Shown here: positions 1-64,000 of the stretch, one piece after another | How the letters are laid out: each line of letters opens with the position of its first letter | Numbering within the stretch: the first letter of the stretch is position 1 | From: a virus | IMG/VR virus record: IMGVR_UViG_3300047510_001159 | Span: 1-64,000 of that record | Strand: one strand, 5' to 3' | DNA length: 64,000 nucleotides | Program-made: the position numbers and the translations under genes | Notes under the pieces: generated by a model | Database searches by the model: none | What the model saw: the letters and a program-made list of their open reading frames with translations, nothing else | Told to the model about the DNA's origin: nothing

Positions 1-11
1 CGAGGAAAAAT

Positions 12-260
12 ATGGAGGATAATATATTTGAGGATAAATTTATGACCGTTGCGAGATTCTCTGCTGAGGTAGAGACGCTTGTGAATAGTGATTCGATGAG
101 TTACATTGATGCTATTATTCATTATTGCGATACTAATGAAATTGAATTAGAAACAGTTCCTAAACTGATTTCTAAACCACTGAAAGAGAAGTTGAAGCAT
201 GAAGCTCAGCAACTCAATTACATGAAGAAAACATCCCGTGCAAAATTGATGCTAGTATGA
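12..260 (+). CDS. 33: Late transcription coactivator gp33-like
   Basis: An 82-residue protein whose centre (MSYIDAIIHYCDTNEIE, about residues 29-45) resembles the T4 gp33 segment MSYLEATTAFLEENSI. In T4, gp33 bridges host RNA polymerase and the sliding clamp to switch on late genes. It is shorter than T4 gp33 (112 aa), mainly at the N terminus. The start follows a GAGGA ribosome site, and the stop overlaps the next gene by 4 bases. TATAAATA late promoters elsewhere in the window fit its presence. Confidence 0.75.
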   Translation: MEDNIFEDKFMTVARFSAEVETLVNSDSMSYIDAIIHYCDTNEIELETVPKLISKPLKEKLKHEAQQLNYMKKTSRAKLMLV

Positions 261-607
261 GCGATTTTTTTGATTCTGATATTGTCCGTGAAGAAGCACG
301 AGAAATGGAACGCCTTCAAATGGAAGCGATGGAACTTACTCTCGCTGGTCCCTTAACTAAAGGTGATAAAGTAGAACAACTTAATTACATTAATACAGTT
401 CGCAATCTGGTAGAGAAACAACAGATTTTCTACATGCGATTGAAACTATCCGATGACCCCCGTGCGGTTGAGATGTGCGAGAGCATTGAACAGGGTGCCC
501 GTATGCTCTACGGGTGGTGGGGCACAGAGGATGTCTTCACGCTGATGCGTGAGATGCTCGACAAGCTCGCTGAATTCGAGAAGGAAATACTGGCGGACGA
601 GGGTTGA
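257..607 (+). CDS. DUF1825 family protein
   Basis: A 116-residue, largely helical acidic protein (SDIVREEAREMERLQMEAM near the N terminus, GWWGTEDVF near residue 87). It resembles the DUF1825 family, which I know from cyanobacteria and their phages; the function is unknown. It is translationally coupled to gp33 (ATGA overlap) and sits just before gp32, so a role around replication or late transcription is inferred from position only. Confidence 0.6.
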   Translation: MSDFFDSDIVREEAREMERLQMEAMELTLAGPLTKGDKVEQLNYINTVRNLVEKQQIFYMRLKLSDDPRAVEMCESIEQGARMLYGWWGTEDVFTLMREMLDKLAEFEKEILADEG

Positions 608-632
608 CGCCCCCTCCCCGCCGTGCTATTAT
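604..632 (+). promoter_or_regulatory. Sigma70-type promoter for gp32
   Basis: TTGACG (604-609) and TATTAT (627-632) are separated by 17 bp. It overlaps the end of the DUF1825 gene and lies about 55 bases before the gp32 ATG. Confidence 0.75.
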
Positions 633-686
633 GACTAAGTGGCAGGCGTCACAAAGACCAAATCTAAAACAATCCGAGGTAATCCT

Positions 687-1601
687 ATGTCTTTTGCTGA
701 TCTCAAGCGTAAATCCCAAAACTCTTTCTCTTCCCTGACTAAGGAACTGGAGAAAGCAAACTCTACTTCTAGTGGCGACGATCGTTTCTGGAAGCCCAGC
801 GTTGACGCCGCTGGTAATGGATTTGCCGTGATCCGTTTCCTCCCTGCGCCTGATGGTGAGGAAATTCCGTTCGTGAAACTCTATTCCCATGCCTTCCAAG
901 GTGATGGTGGTTGGTATATCGAAAACTCTTTGACTACTCTGGGTGGTAAAGACCCTGTGGGTGAAGTGAATCGCCGCCTGTGGAATAGTGGTCGTGATGC
1001 TGATAAAGAAACTGCTCGTAAGCAGAAGCGTAAACTGACTTACTACGCCAACATCTATGTGGTGAGCGACAAAGCAAATCCCGAGAATGAAGGCAAAGTG
1101 TTCCTGTATAAGTTTGGCAAGAAGATCTTTGACAAGATCACTGCCGCTATGCAACCTGAGTTTGAAGATGAAACTCCCATCAATCCTTTCGATCTGTGGG
1201 AAGGTGCTAACTTCAAACTGAAGATCACTAACGTTGCTGGTTACTGGAACTACGATAAGTCTGAGTTTGCTGCTCCCTCTGCACTCAACGCCGATGATTC
1301 TGTGCTTGAAAAAGTATGGAAGCAGGCGCATTCCCTTCAAGCGTTTGTCGCTCCTGATAACTTCAAGTCCTATGAAGAACTGGAAGAGCGCCTGAATCTG
1401 GTGCTTGGTATCACCAAGACTCCTGCCGCCGCTCGCGCTGCTCAGGTGACTCGTGTGATGGATGAGGAAGAGGATGAAGAGTTCGCTGCCCCTGCTCCTC
1501 GTCGTGAACCTGCACTGCCTAAGGTTGCTGCTACCGTTCCTGCTGACGATGAAGAGGATGATGCTCTCAGTTACTTCGCTCGACTCGCTGAGGAAGACTG
1601 A
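687..1601 (+). CDS. 32: Single-stranded DNA-binding protein gp32
   Basis: A 304-residue protein of T4 gp32 type, coating ssDNA in replication, recombination and repair. It starts MSFADLKRKSQNSFSSLTKEL, the basic N-terminal cooperativity region, followed by the central DNA-binding core (FLPAPDGEEIPFVKLYSH, then WYIENSLTTLG). The C-terminal tail is very acidic (EEEDEE, DDEEDD), as in gp32, where it recruits other replication proteins. I chose the ATG at 687 because a GAGG ribosome site precedes it; a GTG at 639 in frame lies only 7 bases past the -10 box. It has its own promoter and a strong terminator at 1629. Confidence 0.9.
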   Translation: MSFADLKRKSQNSFSSLTKELEKANSTSSGDDRFWKPSVDAAGNGFAVIRFLPAPDGEEIPFVKLYSHAFQGDGGWYIENSLTTLGGKDPVGEVNRRLWNSGRDADKETARKQKRKLTYYANIYVVSDKANPENEGKVFLYKFGKKIFDKITAAMQPEFEDETPINPFDLWEGANFKLKITNVAGYWNYDKSEFAAPSALNADDSVLEKVWKQAHSLQAFVAPDNFKSYEELEERLNLVLGITKTPAAARAAQVTRVMDEEEDEEFAAPAPRREPALPKVAATVPADDEEDDALSYFARLAEED

Positions 1602-1628
1602 TTTTCAAAATCACATAACGAAAACCAT

Positions 1629-1660
1629 TTGGGCGGAAAAAAAATCCGCCCAATTTTTTT
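1629..1660 (+). terminator. Rho-independent terminator after gp32
   Basis: A perfect 9-bp stem (TTGGGCGGA, 1629-1637, with TCCGCCCAA, 1645-1653), a 7-A loop and seven Ts. It separates the plus-strand gp32 unit from the convergent minus-strand baseplate genes. Confidence 0.92.
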
Positions 1661-1673
1661 GCCTAAAAGGTTT

Positions 1674-2348
1674 TCAGATTCCAGATCGCTTTGTTTTTCT
1701 ATCTATGTAAGAATTAGATCTTGAGTACACCATACCAGTTTCATATTGAGAAATAAATTCTTGCACAAACTCAGGTTTCAATACATAAATTTTTCTTTTT
1801 TCGTCATTTAGATTTTTTTCGTATTCGTAGTTTGTTACTGGGGTTGACACTTGGTTCCCAGGTATCGTAACTATTGAACCATTATCGTAATACTTAAATG
1901 GTGAATCATAAAAAGATTTTTCTACTTTTATATTTTTTTGTAGAACTACCTTGCCAGATGAATTTTTAATTTCGTATGTTTCGTAATGATGAATTCTATC
2001 TGCTGGATATTGTTGAGATCCTGGAGTGTTTTTATACGCTTCGTTTACCATATCATATAGATATGATTCTTTTACAGGCAAATCAAAATAAGTATTGATA
2101 ATATTATTAGTAATTAATACTACCCAATCATATTCTGGTGTCTTGTAGAATTTATTTGATATAGTATCTGGTCTATCATTATCTGTCATCACGTATTCGG
2201 TGAACAACGTGGTGTAATTGAATGATCCTTCAGATAGTTTGTATCTTCTGAAGAAATTTTTTGCAAGAGTATATTGTTGTTCCGAAAAAGGAAACACTAA
2301 TGGTTTTAAATCGTACTCTACGTCTGGAAGTCTGTTGAAAAATGCCAT
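1674..2348 (-). CDS. 53: Baseplate wedge protein gp53
   Basis: A 224-residue protein matching the T4 gp53 pattern. The segment DTISNKFYKTPEYDWVVLI (about residues 60-78) parallels EELANAIYGNPQLYWVLLM in T4, followed by a conserved aromatic region around YFDLPVKE. T4 gp53 helps join wedges around the hub. It is the last gene of the minus-strand run gp4, gp2-like, gp48, gp53, with 5 bases between it and gp48. Length is close to T4 gp53 (196 aa). Confidence 0.85.
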   Translation of the reverse strand: MAFFNRLPDVEYDLKPLVFPFSEQQYTLAKNFFRRYKLSEGSFNYTTLFTEYVMTDNDRPDTISNKFYKTPEYDWVVLITNNIINTYFDLPVKESYLYDMVNEAYKNTPGSQQYPADRIHHYETYEIKNSSGKVVLQKNIKVEKSFYDSPFKYYDNGSIVTIPGNQVSTPVTNYEYEKNLNDEKRKIYVLKPEFVQEFISQYETGMVYSRSNSYIDRKTKRSGI

Positions 2349-2353
2349 GAGTG

Positions 2354-3262
2354 TTACCTATAATCCGTATTACCTTCGCCAATTTCTTCAGAGAACAATA
2401 GTTTGAGTTCTTTGAATGCTAACGTTAGTTCTATTCCTAGTGGAAACCCATCATCATATTCTATGTATTGACCATCAGTTATATAATTTACATCTACATT
2501 TGAGATAGCTGAAAGTTTATACTTTGGTAGATTTTTGTTGTCTCCTCCACCTCTTTTGATGAATTCTACTTTGCATAGATCAGGTATTCCAATAAAGTTT
2601 CTTGCTGATAACCCAAAAACAGAAGATTCTCTTTTTGGTAAAGCTGCTTGTTTGAATATGGTTACGATCTGTTTTATATTTCTTGCTTCGCTATCGCTGT
2701 TTGGCACTAATTTAAATTTATATCCATGAGTTCTCAAATCAGTTCCACCATATAAAAGTTCTGTGTTGGGATTTAAAATAGAATTGGTTCCTAATGCTAA
2801 TAATTGATCTGTGGTTAAATTTGCTCCTATTAAGGGAGTATTGTTTAAAAAATCTTTCGCTGTTTTAAAAGCTTGTTCTAGTGCTATACCAGCTCCTGTT
2901 GCAGCGTTGTTGTTTGGATTTTTTAATGCGTCCATTATTGCTTTTGGTGCGGCTGCACCAGACATCCCAGCTGCTTTTGATACTGCAGTTAATGCTGTGG
3001 ATGCTAACGAACTCATATTTTGACCTCCCCACTGACCAACATACTGAGAACCTATTTCTGCTGGCATAGGTAAATAAATGTCTGGAAGATCAGATTTCTT
3101 TTTTGCTATGTCTAGAGAAGCATTATATCCTTGAGTTACATTAGTTGTGGAACCCTGGGCAGTTACTGAAGCCTTAGCACTATATGCTGGTTCGTAAGTA
3201 TAAAATTGAAATTTTATATAATATTCTGATGATATATCTTTGGGATATTTTAAAATACTCAT
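2354..3262 (-). CDS. 48: Baseplate tail-tube cap gp48
   Basis: A 302-residue protein with an Ala/Gly/Ser-rich middle (SSLASTALTAVSKAAGMSGAA) and a tube-type C-terminal domain (ELLYGGTDLRTHGYKFKLVP, then FPLGIELTLAFKELKLL). This matches T4 gp48, which has YGGAENRTKVFTWDLTPRS. In T4, gp48 sits on the hub and starts tail-tube polymerisation. Its start overlaps the upstream gene by 4 bases, which suggests coupled translation. Confidence 0.8.
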   Translation of the reverse strand: MSILKYPKDISSEYYIKFQFYTYEPAYSAKASVTAQGSTTNVTQGYNASLDIAKKKSDLPDIYLPMPAEIGSQYVGQWGGQNMSSLASTALTAVSKAAGMSGAAAPKAIMDALKNPNNNAATGAGIALEQAFKTAKDFLNNTPLIGANLTTDQLLALGTNSILNPNTELLYGGTDLRTHGYKFKLVPNSDSEARNIKQIVTIFKQAALPKRESSVFGLSARNFIGIPDLCKVEFIKRGGGDNKNLPKYKLSAISNVDVNYITDGQYIEYDDGFPLGIELTLAFKELKLLFSEEIGEGNTDYR

Positions 3263-3939
3263 TGTCTTACTACCTCGATGTCCTCTGGTCTACCATAACC
3301 TCTAATGATTCTTTTTGCTTTTATTCGATCACTATATTTTTCGTTGGTTTCTTTCCACACATCAGATGATTTGTATGGAACTAATGTATTGCCTCTTTCC
3401 TTAACAAAGTGTTCCACTGGCAATGCAATAGCAGTATCCCATTCATCGAGAGCAAGATCTAATAGGAATCCATCTACATGGTCTAGAATATATTTATGAA
3501 AACATGAGCGAGGTAAGTCAATACGATCATTTTTTAGTTTCTCTATTGCAAGAACTCTTTTTCTCGGTTCTAGATAATGCAAATTAGCACCAAAGAAATG
3601 ATCTGCATTTGCTTTAATCACATATACCAGAGGAAATGTATCGTAGTATGGTAGATACTTCATCTTTGCTTTGTATTCAAAGAGAAATAACCTACCGACC
3701 CTAGCGTATCTTCTTAATTGATTTGCATCTTTATTTTCTTCGTCGTCTGATTTATCTCTGCGTTCATCTCTTAATGTTTTGTCTGGTTGTTGTTTATATT
3801 CCAACGCCATTGTTCGAACAGTCTTTCTATACCACTGCCAAGTCTGTTCTTCGTTTCCTGATTTTTCTTTTACTCTTTCGAACAGAGTATTATAACCTTT
3901 TGTTTTTTGTTTATCTTCTTTTTTGAATCCCTTTGCCAT
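3259..3939 (-). CDS. Conserved structural protein, gp2-like (tentative DNA end protector)
   Basis: A 226-residue basic protein with a Lys-rich start (MAKGFKKEDKQKTKGYNTLF) and a core LPYYDTFPLVYVIKANADHF followed by NLHYLEPRKRVLAIEKL. This core recurs in many contractile-tailed phages in proteins often annotated as the gp2 DNA end protector. Being next to gp4 supports this, because T4 genes 2 and 4 are adjacent. The assignment is tentative: I recognise the family pattern, not clear identity to T4 gp2. It abuts gp4 and overlaps gp48. Confidence 0.5.
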   Translation of the reverse strand: MAKGFKKEDKQKTKGYNTLFERVKEKSGNEEQTWQWYRKTVRTMALEYKQQPDKTLRDERRDKSDDEENKDANQLRRYARVGRLFLFEYKAKMKYLPYYDTFPLVYVIKANADHFFGANLHYLEPRKRVLAIEKLKNDRIDLPRSCFHKYILDHVDGFLLDLALDEWDTAIALPVEHFVKERGNTLVPYKSSDVWKETNEKYSDRIKAKRIIRGYGRPEDIEVVRQ

Positions 3940-4377
3940 TTATTTTATCCCCAAGTGATCTTCGGTGAGAATAAGAAACTCCATTTGCCTATCCTCACAC
4001 CAGTCACTTGCGGCTTCCCATTTCGCTTGGTTCTTCAGGAATGTTAATACTTTATCTTTATATACTTTTGTCTGTTTCTTTGATGGTGGTGGAGGAGTTG
4101 TCTGTTGCTTTGGTTTGATTTCAATGAGATACTTTTTAATTTCATTTGTTTTAGTACGAACCTTAATATAGAAGTCAACATAATAACGATGTACTCTACC
4201 ATCCAAAGGAGAACGATAAGGTATCACAACTTCCTCACTGCCCCACTCAATTATGTTAGCATTACGATCACAAAAAACCATAAACTTTCTTTCCCAGAGA
4301 GAACGATAAACAATGTTCATCGGATTTCCTCTGTATTTGCTGGGATTTGTTGGGCGATAAAATCCCGAGTACGCCAT
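3940..4377 (-). CDS. 4: Head completion protein gp4
   Basis: A 145-residue protein that begins MAYSGFYRPTNPSKYRGNP, very like T4 gp4 (MAYSGKWVPKNISKYRGDP). It shares YRSLWERKFMVFCDRN, IEWGSEEVVIPY, the DFYIK strand and EIKPKQQTTPPP. The layout resembles a nuclease fold (E, then D, then ExK). T4 gp4 completes filled heads before tail joining. It is the first gene of the minus-strand group, divergent from the tail operon at 4412. Confidence 0.93.
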   Translation of the reverse strand: MAYSGFYRPTNPSKYRGNPMNIVYRSLWERKFMVFCDRNANIIEWGSEEVVIPYRSPLDGRVHRYYVDFYIKVRTKTNEIKKYLIEIKPKQQTTPPPPSKKQTKVYKDKVLTFLKNQAKWEAASDWCEDRQMEFLILTEDHLGIK

Positions 4378-4380
4378 AAA

Positions 4381-4388
4381 TATAAATA
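4381..4388 (+). promoter_or_regulatory. T4-type late promoter (TATAAATA)
   Basis: TATAAATA lies 23 bases before the ATG at 4412, in the gap between divergent structural genes. It matches the T4/cyanophage late -10 element read by gp55-directed polymerase. Confidence 0.7.
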
Positions 4389-4411
4389 TAACTTCTCAAG
4401 GTATTTAGTAG

Positions 4412-5044
4412 ATGGGCATCTCTGCTTTACTGGCTAACATTGCTGCAGGCGGTGGCATGGCAACCAGTAATAATTATGCTTTGGAATTTGTATTTCCATC
4501 TGGCGTTAGTTCTGTTGTTGGATCTAGATGGGGTAATTTAAATACTAATGATGCTAGAGCTTCCAATGACGAAGAAAGAATGATGTTGTTTTGTGATGAA
4601 GTCTCTTTACCAGGAATTCAAGCAACTACAGGACAACTTACTAATGTTCTTCCTGGTTCTGGTATTTGGTATTATCCAACAGGTAGAATGTATAATGATA
4701 TACAATTATCATTTATGTGTGATGCGAACATGACACCAATCAAAAAAATAAACGATTGGATGGAATACATTTTTAGATCAGAAGATTCCAATCAATCTAT
4801 AAGTCTTCGTTATCCAAATACATATCAAGCTACTATGTCAGTTAGAAAAACTGAGAAAAGTGCTCTTACTGATGGTGGCAAATATTCTTTACAATATGAG
4901 TTTGATAAGATATGGCCATATTCTATCGATCAAATACCATTGTCATATGGTAGTTCCCAGTTGGTAAAATTAACTGTTAACTTCTACTATCGCAAATGGA
5001 AACTTATTAAGCAGGAGTTGAAAGAAGCTCAACGTCGTAACTAA
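4412..5044 (+). CDS. Tail-tube/baseplate junction protein, gp54-like
   Basis: A 210-residue protein with tail-tube-type features: LEFVFPSG near residue 25, FCDEVSLPGIQATTGQL about 68-84, YPTGRMYNDIQLSFMCD about 99-115 and an aromatic C terminus. In T4 the tube fold is shared by gp19, gp48 and gp54. A gp54-like role (tube initiator above gp48) is my preference because it heads the hub operon; a gp19-like tube protein is the alternative. An AAGG sits upstream of the start; an in-frame ATG at 4457 is another possible start. Confidence 0.6.
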   Translation: MGISALLANIAAGGGMATSNNYALEFVFPSGVSSVVGSRWGNLNTNDARASNDEERMMLFCDEVSLPGIQATTGQLTNVLPGSGIWYYPTGRMYNDIQLSFMCDANMTPIKKINDWMEYIFRSEDSNQSISLRYPNTYQATMSVRKTEKSALTDGGKYSLQYEFDKIWPYSIDQIPLSYGSSQLVKLTVNFYYRKWKLIKQELKEAQRRN

Positions 5045-5081
5045 ATATCAACATAAATTATAATTTCTTTTTGGAGTAATT

Positions 5082-5798
5082 ATGCCTTTACCAAGTCCAC
5101 CCGTTCCCTCTTATGAGTTGCAATTACCATCCACAGGGAAAACAATTAAATACAGACCATTCTTAGTCAAGGAAGAAAAAATTCTTCTCGTGGCTATGGA
5201 GTCACAAGATGAAAAGCAAATCAAAAATGCTGTCGTTGATCTTTTAAAAAATTGTATTCAGACTCGTGGTATCAAGATAGAAGAGTTGCCAAGTTTTGAT
5301 ATTGAATACATCTTTTTAAATATCAGAGGTAAATCTGCAGGAGAAGAAATTCAACTAAAGATTACTTGTAGAGATGATGATGAGACACAAGTTAATTACG
5401 TCATCAACGTTGAAGACATTCAAGTTATTAAACAAGAAGGTCACACAAATAAAATCATGTTGAATGATGATAGTGGTGTGGTGATGAAATATCCTGGAGT
5501 TAATTCCTTTATTGATACACAGATCATGATGAAAACTCTATCAGCTGAAGAAGTATTTGATATCGTTGTTAATTCTGTTGATCAAGTTTTCACTGGAGAC
5601 GAAGTTTTTGAAGCAAAAACTACCAACAAAAAAGACATTGAAGCATATCTAGAAGGTCTAACATCAAAGCAATTTGCTAAGATACAAGAGTTCTTTGCTA
5701 CAATGCCTAAGTTATCCCATTCATTTAAGATAACCAATCCCAATACAGAAGTTGAATCTGAATATACGATTGAAGGACTAGTAAATTTTTTCGCATAA
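5082..5798 (+). CDS. 26: Baseplate hub assembly protein gp26-like (tail assembly chaperone)
   Basis: A 238-residue protein of the T4 baseplate gp26 family. It has a short N-terminal strand pair (YELQLPSTGKTIKYRPFLVKEE), a DIEYIFLNIRGKSAGEEI segment about residues 70-87 and an all-helical C terminus. T4 gp26 is needed for hub assembly. A GGAG ribosome site precedes the start. The last codons GTA AAT TTT TTC GCA TAA carry the slippery heptamer T TTT TTC (5786-5792), from which a -1 shift would add the 57-residue gp51-like tail. Confidence 0.75.
   Translation: MPLPSPPVPSYELQLPSTGKTIKYRPFLVKEEKILLVAMESQDEKQIKNAVVDLLKNCIQTRGIKIEELPSFDIEYIFLNIRGKSAGEEIQLKITCRDDDETQVNYVINVEDIQVIKQEGHTNKIMLNDDSGVVMKYPGVNSFIDTQIMMKTLSAEEVFDIVVNSVDQVFTGDEVFEAKTTNKKDIEAYLEGLTSKQFAKIQEFFATMPKLSHSFKITNPNTEVESEYTIEGLVNFFA
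5786..5792 (+). promoter_or_regulatory. Putative -1 ribosomal frameshift site (T TTT TTC)
   Basis: The canonical slippery heptamer lies one codon before the gp26 stop. Slipping back one base lets the ribosome continue into an ORF that has no usable start of its own and that overlaps the next gene by ATGA. I see no strong hairpin or pseudoknot downstream. Confidence 0.6.
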
Positions 5799-5965
5799 GC
5801 CTGTTTCATGAATCATTATTGAATCATTACCAATCAAATTTTAATTTGATGTATCATCATAAATTTACGTTAACTGAACTAGATAATATGATGCCATGGG
5901 AAAGACAGGCATACATTGCTATGTTAAATGCTTACATAGAAGAGTATAACAGAAAAAATAAATGA
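5792..5965 (+). CDS. gp51-like extension, likely made by -1 frameshift from gp26
   Basis: Fifty-seven codons in the -1 frame relative to gp26, ending in a TGA that overlaps the next ATG. The sequence contains LNHYQSNFNLMYHHKFTLTE and then MMPWERQAYIAMLNAYIEEY. A short protein of this kind is usually named gp51 (hub assembly catalyst) in cyanophages. The frame opens inside gp26 (after a stop at 5771) without ATG or GTG. The first ATG (5849) would lose a third of it and has no clear ribosome site. Layout and position resemble the G/GT tail chaperone pairs of other tailed phages. Confidence 0.6.
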   Translation, partial: RISLFHESLLNHYQSNFNLMYHHKFTLTELDNMMPWERQAYIAMLNAYIEEYNRKNK

Positions 5966-8640
5966 GTTTACCTCAACCACCAGAAGGAGTATTAGATCCT
6001 AAAATACCTTGGTATACCGCCAAGGTTGGTGAGAGAACTTGGAAACTTCTTAAAGCTAGGTTGACTGGTAGAAAGATGGATGATGGAACTCATTATTCAT
6101 CTTTTGTCAACTTAACTGAAGCGGATGCTAATAGGTTAATAGAAAATTTAAAAAAAGATCCAAGAGGATATCCTCAGTTTAATAATACTGGCGGTGCTAA
6201 AGAGTATGAAAATCTACAAAAATATCAGGAGTGGTTGGTAGAGGAATACCTTGAGAAACCATTTCGTAAGCAAACGAATGATAAGATAGAAGCGGCTGAA
6301 GTTGAAGCAAGAGTAAAAGAAATACAGGAAAATAAAAAGAAGATTGCTTCTTCTTTGAATAAACCAAAGCAAAATGATATACAACCACAGCAAAAAATAG
6401 TTGATCCTTGGTCTGGGAGTTATAGTGTTCCATCCAAACCACTGATACAACATTTGAAAGTGGTGCAGCAATCATATGATGCTGGCAAAACACCTCCAAT
6501 GTTACCACCAGCAGCACCAGAAGAGTTGCAACAATCTGTTGCAGCTGCAGAACCACCTAAGGTAAAATCAGAAGAAGAAAAACAAAAGAAATCTAAACGC
6601 ATATCAGTACCGAATAAACTTTCTACTGAAACTATATTAGTATTTGATAAGTATAAAAAATCTCTTGATGGCATTGTAAAAACTTTAAATAATCAGACTA
6701 CCGAATACAATGCACAATTATTAAAATCTAAAAAGATACTGACACAGTTTAAGTCAGTCAATCAGATTTTAGGAAATCAAATTCAAACATATAAAGAATT
6801 TTTTGATGACAGAGAATCGCAGGTCACTGAAAATATAATTGAATCGGTAACCGATGAAAATGTAGATACAATATCACAATCAAATTCTCAAGTTAAGCTA
6901 GCAAAAGGTGGTATAGTAACTGGGGACTTGGGAAGTTCTGCTGATTATTTGGAGCCTGGTATATACGATAAACCAACAACAGGAAATTTAAAACCAGGAA
7001 CCGCAGTCATTCCTCTCAATAGGAACTACGGAAAAGATATATTTGGGTCCAAAGATATAGAAAGGTATAGTAATTCACTTGCTCAGTTGATGATCAAACC
7101 AGCATCTGCAATGCTGGGTGCGGTTGTTGCAAAGATAGGAGAATTTTTAACTGCGCTTGGACCACTAGCAGGATTTTTTAATGCTGGTATTCGTGGTTTA
7201 ATCGGTCCTCTATCTGGATTGATGGGGGTAACCGATTCTATAGTTACTTCTTTGCTTGGTGGTAAAGCATATGCTGGTGTTGAAGATAATGAAGAAGATA
7301 AAAAATCATTCTATAAACAATGGAAAACGTTTCTAGATGATAATAATCTTGGTTTTTTTGGTGCTGGTGGTATTACTGGTGGTGGACTTACTTCTGGAGA
7401 AATAGCAGAAGATATTTTAACAATTGGTTCCGAAGGAGAAGGGCTTCGTTTCAAGGGTGGAACTAATGTAGGAAAAGCACCAGCATGGATACCATTTTCA
7501 AAATCAGATAGTGGTAAAATAGGATATGTTTCTGGATTTGGTTGGAGATGGGGTAGACAACACAGCGGTATCGATTTAGATGGTGATCGTGGTATAAAAA
7601 TCATTTCTCCTTTTGCAGGAACTGTCTTTGATATCAATAGAAACTGGCCTCAAGATAATGGGGGTGGATATGGTAACTTAGTTGGTATTCAACATGATAA
7701 TCCAAAGATATTCACTTTTTATGGTCACTTACAGGACGTAGCTAATCAGTTGAATATTGGCACCAAAGTAAAAGCAGGTGAAGTTATTGGAACACTGGGC
7801 AGCACTGGACGTTCAACTGGTCCTCACTTGCACTGGGAGGTTAGAACCAGTCAAAATGGTGGTCAAATAGATCCTGTTGAATGGACACATGAAAACAAAC
7901 CAAGTTTAGCATCGGGTGGATGGATTAAAATTATTACTGATTTCGCATCTAAGATTCTAAAAAAACCTTCAGGATTATCACACGTTCCATTAAAAAGAAT
8001 TATGCATGGAACCAAACAAGGAGTTCCTGATTTAATACGAGCAACTGGATTCCGTGGTCAATCTGGTATGATTGGTAAGGGTGTGTATGGAAGCACTAAG
8101 GGATGGGTTGCTGATACTTATCGTGGGGCGGGCGCATGGAAAGGTATTATACCTGGGCAAGGACCACGATTAGATTTGTTAGTTCCTCAAGCGTCTAAAA
8201 CTTTCAGGGGTGCAACAGTTGTTTCGGAACGACAAGCAAACAGAGGATTGAGAATCGCTGAAGGTATTTTGTCTGGAAAATATACTGGACCAAAAGCACA
8301 ATCTCTCCTTCCTCTGTTGAATAAAGCCACTCCAACTATGGCTCAAGCATTTAAAACAGGAATACTGAAATTTGGTGGTAGATTTATTGGTGTGCTGAAC
8401 CTTCCTGTCATTGGCGACGCAATAGATCCAGCACCAACCTCATCGTTTGATCAGATATCTGGTCCTAATGCTTACTATAATGCACCAGGATATAAAGGAC
8501 CAAAAGTATATAATGTAAATATTCCAGCACAATCTCAACCACAAATATCTTCCACACCATCACCAAAAATTAACGTGGTAGATCTTCCTATGAGCACTCA
8601 ATATGTAGAAAGCATAGATCAAATGAGGAGGATTAGATAA
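5962..8640 (+). CDS. Large tail protein with M23 peptidase domain and possible ART-like C-terminal domain
   Basis: An 892-residue virion-type protein in the baseplate hub operon. The N-terminal 350 residues are polar, partly coiled (KKSLDGIVKTLNNQTTEYNA). LAKGG motifs and a Gly/Ala hydrophobic region follow (about 370-440). Residues 515-640 form an M23/LytM metallopeptidase: H534 and D538 in HSGIDLD, and H622/H624 in HLHWE supply the zinc ligands and catalytic His, so peptidoglycan cross-link cleavage during DNA entry is likely. After it, HGT (682-684), GKGVYGST (705-712) and E756 are spaced like H-Y-E ADP-ribosyltransferase motifs; this second domain is speculative. Overlaps both neighbours. 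Confidence 0.75.
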   Translation: MSLPQPPEGVLDPKIPWYTAKVGERTWKLLKARLTGRKMDDGTHYSSFVNLTEADANRLIENLKKDPRGYPQFNNTGGAKEYENLQKYQEWLVEEYLEKPFRKQTNDKIEAAEVEARVKEIQENKKKIASSLNKPKQNDIQPQQKIVDPWSGSYSVPSKPLIQHLKVVQQSYDAGKTPPMLPPAAPEELQQSVAAAEPPKVKSEEEKQKKSKRISVPNKLSTETILVFDKYKKSLDGIVKTLNNQTTEYNAQLLKSKKILTQFKSVNQILGNQIQTYKEFFDDRESQVTENIIESVTDENVDTISQSNSQVKLAKGGIVTGDLGSSADYLEPGIYDKPTTGNLKPGTAVIPLNRNYGKDIFGSKDIERYSNSLAQLMIKPASAMLGAVVAKIGEFLTALGPLAGFFNAGIRGLIGPLSGLMGVTDSIVTSLLGGKAYAGVEDNEEDKKSFYKQWKTFLDDNNLGFFGAGGITGGGLTSGEIAEDILTIGSEGEGLRFKGGTNVGKAPAWIPFSKSDSGKIGYVSGFGWRWGRQHSGIDLDGDRGIKIISPFAGTVFDINRNWPQDNGGGYGNLVGIQHDNPKIFTFYGHLQDVANQLNIGTKVKAGEVIGTLGSTGRSTGPHLHWEVRTSQNGGQIDPVEWTHENKPSLASGGWIKIITDFASKILKKPSGLSHVPLKRIMHGTKQGVPDLIRATGFRGQSGMIGKGVYGSTKGWVADTYRGAGAWKGIIPGQGPRLDLLVPQASKTFRGATVVSERQANRGLRIAEGILSGKYTGPKAQSLLPLLNKATPTMAQAFKTGILKFGGRFIGVLNLPVIGDAIDPAPTSSFDQISGPNAYYNAPGYKGPKVYNVNIPAQSQPQISSTPSPKINVVDLPMSTQYVESIDQMRRIR

Positions 8641-11024
8641 TGTACGGAACTGAATCATCCATCGCAGCTGGAGAAGGGCAGAGCATAGGCAAACTCATCT
8701 TTCAGGAGATGAAAAAGTCTAGACAAGAATCACGTAAACAAGATGAGAAAAAAGAAAAGCAAGATATAGAATCACAATTAAAAAAAGCATTTGATAACTT
8801 TTCATTCTCCTTTAAGGAGATTAGAAAATCTATAACAATACAGAATAAAATTGTTTCTGAAAGGTTAGAGGTAGAAAAGGATATAGTTAAAGAGGTTCAA
8901 ATATTATCTGGATTACTAACCCAAAGAAATGTTCTGCAGCAATCTTTTAATCAGATACAATCAGGTTCTTTGCTAGAGAAAAAGTCTACTCCAACACCTC
9001 AAGTAACTGAAGTTGCTACTGAACCAACATCAACTGAAGAACCAAACAAACCACAGGGAAAGAAGGCAAATTTATTAAAGAAAGCTGGTGGTAAACTTTT
9101 TAAGGCGGTTGCTAGTAGGGGAAAGGGTGCTGCTCAGACAAAATTAGCAGAGGGTGGTGTTGTACCTGGAAAAACAGAACCAAGTTATAAATCGCTACCA
9201 TTTCATGAAGTTATGTCGATGCCATTACGTGCATCTTCTCTTGCTGCGATTGGAATTTTATCCGATCTTATAAAATCTGCTGGAGCAGTATCAGCATTTG
9301 CCGAACCAATGATAAAGGACACGATATATCCTTATGCTAGTTCTTTTGGAGTAACAAATGATGATCTTGATAGATTGTTGGGATCTCCACTCGATGTTTC
9401 CAAAGATAAAAAAGATGCTTTACTTGTTGAGTTTTCTAAAACTTGGGGGATGTTTTTAAATGATGAAAAATTTCTTAGTATGTTTATTGATCCAGAAATA
9501 TTGAGACAAACTGAAGATGATGATCCGTATACTGGTGAGTGGCAACCAATACTAGACCTTATTAAAAAAGTTGAAGCAGTAACTCACAAATATAATGCGG
9601 TTAACTATGGTAGTGGACCAGGATTTATTGATGGATTGACTGAGATGACAATACGAGAAGCAGATGCAGCTGCTCAACTATATCATCAAAAGTATCCAGA
9701 TTCTTCTGGTGCTCTGGGGCAATATCAATTCATGTCTCCTATTGCCCAAGCAAAAGATGCTGGGTTGAATCCAGATACAGACAAGTTTAGTCCTGCCAAT
9801 CAAGATAAGATGGCAGTATGGATCATTGAAAATAAAAGACAAGGTAATGATTGGAAAAAAAGAAAGATAAATGACGATGTGTTCATGAAGAATCTTGCCG
9901 CAGAGTGGAGAGGACTCCCTGCAAATTCTGCTGGACAAACATATCAAGATTCTGGTGCATATAGAAATAAAGCACATGCGACATGGGAAGAGTTTCAGGG
10001 TGCAGTGCAAAAAGTCAAACAGAAATCTTTTGCGCGAGGTGGTAAAGAAGGAAACAATACAAATCCATTATCTCCATATTTAATTTCTGGACCAGAATCT
10101 GGTTTCGATACTACTATTCAAGGAATACCAGTTACTTTGCACGGAGAAGAAATTATTGTTCCATCAGCAAATGGATTCCAAGTTTTCCCTGTTCGAAATA
10201 GACAATATGATTTTTCGGAAGATCCATTTGGTGTTATTCAAAGGTGGAAAGAAATTGCACATGGATCTAGCACAACAACAACTTCATTTGCTTCTGGTGG
10301 AGTTTCGGAAGGAGTTAAAGCAATCAAACATGATGAAGCACTATCTTCACTTTCTAGGGGAAAGAACGATTACATTGTTAATCGTGGACCTAGTGTTATT
10401 TCTTCAGTGCCATGGTCAAAAATATCTGCATCGACTCCCGTACATGCTTATGAAACTGGAGTTTCTGGTGACAGAACTACCATTGGATGGGGCATGACAT
10501 ATTATGATTCTATCACTGCTGGCACAAAAGCAGTTAAACCAGGAGATGTTGTAACAAAAGCAAAAGCAGATTCTTTATTGACGGGATTAGTGAATAACTA
10601 CGTGACTACATTGAAGGGGGAAAAATGGTACAAAAAATATTGGAATAAAATGTCTGCCAAACAACAAGGTGGACTACTTGCATATGGTTACAATCAACCA
10701 GCCCATTTATTAGGAACTGGTGCTCCTAAAATGTATGCTGCATTAAATAGAGGTGATATGAATGCCGTTGCGGCTAATGTAGACAGAGGATTGCCAGAAA
10801 GAGAAAAGAATGAAAAACAATTAATACTTTCTGGATCAAAAAATTTGAATAAAGTTCCAGCATCAACTTCCACAAATCCAAAAGTAGTTGTGAATAACTT
10901 TGGTCAGAAATCTCAGGCACAACCAGTTATTCAGACTATACAATCAGTGACTTCTTCCATTGTTAGGGTCTTTTATGATCCATTAAAACATAGGAATGAG
11001 AAACGTTTACGAAATACCAAATAA
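8640..11024 (+). CDS. Large tail protein with two muramidase-like domains
   Basis: A 794-residue protein starting MYGTESSIAAGEGQSIGKL, paralogous at its N terminus to the protein at 11051. A polar coiled region is followed by LAEGG and helical hydrophobic segments. Around residues 340-450 the pattern ADAAAQLYHQKYPDSSGALG, then QYQFMS is typical of phage tail muramidase/transglycosylase domains. At about 600-740 a GH24 (T4 lysozyme-like) domain is seen: AYETGVSGDRTTIGWGMTY, then TKAKADSLL and LLAYGYNQP. A structural protein that also cuts cell wall is inferred. The start codon overlaps the previous stop by one base. Confidence 0.7.
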   Translation: MYGTESSIAAGEGQSIGKLIFQEMKKSRQESRKQDEKKEKQDIESQLKKAFDNFSFSFKEIRKSITIQNKIVSERLEVEKDIVKEVQILSGLLTQRNVLQQSFNQIQSGSLLEKKSTPTPQVTEVATEPTSTEEPNKPQGKKANLLKKAGGKLFKAVASRGKGAAQTKLAEGGVVPGKTEPSYKSLPFHEVMSMPLRASSLAAIGILSDLIKSAGAVSAFAEPMIKDTIYPYASSFGVTNDDLDRLLGSPLDVSKDKKDALLVEFSKTWGMFLNDEKFLSMFIDPEILRQTEDDDPYTGEWQPILDLIKKVEAVTHKYNAVNYGSGPGFIDGLTEMTIREADAAAQLYHQKYPDSSGALGQYQFMSPIAQAKDAGLNPDTDKFSPANQDKMAVWIIENKRQGNDWKKRKINDDVFMKNLAAEWRGLPANSAGQTYQDSGAYRNKAHATWEEFQGAVQKVKQKSFARGGKEGNNTNPLSPYLISGPESGFDTTIQGIPVTLHGEEIIVPSANGFQVFPVRNRQYDFSEDPFGVIQRWKEIAHGSSTTTTSFASGGVSEGVKAIKHDEALSSLSRGKNDYIVNRGPSVISSVPWSKISASTPVHAYETGVSGDRTTIGWGMTYYDSITAGTKAVKPGDVVTKAKADSLLTGLVNNYVTTLKGEKWYKKYWNKMSAKQQGGLLAYGYNQPAHLLGTGAPKMYAALNRGDMNAVAANVDRGLPEREKNEKQLILSGSKNLNKVPASTSTNPKVVVNNFGQKSQAQPVIQTIQSVTSSIVRVFYDPLKHRNEKRLRNTK

Positions 11025-11027
11025 ATA
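11020..11027 (+). promoter_or_regulatory. Possible late promoter (AATAAATA)
   Basis: A one-mismatch late -10 element spans the stop codon of the muramidase protein, 24 bases before the next ATG. It could reinforce expression of the downstream hub genes. Confidence 0.4.
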
Positions 11028-11050
11028 TTTCTAAAAGGTAAATACTATCA

Positions 11051-13774
11051 ATGTACGGTACTGAGGCAGCACAATCAGCAGGAGAGGGTCAAAGCCTTGG
11101 TGGAATTATATACGATAAAATAGTTCAGTCTCGTTCAGATGCTAAGAAAGAGCAAAAGAGACAAGAAGGCGTAGAAAAGAAAGGCGGCGAAGTAAAAGAC
11201 AGAGATAAAAAAAATCTTTTTGCAAAAGCACTATTCCACAACTTAGGTGGTAGTACCTTTTCTGGTAAGAAAAATTTTGGAGATAATTTTACACACAAAC
11301 TTCCGACCAAGGATCCTAAGGAAAAAAAATCTAGTAAACCAAGGGGTGAAAGCAAGGCATCTGGATTAGAAAAAATTCTGAAGGTTGGTTTTGGATCATT
11401 ACTTACTGATAGTTCGGCAATACAGGGTGGTCTATCTAAATTAGCATTCTTTTTAAATTCTCAGAACCAAGCTCAAAACGCTACATCTTCGGGTGTTCAA
11501 TCTATTGCTGCAGCATTAAATGCTCAAACGCAATTACAAGTAGATCAGATAGAATCATTTGAATATCAGGCTCAAGAAAATCTATTAGATCAAAGCAAAA
11601 CTTTATACGGAGGTGAATCCTCTAAGGTATCAGGTGAGGGTGATATTTTAGGATCAATAAAAGGTTTATGGAATGCAGCACAGACTGCATGGAACTTCCT
11701 GAGTGGCGGCGGTGCCCTTGCTAGGATAGGTTCTATGCTTGGTATCGGCGGCGGCGCTGCTACTCCCGCTGCTGCCGCTGCAACGGGGTCTACGGGCGCC
11801 GCTGGCGCTGCTGGAGGCGTCGGAGCTGGAACTATAGCGGCGAGTGCTGCTGCCGTCACTGGGGTTGGTCTGGGTGCCAGCTATGCTGGTCAAGCTATGC
11901 GTAACTGGGGAGATACGTGGAGAGATTTAGATAGTAAAGAGAAAAAAGATGTATTAAAAAATCCTCTGTTGAGCACGGTGTTAATGATTCCTCCATTGAC
12001 TCCTATAGGCATAGCAGCACAGACTGGATTGATACCAGATCAGTTATTAGAAGCGACTGAAGATCCTATTGCAAGAGTTCTTGATTTACAATCTGGATTA
12101 GGAGAAACTATAGGTGCTCCATTCCGAGCAGTTTTAGAATTTGTGTTGAGTGGTGGTGATATTAATAAATCAAATGAGATCATGGCATCTGCTGATGCAA
12201 ACATTCGTGAAAACTTTAGACAAGTTATAGAAGGTGGTGGTGGTACTAAAGGATCGTGGGGTACTCTAGGTCTTTATGGTAAAGAAGGTAAACTCGCTGA
12301 AGGCGGGGCGATGATTGGTGAGGCAGGTAAAGAAGCTGTTGTTGATTTAAATTCTTCAGATGCCAAAGGCAATAATTTAGCATCAGATGCTTCAATGAAA
12401 GCAGTTGGTGGATCAATGCTTGCTATGACAGATACTTTTATAAAAGCATTGGGTCCACTGGGTTCACCTGTATCACAAGCACTTGGTCCTGATATTCAAA
12501 ATCTTGCAAGAGATTTTGGAATGTCTAATGTGCTTCCCAATCTTAATATTGGGGGTGGAAAATTTCCAGCGTCTAAAGACAATCAGAAAGATAGAAAAAA
12601 CTTTTTACAAGATTTAATATCTGGTTCATTGAAATCTTTGGGAGCAAAAACAAAGGAAAAACCAGTCGCACCTAAAACTACACCACAGACAACCCAAGAG
12701 CAAAAGACGCAATCTAATCCAACTAATCCAGATACAGGGTCAGTTTCACAGAGACAACAAAATGCTGCTCAACCCGATGGTAAAAATAAACCAATGGATG
12801 GTAAGTATGAAGACGTTACTAGCGGAGCAGACCATGGAAGAACATCAGCAGAAAAACCAAATCTTACGGCGACTAATGTTAAACAAGGAGTTTTTCCTTT
12901 TGTTCATAAGGGAGATAACCAAAACTACAAAGTGCTATTAAATTATACTAATGGTGACTATGAAGTATTTAAAACAGGTGCTGGATTTTTGGGAATTGAT
13001 CAACCTGTTGATTTATCTAATCCAAAACCAGGAGGTCTCAACGAGGCTTTATTACGAAGATCACACAAAATAGTTGTTGAAGCGTATGAAAAACATGCTC
13101 CTGGTAGAGGAGCACAAGTTAAATATCTTTCTCCAGAACAATCCAAGGATGCAAAAAAAGCACGCGCAGCAAGTGGTAAAGAACAAGGAGGAACTATTAA
13201 ATCATATGAACAGGGTGGTAAACAAGTTCAAAGACCTTGGTGGGATTTCTTCGGTAATATTGTAGACACTCACAGAAATACCAAGTCAACTGATTATGCT
13301 GATAAAAATAGTCCTCTTTCTAGAATTGCAAAACAAAGAGAGATGATGAAAGAACTTGGTTACGCTAAAGGTGGTTCTCATAAATTGTATGGTGTTGAGC
13401 AAACAAATACAAATGGTATCGATGCATTTACAGATTTAATGCAGGGTATTATATTCACTTCTCTTAAAGATATATTGGGGGAAGTAAATAATACTTCAAT
13501 TAATTCTTTATCTCCTGCTGTTGATACAGCAAATAAAGAGATGCCTAAACCCAAATTACCTAAGGCAGCGCCAGCAGTATCAGCACCATCAGCAACATCA
13601 GAAACTAGTGATGTATCTGATGGCATGTTTGTATTCAATATGATAAGTGCTGGTGGTGGAGCAGCATCTCCTATAAATGTTTCTAATGAATCAGATGATA
13701 TGAATTATTTTGGCAGTTCAACCTCTGATGGTTTGGCGGCATATCTTTGCTTATCTACATCGGGGGTGGGATAA
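11051..13774 (+). CDS. Large tail/hub structural protein, tape-measure-like
   Basis: A 907-residue protein whose start MYGTEAAQSAGEGQSLGGII mirrors that of the preceding muramidase protein. It has an Ala/Gly-rich central hydrophobic region (about 225-280), LAEGGAMIGEAGKEAVVDLN (about residues 416-435), the kind of LxxGG...GE...E motif seen in tape-measure and hub proteins, and YAKGG near the C terminus. T4 gp29 occupies this hub role, but I cannot show homology. The 11700-11870 segment is markedly GC-rich in an AT-rich gene. It overlaps the next gene by one base. Confidence 0.6.
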   Translation: MYGTEAAQSAGEGQSLGGIIYDKIVQSRSDAKKEQKRQEGVEKKGGEVKDRDKKNLFAKALFHNLGGSTFSGKKNFGDNFTHKLPTKDPKEKKSSKPRGESKASGLEKILKVGFGSLLTDSSAIQGGLSKLAFFLNSQNQAQNATSSGVQSIAAALNAQTQLQVDQIESFEYQAQENLLDQSKTLYGGESSKVSGEGDILGSIKGLWNAAQTAWNFLSGGGALARIGSMLGIGGGAATPAAAAATGSTGAAGAAGGVGAGTIAASAAAVTGVGLGASYAGQAMRNWGDTWRDLDSKEKKDVLKNPLLSTVLMIPPLTPIGIAAQTGLIPDQLLEATEDPIARVLDLQSGLGETIGAPFRAVLEFVLSGGDINKSNEIMASADANIRENFRQVIEGGGGTKGSWGTLGLYGKEGKLAEGGAMIGEAGKEAVVDLNSSDAKGNNLASDASMKAVGGSMLAMTDTFIKALGPLGSPVSQALGPDIQNLARDFGMSNVLPNLNIGGGKFPASKDNQKDRKNFLQDLISGSLKSLGAKTKEKPVAPKTTPQTTQEQKTQSNPTNPDTGSVSQRQQNAAQPDGKNKPMDGKYEDVTSGADHGRTSAEKPNLTATNVKQGVFPFVHKGDNQNYKVLLNYTNGDYEVFKTGAGFLGIDQPVDLSNPKPGGLNEALLRRSHKIVVEAYEKHAPGRGAQVKYLSPEQSKDAKKARAASGKEQGGTIKSYEQGGKQVQRPWWDFFGNIVDTHRNTKSTDYADKNSPLSRIAKQREMMKELGYAKGGSHKLYGVEQTNTNGIDAFTDLMQGIIFTSLKDILGEVNNTSINSLSPAVDTANKEMPKPKLPKAAPAVSAPSATSETSDVSDGMFVFNMISAGGGAASPINVSNESDDMNYFGSSTSDGLAAYLCLSTSGVG

Positions 13775-15150
13775 TGTTAGATTTAAATTTTCAGGCTATT
13801 GAGATTAGTTTAACTGATACAAAGGGAGTAAAGCATATGCTTTCTGGAACTAGTCCAGAAGCACAAGTATCTTCATTTAAAATATATGAAAGCGTTGAGT
13901 CAACTACATTAATGGCAGAAATGATAGTGATTGACACAGCAATCAATCTAATCAGTTCTGTTCCTTTAGTAGGTTCAGAACAAGTTACTATAAAAATAAA
14001 GACGCCTAATATTTCTGACAAAATATATGAATATAATTTTATCATCTACGGAATTAGAGCACGAGCTTCCTCAAAAAACTATCAACAATATACATTAGAT
14101 CTTTTTTCTGAAGAGGCATTAACAAATGAAACAGTTAGAGTTGGTAAAACTTTTGCTGGTAGTGGAGACGTTATTGCTAAGCGAGTTCTGAGTGAATACT
14201 TACAGACAAAGAAAGATACATCCACAAACTTTGAAGCTTGTAAGTTTCCAATGAAACTTATTCCTTCTTTGAAGAGACCCTTTGAAGTTATAACACAAAT
14301 TCTACCAGAGTGTATATCTGCTACAACTAATCCTCAACAACAACCTCTCTCTTCAAACACACCGAAATCTTCTAAACCAAAAGAAGGAAAGACAGACACA
14401 GGATATGATTCTACCATCACTGGTAGTGCTGGTTACTATTTTTTCGAAACGTATGATGGATATGTTTTCAAATCAATCGATTCGTTGATATCAGCACCAG
14501 TTAAGCACAAAACATATGCTCAAGCCCTTGCACAGGACGAGCAATCAAATGCAAAATCTAATGCATTTAAAATTCTGAACTATTCATTTGGTTCTGAAAT
14601 TAATATTTTGAAGAAGATGCGTCACGGAGTTTATTCATCTTTGTTACAAACTTTCAATCCATCAACACTAGAATACACAGAGAAATTATTTGTGCTTGAT
14701 CAAGATTATTCTAATCAAAAACACTTAGGAAAGGAAGAAAAGATTCCAGACAACATCAAGTCATTGGCACAATCTCCATCTAGAATCTTGGTGCAAATGA
14801 TTGATCAGGAAACATATTATAATGGAGCAGATAATGGTACAACTAATAGTCAGTTCAAAGATTATAGGGCATACACATTAGCGCAATCAATATCTAGAAA
14901 TGCAATATTAGAAAATCAAGTTCTAAATATCAATATACCATGTAATTTAGATTTGCGAGCTGGAGATAAAATTGATATTCTATTAAGAAATCAAGTAGTA
15001 ACTTCACTTACCGCATCTAAAGGTGCATATGATGAACAATTTAGTGGAACTTATTTGATTAAATCCATCTCATACGAATTTTATAGTGACAGAGGTGGCG
15101 TTGCAGTATCTAACGTACAAATTATAAGAGATAATTTCGGGAGTAAATAA
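13774..15150 (+). CDS. Baseplate hub protein, gp27-like
   Basis: A 458-residue protein (start ATG 13774 after GGGGTGGG; a longer reading from 13747 lies inside the previous gene). It has an N-terminal strand-rich domain (FKIYESVESTTLMAEMIVID), a proline/Ser-rich loop near residue 200, and a C-terminal LDLRAGDKIDILLRNQ (about residues 391-406) followed by YLIKSISYEF. That ending is typical of gp27/gpD-type hub domains. Position directly before the gp5-like protein supports a gp27 role as the hub ring holding the spike. Sequence similarity to T4 gp27 itself is weak. Confidence 0.6.
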   Translation: MLDLNFQAIEISLTDTKGVKHMLSGTSPEAQVSSFKIYESVESTTLMAEMIVIDTAINLISSVPLVGSEQVTIKIKTPNISDKIYEYNFIIYGIRARASSKNYQQYTLDLFSEEALTNETVRVGKTFAGSGDVIAKRVLSEYLQTKKDTSTNFEACKFPMKLIPSLKRPFEVITQILPECISATTNPQQQPLSSNTPKSSKPKEGKTDTGYDSTITGSAGYYFFETYDGYVFKSIDSLISAPVKHKTYAQALAQDEQSNAKSNAFKILNYSFGSEINILKKMRHGVYSSLLQTFNPSTLEYTEKLFVLDQDYSNQKHLGKEEKIPDNIKSLAQSPSRILVQMIDQETYYNGADNGTTNSQFKDYRAYTLAQSISRNAILENQVLNINIPCNLDLRAGDKIDILLRNQVVTSLTASKGAYDEQFSGTYLIKSISYEFYSDRGGVAVSNVQIIRDNFGSK

Positions 15151-15362
15151 TGGACAACATATATGATCATATTAACAAAGATAAGAAAATACTAGATGAT
15201 CCAATGACATCATCTCAGTCAAGAAGACATGTTGAAGAGGAATTAGATGCCTTGGAACAATATCTTGTTAATCATCCTAATGATGATCACGACCCAACCC
15301 CATTAGAATTATTTTGTGATACTAATCCAAATGCACATGAATGTAAAATTTTTGACGTATGA
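15150..15362 (+). CDS. CP12-like small protein
   Basis: A 70-residue acidic protein. Its end PLELFCDTNPNAHECKIFDV matches the C-terminal redox loop of CP12 (typically LEVYCDENPEAxECRIYDD), with both cysteines (C56 and C65) kept. The VEEEL at residues 29-33 recalls the CP12 core VEEL. The N-terminal cysteine pair of full-length CP12 is absent. In cyanobacteria CP12 ties up GAPDH and phosphoribulokinase to slow the Calvin cycle; cyanophages are known to carry cp12. Here it is embedded in the tail operon, overlapping gp27-like and gp5-like genes, so a virion or late role is also possible. Confidence 0.65.
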   Translation: MDNIYDHINKDKKILDDPMTSSQSRRHVEEELDALEQYLVNHPNDDHDPTPLELFCDTNPNAHECKIFDV

Positions 15363-18256
15363 TACCTGAATTAAATTTACCCATAAGTGTAGCTGGTAGA
15401 GATGGTTTTTATTGGTGGATTGGTCAGGTACAAAATTACACTGATCCCAAAGATAAGTCCATTGGCAACAGATACAAAGTAAGAATTATTGGTCAGCATG
15501 TAAAGAGTTGTAGCGCGATTGCTACGGCTGATTTGCCATGGGCAGTTGTGATGATGCCAGTAACGCATCCTATTCCTGCTGGAAATAATAATTTTACTTC
15601 TATAAAATTACAAGGTGGAGATTGGGTAATTGGATTCTTTATGGATGGTGCCAGAGGGCAGCAACCAGTGATCATGGGTCAAATACCCCAAACAACAAAG
15701 GCAAATGCCAACACGGGACCAACAACTAATACTGAAGATACTTGCATTCCGTATCAAAGAGTAGTCAATGTAAAAAATCCATATAGACAGATTCCAAATA
15801 ACGCTACTTCTACTGGTACACAACCATCTTCACCAGATACAACAAACACCGATAAAAATCCTACTAACTCTCCATTGAACGGCGCTGGGGCGAAGGAGAA
15901 TAGTAATAATAACATGGCGGGTAGATATGGTTGTGCTAACGTGTCCGCAAAACCATGTGAAACAGATAATGGAACTGTTCAATCTAGATTTGAGCAGATT
16001 CTCAGCGAAGCGATGCGAGATATACAACAAAGTGGTGGGAATTTAGGAGCAAATATATTAAGTCCTTATAGTGGAGTGTTGTTGGATTATGCTGCTACGG
16101 CACAAGGATATGTAGAAAGGTGCTTTGGTGTAGCAAAAGCATGGATAACATCATTGAAGGGAGACCTATTAAGTTGGGTAAAAAAGGGAGTCTCCCAGTT
16201 ACTACAAAGTATTATGGGAGTCAGTGTTGATCCGACTACTGGTAAAAAAACTAAAATCGGATTGTTTGGTCAGGTTATTAATTTTTTAAATGAACAACTT
16301 AGTTTAATTAATTGTACATTTGCTGATCTAGAACTGGCTCTATTAAATCTATTGACGGATTTGATTTATAATTTTATTCTCAACACAATAAATGCAACAA
16401 CCTGTGCTCTAGAATCTTTAATCAGTGAAGTGCTGTCCGAAATCGAAGCACTATTGACAGGTATTATTAATACTATACTGGGACCACTTCAAGCATTGTT
16501 GGATATTATAGCATCTCCTTTGAATTTACTTTCAAAAGCATTGCAGTACATATTCAATTTAATTGGTCTACAATGTGCTGGTCCAAAGAATTGTACTTCA
16601 CCAGAAACCACGCAATTTTGTAAGAACTCCAAGAAAAAACCAGGGCAAGATGATTTTGATACATTAGATAGATTAATATCTCAATTATCAGCTGATGATG
16701 GTGGGGTAGTATTGCAATCTGGTTGTCCAGGAACAACGTCACTGCCTTGCCCACCATTAACGACTGCAAATGTAACTGGTGGAGTGCCGAATCCAATTTC
16801 TTATACTGGATCATCACCAACAACACCAATACCAACGACCCCACCTTTCATGGGATCAATACTTGCTGGTATACAAACAGGATCACCTTCATCAAATACA
16901 ACAGAGAGTGGAGGAACTGCTACCTTTAATGTTAGATTAACATATGCACCAACCGCAAATGTTAATATTGATGTATCAGTAGCTGGTGCTTCAGAAGGTA
17001 CTGCATCACCTTCTTCTTTGATATTTACTCCATCAAATTGGTACACTGATCAAGTTATTACTGCTACTGGTGTGGATGATAGTGTAGCAGATGGCAATCA
17101 ATTGTATAGAGTTTTATTAGTTGCTTCTTCAACTGACACAAATTATCAATCAGTTAGTGCAGAAGTAGAATTAACAAATGAAGATGATGAAACTTCTTCT
17201 GCCATAACTATTCCAGTAAATGAAACTCTTCTTTCAGAATCTTCAATTAAATTAAAAGGATCTTCTAACAATGAGATTAATGTGCAATCTATTGACACAT
17301 ATAATTTTTCTGTGAATGGATATGTAAAATTTGAGGGAAATAATTTAATCACTTCTTATGAAATTGATTTAAATCCAACACCGATTAGCACTGCAATATC
17401 CTATACATTAACTTCCAACAAAACATCAGTTACTCCTGGTCAAAGCATAACATTTACTCTCACTGCATCAAATGGCATCGTGCCTAATGGTACGAAATTT
17501 AATTATACTATGTTCGGATTGATTTTACCTAGTGATTTTTCTGATGGAACTTTGACAGGTGACATGACGATGACTAATAATGTTGCTTCAAAAACTATTA
17601 CTATTTCCGATACCACTAGTGTTAGTAGTGTAGCAGATGTTTTATTCAGTGTCAACTATAGATCAGTGACATTCTCTATCGTTAATCCTTCTCCAACAAT
17701 TCCAACAACTCCAACAACAATTCCGACATTTAAAGCTCCTGTCTTGGGTACTCCAGAAGTAGATAACAATGGGCAAATTATAGATATTCCTATTTTAGAT
17801 CCTGGCGATCGTTATCTTTATCCACCAATTATTAATATCTATGGAGATGGCATAGGTGCATTTGCTAGCGCCGTTCTTGATGGTGATGGATTCATAAGAA
17901 AGGTGAAAGTTGAGAGGTCTGGAAGAGGATATACTCCATCTAGAAAAAATACTAATTGTTATATCGATGGATTTAATTTGATAAAACCAGGAATTGGATA
18001 CACTGAAGAACCTAAGATTTTTATTGATGGTGATTCGAATATCGTCAGAGCAAAAATTGATAACGGATTTGTTGTCGGTTTAGAAGTCATCGATAAAACA
18101 AAAATTTATAATAGTTTCCCCAAGGTTAGAGTGGTTGGTAATGGTGCTGGGGCAATTATTATGCCTACTTTCAATTGCACAGATACTCCTACATATAATA
18201 AGTATGTCAGTGAGGTTGCACCTTCTGGCGTTGATTCAGTTGTTGATTGTCCATAG
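15359..18256 (+). CDS. 5: Baseplate hub/spike protein, gp5-like with Ig-like repeats
   Basis: A 965-residue protein. Residues 1-115 form a gp5/VgrG-type OB-fold domain (FYWWIGQVQNYTDP, YKVRIIGQHV, LPWAVVMMPVTHP, GDWVIGFFMDG). I see no lysozyme domain like that of T4 gp5. A long hydrophobic helical region follows (about 230-410), then a Calx-beta/Ig-like segment around residues 520-610 (GGTATFNVRLTYAPTANVNI), a second beta domain, and near the end repeats of GxGYTxxP type (SGRGYTPSRK, GIGYTEEPKI). Ig-like and beta repeats are common on virion surfaces. Overlaps the CP12-like gene by 4 bases. Confidence 0.75.
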   Translation: MIPELNLPISVAGRDGFYWWIGQVQNYTDPKDKSIGNRYKVRIIGQHVKSCSAIATADLPWAVVMMPVTHPIPAGNNNFTSIKLQGGDWVIGFFMDGARGQQPVIMGQIPQTTKANANTGPTTNTEDTCIPYQRVVNVKNPYRQIPNNATSTGTQPSSPDTTNTDKNPTNSPLNGAGAKENSNNNMAGRYGCANVSAKPCETDNGTVQSRFEQILSEAMRDIQQSGGNLGANILSPYSGVLLDYAATAQGYVERCFGVAKAWITSLKGDLLSWVKKGVSQLLQSIMGVSVDPTTGKKTKIGLFGQVINFLNEQLSLINCTFADLELALLNLLTDLIYNFILNTINATTCALESLISEVLSEIEALLTGIINTILGPLQALLDIIASPLNLLSKALQYIFNLIGLQCAGPKNCTSPETTQFCKNSKKKPGQDDFDTLDRLISQLSADDGGVVLQSGCPGTTSLPCPPLTTANVTGGVPNPISYTGSSPTTPIPTTPPFMGSILAGIQTGSPSSNTTESGGTATFNVRLTYAPTANVNIDVSVAGASEGTASPSSLIFTPSNWYTDQVITATGVDDSVADGNQLYRVLLVASSTDTNYQSVSAEVELTNEDDETSSAITIPVNETLLSESSIKLKGSSNNEINVQSIDTYNFSVNGYVKFEGNNLITSYEIDLNPTPISTAISYTLTSNKTSVTPGQSITFTLTASNGIVPNGTKFNYTMFGLILPSDFSDGTLTGDMTMTNNVASKTITISDTTSVSSVADVLFSVNYRSVTFSIVNPSPTIPTTPTTIPTFKAPVLGTPEVDNNGQIIDIPILDPGDRYLYPPIINIYGDGIGAFASAVLDGDGFIRKVKVERSGRGYTPSRKNTNCYIDGFNLIKPGIGYTEEPKIFIDGDSNIVRAKIDNGFVVGLEVIDKTKIYNSFPKVRVVGNGAGAIIMPTFNCTDTPTYNKYVSEVAPSGVDSVVDCP

Positions 18257-18264
18257 GAATAAAA

Positions 18265-19821
18265 ATGGCTAGTAATTACTTAGAATTAGTAGATGCGATA
18301 AAAAATTCTGGGGCAACATTTCTCACACCCACTTCTAATTTTGGTTGTGGTGTTACTAGTGTTACTGATCAATCAAACGAAATTGATATTGATGGATTAG
18401 ACCTTTCTGCAGTCAACGATGCTTTAGCAGAAACTCAAGCAGCAATCGATGCTTTCGGCTCTGATGTCATGAGTGTTCTCACTGACATTGGAGCGTGGAT
18501 TCCGCCGTTAAATGATCTTGCTAATCAAACTACTGCTGCCGATGCTACTGCTTCGACAGTTGCAGACATTGACGATGACACCGCAACTACAGAATCTCAT
18601 GCTGCTGACGATTCTTCTACTGTAAGAGGAAATAATCAATTTGGTGGTAGTTATTGTGGAACTACTTGGGGTGATGAGTCTCACTGGGCTAAAGATACTG
18701 ATGGTAGTTTTGTATTCTCTGCTGCTAAATCTCCCAAGAATAATCATAAGGGTGGTGCATTTTGGGTAAACTCTGCTGGTCCTACAGTTTATAGAGTTGG
18801 TGAGTGCATGGTGATTGATGTAAGGAATCAGAATAAAATAAATTCTGGTGAAAATCCTTTATCATCCGAGTCAACTGGAACTGCATTTTCTCTATATGTT
18901 ATTGGCGATGTAAGAATCGAAAATACTGGCGATCTCAGTGTAAAAACTGAGGGAAATATTGAGTTGAGTGCTGGTAAAAAACTAACTCTTAAATCTGCAG
19001 AACAAGTAGAAATTTTAGCAGGTGCTGGACCCAAAACAGGTGCGGGAGCAACTGATAAAAGTTATGGTGGAACGATCACCATGAAGACAGGTAAGTTAGA
19101 AATTGATAAATCTTCTGAACAAACCTTAGTTGAATCTGATTACAAAAAAATCAACGGAGAAGTCGTATTTGCTATGACAAATCCAGCTGGTAACTTTGGA
19201 ATTACCTCTGCTGGATCTATGGAAATCAAAGTTACTGGTGATATGTATGAAATCATTGGTGGCAGAAAGAAAACTGAAGTCATGGCAAACATGGGAGCAT
19301 CTTTGCCTGCATTAGGAGATGCTTTATTAGCTGGACAACAATCTGGATATGTTATCACAACTGGACCAACATTCAAACCAGTTGGTGTTGGAATCCCAAC
19401 TCACGCAGAAGGATTGCCAGGAGTCGAAGGAACAATTTATCCAGTATTAAGTATTAACTCTGGTACAAAAATTCAAAATCCTTTGGTTGGTGGTTTGCGT
19501 GTTAGAGCACTGGCAGGAGACATAGACATGTCAACTCTGTCTGGAAATATTTTGATGCATAGTGAACTAGGTGTTTTGGGTTCTATCTTAAAGAAAGCAC
19601 CAACTGATAAATATGCTCCTAAAGCTACAGCACTTACCGCTAAGTTGCCAGGTGTTTATGTTGGGTCAAAAGCAACTAGAGTTGATGTTTTCAGTACTGT
19701 ACAAACAGTTATGTCTGTTACACCATCTGGTGCTCCATCACCGAAACCAGTTGATAAATCAATTGACATCAATTCAGTTACCTTAGAGATCAAAAATATC
19801 TCAGGAATTTATTTAAACTAA
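18265..19821 (+). CDS. Baseplate spike-like protein with beta-helix repeats
   Basis: A 518-residue protein. ATG 18265 is preferred over a TTG at 18247 because AGGA lies just before it. Residues 120-320 show alternating beta strands of the gp5-C/VgrG spike kind: VIGDVRIENTGDLSVKTEGN, IELSAGKKLTLKSAEQVEIL, GGTITMKTGKLEIDK, GSMEIKVTGDMYEIIGG. It probably forms the membrane-piercing needle or a stem next to the gp5-like hub. It is the last gene of the hub operon. Confidence 0.65.
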   Translation: MASNYLELVDAIKNSGATFLTPTSNFGCGVTSVTDQSNEIDIDGLDLSAVNDALAETQAAIDAFGSDVMSVLTDIGAWIPPLNDLANQTTAADATASTVADIDDDTATTESHAADDSSTVRGNNQFGGSYCGTTWGDESHWAKDTDGSFVFSAAKSPKNNHKGGAFWVNSAGPTVYRVGECMVIDVRNQNKINSGENPLSSESTGTAFSLYVIGDVRIENTGDLSVKTEGNIELSAGKKLTLKSAEQVEILAGAGPKTGAGATDKSYGGTITMKTGKLEIDKSSEQTLVESDYKKINGEVVFAMTNPAGNFGITSAGSMEIKVTGDMYEIIGGRKKTEVMANMGASLPALGDALLAGQQSGYVITTGPTFKPVGVGIPTHAEGLPGVEGTIYPVLSINSGTKIQNPLVGGLRVRALAGDIDMSTLSGNILMHSELGVLGSILKKAPTDKYAPKATALTAKLPGVYVGSKATRVDVFSTVQTVMSVTPSGAPSPKPVDKSIDINSVTLEIKNISGIYLN

Positions 19822-19900
19822 GGTCATTTCAAAATCGACCTCCAATTACCAAAAGGTCGCTAAAAAAATCTCGGCATATTTTTGCTCAAAAAAGTCGAGC

Positions 19901-19929
19901 TTGACAGACCCCCTATATACTGGTAGAAT
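19901..19929 (+). promoter_or_regulatory. Sigma70-type promoter upstream of small gene and tRNA-Leu
   Basis: TTGACA (19901-19906) and TAGAAT (19924-19929), spacer 17. The rest of 19822-19956 holds no gene that I can see. Confidence 0.75.
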
Positions 19930-19956
19930 CAGCAGTGTCGTCGCTTCAGAGTCATT

Positions 19957-20136
19957 ATGGATTCAAAGGAACACATGCTTGACAAAATCTCGGTTGACCT
20001 GTATAATAATAAGGTCATCACGAGAGGAAGCGATGGTTCGATAGTGGTGTTTAGGTGTTCATCAGTTACAGAAATGATTAATCTGATGAATGAGTGTAAA
20101 AAGTTGCTAAAGGTTGAAAACGTCACCGTAAGGTGA
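19957..20136 (+). CDS. Small hypothetical protein
   Basis: A 59-residue open frame (MDSKEHMLDKISVDLYNNKV at the start, ending KLLKVENVTVR) right after a good promoter. ATG 19975, preceded by AAGGA, is a possible alternative start. Not recognised. It ends 7 bases before tRNA-Leu, so the two may share a transcript. Confidence 0.5.
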   Translation: MDSKEHMLDKISVDLYNNKVITRGSDGSIVVFRCSSVTEMINLMNECKKLLKVENVTVR

Positions 20137-20143
20137 CTTTCTT

Positions 20144-20226
20144 GGGAGCATGGTGGAATCGGTAGACACACCAGACTTAAAATCTGTCGGGCATTGCCTG
20201 TGGGAGTTCAAGTCTCCCTGCTCCTA
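20144..20226 (+). tRNA. tRNA-Leu (UAA)
   Basis: An 83-nt class II tRNA: acceptor GGGAGCA pairs with TGCTCCT, a long variable arm (GGGC/GCCT), T-arm GGGAG TTCAAGT CTCCC, anticodon loop CTTAAAA with anticodon TAA at 20178-20180. CCA is not encoded. tRNA-Leu(UAA) is common in cyanophages and suits their AT-rich codon use. Confidence 0.95.
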
Positions 20227-20253
20227 TTTCCACTAAATATTTTGTAGTGGAAA
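20227..20253 (+). terminator. Hairpin after tRNA-Leu
   Basis: A 9-bp stem TTTCCACTA/TAGTGGAAA with a 9-nt loop starts right at the tRNA 3' end. It could serve tRNA 3' processing or weak termination; no long T-run follows. Confidence 0.5.
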
Positions 20254-20258
20254 ATGTT

Positions 20259-20525
20259 ATGAAATACACATTATCTCAAGCATATTGTTTTTATATGGGT
20301 GAGGTTGTGCGTATGTATTTCATACAAGATCTTCCATACACATTTGATGAGTTACCTCAAATAATTCAAGATCATCCTTCTGTTCAAACAGAAGCACTCT
20401 CTTATAGAGATTATGATGATGAAGATTTATACAGGATATCAAATTATTTGATAATGGAAGAAATGCACCCTTTGATGTATGATATTGAAGTAGAAAATCC
20501 TGAGTTGTTACCTAAAGATGATTGA
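20259..20525 (+). CDS. Hypothetical acidic protein
   Basis: An 88-residue protein starting MKYTLSQAYCFYMGEVVRMY, rich in Asp/Glu and Tyr (SYRDYDDEDLYRISNYLIME). The ATG at 20259 is chosen because a GTG at 20247 lies within the tRNA-trailing hairpin. It overlaps the cpeT-like gene by 8 bases, so the two are probably coupled. Not recognised. Confidence 0.65.
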   Translation: MKYTLSQAYCFYMGEVVRMYFIQDLPYTFDELPQIIQDHPSVQTEALSYRDYDDEDLYRISNYLIMEEMHPLMYDIEVENPELLPKDD

Positions 20526-20991
20526 CAAATTTTGTGAATATTTTGAAGGAACGTTCGACAACAAAATGCAAGCAATGTCTTATCCGACAAAGTTTGCTAT
20601 GATCGAGTTAATCCATGAAAAACTCGATGATAATAAGTTTCGGTGTATTCAGCGTTACTACGTCGATAAACAAGAATATCGAAGAGCAGTAATCGAGGTT
20701 ATTGCTCAAGATACTAACATTCTTGTGAAAAACTACAAAGAAGATGGGGGGTTGACATACCTGCCAGGGTGTGATATACTATTTGAATCGATAGGCGATG
20801 AGTTCCACGGCAAAAATCTGTGTAAAGAATGTTTTGTTACTTGGGCTGGGAACCAAACCTATCTTCAAACCGAAAGTATTCTCGGAAACAATTACTATCA
20901 TGTAATTGATAAGGGATACGATATAAATACCGACAAACACATATGGGGTTCCTTTAACGGGCAATTCCAGTTTGTCAAATCGCCCTTGTAG
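20518..20991 (+). CDS. cpeT: CpeT-like phycobiliprotein lyase
   Basis: A 157-residue protein with the CpeT/CpcT pattern: FCEYFEGTFDNKMQAMSYPT at residues 5-24 (compare F.GxFDNxxQA), a QRYYVDKQEYRRAVIEV stretch, GCDILFESIGDEFHGKNLCK, then TYLQTESILGN and a C-terminal DKHIWGSFNGQFQFVK. CpeT enzymes attach phycoerythrobilin to phycoerythrin, and cyanophage copies are known auxiliary metabolic genes. This supports a phycobilisome-bearing host. The last 10 bases (L and stop) lie inside tRNA-Thr, and a strong promoter for that tRNA sits inside the gene. Confidence 0.85.
   Translation: MIDKFCEYFEGTFDNKMQAMSYPTKFAMIELIHEKLDDNKFRCIQRYYVDKQEYRRAVIEVIAQDTNILVKNYKEDGGLTYLPGCDILFESIGDEFHGKNLCKECFVTWAGNQTYLQTESILGNNYYHVIDKGYDINTDKHIWGSFNGQFQFVKSPL
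20752..20780 (+). promoter_or_regulatory. Extended -10 promoter inside cpeT
   Basis: TTGACA (20752-20757), 17 bp, TATACT (20775-20780) preceded by TGA. It points to independent transcription of tRNA-Thr from within the lyase gene. Confidence 0.7.
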
Positions 20992-21053
20992 CTCAGTGGT
21001 AGAGCAGCGGTTTTGTAAACCGCTGGTCGTCTGTTCGAATCAGATCGGGGGCT
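20982..21053 (+). tRNA. tRNA-Thr (UGU)
   Basis: A 72-nt cloverleaf: acceptor GCCCTTG with CGGGGGC (two G-U pairs), anticodon stem GCGGT/ACCGC, loop TTTGTAA with anticodon TGT at 21014-21016, T-loop TTCGAAT. Its 5' acceptor strand contains the stop codon of the cpeT-like gene (TAG at 20989-20991). Confidence 0.95.
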
Positions 21054-21078
21054 CTCCGTGTGAAGGAAGTCAATTAAG

Positions 21079-21103
21079 CCTGAGGATGCCCTCAGGTTTT
21101 TTT
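21079..21103 (+). terminator. Rho-independent terminator after tRNA-Thr
   Basis: CCTGAGG (21079-21085), loop ATGC, CCTCAGG (21090-21096), then seven Ts. Confidence 0.9.
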
Positions 21104-21104
21104 G

Positions 21105-21112
21105 TATAAATA
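21105..21112 (+). promoter_or_regulatory. T4-type late promoter (TATAAATA)
   Basis: A perfect TATAAATA directly after the terminator and 38 bases before the giant structural gene. It marks the switch from the tRNA/cpeT unit to late transcription. Confidence 0.85.
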
Positions 21113-21150
21113 ACTCAGAAGAAATCTCCATACTACGGGTTACTGAGAAG

Positions 21151-24100
21151 ATGCCATTAACAAGATTAGATAATCTTATTTCTAGTAAGACTGGTAAATA
21201 TCTTTATGTTTCACCTGACGACTTTAATGCTACAGATGCCTTAGATAATAGGGGAAATTCACCTCTAAGACCATTTGTAACCATTCAAAGGGCATTTCTA
21301 GAAGCGGCTAGATTCTCATATCTTCCAGATGTAGATAATGACAGATTTGACCAGTTTACTATTATGCTGGCGCCTGGTAATCACTACATTGATAACAGAC
21401 CAGGAGTTACTGATGTAGAAGAGTTACCCGTATTTCAATTCAATCAAGCAACCAATGAGTGGGAATCTAACACTAATGTTAGTTTCAATTTAAGCGATCC
21501 TAATAATATTCTCTACAAATTTAATGGTCGTGATGGTGGTGCAACGATTCCTAGAGGTACTTCTCTCGTAGGTACAGACCTTCGTAGAACTCAGGTTCGT
21601 GCTCTATATGTTCCAGATCCTGCAGACAAAGATGTTCCTCGTACCGCTCTTTTCAACGTAACTGGCGGTTGTTACTTCTGGCAATTCACCATTCTTGATG
21701 GTGATCTAGAATCAAGTTCACCACTTTATAATGTTGGTAGTCCAGTTGGTATTGGTAAAGTATATACTCAACCTGGCAGCACTACCAATTTAGCGATTCC
21801 TGAATTCTCTCACCACAAAATGACAAACTTTGTCTTTGCGGATAGAGAGGATCTAGGTCTTCTTTATAGAAAGATTGCTCGTGTATTCAGTGACTATCAA
21901 CCAGCGATTGATGACGTATATGTAGAAGGTTCTACCACTCCAGTAACTGATGCTTGGTTATCGAGCGCCACATATCAAATTAGTGATAGAGTTATCTACA
22001 ATGGAAAGGCATATATTGCCAGTGCATCTTCAACGAATGTTATACCAGGAACAGATGATACTAAATGGTCTCTGTTGGTAATCCGTGGTAGAGAATTTGA
22101 TTATAGAGTACAAGAAAACAGAATTGTTGGACCACTTTCTGATGCTGTTAGATTAGATGAAGTATCAGTTACAGATTCTTCTCCAGCTGGTATACTTAGT
22201 GTAAAAGTTAGAACTAAAATCAATCACGGATTTTTCCCAGGGCAATATGTTGCCATTACAAATAATGGATTGAATACCTCGTTGAATGGAGTATTCAAAG
22301 TATATTCTATCAGTCAAACTGATCCAAAAGAATTTACCTACAGAGTTCAAACCACTGCCACTGGTTTAGGTCTTCTAAGCGGCGCCACATACACTGCTGT
22401 ATCTTCTCCAGCACTTGATACTAATGCCACCGTACAGGCGGAAGTAGACAGCGTAGAATCGGCATCTCCATACGTCTTCAACGTTTCGATTCGTTCAACT
22501 TGGGGTATTTGTGGTATCTGGGCTGATGGTCGCAAGGCAACTGGTTTCAAATCGATGGTTATCGCCCAGTATACGGGTGTTTCACTACAGAAAGACGATA
22601 GAGCGTTCATTCGTTACGATGAGTTCAGCAACACATGGAATCAGGCACCTCTAACTGATGCGTTTGCTACCACTCCTTATCACATCAAGGGTGATGCATA
22701 TTGGAAGGATGATTGGAGAAACTTCCACGTTCGTGCTTCGGATGACTCATTCATTCAGAACGTTTCGATCTTTGCTGTAGGTTTTGCTGATCACTTCCTA
22801 CTTGAGTCTGGCGGTGACATGTCAATCACCAACTCGAACTCAAACTTCGGTAACACTTCGATGCACTCGAAGGGTTATAAAGGATTTGCATTCAACCAAG
22901 ACAAGGGTGGATATATTACTGATATTATTCCTCCAAAAACTCTTTCTTCGTTGAATAAATCAAAGCAACAATATTATGTTCTTGATTTCCCTTACACTAG
23001 ATCTTCTAGTAACACCAATAAACTATATCTTGGATCCGAGACGACAAGAAATCCAGAAGATCGCCCAGCATCTACTGTAAATGGATATAGAATTGGTGCT
23101 AGAAGAAATGAAAAAATCTATGTTAAATTAGATAATACTAACGTTAAATCAGCTGAACTATCTCCATCTGGATTTAAAAAATGGACTGCTGCTGTAAGCA
23201 CATTAAATCCAACTGGTGGTACTGTATTTGATGCAGCATATAACAAAGCACAAGATGCTGCCAACCTAATTGATGCAAATAAAACATTCATTCAATCTGA
23301 AGCATTTGGATATATTCTAGAGAAATATCCATACCTACAAAATAGACCATATGTAAATCCAAATATTACATCTGAAACTGGTCGTTATAGAGACGCTAGA
23401 AATCTTATTCTCGCAAACAGAACTGAAATTATTGATTATGCGTTTGCTCAGATGCAAACTGCGTTCCCATCATTTACCGTTCCTGGTTCGCAGAATGATA
23501 AGTGTAAGAGAGATATTGGATATATTGTAGATGCTATTGCTGCTGATCTTTATGATGGCGGTAATGCAAACATGATTGCCGCAACCAGAGCATACTTTAC
23601 TAATGCTGGTGCCCCTCTTAGCAATGGACTTGCTGGTGAAGAAACACAATCAATCTTTGCTTTCAATAGAGCAAAAGATTGGTGTAAAAAAGCAATTTCT
23701 AACCTATTAACAAATAAATCACTTTTATCTGTTACTTCAATCACAAGTAGTGGTACTACAATCACCGTTACTTGCAGCACCCCACATAACCTCACCTCTG
23801 GAACATTTGTTACCATTGGTGGTGCAACTCAAACTGAATATAATGGCAAATATGCAGTTCTTTCTGCTGGATTAACAGCAACTCAGTTCAGATATACTGC
23901 TGCTGTTGCTCCTTCAGTTTCTCCTGCAACTGGTGCGTATTATGTTTCTAATATCACTATTGATCCAGTTAACGATGATCCTAGTGTAGGTAGATTTAAG
24001 GATTCTTATGCTCTAATCAATAGCAACAGAACCGAAATTATTGATACTGCATTCTCTCAGATGCAGGCGGCATTCCCAACCTTTGTCGTTCCTGGGGGTA

Positions 24101-27100
24101 ATGATACCAAGTGTAAGCGAGATATTGGTTATATTGTAGATTCAGTTGCACAGGATTTATTCTGGGGTGGTAATGAATTTACAGTTGGTGCTGTAAGAGA
24201 ATATTTTACTCTTTCTGGAACTCCTCTTTCTGGTGGACTAGTAGGTGAAGAAACACAATCTGTATTTGCTTTCAATGCTGCTAGAAATCTTGTAAAGCAG
24301 GCAATCACAAACCAACTTACGGTTAAGAATCTAACTATTTCTGCTGGTCCTTCAGTTGCTGGTGGCGGTGGTGGAAACATTGCTAATACTTCTGCAAGTT
24401 CTTGTGCAGACGTTAGAACAACAGTTGACAACTTATTTGCTATTGTTACTGGTGTAATTACTGCTGGAACTCTAACCAATCTTCCTGCGGTTGATAATGG
24501 TGATTGGGATTGTGCTAATGTTAGAAACACAATTGATACATTAGTTACTATTATCAATACTTCTCTTGCTAATGGTAATTTAAACGGACTACCAACTGAA
24601 AATCCAGGTCAGTGGTCACAAATTAGTGAAGCAAGTAAGTGTAAGCGTGATATTGGATATATCATTGAAGCAGTAACTTCTGACTTAAGATTAGGTGGTA
24701 ACGAAAATACTATTAATGCAGCAGAAGCATACTATACTGCCATTCCTCTGAATACAGATACCACTGATGGTAATCAAGATGGATTTACTCTAGATTATAT
24801 TGAAAATGAAAGACCAGAAACTATTGATGCTTACAATTATGTAAGAAACTTGGCGATTTCTTCGATGAGAAATCACAATACTTACATTAATAACGCAACA
24901 ACAACTTCTGGATCTGCAATTGTTACACTTTCCAGCACAGTTGGACTCTCTATTGGTATGAGAGTAAGAAGTGTTGATGCAATTCCTACCTCTTCTTCTT
25001 CGGTAGTTAATTTCACATCAACTATTCCTAGCACCGCATACATCAAAAAAATTGGTGATGGAACCAACGGATTAACCAGCAATCAAATTGAACTTGGAAC
25101 ACAAGGAAGTAGATTTAATAGCGGTACTACCGTAAATGCAACTGCTTCTTCAACAACGGTAAAACTATATGTTGAACTAACATCTGGTCTTTGGAGCACA
25201 GCACTCGATCCAATTACAGATTCCGCAGTTATTCAAGATTATAACTACCTTGCTGCTGGAGACCCATCAACTGGTGCTCCTGGTGGAGAATGTGCTTCAA
25301 CTGCTTTATCTATTACAAATTACTTCCAGACAATTAGCACCATCATTAATTCTGGTGTTGGAACTGTACCTAGAGTTGCTTCTACTTTAAATACGGGAAC
25401 ACTTGCTCAAAGATCAACATTGTTCACGTTAACTGAGTATGATAGCAATGGTGCTGCTACAACAAACCCACATGATTTAGAAACAGGAACACCAGTTAGA
25501 TTGGTTCCTAGAGCTAAAGCAGGAACAAATCCAGATAAAAGAGTTATACGTCTTCCAAAGGGATTTGATACCAACACACTATACTATGTAATTGCTCCAG
25601 GTAGAAGAACTGATCCATTTAATTATGCTACTTCGATTGGATTTAATGGATCCAACCAACAAAATCTAATGCTTGCAACAAGCGAAGAAAATGCTGCTGC
25701 TGGTATTTACATTTATTCTTCCGAAACTGATGCGGTTGACTCTCAGGTTGAGATTGATGTTTATCAGTATGTTCTAGATATCAAATACGATCTACATCAA
25801 TATCAAACTGGATTAGCATCTGGAAGTAGCACAGAATTTGAGACTGACAGACCACATATTTTCGATAAACCAACACCAAATACTACTTTACAGAGAGTAT
25901 TCTTTAGAGTAGGTAGTGATATTTCTGGAAGTGCTCTTCCAACATTATCTTCTTCTTTTGGCGGAACAACCCTATCCAGTAAAGTAGAATATTATGTAAA
26001 TTATGTCAGTAGCACAAGATTTACTATTCACGAGTCTGCAACAGTAGATAGTGGTGGCAATCTTGTTTTATCTTCTCCAGTAACGTTCCAAACAGGTAGC
26101 ACTGCTAAGTTCTATACTTTTGCGAGCAAGAAGAGAAGCCCAATGAAATTTGATCCAGTGGTTGGAACCACTGCTTCAAATAACAATGGATCTTGGTATA
26201 TCAATACTTTAGTATCTGGAAATGAAATTATTCCTAAGATGAAGGAATCAATTTTTGAAGGAAGAATTGCTCCAACAACTGATACCTATTATGAAAGAGT
26301 GGTTGATACCAGATCTAAGGAAGATAGAGTTTATAGATTACGTTATGTAATTCCTAAAAATCTCAAGACAGTAAGAGATCCTTTAAATGGATTTGTTCTT
26401 AAGATTAGAACTGATGAAAAGAGAAGACTACTACCTCAAAAAATTCTTCTAAAACCAACATCAACTGGTTCTAGTGTTGCTAACTTTGTAGCACCAGTAA
26501 CTGGCGAAAAGTTGGGACTAACCACTGCAGAACAATTAGTTTTAAATCCTAATTACATCAGTACTTATGACTCTTCACCAGCTGGTAATCCTAAGCGTGT
26601 AGAAACTAATTCTAAAATTTCATTCACCATTCAGTCTGCTAGAAAGAGACAAATCTCTAATCAAAATTATCTAGAATTAACTGTATTTGATATTGGTGTT
26701 GATAATAATGATTACAAGACAAAACTATTCACAACCGTAAAAATTTCTGCTCCTCAAGGTGGATCGGGTAACTTTATCGGTAGTATTCCTAATTCAAATA
26801 ACACAAATAAAGTTACGTGGTCTGGAAATTCTTCTGGAACTGCTTATGTACATGCTTATTTTGCATATCAAAATAACTATTACATGATCTTGAAAGATTT
26901 TGCTGGTAATTCTAGTATTGATTACAATAATAACGTAACCACTACTTTCAGTCAGGGAACTGGATCTACAAAAGTTACTGCTACTCTTCTAGAAGATGCA
27001 AACTCAGGAAGATCTGATATTGCTAATTTCTTGTATGTTATTGAGGGTGCTAACGTTTACACGATGACTCCTGGTGATACACTTAATGATGATAATGGAG

Positions 27101-30100
27101 TTTCGTACACTATCGCTGATGTAGAAGACGTAGATGATTTTGAGAATACTTATTATATTTTTGATATTAATACAATTCGCAGAAGAATTTTCGGACAACA
27201 AGATGGTGTTTATTACTTGACTTGTCTCCGTGGTGACATCAGACCTTATCCTACTGGATCTGGTGTTGGGGAAAACTTTAGAAACTTTAGATTCTCGCAA
27301 CCAGTATCAAAAATTTACCCAGAATTCTATAAAAATGATCCTGAGTGGTACAAGGGTATAGACACAGGTTCTGCTACTTTACTAGATCCTCCAGCTACGA
27401 TATCTGCTGCCGACAACTATGTTCATGGATTGGTGACAGTTAACGATTCTAAAGGATCTCTTACCAAAGAAGTTGTTTATGATTTAATCAGTGATTCTGG
27501 AACCAAACTCAATACATTTACTGGATCAAATGTAATTCAAGCACAACCAGGATCAGCATCTGCTGGTTCTGAAGCAAGAAAAATTTCTATCTGTGGAGAT
27601 TCGCCATATCCACTGGAGAAGAAACTTTATGTAGAACTTCGTCGTCCATCTATTGCTCGTTCTGGTAACCACACCTTTGAATACCTAGGTTTCGGTCCTG
27701 GTAACTACTCTACTGGTTTCCCAGCGCGTCAGGAAGTCGTTCTAACGGACACGCAAGACTTCTATGCTCAAGCGAAGCGTGAGGACGCTGGTATCGTCTT
27801 CTACACGGGTCTAAACTCTAATGGCGACCTTTATATCGGTAATCGTAAGATCAATGCTATTACAGGCGAAGAGACATTCCTAGAGCAGGCAATCTTGGTT
27901 GAATCTGCTGACGAAACGGAAGATATTGGAACTCTTGTAACAACATTTGATACTCCAGTTACGTTCAATGATATCATTACAGTATCTGGATTAGAGGGAA
28001 CCAAGACAAGCACATTCTTCTGCCCAGTTGCTATTCAAAGTCCAACAATGCTTGGAGCTGTATTGAACAGCAATGCATTGACAATTTATACCGATACAAG
28101 TGGAAAACCATTTGCTGATGGAAATTATGATCAAAGACTAGAGACAAATATTGCTGGTCAAAAAACAGGAGATATCACCCTACATCAGAATACTATTTCT
28201 TCTGCCGTTTGGAATATGCATCCACGCGGTACACAGAGATACACATTTAGAGGTGCTATTTCTAATGTAACACCAAACACAACTTCATTATATGGTGCAG
28301 ATCAACCAGCAAACGCATACTTCAATACTTTAGCGCCACTCGCATCTGGTGATGTATTGTTCAAGGGAGCACAGACCTTATTTACTGGTTCTCTCGCTTG
28401 GGTATATGCGAACGATTATATTACTATTGATAATCAGTCATCGGTTGGAGTAAATCCACAAATTCTAGGAATTCAAGGAAACTCTACTGGAACTGTTATT
28501 AGATTGAATTGGAATACAGGTGTTACTAACAATACACTTGGTATTACATCTTCAACTCAAATTAGAATCACTGGTGCAACTGGAAGTCTACAGGGAGTTA
28601 ATGGTGTATGGCCTGTATATTCAAGTGTATTGGATCCATTTGCTAGTGGTAACGCATATGTTAATATCTTAACTAATGCTAATTTACCAATTTACACTGC
28701 AATTCCAACACCAAATAATGGATATCCTGTTGATCAAGTAGCACAACCATCTATCAATATTGCAAGATCTCAAACTGCATTTAAAGAAGTGGGTGTAATT
28801 GGTGCAGAAGCACTAAGAACAGAAACTACTAGCATTGGTGATTATAAATTAGGTATTAATACAGTTGCTAGATCTGCACACACTGCTTACAAAACTGCAT
28901 TTGTTTCTACTGAGACAACTCCAAGAGCTAACTTAGATCTAGTTGGTAATGCATTTATTAGTGGTAAGAAAATTTTATCTTATTCCACTGAATCTTCTAC
29001 TACCAAAACTGAGACAAATCAGGATTATGCTTTCTTAGTTGGTGGTGATAGTGCAACACCTTCTAATATTTCAACCTTAAGAGTTGCTACCACTCCGAAT
29101 GGATTAACAAATGGTAGAGTAGGTATTAATGCTACTCATGCTCAACTTGATCGCAACTTTGTTGTTGTTGGAACATCAAGATTTACTGGTTCACTAACTT
29201 TCGAAGATGATTTAGCAGTTAATGGTGGCGATCTAACCACAACTGCCACAACATTCAATCTATTGAATACTACTGGTACTGCTACAACCTTGAATTTTGC
29301 TGGGTTTGCAACTACTGCAAATCTATTCAATAGTGCAACTAGTGCTCAAACTTTAAATATTGGCAATTCTGCTACAACGCAAAGTCTTTCGATTGGCACT
29401 GCTGCTACTACTGCTACACTAAATCTACACACTGGCGCTACAACATCGACTATTAATATTGGCAATGCTTCTTCTTCTCTAACTGCTGTATCCAACATCA
29501 CTATTGGTGGCGCATTTAATAATTCATCTGGATCCAGACTAACAATTAGAAATAAGAACGTACAATTAGATGGAGATCTTGAAGTTAATGGTGGTTCTAT
29601 CAAGACTAGTGCTACTACCTTTAACTTCCTCAACAACCCAGGAACAGCAAACGTACTTAACATCGGTAATTTTGCCGCTGTCATCAATATGGGTGCGGTT
29701 GCTGGTAATACTACTATCAGAAACTCTCTAATCGTTAATGGAAATATCACCGATTATGGTGATTTAACTATCATCGGTGGTCTTAGAAATTCTTCGGTAA
29801 GCGTAACTAGAGCATCTCTCAATACAACTGCTGCAGCACATACCATTGGTTCTCTTGCTAATCTCAATGTTACTTACTATGAGTATATTGATGATATTGA
29901 TGGCGCTACAAATATCACTTCAATCACGAGCAATACATTCTCTGTAATTGATAATAAGTTCTATAATAATGATATAATTAGATTTGCAAATATTTCTAAT
30001 TTCACTGGAGTTACTGCTGGTGTTGATTATTATGTAATTAATAGAACTTCTAATAGTTTCCAGGTATCTACTATTCTTGGCGGATCTGCTGTTACCATAA

Positions 30101-31812
30101 CAACTAGTGGAACAGTAGGCGGATCCGCAACTCTCAAGTATACTCAAATTGATACCACTGGTGGCGTTCCTTGGTCTTCATCTGATACAACACTACCAGT
30201 TAAGAATGCTGCTGGTATCAGTCAATTTGATTATCTCTTGATTGATCAGGAAATTGTAAGAGTTACAACTCCACCAACATCTACTTCGCCATTTACCATG
30301 ACGGTAAGTAGAGCAGTTGATGGAACTACCGCTGCTGCTCATCTAGATGATACTATTATCTACAAATTGAATAAGGTAACTGGTGCAACTTACGTTGATC
30401 CAGGTCCAATCCCAGCTTCTGCACTAAACAAAACAGTTAGCAGCATTAATGCAAGCACAAACTTCTTGACATCTGCTGGTAGCAACTTAGAGAATGGATA
30501 TAGAGTCACATTTACCAGTGTTGGATCTATCACTGGAATAACTACTACTGCTCTTCGTTATTATATTGTAAATGTTTCTACTTCTGGAAGCGATCAAATC
30601 TTCCAGTTATCCGAAACATATCCAGTAATTAATGTTGTTGATATCGGTGGTACTTCTGGTGGCGCTGCATACACAGTAAATGGTTCTGTAATTAATCTGG
30701 CAGAATTTGGTGGATCTTTCAAGACGAATGATATTCTCAAGATTGATAATGAATTTATGATAATTACTTCCATCAACGCATCGTCTCCTCAGAAGTTGAC
30801 GATCACTGATGGTGGAACGGTATCTCCAAAAACAGTATTTGAAGTTGATTCAACCACTGGTAACACGATCATAGGAAATCCTACAGGAACCACTGGAAAT
30901 GGCACTGGAACTTTACTTGTTTATGATACGCTAACTCTTTCTGGTAATTCTGCAACTGATTCAACCGCACAAAAATTAGTAGTAACTAATGGATCTACAG
31001 CAGAAACATTTACAATCAGAACTGCTGATGGAAATACTAATATTGCTGGTACATTAACAGTAGAAAATACAATTACTTTAAATGGAAGTTCTACTGCTTC
31101 TACCCAGTATCTAACAATTACAAATGGCGCTGGAACTACAACATTCCAGGTTGATACTGCAAATGGCAATACATCTTTCCTCGGAAACCTTGCTATAAAT
31201 ACTAATAAGTTTACGGTTGATGCTTCAACTGGTGATACTATAGTTGGCAGATACTTAACAGTTACAGGAGTTTCTACCGCTACTCCTTCTTCTGCTAATG
31301 TTTCTCTACTAATTAATGGACTTGGTGTTAGCAACGCCAAACCATATAAATTTAAACAAGATGCAAGTATTGATGCTTTCGGTATTACAAATTACAGAAC
31401 ATCTAGCGGTGGATCGAGATGGAATTGGTTTGCTACTGGATCAAACACTGATTCTACCGCTCCTACCTTAGGAGTAAATCAGGGATACATTATCAGACCT
31501 GCTGGAACTAACACTACATTAATTCTCAAACTACCTTCAACAGCTCAAACAGGTGATATGATTAGATTCGTTGACATTGGTGGAAATCTCTCTTATCAGT
31601 GTACTTTAATACTCAGAGCTCCTACTGGAATCAAAGTTCAAGGGGATGCAACTGGTTCTACAGCTGGTGGGTTAGGTTCTGCTTGGACAGGTGGTGAATT
31701 GTTGGTTCAAACACCTAACGCTTCATTTGGTTTAATTTACTTTGGTGCAACTGACGGCGGTGGTGTAGCAATTGATACTGATGCTCAAGGTTGGTGGTTA
31801 ATGGAGATCTAA
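21151..31812 (+). CDS. Giant virion structural protein (tail fibre or adhesin type)
   Basis: A 3,553-residue protein, the largest here. The N terminus (SSKTGKYLYVSPDDFNATDA, then PLRPFVTIQRAFLEAARFSY) is a conserved cyanophage structural module that recalls pectate-lyase-like beta-helices (TIMLAPGNHYIDNRPG). Two copies of a roughly 100-residue unit share CKRDIGYIVD, a GG-N segment and GEETQS-FAFN (about residues 760-860 and 950-1060), with a third degenerate copy near 1160. The C-terminal third (about 2600-3400) is built of short repeats (TATTFNLLNTTG, SLSIGTAATTATLN, STINIGNAS) typical of fibre shafts. Host recognition or long-fibre duty is inferred. Codon use changes in blocks, suggesting a mosaic origin. 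Confidence 0.75.
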   Translation: MPLTRLDNLISSKTGKYLYVSPDDFNATDALDNRGNSPLRPFVTIQRAFLEAARFSYLPDVDNDRFDQFTIMLAPGNHYIDNRPGVTDVEELPVFQFNQATNEWESNTNVSFNLSDPNNILYKFNGRDGGATIPRGTSLVGTDLRRTQVRALYVPDPADKDVPRTALFNVTGGCYFWQFTILDGDLESSSPLYNVGSPVGIGKVYTQPGSTTNLAIPEFSHHKMTNFVFADREDLGLLYRKIARVFSDYQPAIDDVYVEGSTTPVTDAWLSSATYQISDRVIYNGKAYIASASSTNVIPGTDDTKWSLLVIRGREFDYRVQENRIVGPLSDAVRLDEVSVTDSSPAGILSVKVRTKINHGFFPGQYVAITNNGLNTSLNGVFKVYSISQTDPKEFTYRVQTTATGLGLLSGATYTAVSSPALDTNATVQAEVDSVESASPYVFNVSIRSTWGICGIWADGRKATGFKSMVIAQYTGVSLQKDDRAFIRYDEFSNTWNQAPLTDAFATTPYHIKGDAYWKDDWRNFHVRASDDSFIQNVSIFAVGFADHFLLESGGDMSITNSNSNFGNTSMHSKGYKGFAFNQDKGGYITDIIPPKTLSSLNKSKQQYYVLDFPYTRSSSNTNKLYLGSETTRNPEDRPASTVNGYRIGARRNEKIYVKLDNTNVKSAELSPSGFKKWTAAVSTLNPTGGTVFDAAYNKAQDAANLIDANKTFIQSEAFGYILEKYPYLQNRPYVNPNITSETGRYRDARNLILANRTEIIDYAFAQMQTAFPSFTVPGSQNDKCKRDIGYIVDAIAADLYDGGNANMIAATRAYFTNAGAPLSNGLAGEETQSIFAFNRAKDWCKKAISNLLTNKSLLSVTSITSSGTTITVTCSTPHNLTSGTFVTIGGATQTEYNGKYAVLSAGLTATQFRYTAAVAPSVSPATGAYYVSNITIDPVNDDPSVGRFKDSYALINSNRTEIIDTAFSQMQAAFPTFVVPGGNDTKCKRDIGYIVDSVAQDLFWGGNEFTVGAVREYFTLSGTPLSGGLVGEETQSVFAFNAARNLVKQAITNQLTVKNLTISAGPSVAGGGGGNIANTSASSCADVRTTVDNLFAIVTGVITAGTLTNLPAVDNGDWDCANVRNTIDTLVTIINTSLANGNLNGLPTENPGQWSQISEASKCKRDIGYIIEAVTSDLRLGGNENTINAAEAYYTAIPLNTDTTDGNQDGFTLDYIENERPETIDAYNYVRNLAISSMRNHNTYINNATTTSGSAIVTLSSTVGLSIGMRVRSVDAIPTSSSSVVNFTSTIPSTAYIKKIGDGTNGLTSNQIELGTQGSRFNSGTTVNATASSTTVKLYVELTSGLWSTALDPITDSAVIQDYNYLAAGDPSTGAPGGECASTALSITNYFQTISTIINSGVGTVPRVASTLNTGTLAQRSTLFTLTEYDSNGAATTNPHDLETGTPVRLVPRAKAGTNPDKRVIRLPKGFDTNTLYYVIAPGRRTDPFNYATSIGFNGSNQQNLMLATSEENAAAGIYIYSSETDAVDSQVEIDVYQYVLDIKYDLHQYQTGLASGSSTEFETDRPHIFDKPTPNTTLQRVFFRVGSDISGSALPTLSSSFGGTTLSSKVEYYVNYVSSTRFTIHESATVDSGGNLVLSSPVTFQTGSTAKFYTFASKKRSPMKFDPVVGTTASNNNGSWYINTLVSGNEIIPKMKESIFEGRIAPTTDTYYERVVDTRSKEDRVYRLRYVIPKNLKTVRDPLNGFVLKIRTDEKRRLLPQKILLKPTSTGSSVANFVAPVTGEKLGLTTAEQLVLNPNYISTYDSSPAGNPKRVETNSKISFTIQSARKRQISNQNYLELTVFDIGVDNNDYKTKLFTTVKISAPQGGSGNFIGSIPNSNNTNKVTWSGNSSGTAYVHAYFAYQNNYYMILKDFAGNSSIDYNNNVTTTFSQGTGSTKVTATLLEDANSGRSDIANFLYVIEGANVYTMTPGDTLNDDNGVSYTIADVEDVDDFENTYYIFDINTIRRRIFGQQDGVYYLTCLRGDIRPYPTGSGVGENFRNFRFSQPVSKIYPEFYKNDPEWYKGIDTGSATLLDPPATISAADNYVHGLVTVNDSKGSLTKEVVYDLISDSGTKLNTFTGSNVIQAQPGSASAGSEARKISICGDSPYPLEKKLYVELRRPSIARSGNHTFEYLGFGPGNYSTGFPARQEVVLTDTQDFYAQAKREDAGIVFYTGLNSNGDLYIGNRKINAITGEETFLEQAILVESADETEDIGTLVTTFDTPVTFNDIITVSGLEGTKTSTFFCPVAIQSPTMLGAVLNSNALTIYTDTSGKPFADGNYDQRLETNIAGQKTGDITLHQNTISSAVWNMHPRGTQRYTFRGAISNVTPNTTSLYGADQPANAYFNTLAPLASGDVLFKGAQTLFTGSLAWVYANDYITIDNQSSVGVNPQILGIQGNSTGTVIRLNWNTGVTNNTLGITSSTQIRITGATGSLQGVNGVWPVYSSVLDPFASGNAYVNILTNANLPIYTAIPTPNNGYPVDQVAQPSINIARSQTAFKEVGVIGAEALRTETTSIGDYKLGINTVARSAHTAYKTAFVSTETTPRANLDLVGNAFISGKKILSYSTESSTTKTETNQDYAFLVGGDSATPSNISTLRVATTPNGLTNGRVGINATHAQLDRNFVVVGTSRFTGSLTFEDDLAVNGGDLTTTATTFNLLNTTGTATTLNFAGFATTANLFNSATSAQTLNIGNSATTQSLSIGTAATTATLNLHTGATTSTINIGNASSSLTAVSNITIGGAFNNSSGSRLTIRNKNVQLDGDLEVNGGSIKTSATTFNFLNNPGTANVLNIGNFAAVINMGAVAGNTTIRNSLIVNGNITDYGDLTIIGGLRNSSVSVTRASLNTTAAAHTIGSLANLNVTYYEYIDDIDGATNITSITSNTFSVIDNKFYNNDIIRFANISNFTGVTAGVDYYVINRTSNSFQVSTILGGSAVTITTSGTVGGSATLKYTQIDTTGGVPWSSSDTTLPVKNAAGISQFDYLLIDQEIVRVTTPPTSTSPFTMTVSRAVDGTTAAAHLDDTIIYKLNKVTGATYVDPGPIPASALNKTVSSINASTNFLTSAGSNLENGYRVTFTSVGSITGITTTALRYYIVNVSTSGSDQIFQLSETYPVINVVDIGGTSGGAAYTVNGSVINLAEFGGSFKTNDILKIDNEFMIITSINASSPQKLTITDGGTVSPKTVFEVDSTTGNTIIGNPTGTTGNGTGTLLVYDTLTLSGNSATDSTAQKLVVTNGSTAETFTIRTADGNTNIAGTLTVENTITLNGSSTASTQYLTITNGAGTTTFQVDTANGNTSFLGNLAINTNKFTVDASTGDTIVGRYLTVTGVSTATPSSANVSLLINGLGVSNAKPYKFKQDASIDAFGITNYRTSSGGSRWNWFATGSNTDSTAPTLGVNQGYIIRPAGTNTTLILKLPSTAQTGDMIRFVDIGGNLSYQCTLILRAPTGIKVQGDATGSTAGGLGSAWTGGELLVQTPNASFGLIYFGATDGGGVAIDTDAQGWWLMEI

Positions 31813-31813
31813 T

Positions 31814-32908
31814 ATGTCGGTTAATTATAATAGAATTAAATCGATGAAGGGGATGGCAATAGGTACTATCATCCCCTGGTCTGGTGCATTAACTCAGATT
31901 CCTAAAGGATGGTTACTTTGTGATGGAACTTACAAAAATAATACTGAATTTCCGTTACTTTATTCTACTATTGGTACTACATATGGGTCTGGTACGGGAA
32001 CATTTAGATTGCCAGATATTGGTGCTAAGGCGCTTGTAGATTTTAAAAATGATACTGCATACATTCCAGCTGGAACATCTTCAGTTTTCACCGCTTTAGT
32101 TGGTAATGATAGCGCAAATGCAAATAACACTAATTATACTTCTACAATTGATTTAGTTGGTGCTATTGATAATAATATTTCTTCTACTGCTGGATATAGT
32201 GGAGTCATTTCTGATGTCACGCCGAATCCACCAGCAATTTTTGAATCTGTAATTATTGCCGAAAGAAAATTGGGTGACATGCACACAGCAAGTCATAGTC
32301 ATAGTGGTGGATATAGTTCGGTATCTAAACAAAACTCTCCTCAAATTGAGTCTTGTCAAAATGGTGCTGTTAATGGTCCTTTCAATGGTTGTGGACCTTT
32401 TGGTTGGGCTGACTGCTGTGCTACTATTACAACATATGCATGTGAATTGAATTGGACATCTAATAATGTGAACGCATTATATAAAAACTCTTTGCTTGGT
32501 GGTTTTCCATTAGGTGGAAGTGGTAATGAACGTTCGTTCAATGCTAGTGGTCCAGTTAATACAAATAGTCCTCCACGTATTAATGCAGCTCCAAAAAACT
32601 GGTTGGGTAGTAGTGATGATACTGTGTTGCAAACAGATCCTTATAATTGGCCAACTACTTTAAGTGGAACTTTTTATAATTGGGGTGGGGTGAATGCTGG
32701 TACTACTCAGTTAACTGGGCATAGTCATGCCGATATTAACTATAGTATTAACATGGGAGGATTCAGATCTCCAACTGCTGTAACAATTTCTGATATTCAA
32801 ACTGGAAATGTAACTCCAGCAAATGCAAATAATCAAAGTGTTCTTTCTTATAATGCTGATGTTGAAACTGCTTCGGTAACAACAACATATATTATAAAGG
32901 CATACTAA
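31814..32908 (+). CDS. Tail-collar domain fibre protein 1
   Basis: A 364-residue protein with an N-terminal phage tail-collar domain: GTIIPWSGALTQIPKGWLLC followed by DGT, then YSTIGTTYGSGTGTFRLPD. This domain occurs in short tail fibres (T4 gp12) and fibre tips. The rest is beta-rich with several His motifs (HTASHSHSGG, GHSHAD) that may bind metal, as in T4 gp12. It starts 1 base after the giant protein and is the first of three paralogues. Confidence 0.85.
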   Translation: MSVNYNRIKSMKGMAIGTIIPWSGALTQIPKGWLLCDGTYKNNTEFPLLYSTIGTTYGSGTGTFRLPDIGAKALVDFKNDTAYIPAGTSSVFTALVGNDSANANNTNYTSTIDLVGAIDNNISSTAGYSGVISDVTPNPPAIFESVIIAERKLGDMHTASHSHSGGYSSVSKQNSPQIESCQNGAVNGPFNGCGPFGWADCCATITTYACELNWTSNNVNALYKNSLLGGFPLGGSGNERSFNASGPVNTNSPPRINAAPKNWLGSSDDTVLQTDPYNWPTTLSGTFYNWGGVNAGTTQLTGHSHADINYSINMGGFRSPTAVTISDIQTGNVTPANANNQSVLSYNADVETASVTTTYIIKAY

Positions 32909-32909
32909 A

Positions 32910-33821
32910 ATGAGAAACTATTCTTTCGAAAAAGGAAAATTTGGTGGAGCAGTTGGTACGATCTATCCATTTCCTGTCGAATTAAATGGAAAAGATCCCG
33001 CTTCTTCGAGTTGGACAAGTAAAATACCAGCTGGTTATCTGAGGTGTGATGGTAGTGTTGTGAATGGAGATTTATATCCAGATTTAAAAGCTGTTCTTGG
33101 TGTTGGTGCTGATAGTATTTACAGAAAACCATATATTACCTTGCAGGAAGCAAATGAGGATGGAACTGGAGGACAATTCCAATTACCTGATCTGGGGTCA
33201 AAATATGTTCGAGCTGGTGCTCAAAGTGGTACTTATTCTGCTGTTTTTAACAACAATACTGTCGGCACACAAAATAGAAGAGTTGGTATTGCTACGGAAT
33301 TAAGTTCTAATTTAGGAACAGGAAATACTGTAACTGCCCAAATGAGTTACCAGGGAAATACCGCTGGTTCTACTGGATTTTTTATTGCTCCAGGAAGAGC
33401 AGTTGCATTTAGTGGTAATTTTAGTATAACAATTAACTCTGCTACTAGTAGCAACACAGTTCCAAATGATACTTTTCTTCCACATGCTCACTTCTCTAAT
33501 ACTGCTAGTATTGAAGATCCCACCAGTAAAATTGTTAGTGGTGATGCTGATACTGGTGGTGGATATTCACAAAAAGATATTTGGGGTGTAGAAGCCGCTA
33601 CTAGTATTGTTCCGTCAACTGGACTAACTTTAAATGATACGGCTCATGATCATGTTATTGAAAGAGGTAATCCTAGTAGATCAATTAATGGCAACATACC
33701 AACTTTTAATATAAGTGCCGAAAACATAGTTACCAATGTTACGTTAAGAATTGATAATACCGAAGTCATGAACGATCTTCAACCTCCATTCATTTTAGTA
33801 GAATATCTAATCAAGTACTAA
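32910..33821 (+). CDS. Tail-collar domain fibre protein 2
   Basis: A 303-residue paralogue. The collar domain (GTIYPFPVELNGKDPASSSW, then IPAGYLRCDGSVVNGDLYPD and GGQFQLPDLGSKYVRAG) is followed by a beta-rich fibre body with HAHF and DHVIERG His motifs. It ends LQPPFILVEYLIKY, like its neighbours. Near-abutting start and stop with the flanking collar genes suggests one transcript. Confidence 0.85.
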   Translation: MRNYSFEKGKFGGAVGTIYPFPVELNGKDPASSSWTSKIPAGYLRCDGSVVNGDLYPDLKAVLGVGADSIYRKPYITLQEANEDGTGGQFQLPDLGSKYVRAGAQSGTYSAVFNNNTVGTQNRRVGIATELSSNLGTGNTVTAQMSYQGNTAGSTGFFIAPGRAVAFSGNFSITINSATSSNTVPNDTFLPHAHFSNTASIEDPTSKIVSGDADTGGGYSQKDIWGVEAATSIVPSTGLTLNDTAHDHVIERGNPSRSINGNIPTFNISAENIVTNVTLRIDNTEVMNDLQPPFILVEYLIKY

Positions 33822-33823
33822 CC

Positions 33824-35131
33824 ATGCCAAAGTATTACTCACAACAGATTCAGAAGAGTGGTGCTGCAATAGGCACAGTAATTTGTATAGCTAAACCATC
33901 TGGGTGGTCTAGTGGTAGTGATGATTGGCAGATTTCGTCAAGATATCCTGGGTATTTGGAATGTGATGGATCTGCATTAAATCCAAATCAATACTATGCA
34001 TTGTATCAAGTAATAGGAACCAGTTATGGTGGTACTGTTACTGGATCTTATCCAAATTATGTTGGAACATTCAATCTACCGAATTATAGAGGTAGGTATG
34101 TATGTGGAACTGGTGTAGTTGATGGCAACTCAACATCTAGTCCAGGATTATCGCCATCAACCGCTCCAGGTGGAGGATCTACTGCCAGTATTAACATACC
34201 AGGATCTAGGGGTGGTCAATATGTAATTGATAGTTTAAGACAGCTCAATCCAACCCAAGACGATACTTTTGATATCGGAACATACAGAACTTCTGGATTT
34301 GATACGGCAATTGCTGATGTTACTGCAAATATTAGTGGTAATATCACTCAGGTACTTGGACCACTAAAACAAGCTGGTGTTTATCAAGCCCCACCACATA
34401 CACACTCTTTGACACATTGTAGAAGAGTTAATAGTGCTACTGCTGGTAGTACAGCTGATGGTGGTCCAGGTCCAGTAAATGATAAAATTCCAGTATGGCA
34501 GGCGTTGAACGATCAAACTATTGTGACATACAATAGGGTTGTTCAGGGAGCAGCTGGTACGTCTGTTGCTACTGGAACCGCTAATCTATCTGGTGGAGGA
34601 GTTGGCAGTGTTACTGTTAATAGTGGAGGATCTGGATACACTATTGCTCCTTCCATTATTTTTAGTGATCCTCCAGCGGGTGGGTCTAGTCCTATTGCTT
34701 CGGTTAATATCAGCGGTGGTTCGGTAACTTCTGTCACCATCACTTTTGCTGGTGCTGGATATACTTCTGCTCCATCTGTTACATTTACTAATCCAGGAGT
34801 TAGTCAACCGCTAAGAAAACATACACATAAACTTAGCATTGTTGGACCAAACTCTGCTACATGGGGGCATGATGAATTTGGTGGCAATCTTGGAGCACAA
34901 TCTGCTTCCTATTCTCCAGGTGCCAATGCTGCAACTGATTTGGATAACACAGTAACTAAAATTATTCCACTTTCTCAAGCGGGAATGGAAATGAATCAAG
35001 GATCTTTTGTTATGTCTTCTAGTTCTAGAACATTATTTGATTCTAGACTTTCGATGAACTTGACAAGTGCCGAAACTTTGCCTATGATGCAACCTTATCA
35101 CAGGAATAAATATCTCATCAAAGCCATATAA
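33824..35131 (+). CDS. Tail-collar domain fibre protein 3 with GSGYT repeats
   Basis: A 435-residue paralogue. Collar domain: GTVICIAKPSGWSSGSDDW, YPGYLECDGSALNPNQYYAL, GTFNLPNYRGRYVCGTG. It differs by an inserted pair of repeats around residues 255-325 (VTVNSGGSGYTIAPSIIFSD and VTITFAGAGYTSAPSVTFTN). Similar GxGYTxxP repeats end the gp5-like protein at 15359, so a shared module may have moved between virion proteins. The C-terminal His motifs (HTHKL) and ending resemble the other two. Confidence 0.85.
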   Translation: MPKYYSQQIQKSGAAIGTVICIAKPSGWSSGSDDWQISSRYPGYLECDGSALNPNQYYALYQVIGTSYGGTVTGSYPNYVGTFNLPNYRGRYVCGTGVVDGNSTSSPGLSPSTAPGGGSTASINIPGSRGGQYVIDSLRQLNPTQDDTFDIGTYRTSGFDTAIADVTANISGNITQVLGPLKQAGVYQAPPHTHSLTHCRRVNSATAGSTADGGPGPVNDKIPVWQALNDQTIVTYNRVVQGAAGTSVATGTANLSGGGVGSVTVNSGGSGYTIAPSIIFSDPPAGGSSPIASVNISGGSVTSVTITFAGAGYTSAPSVTFTNPGVSQPLRKHTHKLSIVGPNSATWGHDEFGGNLGAQSASYSPGANAATDLDNTVTKIIPLSQAGMEMNQGSFVMSSSSRTLFDSRLSMNLTSAETLPMMQPYHRNKYLIKAI

Positions 35132-35148
35132 TTTTTTTGGAGTAATTT

Positions 35149-35808
35149 ATGTCAATTGTGCCTATTAAACCTATTGAATTGATGAAAGGCGACTTTCAGG
35201 ATTTTATCGGGGTTTGGGAAAATCATGTTCCTAAATTTGTTTGTGAAAAATTAATCAAATATTTTAACGCAGTAGTTGATACTGATGCGTCTACAAATTC
35301 TATTCATCAACAAAGTGATGGACCTAGTGTTTTAGATACTTTAATGGATGGAAAACAGCAATTTTCCACAAAAAATCTTGGTAGAAAGGACACTAGTATT
35401 CTTTTAAACTATCATAACGATCAATTATCATCTGAAGTTAATCAATACCTTCAAGCATGTTTTTTGCATTATATTGAACAATATGGTCAATTGGCTGGTG
35501 TTCCTATGGTATCTACTGATATCAAAATGCAAAGAACTCCTCCCTGCGGTGGGTATCACGTTTGGCATTATGAAGCAGGATCGTATCATCATGCTCAAAG
35601 AGAATTGGTTTGGATGATCTACCTAAATGATCTTCCAGAAAATGAAGGCGAAACAGAATTCTTATATCAAAAAACAAGAATACAACCAAAGGCTGGAACC
35701 TGTGTTGTTTGGCCAGCAGGTATGACCCATGTTCATAGAGGATTAACAGTTTATTCTGAAGATAAATATGTTTTGACGGGTTGGTACATCAAAGTTCCTA
35801 GAGGATAA
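35149..35808 (+). CDS. 2OG-Fe(II) oxygenase, prolyl-hydroxylase type
   Basis: A 219-residue protein with the double-stranded beta-helix pattern of 2-oxoglutarate/iron oxygenases. Proximal ligands appear as H140-Y-E142 (HxE in place of the usual HxD), and the distal His is in THVHRG (H194 or H196), followed by KYVLTGWY. Such phage enzymes hydroxylate proteins or small molecules; the substrate is unknown. The neighbourhood (fibre genes before, fibre assembly chaperone after) suggests fibre proteins as targets, which is inference. GGAG precedes the start. Confidence 0.8.
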   Translation: MSIVPIKPIELMKGDFQDFIGVWENHVPKFVCEKLIKYFNAVVDTDASTNSIHQQSDGPSVLDTLMDGKQQFSTKNLGRKDTSILLNYHNDQLSSEVNQYLQACFLHYIEQYGQLAGVPMVSTDIKMQRTPPCGGYHVWHYEAGSYHHAQRELVWMIYLNDLPENEGETEFLYQKTRIQPKAGTCVVWPAGMTHVHRGLTVYSEDKYVLTGWYIKVPRG

Positions 35809-35817
35809 GCAAAAAAA

Positions 35818-36750
35818 ATGGAAGAAAAGACTCTATTGTTGCAGTTATTGCTTTCCGAAAGCATTATTTACTATGGTGGTAAAGCAATTAAGATTAACGA
35901 GAAAGATCTAAATGATCTTTACGAAGATCTTGGAGAATTTTGGCATTCTGATAAAGATGCTATAATTTTATTTGAATACTATAACGATGGATCTTTTCTC
36001 TGTGAAAAGAAAAAGCAAGTATATGACTATAGAATTAGAGAAAGTGTAGAAAGAGTATATACTTTCGTGGAAGCAACACCAGAGGATGCAAGACATGCTT
36101 TCTCTGCATGTATGAGAGCGTATGAAAATATAAAAATTAGTGATTATAGAAGAATCCTTGAGGAAGTAAAACAGCAAGCAGAAGAAGCAAATACTGTTTA
36201 TCAGCAAAATGTTCTTAACATGCGTAATCAGTATCTTGCTGCTAGCGATTGGGCAGTTCTTCCTGATGTAACTTTCAAGAATGAAGGTGAAAAGGAAATG
36301 TGGTTCAAGTATCGCCAATATCTTAGAGATATGAGTGATCATCCAGATTGGGAAACTAACACCTTGAAGGTGGAGTTTCCTATGGGACCAAAAGAATATT
36401 TTATTTACTTCCCAGATTCGGAAACAAGACCAGAATATTTGTCAACACCAGATCAGTTTGAAAGTAAAGCAGTTGTTCAAGCAAAACTCAAATTGATTAG
36501 ATTCCTTGAGCATCTTGGTCTACCATCTATCCTCGAAGGCATTGGAAATGTTGAAGATCTTAATTATGAAAATGCAAGAAAACTTCTTGACAATGCAATG
36601 AAGAAGATTGATATGACTTATGAATTGCCTGCTCAAAATCTAGTACCATTTGTAAACACAAATCCTGTTGCTCTGGATGCTATGATTGATAAAGAACTAT
36701 CAGAATTCCAACAATATCACCAAGACGCAGAAACCCCTCCTACTGAATAA
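35818..36750 (+). CDS. Tail fibre assembly chaperone-like protein
   Basis: A 310-residue protein. Residues 135-185 read RNQYLAASDWAVLPDVTFKN followed by KEMWFKYRQYLRDMSDHPDW, the pattern of the phage tail assembly chaperone domain (RDxxLxxSDWTxLPD...W..YRQxLRD) found in tail fibre assembly proteins. N- and C-terminal parts are acidic and helical and not recognised. It lies between two 2OG oxygenases in the fibre operon and probably helps fold or trim the fibre proteins. Confidence 0.75.
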   Translation: MEEKTLLLQLLLSESIIYYGGKAIKINEKDLNDLYEDLGEFWHSDKDAIILFEYYNDGSFLCEKKKQVYDYRIRESVERVYTFVEATPEDARHAFSACMRAYENIKISDYRRILEEVKQQAEEANTVYQQNVLNMRNQYLAASDWAVLPDVTFKNEGEKEMWFKYRQYLRDMSDHPDWETNTLKVEFPMGPKEYFIYFPDSETRPEYLSTPDQFESKAVVQAKLKLIRFLEHLGLPSILEGIGNVEDLNYENARKLLDNAMKKIDMTYELPAQNLVPFVNTNPVALDAMIDKELSEFQQYHQDAETPPTE

Positions 36751-36756
36751 AATTAT

Positions 36757-37428
36757 ATGATTTATGAACTTGATTTTTTAAATGACACTAAAGTACGTCA
36801 TTTTTTGAATTTTTATGAGTTTTCAAACTTTCAAGATGGAAAGTTCTCTGGACCTAGATCCAAGAATGTCAAAAACAACAAGCAAATGGTGGTTGATGAA
36901 CACTACCAAGCAGCTTCTGGTTTGTTTTTGAAATGTCTTTGTGATGATATGTATTTGAGTGATCTACTCAGTGTAAGAAAGTTTGGTTCAATCTATTTTT
37001 TGAAATATGATGAAGGTATGCATTATGGATTTCATAATGATCACTATTTGATGTCGGGAACTAGAACAGATTATAGTGCTACTTGTTTTCTATCTTCTCC
37101 AGATGAATATGAAGGTGGAGAATTATGTATTATGGTAGGTAATCAAGAACTCAAATTTAAACCAGAAGCGGGTAAATTAATTGTTTATCCAACTGGATTA
37201 AGACATAAAGTTAATGAAGTCACCAAAGGTTCGAGAAAAGTTATAGTGTTTTGGATTGAATCTTCCATTCAAAATGCAGTCATCAGAAATATGCATTCGG
37301 AATTGCATGTTCTGTGGGATAAATACAATGACAGATTGCTAACGGAAATGCCAGAAGTATATGAAGGCATTTTAAATCTTAAATTTCAACTTAAAAGACA
37401 ATTTGGTAATTACGAGGGGTTACAATAA
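36757..37428 (+). CDS. 2OG-Fe(II) oxygenase, PiuC-like
   Basis: A 223-residue oxygenase with canonical ligands H93-N-D95 (HYGFHNDHYLM) and H150 (LRHKVNEVTKGSR), and R160 as likely 2OG contact. EYEGGELCIM (about residues 125-134) and FKPEAGKLIVYPTGLRHKV are typical of the PKHD/PiuC hydroxylases. Substrate unknown. It has a standard HxD triad, unlike the HxE enzyme at 35149, so the two are probably not redundant. Coupled by a one-base overlap to the next gene. Confidence 0.88.
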   Translation: MIYELDFLNDTKVRHFLNFYEFSNFQDGKFSGPRSKNVKNNKQMVVDEHYQAASGLFLKCLCDDMYLSDLLSVRKFGSIYFLKYDEGMHYGFHNDHYLMSGTRTDYSATCFLSSPDEYEGGELCIMVGNQELKFKPEAGKLIVYPTGLRHKVNEVTKGSRKVIVFWIESSIQNAVIRNMHSELHVLWDKYNDRLLTEMPEVYEGILNLKFQLKRQFGNYEGLQ

Positions 37429-37799
37429 TGCACGAAGTATTTTCATTCATTGATCTTTTAGAACAAGCAGCAAGAAATGCTGGAAAAGCTTTACTTTATT
37501 TCAAACCAGTTGGTCTTGATCAATCTAAAGATGTAGATAAAATTAACGAGGTTTGGACTCATTATAATAATGTATTACCTCCAGAAATTTTTGCAGGTGT
37601 AAAAGGATCTCTACATAATTATATTTTTGTCAACAATGCCATGGCTGCTATTCAGAAAGCTGAAGAGTGGTTCCCATTTAAAGGTGAAATGGATGATGAA
37701 TATTATGTTTATGTTCACATTTTTGATGAAAATGGTAATAGTGTATTTGAAAACGAAAGACTATTCCCGCCAGACGAGGAACCTGCCGAGGGGGCTTGA
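37428..37799 (+). CDS. Hypothetical acidic protein
   Basis: A 123-residue acidic protein (HEVFSFIDLLEQAARNAGKA, ending FPPDEEPAEGA) that closes the fibre/oxygenase operon. Not recognised. The last codons contain the -35 box of the next promoter. Confidence 0.7.
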   Translation: MHEVFSFIDLLEQAARNAGKALLYFKPVGLDQSKDVDKINEVWTHYNNVLPPEIFAGVKGSLHNYIFVNNAMAAIQKAEEWFPFKGEMDDEYYVYVHIFDENGNSVFENERLFPPDEEPAEGA

Positions 37800-37824
37800 C
37801 AGGGGTTGACGGGGGTGCTACACT
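37796..37824 (+). promoter_or_regulatory. Extended -10 promoter at the start of the small-gene region
   Basis: TTGACA (37796-37801), 17 bp, TACACT (37819-37824) preceded by TGC. A second TTGACG lies at 37806. Confidence 0.8.
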
Positions 37825-37851
37825 GACTCTGTACTCAAAAAGACCCCTCTC

Positions 37852-38085
37852 ATGAAAGGCATCATCGACTACGGCGACGACGGCGTTGTTCCTATGATCG
37901 AATCTGACGACGTTGAAAAAGTTGTTGAAAATATTATTGAATATGTAGAGGCACGTTTCGAAATCCTTGACAAGATGGGTGGACGTGACGCTGATATCTT
38001 CGCTCTGTGCCAAGAGTTTCATGAGTGGGGAACTGCAGAAGAAGGTGATGAAGTTTCTTACTTCACTTGTCCTACTTTTCAATAG
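37852..38085 (+). CDS. Hypothetical acidic protein
   Basis: A 77-residue protein (MKGIIDYGDDGVVPMIESDD..., LDKMGGRDADIFALCQEF), mostly helical and acidic. First gene behind the promoter at 37796, so probably early. Not recognised. Confidence 0.7.
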   Translation: MKGIIDYGDDGVVPMIESDDVEKVVENIIEYVEARFEILDKMGGRDADIFALCQEFHEWGTAEEGDEVSYFTCPTFQ

Positions 38086-38113
38086 TCCTATATAATCATA
38101 AAAGGATAGAACA

Positions 38114-38239
38114 ATGACCACGCCCAACTGGCAGCATCATTCTAAAAAAGAAGCAAAACGTACTCTGAAACCTCAGATGCTGCGTCAGGCAAAAGCTCGT
38201 AAACAGGCGCTCAAGCGTCAACTGGAGGTAATTAAATGA
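38114..38239 (+). CDS. Small basic protein
   Basis: A 41-residue, strongly basic helical peptide (SKKEAKRTLKPQMLRQAKAR then KQALKRQLEVIK). AAAGGA precedes the start, and the stop overlaps the next ATG. Possible nucleic-acid or polymerase binder, from charge only. Confidence 0.55.
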   Translation: MTTPNWQHHSKKEAKRTLKPQMLRQAKARKQALKRQLEVIK

Positions 38240-38421
38240 CTCATTATGATAAACTCGTAGATTCCATTATCGATGAAATCTATTACGTTTGGACTGAAGT
38301 TTCCAGTTGGAATGAAGATGACCAAGAAACTGCAAAAGAAGCAGCACATCGTATTCTTCAGCATGTTGAAGAGTTTCAATCTGTTCGCACAAAAGTTGCA
38401 CAATGGAGGGCAACTGATTGA
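38236..38421 (+). CDS. Hypothetical helical protein
   Basis: A 61-residue acidic, helical protein (YDKLVDSIIDEIYYVWTEVS). It has a 4-base overlap with the upstream gene and shares its stop region with the TTG of the next. Not recognised. Confidence 0.6.
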   Translation: MTHYDKLVDSIIDEIYYVWTEVSSWNEDDQETAKEAAHRILQHVEEFQSVRTKVAQWRATD

Positions 38422-38672
38422 ATCAATATAGATTTATAGATCCCAACTATCCTATTCTTAGTTGGTTGAGAGTAGTTGGTAATATGATGTTTGTGGTGGG
38501 ATATATTGTTATTCTATTTACGAATGTTGAAGTTGGTATCTATTGTAGAATGATAGGTAATGCAATGTCTTGGCCACATTTTCAGAAAATGAGAATGTGG
38601 GATATCTTGACAATTCGTGCCTTTTTTGCTATTGTAGAAGCAGTAAAACTTATTCAAATTTGGTTTTTTTAA
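38418..38672 (+). CDS. Small membrane protein
   Basis: An 84-residue protein with two hydrophobic segments (about 16-37 and 62-84), probably inserted in the host membrane. It starts at a TTG that overlaps the upstream TGA (TTGA). The promoter at 38607 lies inside it. Not recognised. Confidence 0.55.
   Translation: MNQYRFIDPNYPILSWLRVVGNMMFVVGYIVILFTNVEVGIYCRMIGNAMSWPHFQKMRMWDILTIRAFFAIVEAVKLIQIWFF
38607..38635 (+). promoter_or_regulatory. Extended -10 promoter inside membrane protein gene
   Basis: TTGACA (38607-38612), 17 bp, TATTGT (38630-38635) preceded by TGC; 40 bases before the ATG at 38675. Confidence 0.6.
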
Positions 38673-38674
38673 TA

Positions 38675-38872
38675 ATGCCACTATTATCTTTGGTAGATAT
38701 TCCAGTTAAGACAACTCCACAAAATGTTAAAGAAGCAAACGAAGCATTGTTTCATGCCAAAATGACATTACCAGCAGCAGCAAAGCATTGTGGCATGTCA
38801 AAGAAAGAAATGAAACTTACATTTTATGAATATCTAAAATATCATCCGCCTACTTATGAACTTCACACCTGA
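38675..38872 (+). CDS. Conserved cyanophage protein with HTH-like segment
   Basis: A 65-residue protein. LPAAAKHCGMSKKEMKLTFYEY (about residues 33-54) looks like a small helix-turn-helix, so DNA binding is possible. Its 3' end overlaps the next gene by 17 bases. Start ATG 38675 fits the promoter at 38607. Confidence 0.6.
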   Translation: MPLLSLVDIPVKTTPQNVKEANEALFHAKMTLPAAAKHCGMSKKEMKLTFYEYLKYHPPTYELHT

Positions 38873-39017
38873 ACAATATAAATTAATTTTTACTTCTGTC
38901 CGTCGTTATCAAATTGATAAATGTATTCATGATAGTAAACAATACCATGAGTGTAATGAAATACTTAACGAATTGTATGATTGTGCGTATACGCAAACAA
39001 AAGAACAACCAAGATGA
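38856..39017 (+). CDS. Small hypothetical protein
   Basis: A 53-residue protein (MNFTPEQYKLIFTSVRRYQI, with C in DKCIHDSK and HECNEIL). ATGA overlap with the following gene supports it. Not recognised. Confidence 0.5.
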   Translation: MNFTPEQYKLIFTSVRRYQIDKCIHDSKQYHECNEILNELYDCAYTQTKEQPR

Positions 39018-39316
39018 TCGATTACGGCAACGAGCGTCTCAATCAAATATATAGAGATACTTGGCCTAATCTTGGGTGGGCATTAATGGATAAAATCAGA
39101 GTAGGAAACACAGTAAAGTTTCTTGGTTGTAGTAGAGAACAAGTTCAGTGGGGAAATAATACCGACCCCACTGGTATTCTAATAGTTGGTGACAAATACT
39201 ATGTTGAGCATGTGCATGTTCACTCTCAGCATACTAAAATAGAACTTAGAGGCATTAAAGGTAAATTTAATTCAGTATGTTTTGAGGTGAGCTATGAAAC
39301 ACGAAGAAATGCTTGA
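39014..39316 (+). CDS. Hypothetical protein
   Basis: A 100-residue protein (MIDYGNERLNQIYRDTWPNL; later TDPTGILIVGDKYYVEHVHV), predominantly beta in its second half. The ATG at 39014 is chosen because it overlaps the upstream stop as ATGA. Not recognised. Confidence 0.6.
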   Translation: MIDYGNERLNQIYRDTWPNLGWALMDKIRVGNTVKFLGCSREQVQWGNNTDPTGILIVGDKYYVEHVHVHSQHTKIELRGIKGKFNSVCFEVSYETRRNA

Positions 39317-39587
39317 AGAGGCAGAACGTAGAGAAAAAAGTAATCGTGTTCTACAACGATATAATGATTACTACAATATGGAATGTGCTGGATTGCCTCA
39401 CGGCACACCCATTACACCAGAGCACACACAAATGATTACTCTTCAATCCATGATTGATGCCCTGCGTTGTGAATATCTGAATGATGAATACACTCATATT
39501 TCTATCAGTGATATTGAAGATCTGATCGAACAATTAGACAATCAAGCAACCAAGTTTCTTGAACGAGTGAGACAAAACAATGACTGA
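39294..39587 (+). CDS. Hypothetical helical protein
   Basis: A 97-residue charged helical protein (KHEEMLEEAERREKSNRVLQ). It overlaps the previous gene by 23 bases and the next by 8 (ATGACTGA). Not recognised. Confidence 0.6.
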   Translation: MKHEEMLEEAERREKSNRVLQRYNDYYNMECAGLPHGTPITPEHTQMITLQSMIDALRCEYLNDEYTHISISDIEDLIEQLDNQATKFLERVRQNND

Positions 39588-39738
39588 ACGAAACCTTACA
39601 CAAGAACTTCTCTATTCAAATTATATTGATATGGAGAATGGTGATGATACGGAATCAATTGATTATCGTTCTTTGATACACATTATCACAGAACTTATGA
39701 ATAGGATTGAGAAACTGGAGGCAAAACTGAATGACTGA
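39580..39738 (+). CDS. Small acidic hypothetical protein
   Basis: A 52-residue protein ending in an amphipathic helix (LIHIITELMNRIEKLEAKLN), probably a short coiled coil. Both ends use the ATGACTGA overlap. Confidence 0.55.
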   Translation: MTERNLTQELLYSNYIDMENGDDTESIDYRSLIHIITELMNRIEKLEAKLND

Positions 39739-39913
39739 AGACATACAACAACCAAATGGAGACTTTCTGAAGAATTATCCAGATGTTACCCGTGTTGAAG
39801 TTATTACTGATAATGGCAGAGAGTTTGTCCGATATGAATGCTCTAATGTTCAGGTAAGTCTTCAAGATGACGGACAAACAATTAAAGTATTTCTATTTTC
39901 CACTTATGACTGA
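39731..39913 (+). CDS. Hypothetical protein
   Basis: A 60-residue beta-rich protein (VTRVEVITDNGREFVRYECS). Joined to both neighbours by 8-base overlaps. Not recognised. Confidence 0.55.
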   Translation: MTEDIQQPNGDFLKNYPDVTRVEVITDNGREFVRYECSNVQVSLQDDGQTIKVFLFSTYD

Positions 39914-40205
39914 CAAACCATTCTATCGTTTCTTTGCGATTGATTATTTTGCCACTGGTGAGGGTAGATCGTATTGGCTACAAATTTGCCGTAACTATCA
40001 ATTAATTGATCGAGACCGTGAGTATGAACGATTCGCAAAGTTTGTACCTGATGATCATTACTTGCGTGGTTGCGATGAACTGACTGAAGAAGAGTTCATG
40101 GAAAAGTATGCTGAACTGATACCAAATCATGTAAAAGTTCAAGTACATCGATGTGATCAACCTGCATTCACATGGCAATCACATCTACACGTTAATTACT
40201 CATGA
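39906..40205 (+). CDS. Hypothetical protein
   Basis: A 99-residue protein (MTDKPFYRFFAIDYFATGEG, then DELTEEEFMEKYAELIPNHV). The start at 39906 is preferred over 39867 because it gives the same ATGAC..TGA overlap as its neighbours. Not recognised. Confidence 0.6.
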   Translation: MTDKPFYRFFAIDYFATGEGRSYWLQICRNYQLIDRDREYERFAKFVPDDHYLRGCDELTEEEFMEKYAELIPNHVKVQVHRCDQPAFTWQSHLHVNYS

Positions 40206-40390
40206 CTAAATTAGTAAATTGGACTGAAAACCCTGATGAAATTGTACTGGAAGAGGTGAAGTTGTTTCACCTGGAAAGTATGAACGAACGAGCACTGTGG
40301 ATTGGTGTTTATGGACAAGATGGTAAGATTTATCATTTGAATATCACTGGAGACCAACTGAGATATTATTGGAGTGATGAAACGCCATGA
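40202..40390 (+). CDS. Hypothetical protein
   Basis: A 62-residue protein (ENPDEIVLEEVKLFHLESMN, then GQDGKIYHLNITGDQLRYYW). ATGA overlaps at both ends. Not recognised. Confidence 0.6.
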   Translation: MTKLVNWTENPDEIVLEEVKLFHLESMNERALWIGVYGQDGKIYHLNITGDQLRYYWSDETP

Positions 40391-40602
40391 GGTTTAAAGA
40401 AAGCAAATGGGAAGACTTCATTGAAGGATTCCGCTATATCTGCAGTGCCCTTGAAGCCTATAATGCTGGTGATTACTGGGGAATGAAAGAGTTCTGGGAG
40501 ACCATCAATGTAGGTTGGTATTATGAATATGTCTATCCGTATGATGATGCATATCGTATACATATCCCTTCACCCGAGCGCAAACTGAGGTTAGCAGAAT
40601 GA
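40387..40602 (+). CDS. Hypothetical protein
   Basis: A 71-residue Trp/Tyr-rich protein (NAGDYWGMKEFWETINVGWY). ATGA overlaps at both ends. Not recognised. Confidence 0.6.
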   Translation: MRFKESKWEDFIEGFRYICSALEAYNAGDYWGMKEFWETINVGWYYEYVYPYDDAYRIHIPSPERKLRLAE

Positions 40603-40877
40603 AACTCTTCAACTACTACCACTACGAAGACTTTGGGCACGAATGGTATTTTCAACTGCTTGGATGGTATCCACATTTCGCATTGATGGATGTTGTCATT
40701 CAGTGGGATGATTATCCTGCTACAGAAATATTCCCTATGCTGCTGATTAGCTTCGGTAGTAGATCACTCACAGGATTCTCATTCCGCTGGAAGTGGTTTG
40801 AGATTCGCTGTGATTTTCTGACATCAGCACCACGCAACTTTGAAAGATATCATCGTTATGGAGAATCATATCAATGA
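40599..40877 (+). CDS. Hypothetical aromatic-rich protein
   Basis: A 92-residue protein with many Trp, Tyr and Phe (FQLLGWYPHFALMDVVIQWD, TGFSFRWKWFEIRCDFLTSA). ATGA overlaps at both ends. Not recognised. Confidence 0.6.
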   Translation: MKLFNYYHYEDFGHEWYFQLLGWYPHFALMDVVIQWDDYPATEIFPMLLISFGSRSLTGFSFRWKWFEIRCDFLTSAPRNFERYHRYGESYQ

Positions 40878-41380
40878 CAAACCCGCTTATTCAAAAATTT
40901 GAAGAAATCTACGGTGAGAAGAAAGAAGAAGTCGTAGAAGAAAAAAAGCCGCCTCTATCCATCAAAGAGATGAAGGAAAGATACACATCATCTGGACTGC
41001 TTGGAAGTATGGCAGATGATATTATCAATGTAAATCCACCAAAACCATCATTAACTATCAATGGTGGGTCAGAAATCATGGATAGTGGTGCATTTGTCAT
41101 TCCTGCCGCCACTATAAACAATGGTGCTATCAGTATGGATGGCAGCTATTTCAAACCCGATGCACTGATTAGTAACGGCAAAACTACATCATCTGTTAAT
41201 CCAAACACATTTCGGTTGCCACAAGTCACAGAAATGGAAAAGCAAATGTGCAAGGTGATAAATGATGTGGCAAACGGAAAAGCATGTGTATCATCTATTT
41301 CGGCACAAGTAGATAACTCATTTACTGGATTTGGTGGACAGATAAGATATACTATTGAGATTGTCGGCAGGTATCCATGA
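40874..41380 (+). CDS. Hypothetical protein
   Basis: A 168-residue protein with a charged N-terminal helix (IQKFEEIYGEKKEEVVEEKK), then repeated beta-like segments (SLTINGGSEIMDSG, AATINNGAISMDGSYF). ATGA overlap with the next gene. Not recognised. Confidence 0.6.
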   Translation: MTNPLIQKFEEIYGEKKEEVVEEKKPPLSIKEMKERYTSSGLLGSMADDIINVNPPKPSLTINGGSEIMDSGAFVIPAATINNGAISMDGSYFKPDALISNGKTTSSVNPNTFRLPQVTEMEKQMCKVINDVANGKACVSSISAQVDNSFTGFGGQIRYTIEIVGRYP

Positions 41381-41517
41381 ACCCGTCTGATAAGGATAAG
41401 TTATACATCACATTATTTTTACTAATACTCTTCCTACTTGACATGTGCGTGGTGGGTGGGGTATTATTACATGGTAAAGCAAACTTCCCCGAACTGCTTA
41501 AGCATCTACATGGCTAA
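41377..41517 (+). CDS. Single-pass membrane peptide
   Basis: A 46-residue peptide with one hydrophobic segment (LYITLFLLILFLLDM, then CVVGGVLL). Contains the promoter at 41438. Confidence 0.5.
   Translation: MNPSDKDKLYITLFLLILFLLDMCVVGGVLLHGKANFPELLKHLHG
41438..41467 (+). promoter_or_regulatory. Promoter inside small membrane gene
   Basis: TTGACA (41438-41443), 18 bp, TATTAT (41462-41467); 43 bases before the ATG at 41510. Confidence 0.6.
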
Positions 41518-41695
41518 CAACAACTCTTCTTCTGGTGGTGGTATTGGTTTCACTGGTATGCTCACCATTCTGTTTATTGGTTTGAAACTTGCTGGAGTCA
41601 TTTCCTGGCCTTGGGTGTGGGTATTGTCTCCCTTGTGGATTACTCTTATTCTTGCTTTTGTCGTTATTGCTATTCTGTTGCTTGTTGCAAAATGA
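41510..41695 (+). CDS. Conserved small phage membrane protein
   Basis: A 61-residue protein: MANNNSSSGGGIGFTGMLTI, then two hydrophobic helices (LFIGLKLAGVI; PLWITLILAFVVIAILLLVA). The Ser/Gly start followed by GLLTI..KL.GVI.W.W.WVLSPLWI is a pattern I know from many cyanophages and other phages; its role is unknown. ATG at 41510 fits both the ATGGCTAA overlap and the promoter. Confidence 0.75.
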   Translation: MANNNSSSGGGIGFTGMLTILFIGLKLAGVISWPWVWVLSPLWITLILAFVVIAILLLVAK

Positions 41696-41928
41696 GAAAG
41701 GTTATCGTAAAACCCAAAAGCAGCAAGGCAAAGAATCGTTTTGCTAACATCATGGAGGGCAATCCTGTTTGTATTGTAGAACAGGATACTGGTGGTGAGT
41801 TATTCTTAGCATCAGAGAATCGCAAATACTTTATGTGGGTCAGCACTCGCACTGGAACTAATCGTTTCGGTGACAAATCTGATGCACACTGGGAAATCAT
41901 TTCTGAAATCAAAGAGGTAATCGAATGA
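41692..41928 (+). CDS. Hypothetical basic protein
   Basis: A 78-residue protein (RKVIVKPKSSKAKNRFANIM, then CIVEQDTGGELFLASENRKY), beta-rich with a basic start. ATG 41692 overlaps the upstream stop as ATGA. Confidence 0.6.
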   Translation: MRKVIVKPKSSKAKNRFANIMEGNPVCIVEQDTGGELFLASENRKYFMWVSTRTGTNRFGDKSDAHWEIISEIKEVIE

Positions 41929-42062
41929 CTAACATTCCCACTGATAAACAAATTGATGAACTTTGGGATGAGATTGGAGGGTATTACAATCTTTATCCTG
42001 AAGTTAGGAAAACTATCCGTGAGGCACTAAATCGTTGGGCAGTTGTGGAGGATGAAGAATGA
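41925..42062 (+). CDS. Small acidic protein
   Basis: A 45-residue helical acidic protein (TDKQIDELWDEIGGYYNLYP). ATGA overlaps at both ends. Not recognised. Confidence 0.55.
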   Translation: MTNIPTDKQIDELWDEIGGYYNLYPEVRKTIREALNRWAVVEDEE

Positions 42063-42241
42063 AAGCTAAAACTCGTGTCATCTTAGAGATGGCGATTGAA
42101 GAAGGTGTGCGTCGTGGTTGGCATCTTGCACACAAACATGTAGAGAATCCTTTGCCAAGTGCCGTTATGGAAAGGATTGACGAAGCTGTGATGTCTGCTA
42201 TCTACGAATACTTTACTTTTGATGATGAGGACTACCAATGA
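42059..42241 (+). CDS. Hypothetical helical protein
   Basis: A 60-residue helical protein (VILEMAIEEGVRRGWHLAHK). ATGA overlaps at both ends. Not recognised. Confidence 0.6.
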   Translation: MKAKTRVILEMAIEEGVRRGWHLAHKHVENPLPSAVMERIDEAVMSAIYEYFTFDDEDYQ

Positions 42242-42435
42242 CTTACGATGAACTCTACGACCACATTGTTCACTACATTGCTCAACCAATGGATGATAAG
42301 CGTAAAGCATGTCTGATCCTTGGTGCTGTTATGGAGTTTCTCCTTGATTGTGAGATTGAGGGCACAAATCCATACACCATTGATATGACTGGATTTATCA
42401 ACGAAAAGATTGACGAATACGAGGAAATGAAATGA
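42238..42435 (+). CDS. Hypothetical protein
   Basis: A 65-residue acidic helical protein (YDELYDHIVHYIAQPMDDKR). ATGA overlaps at both ends. Not recognised. Confidence 0.6.
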   Translation: MTYDELYDHIVHYIAQPMDDKRKACLILGAVMEFLLDCEIEGTNPYTIDMTGFINEKIDEYEEMK

Positions 42436-42725
42436 GCGGCGGACACTTTGGAGATTACGACTATTACAAGGTCTCACAATTTGCTGATGAGTTGGAAGTA
42501 GAGATTGAGAATAATGGTAAGGAAAGGAATGAAGATCGCACTTATGGTTGTGAATGGTATCCCAACCACGACCCTGATGTGATTGATGTTTTACAGGAGC
42601 AAATCCCCAAACTGCGTAAGATGGCAGAGATTATGAAGCATATTGATTATCTCTACAGTGGTGACATTGGTGACGATAGTTTCCTGCTTCGTATGAAAGA
42701 AACAGAGGTGAAGTATGACTTCTGA
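42432..42725 (+). CDS. Conserved hypothetical protein
   Basis: A 97-residue protein starting MSGGHFGDYDYYKVSQFADE; the SGGHFxY...FADELE pattern recurs in many phages without known function. It overlaps the next gene by 11 bases. Confidence 0.7.
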   Translation: MSGGHFGDYDYYKVSQFADELEVEIENNGKERNEDRTYGCEWYPNHDPDVIDVLQEQIPKLRKMAEIMKHIDYLYSGDIGDDSFLLRMKETEVKYDF

Positions 42726-42945
42726 ACAACGAAAACTATGTAAAGATTGTCTCTACTATAGGAAAAGTTGGTTAGGTCATCTTTTTGGGAATAACTCACT
42801 TGATCGGTGCTATAATCCCATCGTAACTGGTGATTTTATAACTGGAGACAAAAAAAGTCAAAGTTGTGAAAATGCCAGAGATTTTGAGATGTATTGTGGT
42901 AGAGATGGTAAGCATTTTGAGCAACTATGGGGTGATAGGAAATGA
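42715..42945 (+). CDS. Hypothetical Cys-rich protein
   Basis: A 76-residue protein with six Cys (KLCKDCLYY, DRCYNP, QSCENAR, MYCGRD), perhaps a small metal-binding knuckle. ATGA overlap with the next gene. Confidence 0.6.
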   Translation: MTSEQRKLCKDCLYYRKSWLGHLFGNNSLDRCYNPIVTGDFITGDKKSQSCENARDFEMYCGRDGKHFEQLWGDRK

Positions 42946-43121
42946 ATAAAGTAAAGTTTGTGTATGTGACTCGCACGATTGACCCTAAGACTCGCATTCA
43001 TTACTTGGATGCGATTGATGAGAATGGTCAGCATTGGATGGCAGAAATGTCACACAAAGAGGAGCCATGGTTGTGCTTTACTGATGTATGGAAGAAGGAT
43101 GTGCAGGTGCCCTATGACTGA
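42942..43121 (+). CDS. Hypothetical protein
   Basis: A 59-residue protein (MNKVKFVYVTRTIDPKTRIH; DENGQHWMAEM), beta-rich. Ends with the ATGACTGA overlap. Confidence 0.55.
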   Translation: MNKVKFVYVTRTIDPKTRIHYLDAIDENGQHWMAEMSHKEEPWLCFTDVWKKDVQVPYD

Positions 43122-43290
43122 ATCATTGTGGAGTGTGATGAGAAACAAACTTGGTTTCTCTATTGATATATGTGACGAGATTGTGGATGCTGTTGAAGAA
43201 TGGTTGCCAAAAGAGCATGACACAAACTCTTATAAATGGAATCAATGTATTGAAATAATACACAACAAACTTTGGGAGCAATCAGAATGA
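43114..43290 (+). CDS. Hypothetical helical protein
   Basis: A 58-residue protein (SIDICDEIVDAVEEWLPKEH). ATG 43114 is chosen from the ATGACTGA overlap; the stop overlaps the RlpA-like start. Confidence 0.6.
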   Translation: MTESLWSVMRNKLGFSIDICDEIVDAVEEWLPKEHDTNSYKWNQCIEIIHNKLWEQSE

Positions 43291-43592
43291 TTATTGCTGG
43301 TCTAATGTGTGGAATTGCTACTTTCTATGGTGTTGGTGATGGTTTCCATGGACAAAGAACTGCTAATGGTGAACGTTTCAGTGCTTATCAATTAACCGCA
43401 GCACACCCATATCTTAAAATGGGTAGCAGAATTCGTGTCACCAATCAAGACAATATGAAGCAAGTTATTGTTCGTATAAATGATAGGGGACCATATAGCC
43501 ATGCTGATTTAGATTTGAGTTACGCAGCATTCTCTCGTATCTCTTCTCCCAGTCGTGGTAATGCTACCATATGTTATAGAGTAATCGGATAA
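43287..43592 (+). CDS. RlpA-like double-psi beta-barrel protein
   Basis: A 101-residue protein with a short hydrophobic start (MIIAGLMCGIA) followed by an RlpA/expansin-type barrel: TFYGVGDGFHGQRTANGERF, LTAAHPYLKMGSRIRVTNQD, VIVRINDRGPYSHADLDLSY. Cellular RlpA proteins bind or cleave denuded septal peptidoglycan. The conserved Asp of NDRGP and the GxxTANGE region are present. A role in lysis, entry or cell-division interference is possible; the fold is confident, the role is not. Its start overlaps the upstream stop. Confidence 0.8.
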   Translation: MIIAGLMCGIATFYGVGDGFHGQRTANGERFSAYQLTAAHPYLKMGSRIRVTNQDNMKQVIVRINDRGPYSHADLDLSYAAFSRISSPSRGNATICYRVIG

Positions 43593-43596
43593 AATT

Positions 43597-43992
43597 ATGG
43601 GTATGTTCGACTATTTCCGCTCATCATATGATTTGGGCGAGCAGTTTACAAATGTGGTGTGCCAAACCAAAGATATTGAAGATGGTATTGGTGGCACCAT
43701 GACAGACTACTGGTTAGATCCCAGTGGTCTATTGTGGTATCCAAGTTATATTGGATGCAGCACACTGGAGATATACGAAGAAGGTCATCCTAAGTATAAT
43801 CCAGACAAGAAGTTTTTTAATCATGAATGGGTTCCTACTGGTGTGCATGGCAAATATCAACCATGTTATATCACAAGGTATATCGAAGTGTATCCTGCTA
43901 ATTGGCAGGGAGCATGGGAGGACTGGCCCCGCTTGAAATTGCACTTCAAATATGGTAAACTACAAGACTATGAGGACATAACAGGACGATGA
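43597..43992 (+). CDS. Conserved phage hypothetical protein
   Basis: A 131-residue protein beginning MGMFDYFRSSYDLGEQFTNV, with CQTKDIEDG, MTDYWLDPSG and WLDP-type turns. The MGMFDxxxS.Y.LG pattern is common in phages; function unknown. ATGA overlap with the next gene. Confidence 0.7.
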   Translation: MGMFDYFRSSYDLGEQFTNVVCQTKDIEDGIGGTMTDYWLDPSGLLWYPSYIGCSTLEIYEEGHPKYNPDKKFFNHEWVPTGVHGKYQPCYITRYIEVYPANWQGAWEDWPRLKLHFKYGKLQDYEDITGR

Positions 43993-44291
43993 GTACAACA
44001 ACCTTCACTTACAAAAACGATGAACTGGTGTGTATGGGTGAACGCTACCCATCCAAGACACTGACAATCTCAACAAAGTGTGACGACCTCAATGCACACG
44101 AGTTGCTTGACATTTTTAAATCTTTCATGTTAGGATGTGGTTATGCCGAAAAAAGTTTCTACGATGCCTGCTACGAAGTCTGCCAAGAACACCCGCGCTA
44201 CCGCCAAAGCGGAAACGGATCAAAACTGGGGCAAACTGACAAAACAGAAGAAGGATACAAAGATCCCTACACCTACCCAACAGGAATGTAG
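43989..44291 (+). CDS. Conserved hypothetical protein (3' part overlaps next gene)
   Basis: A 100-residue protein. LTISTKCDDLNAHELLDIFK then SFMLGCGYAEKSFYDACYEV looks like a genuine globular helical domain. The last 50 residues share DNA with the following gene in another frame (149 nt overlap), which is unusually long for this phage. Confidence 0.55.
   Translation: MSTTTFTYKNDELVCMGERYPSKTLTISTKCDDLNAHELLDIFKSFMLGCGYAEKSFYDACYEVCQEHPRYRQSGNGSKLGQTDKTEEGYKDPYTYPTGM
44107..44136 (+). promoter_or_regulatory. Possible promoter inside hypothetical gene
   Basis: TTGACA (44107-44112), 18 bp, TAGGAT (44131-44136). The ATG at 44143 would then be almost leaderless. Confidence 0.4.
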
Positions 44292-44523
44292 TCTTAAACT
44301 CAGCAATGACCCCGCTAAGTTTCCTCATCCTGGATTCCCTATTCGTTTAGAATACAAAGACGGCAACGACAAGAAAACCTGCTGGTTTCAATGCTACGAC
44401 CACTACATTAAACATATCACACGATACAAAGTAACTGACTATGAAGCAACAACGAATGATGTGGCGCTGGTGGGCGAAAGCACTGGGGCAAAAAGCAAGC
44501 AACAAAGATCACGAAGCAGATAA
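44143..44523 (+). CDS. Conserved cyanophage protein with CWFQCYDHYIKH motif
   Basis: A 126-residue protein: a basic, Lys/Thr-rich N terminus (MPKKVSTMPATKSAKNTRAT) and a conserved-looking core HPGFPIRLEYKDGNDKKTCW then FQCYDHYIKHITRYKV. Cys and His there could bind metal. It overlaps both neighbours by long stretches (149 and 83 nt). Confidence 0.6.
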   Translation: MPKKVSTMPATKSAKNTRATAKAETDQNWGKLTKQKKDTKIPTPTQQECSLKLSNDPAKFPHPGFPIRLEYKDGNDKKTCWFQCYDHYIKHITRYKVTDYEATTNDVALVGESTGAKSKQQRSRSR

Positions 44524-44767
44524 GGTTGCTATCATTCGCACTATTATCTTCGCTACATATCTTATCACTAACTGCTTCATTGTAGCAGGTGTTTTGAGGC
44601 ATTGGAATGACGAAACACAAATACTCATTGAGATCCATGAAAATACAACTAGTAACAAAGACTCATACGCAGAAAGATGGAACAATCTGGGAATGGCAGG
44701 AGACACCAGAGTTGAGAACGTATATCACACAGCAACAATCAAAAATCGTATTCGAGAATTTGAATGA
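44441..44767 (+). CDS. Conserved cyanophage membrane-associated protein
   Basis: A 108-residue protein. MMWRWWAKALGQKASNKDHE then ADKVAIIRTIIFATYLITNC and FIVAGVLRHWND is a pattern I know from cyanophages, with one membrane helix. The tail after residue 60 overlaps another frame; the stop makes an ATGA with the next gene, which supports the full length. Confidence 0.6.
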   Translation: MKQQRMMWRWWAKALGQKASNKDHEADKVAIIRTIIFATYLITNCFIVAGVLRHWNDETQILIEIHENTTSNKDSYAERWNNLGMAGDTRVENVYHTATIKNRIREFE

Positions 44768-44789
44768 ACCACCCAAACGAACACCCTGA
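44607..44789 (+). CDS. Small hypothetical protein (overlaps two genes)
   Basis: A 60-residue frame. The part from MKIQLVTKTHTQKDGTIWEW (ATG at 44637) onward looks like a real short beta protein. Its 161-nt overlap with the preceding gene leaves doubt. Confidence 0.4.
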   Translation: MTKHKYSLRSMKIQLVTKTHTQKDGTIWEWQETPELRTYITQQQSKIVFENLNEPPKRTP

Positions 44790-45000
44790 AATTGCTGAGG
44801 TAGATTGGATTGATGATACATTCCGTGTTGAAGAAACTCGCTGGAAAACTTGGAAAAGTTTTCACAAAGATGGGAGAGGACTCATCATGTCATTACACAG
44901 AGACACTTGTATTACAGCAACCAGATTTTACCTTAAAGGATGCCAAGAAGGCTGGACTACTTCCAAAACATATGAAGGTGAAGTAGGTGGAAAACTCTAA
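44764..45000 (+). CDS. Hypothetical protein
   Basis: A 78-residue protein (EIAEVDWIDDTFRVEETRWK). ATGA overlap upstream, and a 14-base overlap with the next gene. Confidence 0.6.
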   Translation: MNHPNEHPEIAEVDWIDDTFRVEETRWKTWKSFHKDGRGLIMSLHRDTCITATRFYLKGCQEGWTTSKTYEGEVGGKL

Positions 45001-45175
45001 AACAAGAGAAAAAAAACCTGATTACTATCCATACCATGAGTTAGATCCAACTACACCATGGTATGAATGGTTATGTTATTGTGAAATTTGCCATCAGTTG
45101 GAGATTCCACGTCAACCACACCTTGGTAGATTTGCTAGATATCGTGAGTATCTTAGAGAAGTTGGTGTATTGTAA
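44987..45175 (+). CDS. Hypothetical protein
   Basis: A 62-residue protein starting at GTG (ENSKTREKKPDYYPYHELDP), with CYCEICHQLEIP, a possible small metal site. Last gene before a short regulatory gap. Confidence 0.5.
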   Translation: MENSKTREKKPDYYPYHELDPTTPWYEWLCYCEICHQLEIPRQPHLGRFARYREYLREVGVL

Positions 45176-45187
45176 CAAATTGTTACA
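45171..45187. repeat. Short palindrome, possible operator
   Basis: TGTAACAA / TTGTTACA around a single central base, 59 bases before the next ATG. A second hairpin (TTATCAG/CTGATAA, 45220-45239) lies between. Size and symmetry fit a dimeric regulator site. Confidence 0.4.
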
Positions 45188-45245
45188 ACAATAAAAAGAC
45201 AATATAAAGAAACCTTGATTTATCAGCATTTCCTGATAATATACT

Positions 45246-45428
45246 ATGACAAACGCTAAAAAAACCATGACAGACGAAGAATGGCAGCAACTCACCGAGA
45301 TGCGCGACCATATCAAAAATGCTGGTTCTGTAGCATCATTTGATCCTCAATACCTAGATTATTATAGTCATCTTCTTGCTAAATCACTACAAGGAAAAGG
45401 AAATGCGATTTCACATGAAAAACGATAG
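45246..45428 (+). CDS. Hypothetical helical protein
   Basis: A 60-residue protein (MTNAKKTMTDEEWQQLTEMR). Starts right after a TATACT-like sequence. Not recognised. Confidence 0.55.
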   Translation: MTNAKKTMTDEEWQQLTEMRDHIKNAGSVASFDPQYLDYYSHLLAKSLQGKGNAISHEKR

Positions 45429-45591
45429 TTTAGAGGAACGTGTCAGATTTCTCGAAGAAAAAGTGAATATTTTAGAACAAGAAAATGTAGAAACTACCAA
45501 TGCACTCTACGAGTTGGAAAATAGACTACAAGCACAAATTGATGCTCTGATTAATTATACTATGTTTGAGGTAACTAACGATGTCTACTGA
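45403..45591 (+). CDS. Short coiled-coil protein
   Basis: A 62-residue heptad-rich protein (LEERVRFLEEKVNILEQENV, then LYELENRLQAQIDALI). ATG 45403 is chosen because AAGGAAAAGGAA precedes it. Likely a dimer. Confidence 0.6.
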   Translation: MRFHMKNDSLEERVRFLEEKVNILEQENVETTNALYELENRLQAQIDALINYTMFEVTNDVY

Positions 45592-45745
45592 TTCATTGAG
45601 CATAACAGAAAATGAAGATGGTTCGTTGACTATTTCATGGGATAAAAATGATCCAGCGTATGCAATGTTCAATCACTTGACAGAAGAACAGATCACTGCT
45701 ATGCTCATGGAAGCAATTCAAAATGTCTGCGATGAACCAGTATAG
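45581..45745 (+). CDS. Hypothetical protein
   Basis: A 54-residue protein (SITENEDGSLTISWDKNDPA, then LTEEQITAMLMEAI). Overlaps both neighbours slightly and hosts the promoter at 45677. Confidence 0.6.
   Translation: MSTDSLSITENEDGSLTISWDKNDPAYAMFNHLTEEQITAMLMEAIQNVCDEPV
45677..45705 (+). promoter_or_regulatory. Extended -10 promoter inside small gene
   Basis: TTGACA (45677-45682), 17 bp, TATGCT (45700-45705) preceded by TGC. It could transcribe the coiled-coil gene at 45723. Confidence 0.55.
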
Positions 45746-46016
45746 TGACGAAGAACTGATGCAAATGGAATATAACGCTATGCGAGATGAGCGTGATTCT
45801 TGGCGTCGTAACTTTGAAGAACTCAAAATCAAATATGAAGAACTTCAGAATCTATTTGTAGAGACAGATGATGAACTTAACATCTATCGTGGTAAGTTTG
45901 TTGATGAAGCACTACAAAATGGATATTTGAAGAATGATTATGACTATCTGAGGCAGGATATGTTAGAACTAAAAGCAGAAATCGCTACACTGAAAGCGAT
46001 GTATAAGAAACCCTGA
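45723..46016 (+). CDS. Coiled-coil protein
   Basis: A 97-residue acidic coiled coil (RRNFEELKIKYEELQNLFVE; LRQDMLELKAEIATLKAMYK). ATG 45732 is a possible start as well. Not recognised. Confidence 0.6.
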   Translation: MSAMNQYSDEELMQMEYNAMRDERDSWRRNFEELKIKYEELQNLFVETDDELNIYRGKFVDEALQNGYLKNDYDYLRQDMLELKAEIATLKAMYKKP

Positions 46017-46028
46017 TGGTTCGACCCC

Positions 46029-46057
46029 TTGACTCCTGCCCCCGAATGCCCTATATT
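46029..46057 (+). promoter_or_regulatory. Sigma70-type promoter
   Basis: TTGACT (46029-46034), 17 bp, TATATT (46052-46057). Followed by the leader motif GGTAATCGAGA at 46063. Confidence 0.75.
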
Positions 46058-46080
46058 ACATAGGTAATCGAGAGACACCC

Positions 46081-46221
46081 ATGACTTATCTCGTCAAACT
46101 TTATGTTGGTGGTAAAACTTGGGATGAAGAAGTGATTGCTACTAATCCTCAAAATGCTCGTGAGACTGCTCTCGCTCGCAATCCTAAGGCAAAAGTTGTT
46201 GGCGTTAATGTAAAGTTCTGA
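46081..46221 (+). CDS. Small conserved protein
   Basis: A 46-residue protein (MTYLVKLYVGGKTWDEEVIA; ARETALARNPKAKVVGVNVK). A beta-alpha-beta-like mini fold. Behind its own promoter. Not recognised. Confidence 0.6.
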   Translation: MTYLVKLYVGGKTWDEEVIATNPQNARETALARNPKAKVVGVNVKF

Positions 46222-46251
46222 ACCAACCTGATTCCTATTTTATTAACTGAC

Positions 46252-46647
46252 ATGGCAACTCGTTCTCGCATTGGTATTGAACTGAAAGATGGCAGCATTC
46301 TGTCTGCCTATCATCATTGGGATGGTTATCCCGAATGGTTGGGACGTATTCTTAACACTCACTACAACACCAAAGATAAAGTCGCTGAACTGATTGATGG
46401 TGGTGACATGAGCACTTGCTGGACTGGTGAGAATGGCAACTATCAACCCGAGTATTATTCTGCTCGTGGTGATAACTGCCCCCCTCGTCTTGATGCTAAC
46501 CTGTGTGAATATCTTCTGCCTGATAACAGCGAAGAGTTTGCATATATCTTCCGTGGTCGTGAGTGGGTGTGCTATAATATGAATCAGTTTGATGATAGTA
46601 AACTGCCTGAAGTTGTAGAAATTCCTTCTGGCGCCCTTGCTGTTTAA
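46252..46647 (+). CDS. Conserved phage protein of unknown function
   Basis: A 131-residue protein starting MATRSRIGIELKDGSILSAY with HHWDGYPEWLGRIL and DKVAELIDGGDMS. This MATRS.I...DG....Y.HWDGYP...G..L pattern is widespread in unrelated phages; no function is established as far as I know. Confidence 0.75.
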   Translation: MATRSRIGIELKDGSILSAYHHWDGYPEWLGRILNTHYNTKDKVAELIDGGDMSTCWTGENGNYQPEYYSARGDNCPPRLDANLCEYLLPDNSEEFAYIFRGREWVCYNMNQFDDSKLPEVVEIPSGALAV

Positions 46648-46662
46648 TTTTTGAGGTAAATT

Positions 46663-47070
46663 ATGACTCGTTACAATGATCCTAATACCCCTGTTGCCAT
46701 TGTTATTGGTGGTGGGTTTGTAGTTGTCGTTGCTCTGCTATTCTTTGGTGGACCACTCTACAATGTGTGGCAACAATCTCTTGCTGGTAAAGCAGAACTG
46801 CAAAAGGCAGAATATACTCGTCAGGTAGCAGTTCTGGAAGCACAAGCAAAGAAAGATTCGGCACAACAACTTGCTGATGCTGAGATCATTCGTGCTACTG
46901 GTGTTGCCAAAGCAAACCAAATCATCGGTGATAGTCTGAAAGATAATCGTGAATATCTTCAGTATTTGTATATCACTGGTCTGGAAGATGGTAGCAAAAA
47001 TGGTAACGTAACCATCTATGTGCCTACCGAAGGTGGTATGCCTGTGCCCACACTTCAGATGAATAAGTAA
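46663..47070 (+). CDS. SPFH/prohibitin-like membrane protein
   Basis: A 135-residue protein: one membrane helix (about 10-30), then a charged helix (KAELQKAEYTRQVAVLEAQA) and AEIIRATGVAKANQIIGDSL followed by YLQYLYITGLED, the end region of SPFH/band-7 proteins. It probably forms oligomers at the host membrane. It lacks the full SPFH domain. Confidence 0.65.
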   Translation: MTRYNDPNTPVAIVIGGGFVVVVALLFFGGPLYNVWQQSLAGKAELQKAEYTRQVAVLEAQAKKDSAQQLADAEIIRATGVAKANQIIGDSLKDNREYLQYLYITGLEDGSKNGNVTIYVPTEGGMPVPTLQMNK

Positions 47071-47110
47071 ACTTTATTGCTATCATAAGCAACGCTAATG
47101 GGCAGGGGTC

Positions 47111-47139
47111 TTGACGACTCCTGCCTTTGCCTGTATTAT
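47111..47139 (+). promoter_or_regulatory. Sigma70-type promoter for helicase gene
   Basis: TTGACG (47111-47116), 17 bp, TATTAT (47134-47139); 24 bases before the ATG at 47163. Confidence 0.8.
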
Positions 47140-47162
47140 AGTCTCATACAAATCAATTCGCC

Positions 47163-48413
47163 ATGAAACTTCGCCCCCACCAGCAGACTGCTCTCGATGC
47201 CATGCTCCAAGCGTCCCACGGCAGCGTTCTGGTGCCCACTGGCGGCGGCAAGACTCTGATTGCCATCATGGACCTCCAGCGCCGTCTGAGCGCCTCTCAG
47301 CGTGGTCTGACGGCGGTTGTGGTCTGCCCCCGCCTGCTGCTGGTCAACCAGTTGTGTGAAGAATACCTGCAAGTAATTGACACCAAGAATGTTCACATTC
47401 TTCATGTTCACTCTGGTGATACTCATCACTTCAGCAGCACCAAATCTGATAAGATTGGTCTGTTTAACAACACTGCCCGCGCTGCTGGTGAGTCTTGCTT
47501 GATCTTCACTACCTACAACTCTCTGCACAAGATTGTTGAGGCAGGTGTAGATATTGATGTTGCTTACTTCGATGAAGCACACAATGCTACCAGCAGGCAG
47601 TTCTTTCCTAAAACTGCTATGGTTTCTCAGATGGCAAATGCCTGCTACTTCTTCACTGCAACTCCTCGTCAGTCGAAGAATCCTATGGGTCGTGGTATGA
47701 ACAACTCTCTGGTGTTCGGTAAGACTCTTCACATCGTTCCTGCTCAGGAATTGATTGAGTCTGGCAGCATCATTCCTCCCCAGATTGTTGTTCATGAGCA
47801 ACCTGCAGTTGCTCGCACCAAGTCTAACGCTGCTGATTGCGATAGCAATACTGTGCTTGACATCATTGATAATCTTGATGCTGATGCTGGGCAGAAAATC
47901 CTCGTAGCAGCACCTAGCAGCAAGATTATTTGGGGAATGGTTGCTGCAACTTCTATGCTGCAGGATCTCACTGAGCGTGGTTATGATGTGATGCACATCA
48001 CTGCTAAGCATGGTGCATATATCAACAAGACCAAAGTAAATCGTGAGGTATTCTTTGACACGTTGACTGCGTGGGGCAAAGATCCCAATCGTAAGTTTGT
48101 TGTGTTTCACTATTCTATCCTGTCTGAGGGTATGAATGTGCCTGGTCTGACGCATTGTGTGCTGCTTCGTAACCTTAACATCGTAGAGATGGCGCAAACC
48201 ATTGGTCGTGTGATCCGCATGAATGCTGATGATGCGCGTGACATTGCGGAAGGTAAGATTACCGCTGGTGATCTGGGTAACTATCGCAAACCTTTTGGTT
48301 TCGTAACTGTACCCATCTACGGCAATTATGGTGCTCAGATTCAGAAACGTCTGCAGGCAGTTGTTGATGCTATCTTTGTGAAGGGGGTGCCGCCCACCAG
48401 CATTATTGCATGA
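47163..48413 (+). CDS. SF2 DNA helicase (UvsW/restriction-helicase type)
   Basis: A 416-residue superfamily 2 helicase: Q-like start RPHQQTALDAML, Walker A PTGGGKT (residues 25-31), DEAH (137-140), motif III TATPR, and motif VI QTIGRVIR near the C terminus. These place it with UvsW, RecG-like and restriction-subunit helicases. In T4, UvsW unwinds R-loops and branched DNA and shifts replication from origins to recombination. It is smaller than T4 UvsW (about 500 aa) and lacks an obvious N-terminal domain, so the name UvsW is not certain. Own promoter. Confidence 0.85.
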   Translation: MKLRPHQQTALDAMLQASHGSVLVPTGGGKTLIAIMDLQRRLSASQRGLTAVVVCPRLLLVNQLCEEYLQVIDTKNVHILHVHSGDTHHFSSTKSDKIGLFNNTARAAGESCLIFTTYNSLHKIVEAGVDIDVAYFDEAHNATSRQFFPKTAMVSQMANACYFFTATPRQSKNPMGRGMNNSLVFGKTLHIVPAQELIESGSIIPPQIVVHEQPAVARTKSNAADCDSNTVLDIIDNLDADAGQKILVAAPSSKIIWGMVAATSMLQDLTERGYDVMHITAKHGAYINKTKVNREVFFDTLTAWGKDPNRKFVVFHYSILSEGMNVPGLTHCVLLRNLNIVEMAQTIGRVIRMNADDARDIAEGKITAGDLGNYRKPFGFVTVPIYGNYGAQIQKRLQAVVDAIFVKGVPPTSIIA

Positions 48414-48426
48414 GTGTCAAGGGGGG

Positions 48427-48455
48427 TTGACAAGCGCCCCCCATTCCCTTATAAT
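48427..48455 (+). promoter_or_regulatory. Consensus sigma70 promoter before endonuclease/methylase pair
   Basis: TTGACA (48427-48432), 17 bp, TATAAT (48450-48455): both hexamers perfect. Confidence 0.88.
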
Positions 48456-48478
48456 ACCAAGATACCAACCAACCAACC

Positions 48479-49051
48479 ATGAAAATTATTGATGTTCCCA
48501 CTGCAATTCGAGTAGGAGAAATTGTACACGGAACCGAAATTTATTCTGGTCCTAAACATGTATTTCACAAAACTAAACTGACACTGAATTACGATAGTAA
48601 TTTCCCCAAGAAACTGAAGACAAAACACGTTTCGCTGGTGTATATTCTGTGTGTCAACGAGGAGATATATAAAATTGGTCAGTCTTCCACTAAGAGTGGC
48701 ATTCAAGGTTGCATGAATTTTTATTTGAATGCTGGTCAAGATGACCCTGGTATCAATCGATTTGCTATTAACTGGTTCATGCGTGAAGAACTCGACAAAG
48801 GTAATAAAGTCGAAGTGTATATGATTTACATGGAACCCATTGTAGTTGAGGTGCCTGGGTTGTTCAAGTCTAATCAAGTGGTTGTTCCTGTGAGCGCAAA
48901 GGGTATTGAAGAAAATTGCCTTTCGCAGTATAATATCATTGAAGATTGCTATCCCAAGTGGAACTATCAGGAGACTGGCGTTTCGCTTCCCAGCAACATT
49001 CACGAAGCATTTGGTCAATACAAGATTGATCGTACATCTAAGAGCAGTTGA
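48479..49051 (+). CDS. Putative GIY-YIG-type endonuclease
   Basis: A 190-residue protein. SLVYILCVNEEIYKIGQSST (about residues 56-75) fits the first two strands of a GIY-YIG nuclease (VYIL...YKIG). A later helix AKGIEENCLSQYN could supply the conserved Glu, and YPKWNYQETG ends like some GIY-YIG restriction enzymes. The catalytic Arg is not obvious. It lies 4 bases before a Dam-type methylase, both behind one consensus promoter, so a restriction-modification pair or a nuclease targeting foreign DNA is inferred. Confidence 0.45.
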   Translation: MKIIDVPTAIRVGEIVHGTEIYSGPKHVFHKTKLTLNYDSNFPKKLKTKHVSLVYILCVNEEIYKIGQSSTKSGIQGCMNFYLNAGQDDPGINRFAINWFMREELDKGNKVEVYMIYMEPIVVEVPGLFKSNQVVVPVSAKGIEENCLSQYNIIEDCYPKWNYQETGVSLPSNIHEAFGQYKIDRTSKSS

Positions 49052-49055
49052 ATCT

Positions 49056-49961
49056 ATGAAGACACCTATTCGCTACGCTGGTGGTAAATCTAAAGCGTAT
49101 AATATCATTACGGGTTACATCGAGACCAAACCTGAGCGTATTATTTCACCATTTGTTGGTGGTGGCAGTCTTGAGTCGCGTTGGGCATCAGAGTATGGTG
49201 TGCCCGTTCTGGGATTCGATATTTTCGATGTTCTAGTCAACTTCTGGAATGTACTACTGAATTCTCCACAAGAATTAGCAGATGAGATGATGACACTGAC
49301 TCCTACCAAGGAAAGGTATGCTGAGATCAAAGAGATTTTGATTCAGTGGGAGAATACACAGGAGTTGCTCAAGGATTGGCGCACAGACTATTATAAGCGT
49401 GATCCAATTCAGTTGTCAGCAGTGACTGCTGCAGCATACTACTATTTCAATCATAATTTGTCCTATGGTCCAATGTATTTGGGATGGATCAGTAAGATCT
49501 ATCAGGACGAGAAGAAGTGGCATAAAATGGTAGACAACATTCGTAGTTATCGCAATCCACTATTATCAGTGGCACAAGGTAACTTCGTGGATGTCATTCC
49601 TGAATTTTCTCGTGATTTCATTTACCTGGACCCGCCCTACTACCTAGAGAAGGACAGCGACAATAAAATGCTGAAAGGCATGTATCCTAACTGCAACATC
49701 GACGTACATCACACTGGATTTGATCACGAAAAGCTGCGTGATCTGTTGCACAATCACAAAGGTACATTCATTCTATCTTACAATAACTGCGAAACGATTC
49801 GAGAGTATTACAAAGACTTTGAATTGTACTATCCAGAGTGGCATTACTCATATGCTCTAGGAGAGAAGAGAATTGGTAAGAATAAAATGGATCGTGGCAT
49901 TCTAACACCAGCACAGGATGTAGCAAAAGAATCACATGAAATTTTAATTGTTAAGCGATGA
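49056..49961 (+). CDS. dam: DNA adenine N6-methyltransferase (D12 class)
   Basis: A 301-residue Dam-type enzyme: TPIRYAGGKSKAYNIITGYI at the start with AdoMet motif RIISPFVGGGSLESRW (about 27-42), and catalytic DPPY at residues 192-195 (FIYLDPPYYLEKDS), then GFDHEKLRDLL and FILSYNNCETIREYY. It likely methylates adenine in GATC or a similar site. ATG 49056 is chosen over upstream frames because MKTPIRYAGGK is the family start. It may protect phage DNA from host or own cleavage. Confidence 0.9.
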   Translation: MKTPIRYAGGKSKAYNIITGYIETKPERIISPFVGGGSLESRWASEYGVPVLGFDIFDVLVNFWNVLLNSPQELADEMMTLTPTKERYAEIKEILIQWENTQELLKDWRTDYYKRDPIQLSAVTAAAYYYFNHNLSYGPMYLGWISKIYQDEKKWHKMVDNIRSYRNPLLSVAQGNFVDVIPEFSRDFIYLDPPYYLEKDSDNKMLKGMYPNCNIDVHHTGFDHEKLRDLLHNHKGTFILSYNNCETIREYYKDFELYYPEWHYSYALGEKRIGKNKMDRGILTPAQDVAKESHEILIVKR

Positions 49962-50176
49962 TTACTAAAGATGGATATGCAGCAGTGCCGTGGCATGGCA
50001 CTAGATACGTTATACTTTACAATGGGCAGCAGATTGCAGATGTTGCGACCGCTGACAAGGCAGTAGAGTACATTAGAAAACAGCAAAAAATCACAAAAGA
50101 AAAGCAATCCAAATCGACCACCCCAGCGACCCATAAGAAAAGCAAATCAAAGGGACGCTTGACACTGGACCCCTGA
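49958..50176 (+). CDS. Hypothetical basic protein
   Basis: A 72-residue protein with a small beta start (AAVPWHGTRYVILYNGQQIA) and a Lys/Ser/Thr-rich basic tail. ATGA overlap with the methylase. Contains the next promoter's -35 box. Confidence 0.6.
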   Translation: MITKDGYAAVPWHGTRYVILYNGQQIADVATADKAVEYIRKQQKITKEKQSKSTTPATHKKSKSKGRLTLDP

Positions 50177-50187
50177 TCCCTTATACT
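50159..50187 (+). promoter_or_regulatory. Sigma70-type promoter
   Basis: TTGACA (50159-50164), 17 bp, TATACT (50182-50187), followed by leader GGTAATCGAGA at 50193. Confidence 0.85.
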
Positions 50188-50210
50188 ACTAAGGTAATCG
50201 AGACAGACCG

Positions 50211-50480
50211 ATGCAGACTCTGCAAACGCCCCAACTGACTAGCAAGGATGGCAACATGATTGTTGACTTCTACCCTGTCAAAACTCCTTATGGTGATATT
50301 TCGCAGCAGTGGTTTCTTCGTGCTGTTACCTTTGCTCCTCATGGTCAAGTATCTAAAAAGTTTCTGAATCGTGTGGAGATGATGCTTGATATTCGTGAGC
50401 GTCAAGCATATGGTTATGTTCAGACCCGCGACAATTCTAATCTTCCCCAACTCGGTAATCCTTTCTACGGTGCTTGCTGA
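50211..50480 (+). CDS. Hypothetical protein
   Basis: An 89-residue protein (SKDGNMIVDFYPVKTPYGDI; HGQVSKKFLNRVEMMLDIRE). Own promoter; overlaps the next ATG by one base. Not recognised. Confidence 0.65.
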   Translation: MQTLQTPQLTSKDGNMIVDFYPVKTPYGDISQQWFLRAVTFAPHGQVSKKFLNRVEMMLDIRERQAYGYVQTRDNSNLPQLGNPFYGAC

Positions 50481-50635
50481 TGAAATCCAAAAACATCACT
50501 TACATTTTTCTTGGTGTGATTGCTGTTCTGATGTGGAATGGCATGTTGATCAAACGTGATCAAGAATTGATGAAAGCATATGATAAAGCATGTGCTCAGC
50601 AACCTCACAATCCTAATTGCATTTACGCGAAATGA
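50480..50635 (+). CDS. Single-pass membrane peptide
   Basis: A 51-residue peptide with one N-terminal hydrophobic helix (ITYIFLGVIAVLMWNGMLI) and a Cys-containing tail (KACAQQPHNPNCIYAK), probably periplasmic or lumen side. Confidence 0.55.
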   Translation: MKSKNITYIFLGVIAVLMWNGMLIKRDQELMKAYDKACAQQPHNPNCIYAK

Positions 50636-50781
50636 CTGAAGAACAAGACATGTCTGAAATTCTTCTCAATATTGAAGAATATCGTGAGAAGGAATTGATT
50701 GACTATTATGTAGAAGATCTTGAGCGTCTTGCTGCGGAGAATGAGGTGACTGTTGATTATTATATTGCGGAGTTTACTTAA
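50632..50781 (+). CDS. Small acidic helical protein
   Basis: A 49-residue protein (EILLNIEEYREKELIDYYVE). ATGA overlap upstream; its TAA shares a base with the next ATG. Confidence 0.55.
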   Translation: MTEEQDMSEILLNIEEYREKELIDYYVEDLERLAAENEVTVDYYIAEFT

Positions 50782-51002
50782 TGGATAAGATTTCTCATTG
50801 TCCAGTATGTAATTCGTTGTGGCATACACTTCCAATTCCTCCTGAGTATCATGAAAATCATTCCCCGCCATACTTTTACTCTACTGTAATCGCTGTGTCA
50901 AGCTGGGAAACTGATAGAATTCACTCGTGGAATTGCCCTGATTGTGGATCTGTATTTAATCTCGATGGTTCGATAAGGATTGCTAATGCCCCCATACCTT
51001 GA
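50781..51002 (+). CDS. Zinc-ribbon protein
   Basis: A 73-residue protein with paired CxxC knuckles (HCPVCNSLW at residues 6-14 and WNCPDCGSVF at about 50-59), a likely zinc ribbon. Function unknown; may bind nucleic acid or polymerase. Confidence 0.65.
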   Translation: MDKISHCPVCNSLWHTLPIPPEYHENHSPPYFYSTVIAVSSWETDRIHSWNCPDCGSVFNLDGSIRIANAPIP

Positions 51003-51027
51003 CATGTCCTGGCATCCTTGGTATCAT
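50999..51027 (+). promoter_or_regulatory. Promoter at end of zinc-ribbon gene
   Basis: TTGACA (50999-51004), 17 bp, TATCAT (51022-51027). It decides the start of the following gene at 51049. Confidence 0.7.
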
Positions 51028-51048
51028 ACATACAACAGCACAGAACAA

Positions 51049-51402
51049 ATGACTGCCACCTTCGCTGACTTCCAAGCAGAGCAAGATGCTCGCAACACTC
51101 TGTATCTGAATGTTGTTAAGTATGGTATGATGTTGTGTGATGCTCTCACTCACGTTGCACCTGATGGTTATGGTTACGAACTGAATTCTTCTGGTCGTAA
51201 GTATCACAAGATCTTTATGTGTATCGATGGTAAGCGTGATAGTATTCATGCTTTCATTGATAAAAAGACTGGTGAAGTGTACAAACCCGCTAGCCTTAAA
51301 GCACCTGCCAAAGGTGTACGTTATGATCTTCGTTTGATCTCTGACCGCGAATATCTGTTTGCTAATGCCGATTGGGCAGGTTCTTATCTTTACGCTCGCT
51401 AA
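51049..51402 (+). CDS. Conserved phage hypothetical protein
   Basis: A 117-residue protein: SSGRKYHKIFMCIDGKRDSI, then HAFIDKKTGEVYKPASLKAP and LFANADWAGSYLY, a pattern I know from several phage genomes without function. Longer in-frame starts (50986, 51004) lie on or before the promoter, so ATG 51049 is preferred. Confidence 0.65.
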   Translation: MTATFADFQAEQDARNTLYLNVVKYGMMLCDALTHVAPDGYGYELNSSGRKYHKIFMCIDGKRDSIHAFIDKKTGEVYKPASLKAPAKGVRYDLRLISDREYLFANADWAGSYLYAR

Positions 51403-51410
51403 AAACTATT

Positions 51411-51533
51411 ATGATTATTACTACTATCATGGCAGGATTTGCCTTTGGTTATTGTGTCGTTGACATCATTCAAAACTATCGATCTAATCAACGACTAAAT
51501 GAGTTAATGAAAGAGTTTACAAATCATGATTGA
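51411..51533 (+). CDS. Small membrane peptide
   Basis: A 40-residue peptide (TTIMAGFAFGYCVVDIIQNY) with one hydrophobic segment and a polar tail. 8-base overlap with the next gene. Confidence 0.5.
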   Translation: MIITTIMAGFAFGYCVVDIIQNYRSNQRLNELMKEFTNHD

Positions 51534-51708
51534 ACTTGCTCTGTCTACTCTGATTGCTGCCACTGATCCTTATGCTGTTCCAGAAAATGTTGCTCGCTAT
51601 TGTGCTGCTTATGTTGGCATACCTTATGCTTCCGACAACTTCACAGAAAAAGAATGGCAACAATTCCAAGATTGTGTCTCTCGCCGTTTAAAACCATTAC
51701 CACAATGA
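51526..51708 (+). CDS. Hypothetical protein
   Basis: A 60-residue protein with a hydrophobic start (MIELALSTLIAATDPYAVPE), perhaps a signal-like segment, and two Cys. ATGA overlap downstream. Confidence 0.55.
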   Translation: MIELALSTLIAATDPYAVPENVARYCAAYVGIPYASDNFTEKEWQQFQDCVSRRLKPLPQ

Positions 51709-51797
51709 TGACATTTTTTGCAGCATGGTTTGCTCTAGCATTGATTGCTTTAGTGTTTAACTATGCTTTACATTCAAATAATCCTTACGACTCATGA
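51705..51797 (+). CDS. Single-pass membrane micropeptide
   Basis: A 30-residue peptide that is mostly one hydrophobic helix (FFAAWFALALIALVFNYAL). ATGA overlaps on both sides argue that it is translated. Confidence 0.5.
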   Translation: MMTFFAAWFALALIALVFNYALHSNNPYDS

Positions 51798-52000
51798 TTA
51801 CTCTTGCTCCTCTCAACGAAACTCAATACAAAGTTGTTATTGATCAATCTGATCTAGAGTATGATGATTTTGTTAAACTACTACGAAAGCGTGATAAATT
51901 CCCTGCTGAATGGGTTAAATCTGTTGAAGAACTCCTACCAGCAAATCAATCAATGCAATCTTATGATCATTTCTCAATGATTCTTACTATCAATGAATAA
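51794..52000 (+). CDS. Hypothetical protein
   Basis: A 68-residue protein (LAPLNETQYKVVIDQSDLEY). 8-base overlap with the next gene. Not recognised. Confidence 0.55.
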   Translation: MITLAPLNETQYKVVIDQSDLEYDDFVKLLRKRDKFPAEWVKSVEELLPANQSMQSYDHFSMILTINE

Positions 52001-52214
52001 AGAGCAACACTACAATGAACTCATCGATTGGGCGGGTATTCGTATCGATTACCTACTCAGTCGTTCTCGTGCATGTAAAACACCACAACTTAAAACTAAA
52101 CATCGAATCAATGCACAAGCACTAGAAGAAGAGTTCTTTGATTGGTTTGCTGCTAGACACTCAGATTCTAAACAAAACGTTCTCTTCATACCCTATCATG
52201 GAAATCTCAAGTAA
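51993..52214 (+). CDS. Hypothetical helical protein
   Basis: A 73-residue protein (QHYNELIDWAGIRIDYLLSR, then ALEEEFFDWFAARHS). Not recognised. Confidence 0.55.
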   Translation: MNKEQHYNELIDWAGIRIDYLLSRSRACKTPQLKTKHRINAQALEEEFFDWFAARHSDSKQNVLFIPYHGNLK

Positions 52215-52407
52215 AATTGATCAAGAACCACTGGTAACACTTGTTGTAGATCGTGAAGGTTTACTGACTCTCATGAATGCAACAACTGCTGCTATTCAAC
52301 AACTTAATGAATGGAATTTTGGTGATGAATATGATACTGATATCACACCATATCATGATGCTCTAACTCTTCTAAAAGAAACATACAATAAGTATTATGA
52401 AACGTAA
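52198..52407 (+). CDS. Hypothetical protein
   Basis: A 69-residue protein (KIDQEPLVTLVVDREGLLTL, then MNATTAAIQQLNEWNFGDE). ATG 52198 is chosen from the short overlap with the preceding gene. Not recognised. Confidence 0.55.
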   Translation: MEISSKIDQEPLVTLVVDREGLLTLMNATTAAIQQLNEWNFGDEYDTDITPYHDALTLLKETYNKYYET

Positions 52408-53098
52408 TATTCGATTCTATAATATCATTGATGGTGTCGCAGCAAACTATCCAATCGTATCAGCACAATCAATTCAAAGATCTTGGTTACAACAACCACA
52501 TCAGCAGTATAAACAACTGACAAAAGATCTTCATACTAAAAAATGCCCATTCACTCAACGTATAGGTAATATTGCTAAGTGCCCTGGTATTCGCTCAATG
52601 ATGAATACAGGATGGATATTACCTACACCTACAGATATTCGTGTCGTCACTGACTCTAATCATCAGTCGCCAATCGTTAATATAGCAGCAACAGATTCTC
52701 CTATACAATTCTCCCTACATCCACCAGAATTATTTTCTCAATATCACTCAACACCTCACTCATCATTATCATCCATATTTAAATTTGATTTTGGATGGAG
52801 AGTACAAGCACCTAAAGATATTGTATTTCTTATTACTCATGTACACTATAATAATGAAGTGAGGTTTACTCATACAACTGGTATCCTTGATCCTCAAGAA
52901 TCATCATCTCTTAATGTACAATTCTTTTGGCATGTACTTGATGGTGTTACTCTTATACCAGTGGGTACACCAATGATGCAAATCATACCAATGAAACGAT
53001 CATTAGAGTATAATGTAGTAGTAGATGAAGAGTATAGTCTGAGTGATATACAAAGGTTGCGGAATGAAACATTTAAGTTACAGTCTACGTTTTATTGA
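52397..53098 (+). CDS. Conserved phage protein, function unknown
   Basis: A 233-residue protein, larger than its neighbours. NIAKCPGIRSMMNTGWILPT, then TDIRV (about residues 58-85), FKFDFGWRVQAPKDIVFLIT, then VQFFWHVLDGVTLIPVGTPM. The CPG...NTGW...P.DI...PxGTPxxQ.IP layout recalls beta-sandwich proteins with DUF numbers in phages (DUF6065-like, tentative). It ends the tightly packed run before the repeat-rich region. Confidence 0.65.
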   Translation: MKRNIRFYNIIDGVAANYPIVSAQSIQRSWLQQPHQQYKQLTKDLHTKKCPFTQRIGNIAKCPGIRSMMNTGWILPTPTDIRVVTDSNHQSPIVNIAATDSPIQFSLHPPELFSQYHSTPHSSLSSIFKFDFGWRVQAPKDIVFLITHVHYNNEVRFTHTTGILDPQESSSLNVQFFWHVLDGVTLIPVGTPMMQIIPMKRSLEYNVVVDEEYSLSDIQRLRNETFKLQSTFY

Positions 53099-53535
53099 GT
53101 TGTCTAGGTGCTGGTATAGTCAGGTTGTGGAAAAACCTGTGGAAAACTATTAGATTAAGAAAGGTTTAATTAAATATAGTTTGGTGATGTATAACGATAG
53201 TGTTATAGTGTGTAGAAATAGTATAATGAACTCAGAAACCTTCGTATATGCTACGAAATGCTCTGAGTTGTTGTAGTCTTAGCACGCGACCTAACGAGTT
53301 GTCAAGCTTTGTGTGGAAACCCAAAAATCTCAGAAATTTCAAAAATCTCGGAAATCTCAAAAGCGTCAAAACCGAGAATTCTGTATTTCCAAGGGTTTTC
53401 GAGTTTTTTAGAAATCTTAATATTTAAGTTTTTTAAGTTTTTGAGATTTCTGAGAATTTTGAGAAACATTATAATTATAATAACATATTATAATATAATA
53501 CTATTGTTATATAAGTTAAACTAATCAAAAAACCC
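53099..53535. other. Repeat-rich AT-rich non-coding region, candidate replication origin (left part)
   Basis: No convincing gene lies here. It holds two direct TGTGGAAAA boxes (53126 and 53138; reverse of TTTTCCACA), a perfect TATAAT at 53222, a compound hairpin at 53229-53269, iterated CTCAGAAATTTC-like units in both orientations (53329-53463) and a nearly pure A/T stretch (53466-53525). TTTTCCACA is the DnaA-box form reported for Synechococcus. Together these fit an origin with an unwinding element. Confidence 0.5.
53229..53269 (+). ncRNA. Compound hairpin, possible small RNA
   Basis: Outer stem AACTCAGA/TCTGAGTT (53229-53236 and 53262-53269) encloses inner stem TTCGTA/TACGAA (53241-53246, 53252-53257) with loop TATGC. 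A TATAAT sits just upstream, but I see no matching -35. Confidence 0.3.
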
Positions 53536-53564
53536 TTGACAAACTCAGAAGACCATAGTATTAT
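53536..53564 (+). promoter_or_regulatory. Sigma70-type promoter
   Basis: TTGACA (53536-53541), 17 bp, TATTAT (53559-53564); followed by GTAATCGA at 53571. Confidence 0.8.
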
Positions 53565-53591
53565 TACTAAGTAATCGATCAAATCAATCGA

Positions 53592-53837
53592 ATGTCTGTT
53601 AAAAACTACCAAGAAGTTCCTAGTTCTGCTATCAAAAACATTGTTATTGATACTGAAAAGAACACGGTTTCTATTCAGTATAATAGCAATTCCGACAAAT
53701 CTTATACTTACAGCACTGAAGATGCTGTCGGATTTGATAGTCAGTTGCTTGCTGAATTCGACTCTGAGGATATCTCGGTGGGTCGATTCATCAACCAGAG
53801 TGTCAACGAAGGCACTCTGAAACTGCTGGTTGACTGA
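53592..53837 (+). CDS. KTSC-like hypothetical protein
   Basis: An 81-residue protein: VPSSAIKNIVIDTEKNTVSI, then QYNSNSDKSYTYS resembles the small KTSC-type beta fold (SSxIxxxxYD...L.VxF.ngxxY.Y). Fold assignment tentative. Gene sits between the two origin-like repeat regions. Confidence 0.55.
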   Translation: MSVKNYQEVPSSAIKNIVIDTEKNTVSIQYNSNSDKSYTYSTEDAVGFDSQLLAEFDSEDISVGRFINQSVNEGTLKLLVD

Positions 53838-53934
53838 CCCTAGCACACAATAAATATGTTTGTCAAGGGGTGATTGCACCAATTTGGTTGTCAATATCCC
53901 TTACAGACGATTGTAGACACCTTAGAACAAACAA

Positions 53935-54099
53935 ATGGCACGTAGTAAGAACTCCAACAAAAACGATTTCTATCAAGATTTCGACGAGTTTGATGAACAA
54001 GTAGTAGAGAATACGTATGGCGTTAAGATTAAGAATCTCGGACGCACTCCTAAGAAGCAGAAAAGAATTAAGTTTGATGGAGATAATATTGAATGGTAA
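53935..54099 (+). CDS. Small conserved protein
   Basis: A 54-residue protein with acidic middle (NDFYQDFDEFDEQVVENTYG) and a basic end (RTPKKQKRIKFDGDNIEW). Function unknown. Confidence 0.55.
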   Translation: MARSKNSNKNDFYQDFDEFDEQVVENTYGVKIKNLGRTPKKQKRIKFDGDNIEW

Positions 54100-54107
54100 G
54101 TAAATAG

Positions 54108-54171
54108 TTTTCCACAGATATACTAAAACCTGTGGAAAACTTTCAATAGTTTTCCACAACCCTGTGGAAAA
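54108..54171. repeat. Cluster of four TTTTCCACA boxes (DnaA-box-like)
   Basis: Boxes at 54108-54116 (+), 54131-54139 (-), 54150-54158 (+) and 54163-54171 (-) form two inverted pairs; the second pair is an 11-bp perfect stem with a 4-base centre (54149-54173 region). No T-run follows, so a terminator is unlikely. Fits DnaA binding. Confidence 0.55.
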
Positions 54172-54226
54172 CTCAACGATAAGCCCCCCTGATCGAACCC
54201 ATAAGCAAAGGTGATGGTTAGGGGGG

Positions 54227-54255
54227 TTGACTTTTGCCCTGATCGGCTCCATACT
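54227..54255 (+). promoter_or_regulatory. Promoter plus conserved leader (copy 1)
   Basis: TTGACT (54227-54232), 17 bp, CATACT (54250-54255), then AACCAAGTCAACAG. First of ten related -10/leader blocks. Confidence 0.75.
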
Positions 54256-54279
54256 AACCAAGTCAACAGCAAACGACCC

Positions 54280-54594
54280 ATGCGCCTCATCGAACGCCAA
54301 ATGAACGCCGCTATCACCAACGGCAAAGATTGGCAGAAAGATAACACCAAAGTTGTCACCAATGATGGTGTGAGCGAAGTCTTCCTGCATGGTAACAAAA
54401 TCGCTGAGATTGGCGAGTGCTTTGTTACTCTTTTTGATGGTGGTTGGCAATCTAACACCACCAAGTCTCGCCTGAATGCTATTCTCTGTGAGCATGGTAT
54501 CCCTGGTGAGCGTGTGTTTCAGAAGAAATTTGAGTGGTTTGTGAGTCAGGAAGGCGGTGCAATTCCTTTCTTTTCTGGAATGCGCCTGAACTGA
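54280..54594 (+). CDS. Hypothetical protein
   Basis: A 104-residue protein (MRLIERQMNAAITNGKDWQK, then KVVTNDGVSEVFLHGNKIAE and KSRLNAILCEHGIPGERVFQ). A conserved-looking phage early protein with a beta sheet and a helical end. ATG 54280 is chosen from the promoter position. Confidence 0.7.
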   Translation: MRLIERQMNAAITNGKDWQKDNTKVVTNDGVSEVFLHGNKIAEIGECFVTLFDGGWQSNTTKSRLNAILCEHGIPGERVFQKKFEWFVSQEGGAIPFFSGMRLN

Positions 54595-54595
54595 A

Positions 54596-54678
54596 GATTC
54601 TGAGGTTTCTGAGAATTTTAACAAACTTTGAATTCTCAGAAACCTTGAAAACTTAAAATTCTCAGAAACCTCAGAATC
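54596..54678. repeat. 26-bp perfect inverted repeat
   Basis: Arms at 54596-54621 and 54653-54678 are exact reverse complements; the 31-base spacer holds a third copy of the AATTCTCAGAAACCTT unit (54631-54646). Starts 2 bases after the gene stop. Could be a terminator, structured RNA or origin element. Confidence 0.75.
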
Positions 54679-54698
54679 TTTGAATTTTAAGAAATTTA

Positions 54699-54726
54699 AA
54701 ATTTATAACTTTAAAGTTATAAATTT
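54699..54726. repeat. 28-bp perfect A/T palindrome
   Basis: Fourteen-base arms around a TTT/AAA centre, rich in A and T, 25 bases before the next ATG. Possible operator or origin element. Confidence 0.7.
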
Positions 54727-54750
54727 AATTAATCCTCAAGGAGTTAACTA

Positions 54751-54879
54751 ATGACCATTTCTGAAATGTATCAAGAAATTGTAGAACAAGAGGTGGCTGA
54801 TATCTTTCTAGATGAAGATGGTTATATCATCGATGATTATATCATCGAAGATACGATGACAATTGAATATGATGTCTAA
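54751..54879 (+). CDS. Small acidic protein
   Basis: A 42-residue, very acidic protein (EQEVADIFLDEDGYIIDDYI). Strong ribosome site (CAAGGAG). Possible DNA mimic from charge, which is speculation. An 11-bp hairpin (54862-54890) spans its stop. Confidence 0.6.
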   Translation: MTISEMYQEIVEQEVADIFLDEDGYIIDDYIIEDTMTIEYDV

Positions 54880-54921
54880 TCATATTCAATCTCTATAGTA
54901 TACCTTACCCCCAACAACATC

Positions 54922-55059
54922 ATGACCAAAGAAGTAATGCTTTCCCTGCTCAATCGTGCCGCTGATGGTAACGAACTGATGGCAGTTCTTGATACTCTGA
55001 CCGAAGATTCGGCAGATGAGTATCAGAATTCTCCTACCCTTGAGACTATCGAGTTCTGA
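54922..55059 (+). CDS. Small conserved protein
   Basis: A 45-residue acidic helical protein (KEVMLSLLNRAADGNELMAV, ending SPTLETIEF). A frequent small cyanophage early protein pattern; function unknown. Confidence 0.6.
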   Translation: MTKEVMLSLLNRAADGNELMAVLDTLTEDSADEYQNSPTLETIEF

Positions 55060-55131
55060 TATCATTGTCAAGTGACCCTGTGCCAGTTCAACAAGTGGCA
55101 CAGGGTATCACCATCTGCCCACATTTGATGC

Positions 55132-55150
55132 AATACTAACAGAGTCAAAC
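55132..55150 (+). promoter_or_regulatory. Conserved -10/leader block (copy 2)
   Basis: AATACT then AACAGAGTCAAAC. A 10-bp hairpin (CCCTGTGCCA/TGGCACAGGG, 55076-55105) lies upstream; no clear -35. Confidence 0.5.
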
Positions 55151-55157
55151 AAATCCG

Positions 55158-55283
55158 ATGCCTGAATCTTACAATTTCACTGGTGACGCTGTAACTTACC
55201 TCGGGTTCGTTGGTGTCATCTCCACCGCTATCATTGTGATTTCGGTGTTCAAATCTTTCTACAATTCTCCCCTGAACAAATGA
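55158..55283 (+). CDS. Small membrane protein
   Basis: A 41-residue protein with one membrane helix (YLGFVGVISTAIIVISVFKS). Overlaps the next ATG by 4 bases. Confidence 0.6.
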   Translation: MPESYNFTGDAVTYLGFVGVISTAIIVISVFKSFYNSPLNK

Positions 55284-55456
55284 TGGATCGCAAAGAACTT
55301 CAGGATCAACTTGTCCAGCAAATGTTGGATGACATGGATCTCAAAACTATGATGTGTCTCTGCTACGATTATCTCATGGAGGGATACGATAAGTATAACG
55401 ATGAAGAACTGAATGAAGAGGTTCAGCAATACTATCCTGAACTACTGGAAGTATAA
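55280..55456 (+). CDS. Hypothetical acidic protein
   Basis: A 58-residue helical acidic protein (ELQDQLVQQMLDDMDLKTMM). Coupled to the membrane peptide before it. The following 55457-55572 is GC-rich, non-coding, with four CTAG sites. Confidence 0.6.
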   Translation: MMDRKELQDQLVQQMLDDMDLKTMMCLCYDYLMEGYDKYNDEELNEEVQQYYPELLEV

Positions 55457-55572
55457 CAAACTGGGCGGCCGCTTCGCTGCCCCCTTCCCTCCCCTCCCGC
55501 CCTCTAGGTTAGTCGCCTAGGGGGCGTCTGTCTAGGGGGCAGTGGACACTAGCACAGGTGGCACAGACCCCC

Positions 55573-55601
55573 TTGCGATGCCCCCCGATCGGTGCAATAC
55601 T
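55573..55601 (+). promoter_or_regulatory. Promoter plus conserved leader (copy 3)
   Basis: TTGCGA (55573-55578), 17 bp, AATACT (55596-55601) preceded by TGC, then AAAGCATACCAAACGAAACG. Confidence 0.65.
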
Positions 55602-55629
55602 AAAGCATACCAAACGAAACGGAGATCAA

Positions 55630-55863
55630 ATGGAAACGCCTCGCGCCTACGCTGTCATCGGCGGATGGGATTATGAAGGTGAAGACTTCTCTTCCCTGCG
55701 TCTGTTCGATTATCACTCCGCCGCTGTGGCATACATGAAAGAATTGGAAGTTCAGGGATACGATTACTCTAAGTGTGAGATGCGTTGGATTGAACAGATC
55801 CCCTCGCTTGAGGAGATTCAAGCGAAGGCGCGACTCGCTGAGCGTCTGGCGGTGCTGCCCTGA
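55630..55863 (+). CDS. Hypothetical protein
   Basis: A 77-residue protein (YAVIGGWDYEGEDFSSLRLF, then DYHSAAVAYMKELEVQGYDY). ATG 55630 is chosen because it follows the promoter and leader. Not recognised. Confidence 0.65.
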   Translation: METPRAYAVIGGWDYEGEDFSSLRLFDYHSAAVAYMKELEVQGYDYSKCEMRWIEQIPSLEEIQAKARLAERLAVLP

Positions 55864-55912
55864 CCAGTTGGCAAGGTGGCACAAGGGGGACCAGATCCCC
55901 CGCCTGACCCTG

Positions 55913-55935
55913 TAGACTAAAGCATACCAAACAAA
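55913..55935 (+). promoter_or_regulatory. Conserved -10/leader block (copy 4)
   Basis: GACCCTG directly before TAGACT (55913-55918), then AAAGCATACCAAACAAACG. No -35 at 17 bp. Confidence 0.5.
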
Positions 55936-55944
55936 CGAGACCGA

Positions 55945-56112
55945 ATGACCCGCTTCAACCCCAACGTCTATGAACAGCAGATCCTCGCCAAGGGGCGCGA
56001 CCTGCCCGCCCCTGCTAAGTTCGATGGCAAGGTGCCCGCTCGCTTCGCTGACCGCTTCAAAACCTATGATGAGTATCAGGAGGCGATGGCAGACTTCCTG
56101 AACGGGATGTGA
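55945..56112 (+). CDS. Small hypothetical protein
   Basis: A 55-residue protein (RFNPNVYEQQILAKGRDLPA, ending EAMADFLNGM). Not recognised. Confidence 0.6.
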   Translation: MTRFNPNVYEQQILAKGRDLPAPAKFDGKVPARFADRFKTYDEYQEAMADFLNGM

Positions 56113-56137
56113 CAATCCAACAAGTGGCACAGACCTC

Positions 56138-56166
56138 TTGACTTCCTCCCCAATCCCTGCCATACT
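56138..56166 (+). promoter_or_regulatory. Promoter plus conserved leader (copy 5)
   Basis: TTGACT (56138-56143), 17 bp, CATACT (56161-56166), then AACAGAGTCAACCAAAC. Confidence 0.75.
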
Positions 56167-56190
56167 AACAGAGTCAACCAAACAAACGAC

Positions 56191-56619
56191 ATGAGCATCA
56201 CCTTGACTGCAAACTACAAAGAAGTTCTCTCCGCTGCTGCTGTTGAGAAGATCGATGAATTGATCGATGAGAACTATGCTCTGGATGATATGCTGGAGTT
56301 CATCGACACCTACAATGAGAACGATTTTGTCTCCTATTATGAAGAGTATTGCCGCTGTGGTGAAGCGATCGGATATGATGCCGTTGATGCTTTGATTGGT
56401 GAAATGGGTTGCGTTTCTGACATCGAAGGATGTGATGATCGCTTCCGTGGTTGGTATGAATCTGAGGCAGACTTCGCTGAAGAATACTATAGCGATCTGC
56501 ACGATGTTCCCTGTGCTTTGGTTGTAGATTGGCAGGCAACCTACGATTCCTCCCTGCGTTACGATTTCACCTGCTGTGAAGTGAAGTATCGTCAGGTTGC
56601 TGTGTTCAGCGACTATTAG
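56191..56619 (+). CDS. ArdA-like antirestriction protein
   Basis: A 142-residue, very acidic protein. RGWYESEADFAEEYYSDLHD, then VPCALVVDWQATYDSSLRYD matches the ArdA ending (DFAEEYxED...LPxxLxxYfDYExyaRDL). ArdA proteins imitate DNA and block type I restriction enzymes. The acid-rich N terminus fits DNA mimicry. Own promoter near the methylase/endonuclease region suggests early anti-defence expression. Confidence 0.65.
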   Translation: MSITLTANYKEVLSAAAVEKIDELIDENYALDDMLEFIDTYNENDFVSYYEEYCRCGEAIGYDAVDALIGEMGCVSDIEGCDDRFRGWYESEADFAEEYYSDLHDVPCALVVDWQATYDSSLRYDFTCCEVKYRQVAVFSDY

Positions 56620-56670
56620 GACACCTGAGGGGGTGGCACACGCTGCCCCCAGCATCGACCGCCGACCCTC

Positions 56671-56690
56671 TAGACTAACAGAGTCAACCA
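56671..56690 (+). promoter_or_regulatory. Conserved -10/leader block (copy 6)
   Basis: GACCCTC then TAGACT (56671-56676) and AACAGAGTCAACCA. Confidence 0.5.
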
Positions 56691-56703
56691 AACAACCCAA
56701 CCC

Positions 56704-56946
56704 ATGCTGAACTTCGCCATCGATCACCTGCCTGTGTTCATCAACGTGCAACGCCCTAGCAGCGCCTGTGAGCGTGTGATCCTGTCGCCCCTGACCCGTC
56801 GCGCCATCGTGCAATGGCACTCTGGCAGCGTCAGCGGTCACGACTGCCGCCGCCGTGACATGCTGCGCCTGATGATGCCTGGCACCTCGCTGGGACAGTG
56901 GGCAAACCGCACCCTGCTGCAGCGTCACGAGACCATCTCCATCTAG
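56704..56946 (+). CDS. Hypothetical basic protein
   Basis: An 80-residue, Arg/His-rich protein (LTRRAIVQWHSGSVSGHDCR, ending SLGQWANRTLLQRHETISI). It may fold as a small beta-plus-helix domain; not recognised. Its stop lies in the next leader block. Confidence 0.6.
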   Translation: MLNFAIDHLPVFINVQRPSSACERVILSPLTRRAIVQWHSGSVSGHDCRRRDMLRLMMPGTSLGQWANRTLLQRHETISI

Positions 56947-56953
56947 ACTAACA
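56944..56953 (+). promoter_or_regulatory. Conserved -10/leader block (copy 7, short)
   Basis: TAGACT (56944-56949) then AACA. The next ATG follows at once, so this copy is shortened. Confidence 0.35.
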
Positions 56954-56955
56954 GC

Positions 56956-57150
56956 ATGAAAGAAAAGACCTTCACCCTCTCGCTTCGTGATCGCTGCCTC
57001 GCCCTCGCTGAGGCACAGGCATGGGAGATCAATGGGGACATCGACGCCATCGACCCCGATGATCTCGAATCCTGCCTCGCTGGTCTGACCGAATCCAACC
57101 TGCAGGAGACGGCAGGCGAACTGGCACACCTCGCCGCCTGGTGCAACTGA
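56956..57150 (+). CDS. Hypothetical acidic helical protein
   Basis: A 64-residue protein (LRDRCLALAEAQAWEINGDI, ending GELAHLAAWCN). Not recognised. Confidence 0.6.
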   Translation: MKEKTFTLSLRDRCLALAEAQAWEINGDIDAIDPDDLESCLAGLTESNLQETAGELAHLAAWCN

Positions 57151-57158
57151 TCATCCTC

Positions 57159-57180
57159 TAGACTAACAGAGTCAACCAAA
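57159..57180 (+). promoter_or_regulatory. Conserved -10/leader block (copy 8)
   Basis: TAGACT (57159-57164) then AACAGAGTCAACCAAA. Confidence 0.5.
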
Positions 57181-57190
57181 CGAGACGACC

Positions 57191-57352
57191 ATGAGAATCG
57201 AAGTTCGCTACCAGACCCCCTACAATGCCTGTGAGTGGCGGTCGCAGTGGTTCCCCACCCTGGCAGAGGCAGAGCGTATGGTAGACTTCTACCGCTCCTG
57301 TGGTTCTCCCTCTCACATCGCCCCTTCCTCCCTCGCTCAGTTCGATCGCTGA
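57191..57352 (+). CDS. Small hypothetical protein
   Basis: A 53-residue protein (YQTPYNACEWRSQWFPTLAE, then RMVDFYRSCGSPS). Not recognised. Confidence 0.6.
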   Translation: MRIEVRYQTPYNACEWRSQWFPTLAEAERMVDFYRSCGSPSHIAPSSLAQFDR

Positions 57353-57359
57353 TCCTAGC

Positions 57360-57500
57360 ATGGCAAACACCCTTCGCCTCGCCCTCGCTGCTGCTCTGCT
57401 GCTGATGTTCTCTCAGACCGCTGGCGCCATCCTGCAGACTGCCCAGACCCTTGACGCTGTGACAGCAGAGAAGGTGGCACAGATCGCCTCGCTGGACTGA
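57360..57500 (+). CDS. Small secreted or membrane peptide
   Basis: A 46-residue peptide with a typical signal sequence (TLRLALAAALLLMFSQTAGA) and a short polar tail. Probably exported or membrane-anchored. Confidence 0.55.
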   Translation: MANTLRLALAAALLLMFSQTAGAILQTAQTLDAVTAEKVAQIASLD

Positions 57501-57511
57501 CCCCGACCCTG

Positions 57512-57531
57512 TAGACTAAGATCAATCAAAC
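57512..57531 (+). promoter_or_regulatory. Conserved -10/leader block (copy 9)
   Basis: GACCCTG then TAGACT (57512-57517) and AAGATCAATCAAAC. Confidence 0.45.
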
Positions 57532-57541
57532 GAAACGAACC

Positions 57542-57691
57542 ATGGAATTCGACACCTGCTTCACCGAGATCCAAGATGCCCCTGGCGAGATCTTCGACAT
57601 GGACTTCGACGATCGCTGGGATGCTGACGACTTCGACCGCCGCCGTATGGAGCGGGACGGTTGGCAGACTGCCTGCTGGGATGGGCGCTGA
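57542..57691 (+). CDS. Small acidic protein
   Basis: A 49-residue Asp/Trp-rich protein (DMDFDDRWDADDFDRRRMER). Not recognised. Confidence 0.6.
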   Translation: MEFDTCFTEIQDAPGEIFDMDFDDRWDADDFDRRRMERDGWQTACWDGR

Positions 57692-57704
57692 GGCGCTGAC
57701 CCTG

Positions 57705-57725
57705 TAGACTAACCACATCAGCAAC
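57705..57725 (+). promoter_or_regulatory. Conserved -10/leader block (copy 10)
   Basis: GACCCTG then TAGACT (57705-57710) and AACCACATCAGCAAC. Confidence 0.45.
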
Positions 57726-57731
57726 CAACCA

Positions 57732-57929
57732 ATGCGCTTCCCCCTCGCCCAGTGCTCTGACCTCGCCACCCGCCAGATTCGGTGGATCTCCCGCCACGAT
57801 CAACTGAACAACGGCAGTCGCCCCTCTCAGTTCATCCATTGGGGACTGCCTGCCTCTGTCCTCGCCGCCCAGTATGCCGAGACCCATCATGATGAGGCGA
57901 TCGCCAAACTCCCCACATTTGAAGACTGA
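57732..57929 (+). CDS. Hypothetical protein
   Basis: A 65-residue protein (LATRQIRWISRHDQLNNGSR, then PSQFIHWGLPASVLAAQYAE). Not recognised. Confidence 0.6.
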   Translation: MRFPLAQCSDLATRQIRWISRHDQLNNGSRPSQFIHWGLPASVLAAQYAETHHDEAIAKLPTFED

Positions 57930-57953
57930 CCCGACCCATCATCCTATCACACC

Positions 57954-58163
57954 ATGCCCTCACCTCTCAAGTGGAAGCAAGCGGAGCGAGATCTGAAAGC
58001 GAGCGGCGCCGTGCTCAAGCGAACGACAGCATCGCATCAGATCTGGAATCACCCCGCCTGGCAGACTGACATCATCCTGCCGACGCATGGCAGCAAGGGG
58101 CGCAGCACCATCTCCCCTGGCATGTCCGCCGTGATCAGGAAGGCACTCGCTGCCCTCCCCTGA
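57954..58163 (+). CDS. HicA-like toxin (mRNA interferase fold)
   Basis: A 69-residue protein with the HicA double-stranded-RNA-binding-like layout: KQAERDLKASGAVLKRTTAS, then HQIWNHP with the catalytic-type His, IILPTHGSKGRSTIS and a closing helix VIRKALAAL. HicA proteins cleave mRNA and normally pair with HicB. No HicB-like gene is visible nearby, so it may be solitary or act on host translation. A GC-rich hairpin spans its stop. Confidence 0.7.
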   Translation: MPSPLKWKQAERDLKASGAVLKRTTASHQIWNHPAWQTDIILPTHGSKGRSTISPGMSAVIRKALAALP

Positions 58164-58334
58164 GGGGGCAGAGCAGCAGTTATATTATAACGTTATCGTT
58201 ATGGCGGCGCGGCCGAGCGAAAAGTCATAGATACTATTAACCTACAAAACTTTGAAAACGCTCGATCGATTACACGTTTATAAAAAAAATTTTTCCCAAA
58301 TAAAAATGACTCAAAAACCTCAAAACGTTCGCCC
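58164..58334. other. Short non-coding spacer
   Basis: Contains ATAACGTTAT and repeated CGTTAT near 58188-58201 and a poly-A/T stretch near 58283. A 48-codon frame from 58306 is not convincing. Confidence 0.3.
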
Positions 58335-58610
58335 ATGGCAATCTGGAATTACTCTATGCAATCCGAGGTCCACCAAGACGACTAGAATGGAAGAGTTTGG
58401 GTATATCTACATAGTACTGAAAGAACTTTGGAGTATGTTGTGGAAGAGATAAGTTATGTTATAATAGACCAAAGTTCCATGGAGATTCATGCTTTCAGCA
58501 CCAATGGAAGACAGGTAACAATAACATATAAAAAATATGATGAATTTCTTTATGGGATTTCAAAGTGTGAGAAATGGTTACCGCATGGGCGTATTCTTTC
58601 AAAAGTGTGA
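58335..58610 (+). pseudogene. Hypothetical protein with in-frame TAG (broken or TTG-started)
   Basis: One frame runs from ATG 58335 (AIWNYSMQSEVHQDD) to 58610, interrupted only by TAG at 58383-58385. The part after it (TERTLEYVVEEISYVIIDQS, then YDEFLYGISKCEKWLPHGRI) looks like a real protein and could start at TTG 58428. Either a true shorter gene, a decayed one, or read-through. Confidence 0.4.
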
Positions 58611-58631
58611 TATATAAAAAAGATTATATGA

Positions 58632-58832
58632 ATGATAATGCATAAAGTATACGAAACAACGGTAGAATACAATGATGACTTTCAGGAGTATTTCGTAACA
58701 CTCCCCGAAGACCTATTAGAAAGTGTTGGATGGGAAGAGGGCGATGTGCTAGAATGGAGTGTGAACAAAGATGGCACTATTTTAGTTGAACGAGTTGACG
58801 AGGAATTTGCAAATGACCGAGAAGAAGATTAA
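58632..58832 (+). CDS. AbrB-like swapped-hairpin protein
   Basis: A 66-residue protein: YFVTLPEDLLESVGWEEGDV, then LEWSVNKDGTILVERV matches the AbrB/MazE-type swapped-hairpin motif (xxLPxxLLxxLGxxxGDxLxxxxxxDGxIxLxR). Such proteins bind DNA as regulators or antitoxins. ATG 58638 is a possible start. The end overlaps the next gene by 20 bases. Confidence 0.65.
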   Translation: MIMHKVYETTVEYNDDFQEYFVTLPEDLLESVGWEEGDVLEWSVNKDGTILVERVDEEFANDREED

Positions 58833-59145
58833 TTATCAAATTGTTAACAAGGAAGGTGAAGTGGTTGACGATCAAACTTTCACTGATTATGATAAGTTAG
58901 CTGATCACATGCTAGAGTTAGCAGACAAGTGGTATCAGGGTATATACAGCACTGATGACAAAGTAAATATTTCAACTTTTGATGAAACTGGAAATGTAAT
59001 TTATGAAGACTCCTCATCCTTTGGAAGCAACATCGAGTCTACCGAAAGTCTCGAAGACAACCTGCGAGATCTCTATGGTGACACTAGAACAGCAGGTAAA
59101 GGATTTGGAGATTCAACTAAAGAATCTAGAAAGAACTCTAAGTAA
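58813..59145 (+). CDS. Hypothetical acidic protein
   Basis: A 110-residue protein (KINYQIVNKEGEVVDDQTFT, then STDDKVNISTFDETGNVIYE), beta-rich with a disordered Ser/Thr end. Overlaps the next coiled-coil gene by 71 bases. Confidence 0.6.
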   Translation: MTEKKINYQIVNKEGEVVDDQTFTDYDKLADHMLELADKWYQGIYSTDDKVNISTFDETGNVIYEDSSSFGSNIESTESLEDNLRDLYGDTRTAGKGFGDSTKESRKNSK

Positions 59146-59290
59146 AATAGAGTTACGTTTAAGTAAATTACCAGATCCGTTTGTGATTTATTATCGTCCG
59201 CCGCATAAGGAGGACTATGAAAAATTAAATTTGACACTGGACGATCTGTATGCTAGAATAAATAGGATCGAAAGTAATTTCGACCAATAA
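59075..59290 (+). CDS. Coiled-coil protein
   Basis: A 71-residue heptad protein (LEQQVKDLEIQLKNLERTLS, then YEKLNLTLDDLYARINRIES) starting at ATG 59075. One-base overlap with the PAAR gene. Confidence 0.55.
   Translation: MVTLEQQVKDLEIQLKNLERTLSKIELRLSKLPDPFVIYYRPPHKEDYEKLNLTLDDLYARINRIESNFDQ
59232..59260 (+). promoter_or_regulatory. Extended -10 promoter before PAAR gene
   Basis: TTGACA (59232-59237), 17 bp, TAGAAT (59255-59260) preceded by TGC. Confidence 0.65.
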
Positions 59291-59664
59291 TGTCCAACAT
59301 TGCATTCAGTGCATCAATCGATACCATTTCCGTTGGGGGTATCAATTGTAGATTTCAACCTTCCCCATTAGGAACTGAAATCGCTGCTCCTAATGTATTT
59401 TCTGGTAAAAAACCATTTAGATTTGCTGAACATAAACTTTTGCCAGTACCAGTGATTGGCGAACCGATTATTCCAATTCTTCCGTGTTTAACCAGTGGTG
59501 TTAGGACATATATTGCCAAGTCAAATCCTAATGTATTCATTAGTAAGTTGCAACCTGTAATATCAGGAGATGTTACGGTGATAGAGGGGACAGAAAGACC
59601 GATTATTCTCGGTCCATTTACTGAAGATCAAGTGTTTATTGGATTAAAAACTAAAGCAAAGTGA
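59290..59664 (+). CDS. PAAR-like spike tip protein
   Basis: A 124-residue protein with repeated beta turns (PNVFISKLQPVISGDVTVIE, then GTERPIILGPFTEDQV) typical of PAAR-type proteins. In T4 the PAAR protein gp5.4 caps the central spike. Its position before gp25 in the wedge operon fits a baseplate part. The whole sequence is short and beta-rich. Confidence 0.7.
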   Translation: MSNIAFSASIDTISVGGINCRFQPSPLGTEIAAPNVFSGKKPFRFAEHKLLPVPVIGEPIIPILPCLTSGVRTYIAKSNPNVFISKLQPVISGDVTVIEGTERPIILGPFTEDQVFIGLKTKAK

Positions 59665-59674
59665 GGTAAAAGTT

Positions 59675-59821
59675 ATGGCAAAAGCAAAAGTTGGTTTGAA
59701 TAAGACGAATTACGTGCCTGGAAAGCCCAAGCTTACTAGTCAAGGGCGCTCAAAGAATACAAATCTTGCTGCAACGAGTCGAAATGGACGCAAAAAGCGT
59801 TATCGCGGGCAGGGTTCGTGA
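59675..59821 (+). CDS. Small basic conserved cyanophage protein
   Basis: A 48-residue, strongly basic protein (KAKVGLNKTNYVPGKPKLTS, ending NGRKKRYRGQGS). A similar small basic protein is commonly found near gp25 in cyanophages; nucleic-acid binding is possible from charge. Followed by a terminator. Confidence 0.7.
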   Translation: MAKAKVGLNKTNYVPGKPKLTSQGRSKNTNLAATSRNGRKKRYRGQGS

Positions 59822-59849
59822 AAATTTCGAAGGAATACAGATAATTTTT

Positions 59850-59889
59850 GCGGTATTTTGCCTATTTTTGGTGAAATACCGCTTTTTTT
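59850..59889 (+). terminator. Rho-independent terminator
   Basis: GCGGTATTT (59850-59858) pairs with AAATACCGC (59874-59882), followed by seven Ts. Separates the PAAR unit from the wedge genes. Confidence 0.88.
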
Positions 59890-59944
59890 CGGGATAGCAA
59901 CCCCGTAAAAAGTTCTGTTTTAATCAAATTTTGAGGAAAAACAG

Positions 59945-60145
59945 ATGGCAAACACTCCAAATCCAGATAGAGACGTTAATTACATGCGCGAAATGTGGGG
60001 AACTACGCGATTAATTACTGATTATGGTTATGAAAAGCGCGTGACTCCGACAGAGAAGAAAAAAAATGATCCTCCAGAAGATAGAATGTCAAAATTCTGT
60101 GGTGGTAAGGATGGTTTTGATGATTATGTCGAATGGATGGTGTAA
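59945..60145 (+). CDS. Conserved small cyanophage protein
   Basis: A 66-residue protein (DRDVNYMREMWGTTRLITDY; PEDRMSKFCGGKDGFDDYVE). GAGGA-type site before the ATG. Conserved-looking, unknown function. Confidence 0.65.
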   Translation: MANTPNPDRDVNYMREMWGTTRLITDYGYEKRVTPTEKKKNDPPEDRMSKFCGGKDGFDDYVEWMV

Positions 60146-60172
60146 ATCTCCGACAGACATTACCCATACAGG

Positions 60173-60192
60173 TATAAATAATACTATAAATA
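60173..60192 (+). promoter_or_regulatory. Tandem late promoters
   Basis: TATAAATA occurs twice, at 60173-60180 and 60185-60192, just before gp25. Confidence 0.8.
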
Positions 60193-60202
60193 TGGTATTT
60201 TT

Positions 60203-60598
60203 ATGCCTGTAAGTAGGTCGTTTAAAGACATCAGTATTACGTTTGCAAAACATCCAGTCACTGATGATTTATTGGTGACTAAAAATTTTACTGCTATTAA
60301 ACAATCTATTCAAAATTTAATCACAACTGCTCCTGGAGAGAGATTTTTCAATCCAAACATTGGTAGCAGGATCACTGATTTGTTATTTGAACCATTAGAC
60401 TTTATTAATGCCGATGCTGTAAAGAGTGAAATTGAATATACTATCAATGCATTCGAGCCGAGAGTAAGGTTAAAAAATATAATTGCTGAAGAAAATTATG
60501 ATGCTAATGGATATGACATTGAAATAGAATATCAAGTGGTTGGGTTGCCAGAACAATACCAGACAATCGAGTTATTTCTAGAAAGAACCAGAGCATAA
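60203..60598 (+). CDS. 25: Baseplate wedge protein gp25
   Basis: A 131-residue protein of the gp25/lysozyme-like wedge family: SRSFKDISITFAKHPVTDDL, then ITTAPGERFFNPNIGSRITD, LLFEP and a C-terminal YDIEIEYQVVG. gp25 binds gp6 and anchors the wedge, and is shared with R-pyocins and type VI secretion (TssE). Length is right for the family. The late promoters lie very close upstream, so the second would give a nearly leaderless message. Confidence 0.93.
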   Translation: MPVSRSFKDISITFAKHPVTDDLLVTKNFTAIKQSIQNLITTAPGERFFNPNIGSRITDLLFEPLDFINADAVKSEIEYTINAFEPRVRLKNIIAEENYDANGYDIEIEYQVVGLPEQYQTIELFLERTRA

Positions 60599-60602
60599 AG
60601 AA

Positions 60603-62402
60603 ATGCCATACAATCAGTTAACAAATTTAGATTATTTTGATATTAAAGTTGCTCTCAGAGATTATTTGAGAGCGAATTCGGATTTTACTGATTATGATTT
60701 TGAGGGTTCTACATTAGGGCAATTACTGGACGTATTAGCATATAATACCTATTATACGTCTTTTAACGCCAACATGGTTGTTAATGAGACATTTTTAGAT
60801 TCTGCTACTCTTCGTGATAATGTAGTTGCTATAGCGAAACAACTAGGATATACACCAAGATCATCTGTTGCTTCATCTGCTGCTGTATCTTGTTCATTGA
60901 CTTTACAAGGAACAACATTACCAAGCACAGTATTCTTAAGAAGAGGAAATGCGTTTCTAACAAACGTAGATGAAAAATTATATCAATATGTTATTTTGGA
61001 TGATGTGCAGGCAAATGTATTGCCAGATAATACAGTATCATTCAATAATTTAAAAATTTACGAAGGAACTTTTGTTACCAATACTTACACAGTAGGCGGC
61101 GGAGTGTTTAATGTAATATTAAACAACGCAAATATTGATGTCAGCACGATTAGAGTTAGAGTATTTGATTCTCCATCGGCATCTATCTACGAAAGATATG
61201 TTCTTTCCGACAATATTTTAAACACTACTCCATCATCTCCAGTATTCTTCATCAATGAAATTGAAGATGAAAATTACAAGTTAATTTTTGGCGATGGCGT
61301 ATTTGGCAAAAAATTAACCACTGGGCAAGTTGTTGAAGTAAGTTACTTAGTTACCAATGCAGATGCAACCAACGGAGCGTCTATATTTAATTATTCTGGT
61401 GTAGTTAGTGATGTTAGTGGAAATAGTAATTTCATAGTTCAAGTTAACAACATTACTACTATTGCAAAAGCATTTGGCGGCAGTGGCATAGAAAGCATTG
61501 ATAGTATAAAAATCAATGCACCAGCAATGTATGGAGCACAGAATCGTGCCGTAACTGCTGTAGACTATTCTGCTATTGTTAAAAGAGTATATCCAAATAT
61601 AGCAGATATTATTGCTTATGGTGGAGAGAATGCAGATCCTCCCGAATATGGTAAAGTTAAAATTTCTATAAAACCAACCAATTCAGCATATATTTCTTCA
61701 TACACCAAAAAAATTATTTTGGATGAATTAAGAAAATATTCGGTAGCATCTGTTATTCCAGAAATTGTTGATGCTTCTATTATTTACGTTGAGTTGTACA
61801 GCAACATTTTCTACAACCAATCTGTCACTAATTTAAGTGCAGATTCTTTAAAAACAAAGATTATTGAAAATATCGCAAAATATATTGCAAGTAGTGATAC
61901 TGAGAAATTTGGTGGGAAGTTTAGATATAGTAAAATAGTGGGTGTAGTTGATAGTTCTGATAGATCTATAAAATCTAACTTAACTACAATTCTCATGAGA
62001 AAGGATTTTTATCCTTCGTTAAATAATAATGCATATTATGAATTGTGTTTTAATAATCCATTTTTGAATGATTCGACTACCAATGCCATGTCTTCTACTG
62101 GATTTGTAGTTCAGAAATATCCTTCTTATACGGTGTATTTGGAAGATAGATCTGGAAAAATAGTTCTATACAGATTAGACTCACAGACTGGTGAAAAAAT
62201 TGTTCTGAATCAAAATCAAGGAATAATTAATTATGTCACTGGAGAAATTCAAGTATTTGATTTAAATATTATTAAAGGAACCTTCTCCGATAATAGAATC
62301 GAAATTCGTGTAAAACCAGAATATAATGACATTATTGCTAAGAGAGAAATCTTCTTAGATATTGATATTGATCATAGTTCATTTACCCTCATTCAAGAGT
62401 AG
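60603..62402 (+). CDS. 6: Baseplate wedge protein gp6
   Basis: A 599-residue protein that begins NQLTNLDYFDIKVALRDYLR, followed by DFEGSTLGQLLDVLAYNTYY, TSFNANMV and ETFLDSATLRDNVVAIAKQL, GYTPRS: the typical gp6/baseplate-J start. Further on are GAQNRAVTAVDYSAIVKRVY and a strand-rich C terminus. Gp6 forms the ring joining wedges. Close to the usual length (T4 gp6 660 aa). It follows gp25 by 4 bases. Confidence 0.92.
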   Translation: MPYNQLTNLDYFDIKVALRDYLRANSDFTDYDFEGSTLGQLLDVLAYNTYYTSFNANMVVNETFLDSATLRDNVVAIAKQLGYTPRSSVASSAAVSCSLTLQGTTLPSTVFLRRGNAFLTNVDEKLYQYVILDDVQANVLPDNTVSFNNLKIYEGTFVTNTYTVGGGVFNVILNNANIDVSTIRVRVFDSPSASIYERYVLSDNILNTTPSSPVFFINEIEDENYKLIFGDGVFGKKLTTGQVVEVSYLVTNADATNGASIFNYSGVVSDVSGNSNFIVQVNNITTIAKAFGGSGIESIDSIKINAPAMYGAQNRAVTAVDYSAIVKRVYPNIADIIAYGGENADPPEYGKVKISIKPTNSAYISSYTKKIILDELRKYSVASVIPEIVDASIIYVELYSNIFYNQSVTNLSADSLKTKIIENIAKYIASSDTEKFGGKFRYSKIVGVVDSSDRSIKSNLTTILMRKDFYPSLNNNAYYELCFNNPFLNDSTTNAMSSTGFVVQKYPSYTVYLEDRSGKIVLYRLDSQTGEKIVLNQNQGIINYVTGEIQVFDLNIIKGTFSDNRIEIRVKPEYNDIIAKREIFLDIDIDHSSFTLIQE

Positions 62403-62409
62403 AATATAA

Positions 62410-64000
62410 ATGGCAACCAAGGTTAGAAAGCTCTCATCGTTAGTTGATGATCAACTACCAAAGTTTATTTCTTCGGAATATCCTCAGTTTTCTGCGTTTA
62501 TGCAGAAATATTACGAGCAGCTTGAATTGCCTGGGCAACCTATAGATCTTATTAATAATTTAACGAAGTATCATGATATTGATACTTACGAAAAAACTAT
62601 TCTTCAACAGAATACTACGTTAACTTCTAATATTTCAGCGACATCAACAACCATTAATGTTGCCGATACATCGTCTTTTCCAGATACCAATGGGTATATT
62701 CTGATAGAAGATGAAGCAGTATTTTACAAAACAAAGACAGCAACTTCTTTTGTTGATTGCTACAGAAATATAAACGCCACAACAAAACTTGGTGATCTGT
62801 ACAGCAAATCTGATATTACAAATGTAGAATATGCAGACTTAGGAACTGGAACAGAGCACCTGAGTGGCAAAATTGTATCCAATATCAGTAATTTATTTTT
62901 ATATTCATTAATCAAAAATTTCGAGTCTCAGTATCTTGGTGATTTTCCAGAAAAAGATTTAAAACCAGAAGTAGATAAAACTCTATTAATCAAGAACATT
63001 AAGAAGTTTTATCAGTCAAAGGGAACAGATCAATCAATTAGATTTTTATTCAATTCAATCATTGCTAAAGATCCTACTGATGTTCCCAGTGTTTACTATC
63101 CAAGAGAAAGTACATTCAAATCATCATCTGGTGAATGGATAGACAACTATTCACTAAAAGTAAGAGTCATTTCTGGCGATGTAACAAAGTTGATTGGGGA
63201 GAAAATTACTCAACCAGAAAATACCTTTGACTCTTCAATCAAAACAGCTTTTGCCATTGTAGACAATGTAAAAGATATTGGTGATGGTTTCTACGAATTA
63301 ATTTTATCAGAGTCTAGTGTTGTTGGAGAATTTTCCGTTGCTTCTCAAACATTCTTAACCAAATTTTTATCTGGTTCAGATGGAGCAAATAAAAATATTT
63401 ACGTTTATTCCACTACTGGTTGGAATTCTCTATCTGGACAACTTTTAATAGGAAATGAAGTAGTTAATTACAAATCAAAAAATGTAAATCAATTTACTAT
63501 CGAAAGTAGAGGATCTTCACCACAATCACATCCAGTAAATACACCAGTTTATGATTTTTCTTTGGTTACTGGTAGTTACGTTGATACCTTTGGTGCATCA
63601 CAAGAAGTTAAATTACTTGTCTTTGGTGTAATTTACTCTTTGAACATTGATTCTAATGTTCCATATTCACAAGAAAACGATTTAGTACAATATTCAAGAT
63701 CAGGATTTGAGACTAGAAATAGAATTATTTTTGATAATGCGAATAATGACGTAAGATGGAAAATTAATGAGACATATAGTGCTCCTACTTCATCTAATAC
63801 GTCAATATCATCAGATTTGCAGCAGACCATCTCCGAAGTTTCTGCAATTTATGAGGATGAGCAATATTATTATATCACATCATCTGGATACCCATCTCAT
63901 GCCATTGGATTGAACTCTTGGTCTCAAACTTTACAAGATCAAAAGCATTTAAAACTCATTCGAAAGTATCCATCAATTACCACAGAGATTTACGAAACGC
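62410..64000 (+). CDS. 7: Baseplate wedge protein gp7-like (cut by window end)
   Basis: Starts at ATG 62410 and stays open to the window end (530 residues visible). The N terminus (VDDQLPKFISSEYPQFSAFM, then QKYYEQLELPGQPIDLINNL, TKYHDIDTY) and KKFYQSKGTDQSIRFLFNSI are characteristic of the protein annotated gp7 in cyanophages. Order 25-6-7 agrees. T4 gp7 ties wedge proteins together. Residue identity to T4 gp7 itself is low, so the name rests on position and cyanophage custom. Confidence 0.75.
   Translation, partial: MATKVRKLSSLVDDQLPKFISSEYPQFSAFMQKYYEQLELPGQPIDLINNLTKYHDIDTYEKTILQQNTTLTSNISATSTTINVADTSSFPDTNGYILIEDEAVFYKTKTATSFVDCYRNINATTKLGDLYSKSDITNVEYADLGTGTEHLSGKIVSNISNLFLYSLIKNFESQYLGDFPEKDLKPEVDKTLLIKNIKKFYQSKGTDQSIRFLFNSIIAKDPTDVPSVYYPRESTFKSSSGEWIDNYSLKVRVISGDVTKLIGEKITQPENTFDSSIKTAFAIVDNVKDIGDGFYELILSESSVVGEFSVASQTFLTKFLSGSDGANKNIYVYSTTGWNSLSGQLLIGNEVVNYKSKNVNQFTIESRGSSPQSHPVNTPVYDFSLVTGSYVDTFGASQEVKLLVFGVIYSLNIDSNVPYSQENDLVQYSRSGFETRNRIIFDNANNDVRWKINETYSAPTSSNTSISSDLQQTISEVSAIYEDEQYYYITSSGYPSHAIGLNSWSQTLQDQKHLKLIRKYPSITTEIYET

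Follow-up and report, generated by a model that had tools for sequence, protein, structure and literature searches.

Does a cluster of cyanobacterial DnaA-type boxes in a phage genome mark an origin of replication, and would such an origin use the DnaA protein of the host? The question is raised by a 1.65-kb region in the window, the first 64 kb of the 103,714-base IMG/VR record IMGVR_UViG_3300047510_001159 (a contig of ~103.7 kb), which an earlier note had put forward as a candidate origin. Genes of the contig match gp32, gp53, gp48, gp26, gp5, gp6, gp8, gp13, gp14, and gp15 of S-PM2, which identifies it as a T4-like cyanophage. The region is located between the gp5 and gp6 homologues, which are separated by ~44 kb of other genes, and holds only small genes, as had been described (81, 54, and 104 aa; Table 1). 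The gene for Gp96, which flanks cluster B in the contig, is the commonest gene adjoining the boxes. All neighbors are small phage genes and dnaN is not adjacent; an Rfam search of the window yielded two tRNAs only.

Box clusters and weak DNA between the gp5 and gp6 homologues

The six TTTTCCACA boxes listed in the earlier note were all recovered at their positions (clusters A and B, Table 1). The whole record contains eight such boxes, with two outside the locus (35362 and 86667), so that 6 of the 8 lie within 1.05 kb (1,046 bp). Dinucleotide shuffles of the window gave a mean of 1.4 boxes and none of 100 shuffles reached 7; when eight sites were placed at random in 2 million trials, six within 1,046 bp never occurred. 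The rarity of the 9-mer, named beforehand as a check, was borne out by exact counts over whole genomes (records up to 252 kb), with 0–10 boxes each. A cluster of TTTTCCACA DnaA boxes, one of the marks of a cyanobacterial oriC, is present at the locus.

The stretch at 53466–53525, described as almost pure A/T, consists of A or T at 54 of 60 positions. In a nearest-neighbor stability analysis the minimum at the locus, located between the two box clusters, ranks first in the record with both 50- and 100-bp windows; the corresponding rank in relatives is 7–10 in S-PM2 and lower in Syn9. The iterated CTCAGAAA units were likewise confirmed, as all six copies in the record fall in the locus (53231, 53329, 53447 on the minus strand, 54606 on the minus strand, 54635, and 54661). 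The inverted repeat was found as well, following the 104-aa gene, but its arms are 28 nt and 100% complementary (54594–54621 and 54653–54680), not 26 bp; the 28-bp palindrome is found at 54699–54726. Opposed arrays of degenerate AAATCTCAAAA units were observed at 53322–53463 and 54594–54680 of the window and at about 19500 in S-PM2. Such arrays are densest at the locus in both genomes, and are perhaps part of the unwinding region.

Table 1. Features of the candidate origin region and its anchor genes (positions in the window).
Feature	Position	Strand	Remarks
gp5 homologue	15380–16786		
Box cluster A	53126–53146	-	Two TTTTCCACA boxes (53126, 53138) 12 bp apart (TGTGGAAAAaccTGTGGAAAA)
A/T-rich stretch	53147–53188		Directly after cluster A boxes (ATTAAGAAAGGTTTAATTAAATATAGTTTGGTG); position and character conserved
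Element E	53269–53306	-	Plus-strand reading TGTTGTAGTCTTAGCACGCGACCTAACGAGTTGTCAAG
Degenerate 9-bp units, AAATCTCAg/a	53322–53463		Two opposed arrays forming an imperfect inverted repeat
DNA of lowest stability in the record	53414–53525		Candidate unwinding element
Early promoter, TTGACA-N17-TATTAT	53536–53564	+	Before 81-aa gene; promoter scan
Small gene	53592–53837	+	81 aa, phrog_4357
Small gene	53935–54099	+	54 aa, without family
Box cluster B	54108–54171		Four boxes: + 54108, - 54131, + 54150, - 54163
G+C-rich inverted repeat (CCCCCC ... GGGGGG)	54182–54228		Between cluster B and next promoter; read from sequence
Promoter-like, TTGACT-N17-CATACT	54227–54255	+	Before Gp96 gene; promoter scan
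Gp96 gene	54280–54594	+	104 aa, PF23790 Kyano_Gp96, T4-like GC 637
Second CTCAGAAA array	54594–54726		Includes the inverted repeat (28 nt, perfect) and the palindrome (28 bp)
gp6	60591–62399	+	Baseplate wedge; downstream anchor gene

Outside the locus, positions 55000–58000 of the window have a [G + C] content of 50–59%, against ~38% for the genome, and carry small genes; this is probably acquired DNA. At 56191–56619 is a gene akin to anti-restriction proteins of phages (phrog_36653); its match to ArdA is weak (E 0.012).

Conservation and helical phasing of the locus

Using Gp96 as bait, 80 loci were fetched from IMG/VR, many of which show box clusters around the gene. A near relative (L013, 90% protein identity) has kept two clusters ~1 kb apart, with drift in the number and orientation of the boxes in cluster A. 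The direct 12-bp spacing of cluster A recurs in relatives, and the layout of cluster B, with inverted pairs at distances of 23 and 13 bp, is the same in L012, L013, L024, and L026. Among named phages, the locus holds 3 of the 8 exact boxes of S-PM2 (19231–19264), 2 of 4 in Syn9 (52565–52597), 4 of 7 in both Syn1 (58713–59757) and S-RIM44 (58893–59937), and 2 of 3 in Syn19 and in S-SM2. S-SSM7 and P-RSM4 have a single box within ~4 kb of Gp96, and no such cluster of exact boxes was found in P-SSM2, P-SSM4, and P-HM1.

We also scanned IMG/VR without regard to genes for inverted box pairs (TTTTCCACA-N3-20-TGTGGAAAA). Among the 120 matches listed, 92 have S-PM2-type genes, and 79 of these 92 listed stretches hold Gp96 or the gp25-gp6 neighborhood. 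A scan with the reversed word returned S-PM2-type genes in 4 of 120 stretches, but controls only for the cyanophage locus and not for pure chance, because it matched another conserved element. That element, the palindromic ACACCTTTT-N10-AAAAGGTGT, is mostly 28 nt long and was seen in many non-cyanophages (L412–L491 and further loci). Six other loci (L139, L141, L150, L152, L176, and L187) show a single inverted TTTTCCACA pair whose start-to-start distance is always 27 bp; they are mostly G+C-rich, lack S-PM2-type genes and probably form an unrelated family. As judged from these sequence comparisons, T4-like cyanophages of marine and freshwater hosts share a conserved locus, present once in each genome and at the same place.

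The spacing of the boxes was analyzed on deduplicated pairs from relatives. Direct pairs are 11–12, 21–22, 31–34, or 42–44 bp apart, and convergent pairs 12–14, 23–24, 34, or 44 bp. This corresponds to a strong 10.5-bp periodicity (R = 0.76 for 54 direct and 0.71 for 128 convergent pairs), the P values of which are overstated since the relatives are not independent; several distinct box arrangements share one phase. Only 3 of the 128 convergent pairs fall at 15–20 bp, a spacing permitted by the scan, versus 25 at 12–14 bp and 81 at 21–25 bp. In the flanks of the boxes, AG is favored before and G/A after. Judged from these distances, the phasing is as expected for cooperatively bound proteins that touch on one face of the helix.

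Element E and the comparison with T4 origins

Between cluster A and the weakest DNA we identified a further element, absent from the earlier note and here called element E (53269–53306), which reads GTTGTnGTCTTAGCnCGC...TGTCAA and is near-unique. On the minus strand it presents TTGACA (53305–53300), 18 nt, and TAAGAC (53281–53276), pointing toward cluster A. In relatives it appears as TGTTGTnGTCTTAGCnCGCnnnCTAn, usually followed by TGTCAA, and mostly 30–150 nt past the boxes, after an A-rich stretch. A matrix for element E scores 32.9 at the locus of the contig, 30.8 in S-PM2, and 25.1 in Syn9, with next-best scores elsewhere of 8.5, 14.3, and 13.8, respectively. When the viral collection was scanned for the exact element without regard to boxes, 66 loci were found; S-PM2-type genes accompany 59 of them, and 44 have an exact box at most 400 nt upstream. 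The orientation count (104 versus 8) is biased, because the matrix was trained on matches downstream of boxes; neither the uniqueness within whole genomes nor the exact scan made without regard to boxes is affected by this training.

The sequences with element E fall mainly into two classes. In class 1 (48 of 93), the minus strand reads TTGAC(A/T)-N17/18-TAAG(A/C)C, with TTGAC 21–22 nt from GCTAAG. In class 2 (25 of 93), TTGAC lies 33–36 nt from GCTAAG, 11–14 nt further out, and most of the class 2 sequences listed have a good -10 (TATAAT, TAGAAT, or TACAAT) at 17–18 nt. The class 1 -10 (TAAGAC or TAAGCC) has 2–3 of 6 consensus bases, and a generic promoter scan did not call element E. By its spacing, element E looks like an early-type sigma-70 promoter that would fire into the A-rich stretch and on toward the boxes, opposing the surrounding genes.

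The element is not tied to the boxes. S-RSM4, S-B43, and a third locus (L382) have kept the A-rich stretch and element E, and the genomes of S-RSM4 and S-B43 contain zero TTTTCCACA. In all three, a different repeated word (ATTGAGAATCAAT; repeats of TTGAGAATCAAT, palindromic ATTGAnnnTCAAT) replaces the boxes before element E; this exchange may reflect a swap of initiator or regulator. Several further loci with element E have neither TTTTCCACA boxes nor TTGAGAATCAAT repeats. Element E and the A-rich stretch are therefore more widespread than the DnaA-type boxes, and a use of DnaA is not universal, since such phages retain the element without TTTTCCACA.

This setting resembles oriE of T4. In the T4 record, oriE is located upstream of gene 6, where gene 5 ends, and fires in the minus direction; its primer RNA is complementary to the gene 5 transcript, and repEA and repEB are small antisense ORFs inside gene 5. 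Its early-mode promoter is accompanied by 12-nt repeats at even spacing, whose role is unproven (PMC3016281). The cyanophage locus is likewise flanked by genes 5 and 6 and has a predicted antisense promoter of the early mode that would not need a phage transcription factor; short repeats at a spacing of 12 or 24 nt are a further point of likeness. In the cyanophage contig ~44 kb of other genes lie between gp5 and gp6. The T4 repeats are found within the gene 5 coding sequence, and they are unrelated to TTTTCCACA; the likeness is thus claimed in working and position, not as homology of the repeats. With the R-loop origins oriF and oriG, which have a promoter followed by easily unwound DNA where the transcript can stay hybridized (PMC3016281), the locus would share this arrangement through its predicted promoter. 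Those, in contrast, are fired from MotA-dependent middle promoters and have no box clusters described; cyanomyoviruses lack motA (PMC2984593). For Syn9, a single theta origin was predicted (Weigele 2007, as summarized in the review PMC2984593), and the locus is single-copy in that genome (52565–52691).

The earlier note had named an unchanged skew at the locus as evidence against an origin. The GC skew, expected to change sign at a bidirectional (theta) origin, does not do so here in the contig, S-PM2, or Syn9. As oriA and oriC of T4 are likewise found away from skew switches (PMC3016281), this result weakens the assignment as an origin but does not refute it, and mapping of the origin by GC skew was uninformative.

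The box binder and the function of the locus

Most cyanobacteria are reported to have TTTTCCACA as their consensus DnaA box, and boxes of this kind are bound by the box-binding domain of Cyanothece DnaA (PMC4674748). The box form named in the earlier note agrees with the cyanobacterial consensus; its attribution to Synechococcus oriC does not extend to WH7803, the host of S-PM2, where exact TTTTCCACA is absent from oriC. Upstream of dnaN, this strain has only the degenerate boxes TTTTCCACG and TTTTCCCCA, followed by CTATTACGG, and the 9-mer is not enriched in its genome (14 versus 15 for the reversed word). Mostly degenerate boxes were also found in the other host oriC regions sampled. In picocyanobacteria (L312–L318 and L306), degenerate DnaA-like boxes 9 bp apart upstream of dnaN are followed by CTACTACTA-like repeats reminiscent of DnaA-trios, seen by eye in several hosts. 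Next to the phage boxes, a trio-like repeat within 40 nt was found in only 1 of 162 loci. The phage locus thus shares with cyanobacterial oriC the clustered TTTTCCACA boxes by A/T-rich DNA (PMC4674748), and differs from it in box layout and in lacking a dnaN neighbor and DnaA-trios.

A search of the phage record with Pfam Bac_DnaA_C found no DnaA C-terminal DNA-binding domain. A phage-encoded DnaA was rejected on this basis, and DnaA of the host would be needed; it is a plausible candidate for the binder of the boxes, and their helical phasing fits such a role. A missing helicase loader, considered as a reason for such a need, proved wrong, since gp59 is annotated in several cyanophages.

Host DnaA might also bind the boxes without starting phage replication, either titrating the protein to stop host initiation, as datA does in E. 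coli, or switching local early promoters. The match to the cyanobacterial box, the phased clusters among early-type promoters and the fact that a sink requires neither skew change nor trios favor this explanation. Loci of the datA type, too, are DnaA box clusters off the chromosome origin. We nevertheless consider it unlikely: there are only 2–7 exact boxes per locus, their distance to the promoter is variable, and neither element E nor the fixed spacing of its promoter-like motifs is explained. Unlike at a datA-type locus, the boxes of the phage go together with very weak DNA and a promoter-like element. Similarly improbable, in our judgment, is that another protein, encoded by the phage or the host, uses the boxes as operators on the element E promoter, which would then produce a regulatory antisense or small RNA instead of a primer. 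The replacement by ATTGAGAATCAAT at the box position would fit co-evolution of a binder with its sites, and the lack of enrichment in WH7803 is in line with it. This is hard to reconcile with the exact identity of the 9-mer to the cyanobacterial DnaA box, and no conserved RNA structure was found in the predicted antisense transcript. Gp96 was rejected as the box binder: its predicted model (pLDDT 92) has no significant match among solved structures and no recognizable DNA-binding fold, and its look-alikes are predicted proteins from phages that are not related.

Stems can form from inverted box pairs, and two weak terminator-like calls were obtained on the minus strand at cluster B, which could indicate RNA hairpins in a packaging, recombination, or transcription-termination site. 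Many clusters, though, consist of direct repeats unable to form hairpins (Syn1, S-RIM44, and L071), T runs are absent after most pairs, and helical phasing is a signature of DNA binding; this explanation appears very improbable.

The reading that we prefer, at about even odds, is that T4-like cyanophages have at this locus a conserved module for the origin of replication, in which host DnaA probably acts together with a transcript primer. The interpretation as an origin in the earlier note is strengthened by the conserved position, the phasing, the weakest DNA, the single copy and the oriE-like setting; as a plain cyanobacterial oriC it is weakened by the unchanged skew, the missing trios, the lack of exact TTTTCCACA in the oriC of WH7803, and the other boxes of S-RSM4-type phages. 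At such an origin, host RNA polymerase would fire the minus-strand promoter-like element E soon after infection, and the transcript would run leftward into the A/T-rich DNA beside cluster A. There it may form an RNA-DNA hybrid with a 3′ end from which the phage polymerase would start the leading strand, in the manner of T4 origins; from this we infer the direction of the first fork. An initiator oligomer, most likely host DnaA, would assemble on the phased TTTTCCACA boxes flanking the weakest DNA, and either open it or keep it unwound so that the gp41 helicase can be loaded. More tentatively, a single origin may have joined a T4-type antisense-transcript primer to phased host DnaA boxes, with some lineages swapping the boxes and keeping the primer element, that is, a modular origin with an exchangeable initiator.

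In the literature searched, no study has located the site where these abundant marine viruses begin replication; the theta origin of Syn9 is the only prediction in the sources consulted, and no paper among them brings together DnaA boxes and replication origins in cyanophages. The locus and its element are now pinned in cultured isolates, at 19231–19350 in S-PM2, 52565–52700 in Syn9, and 58713–58810 in Syn1. If host DnaA is used, replication of these phages would be coupled to the host initiator, and perhaps to the state of the cell cycle, unlike that of T4.
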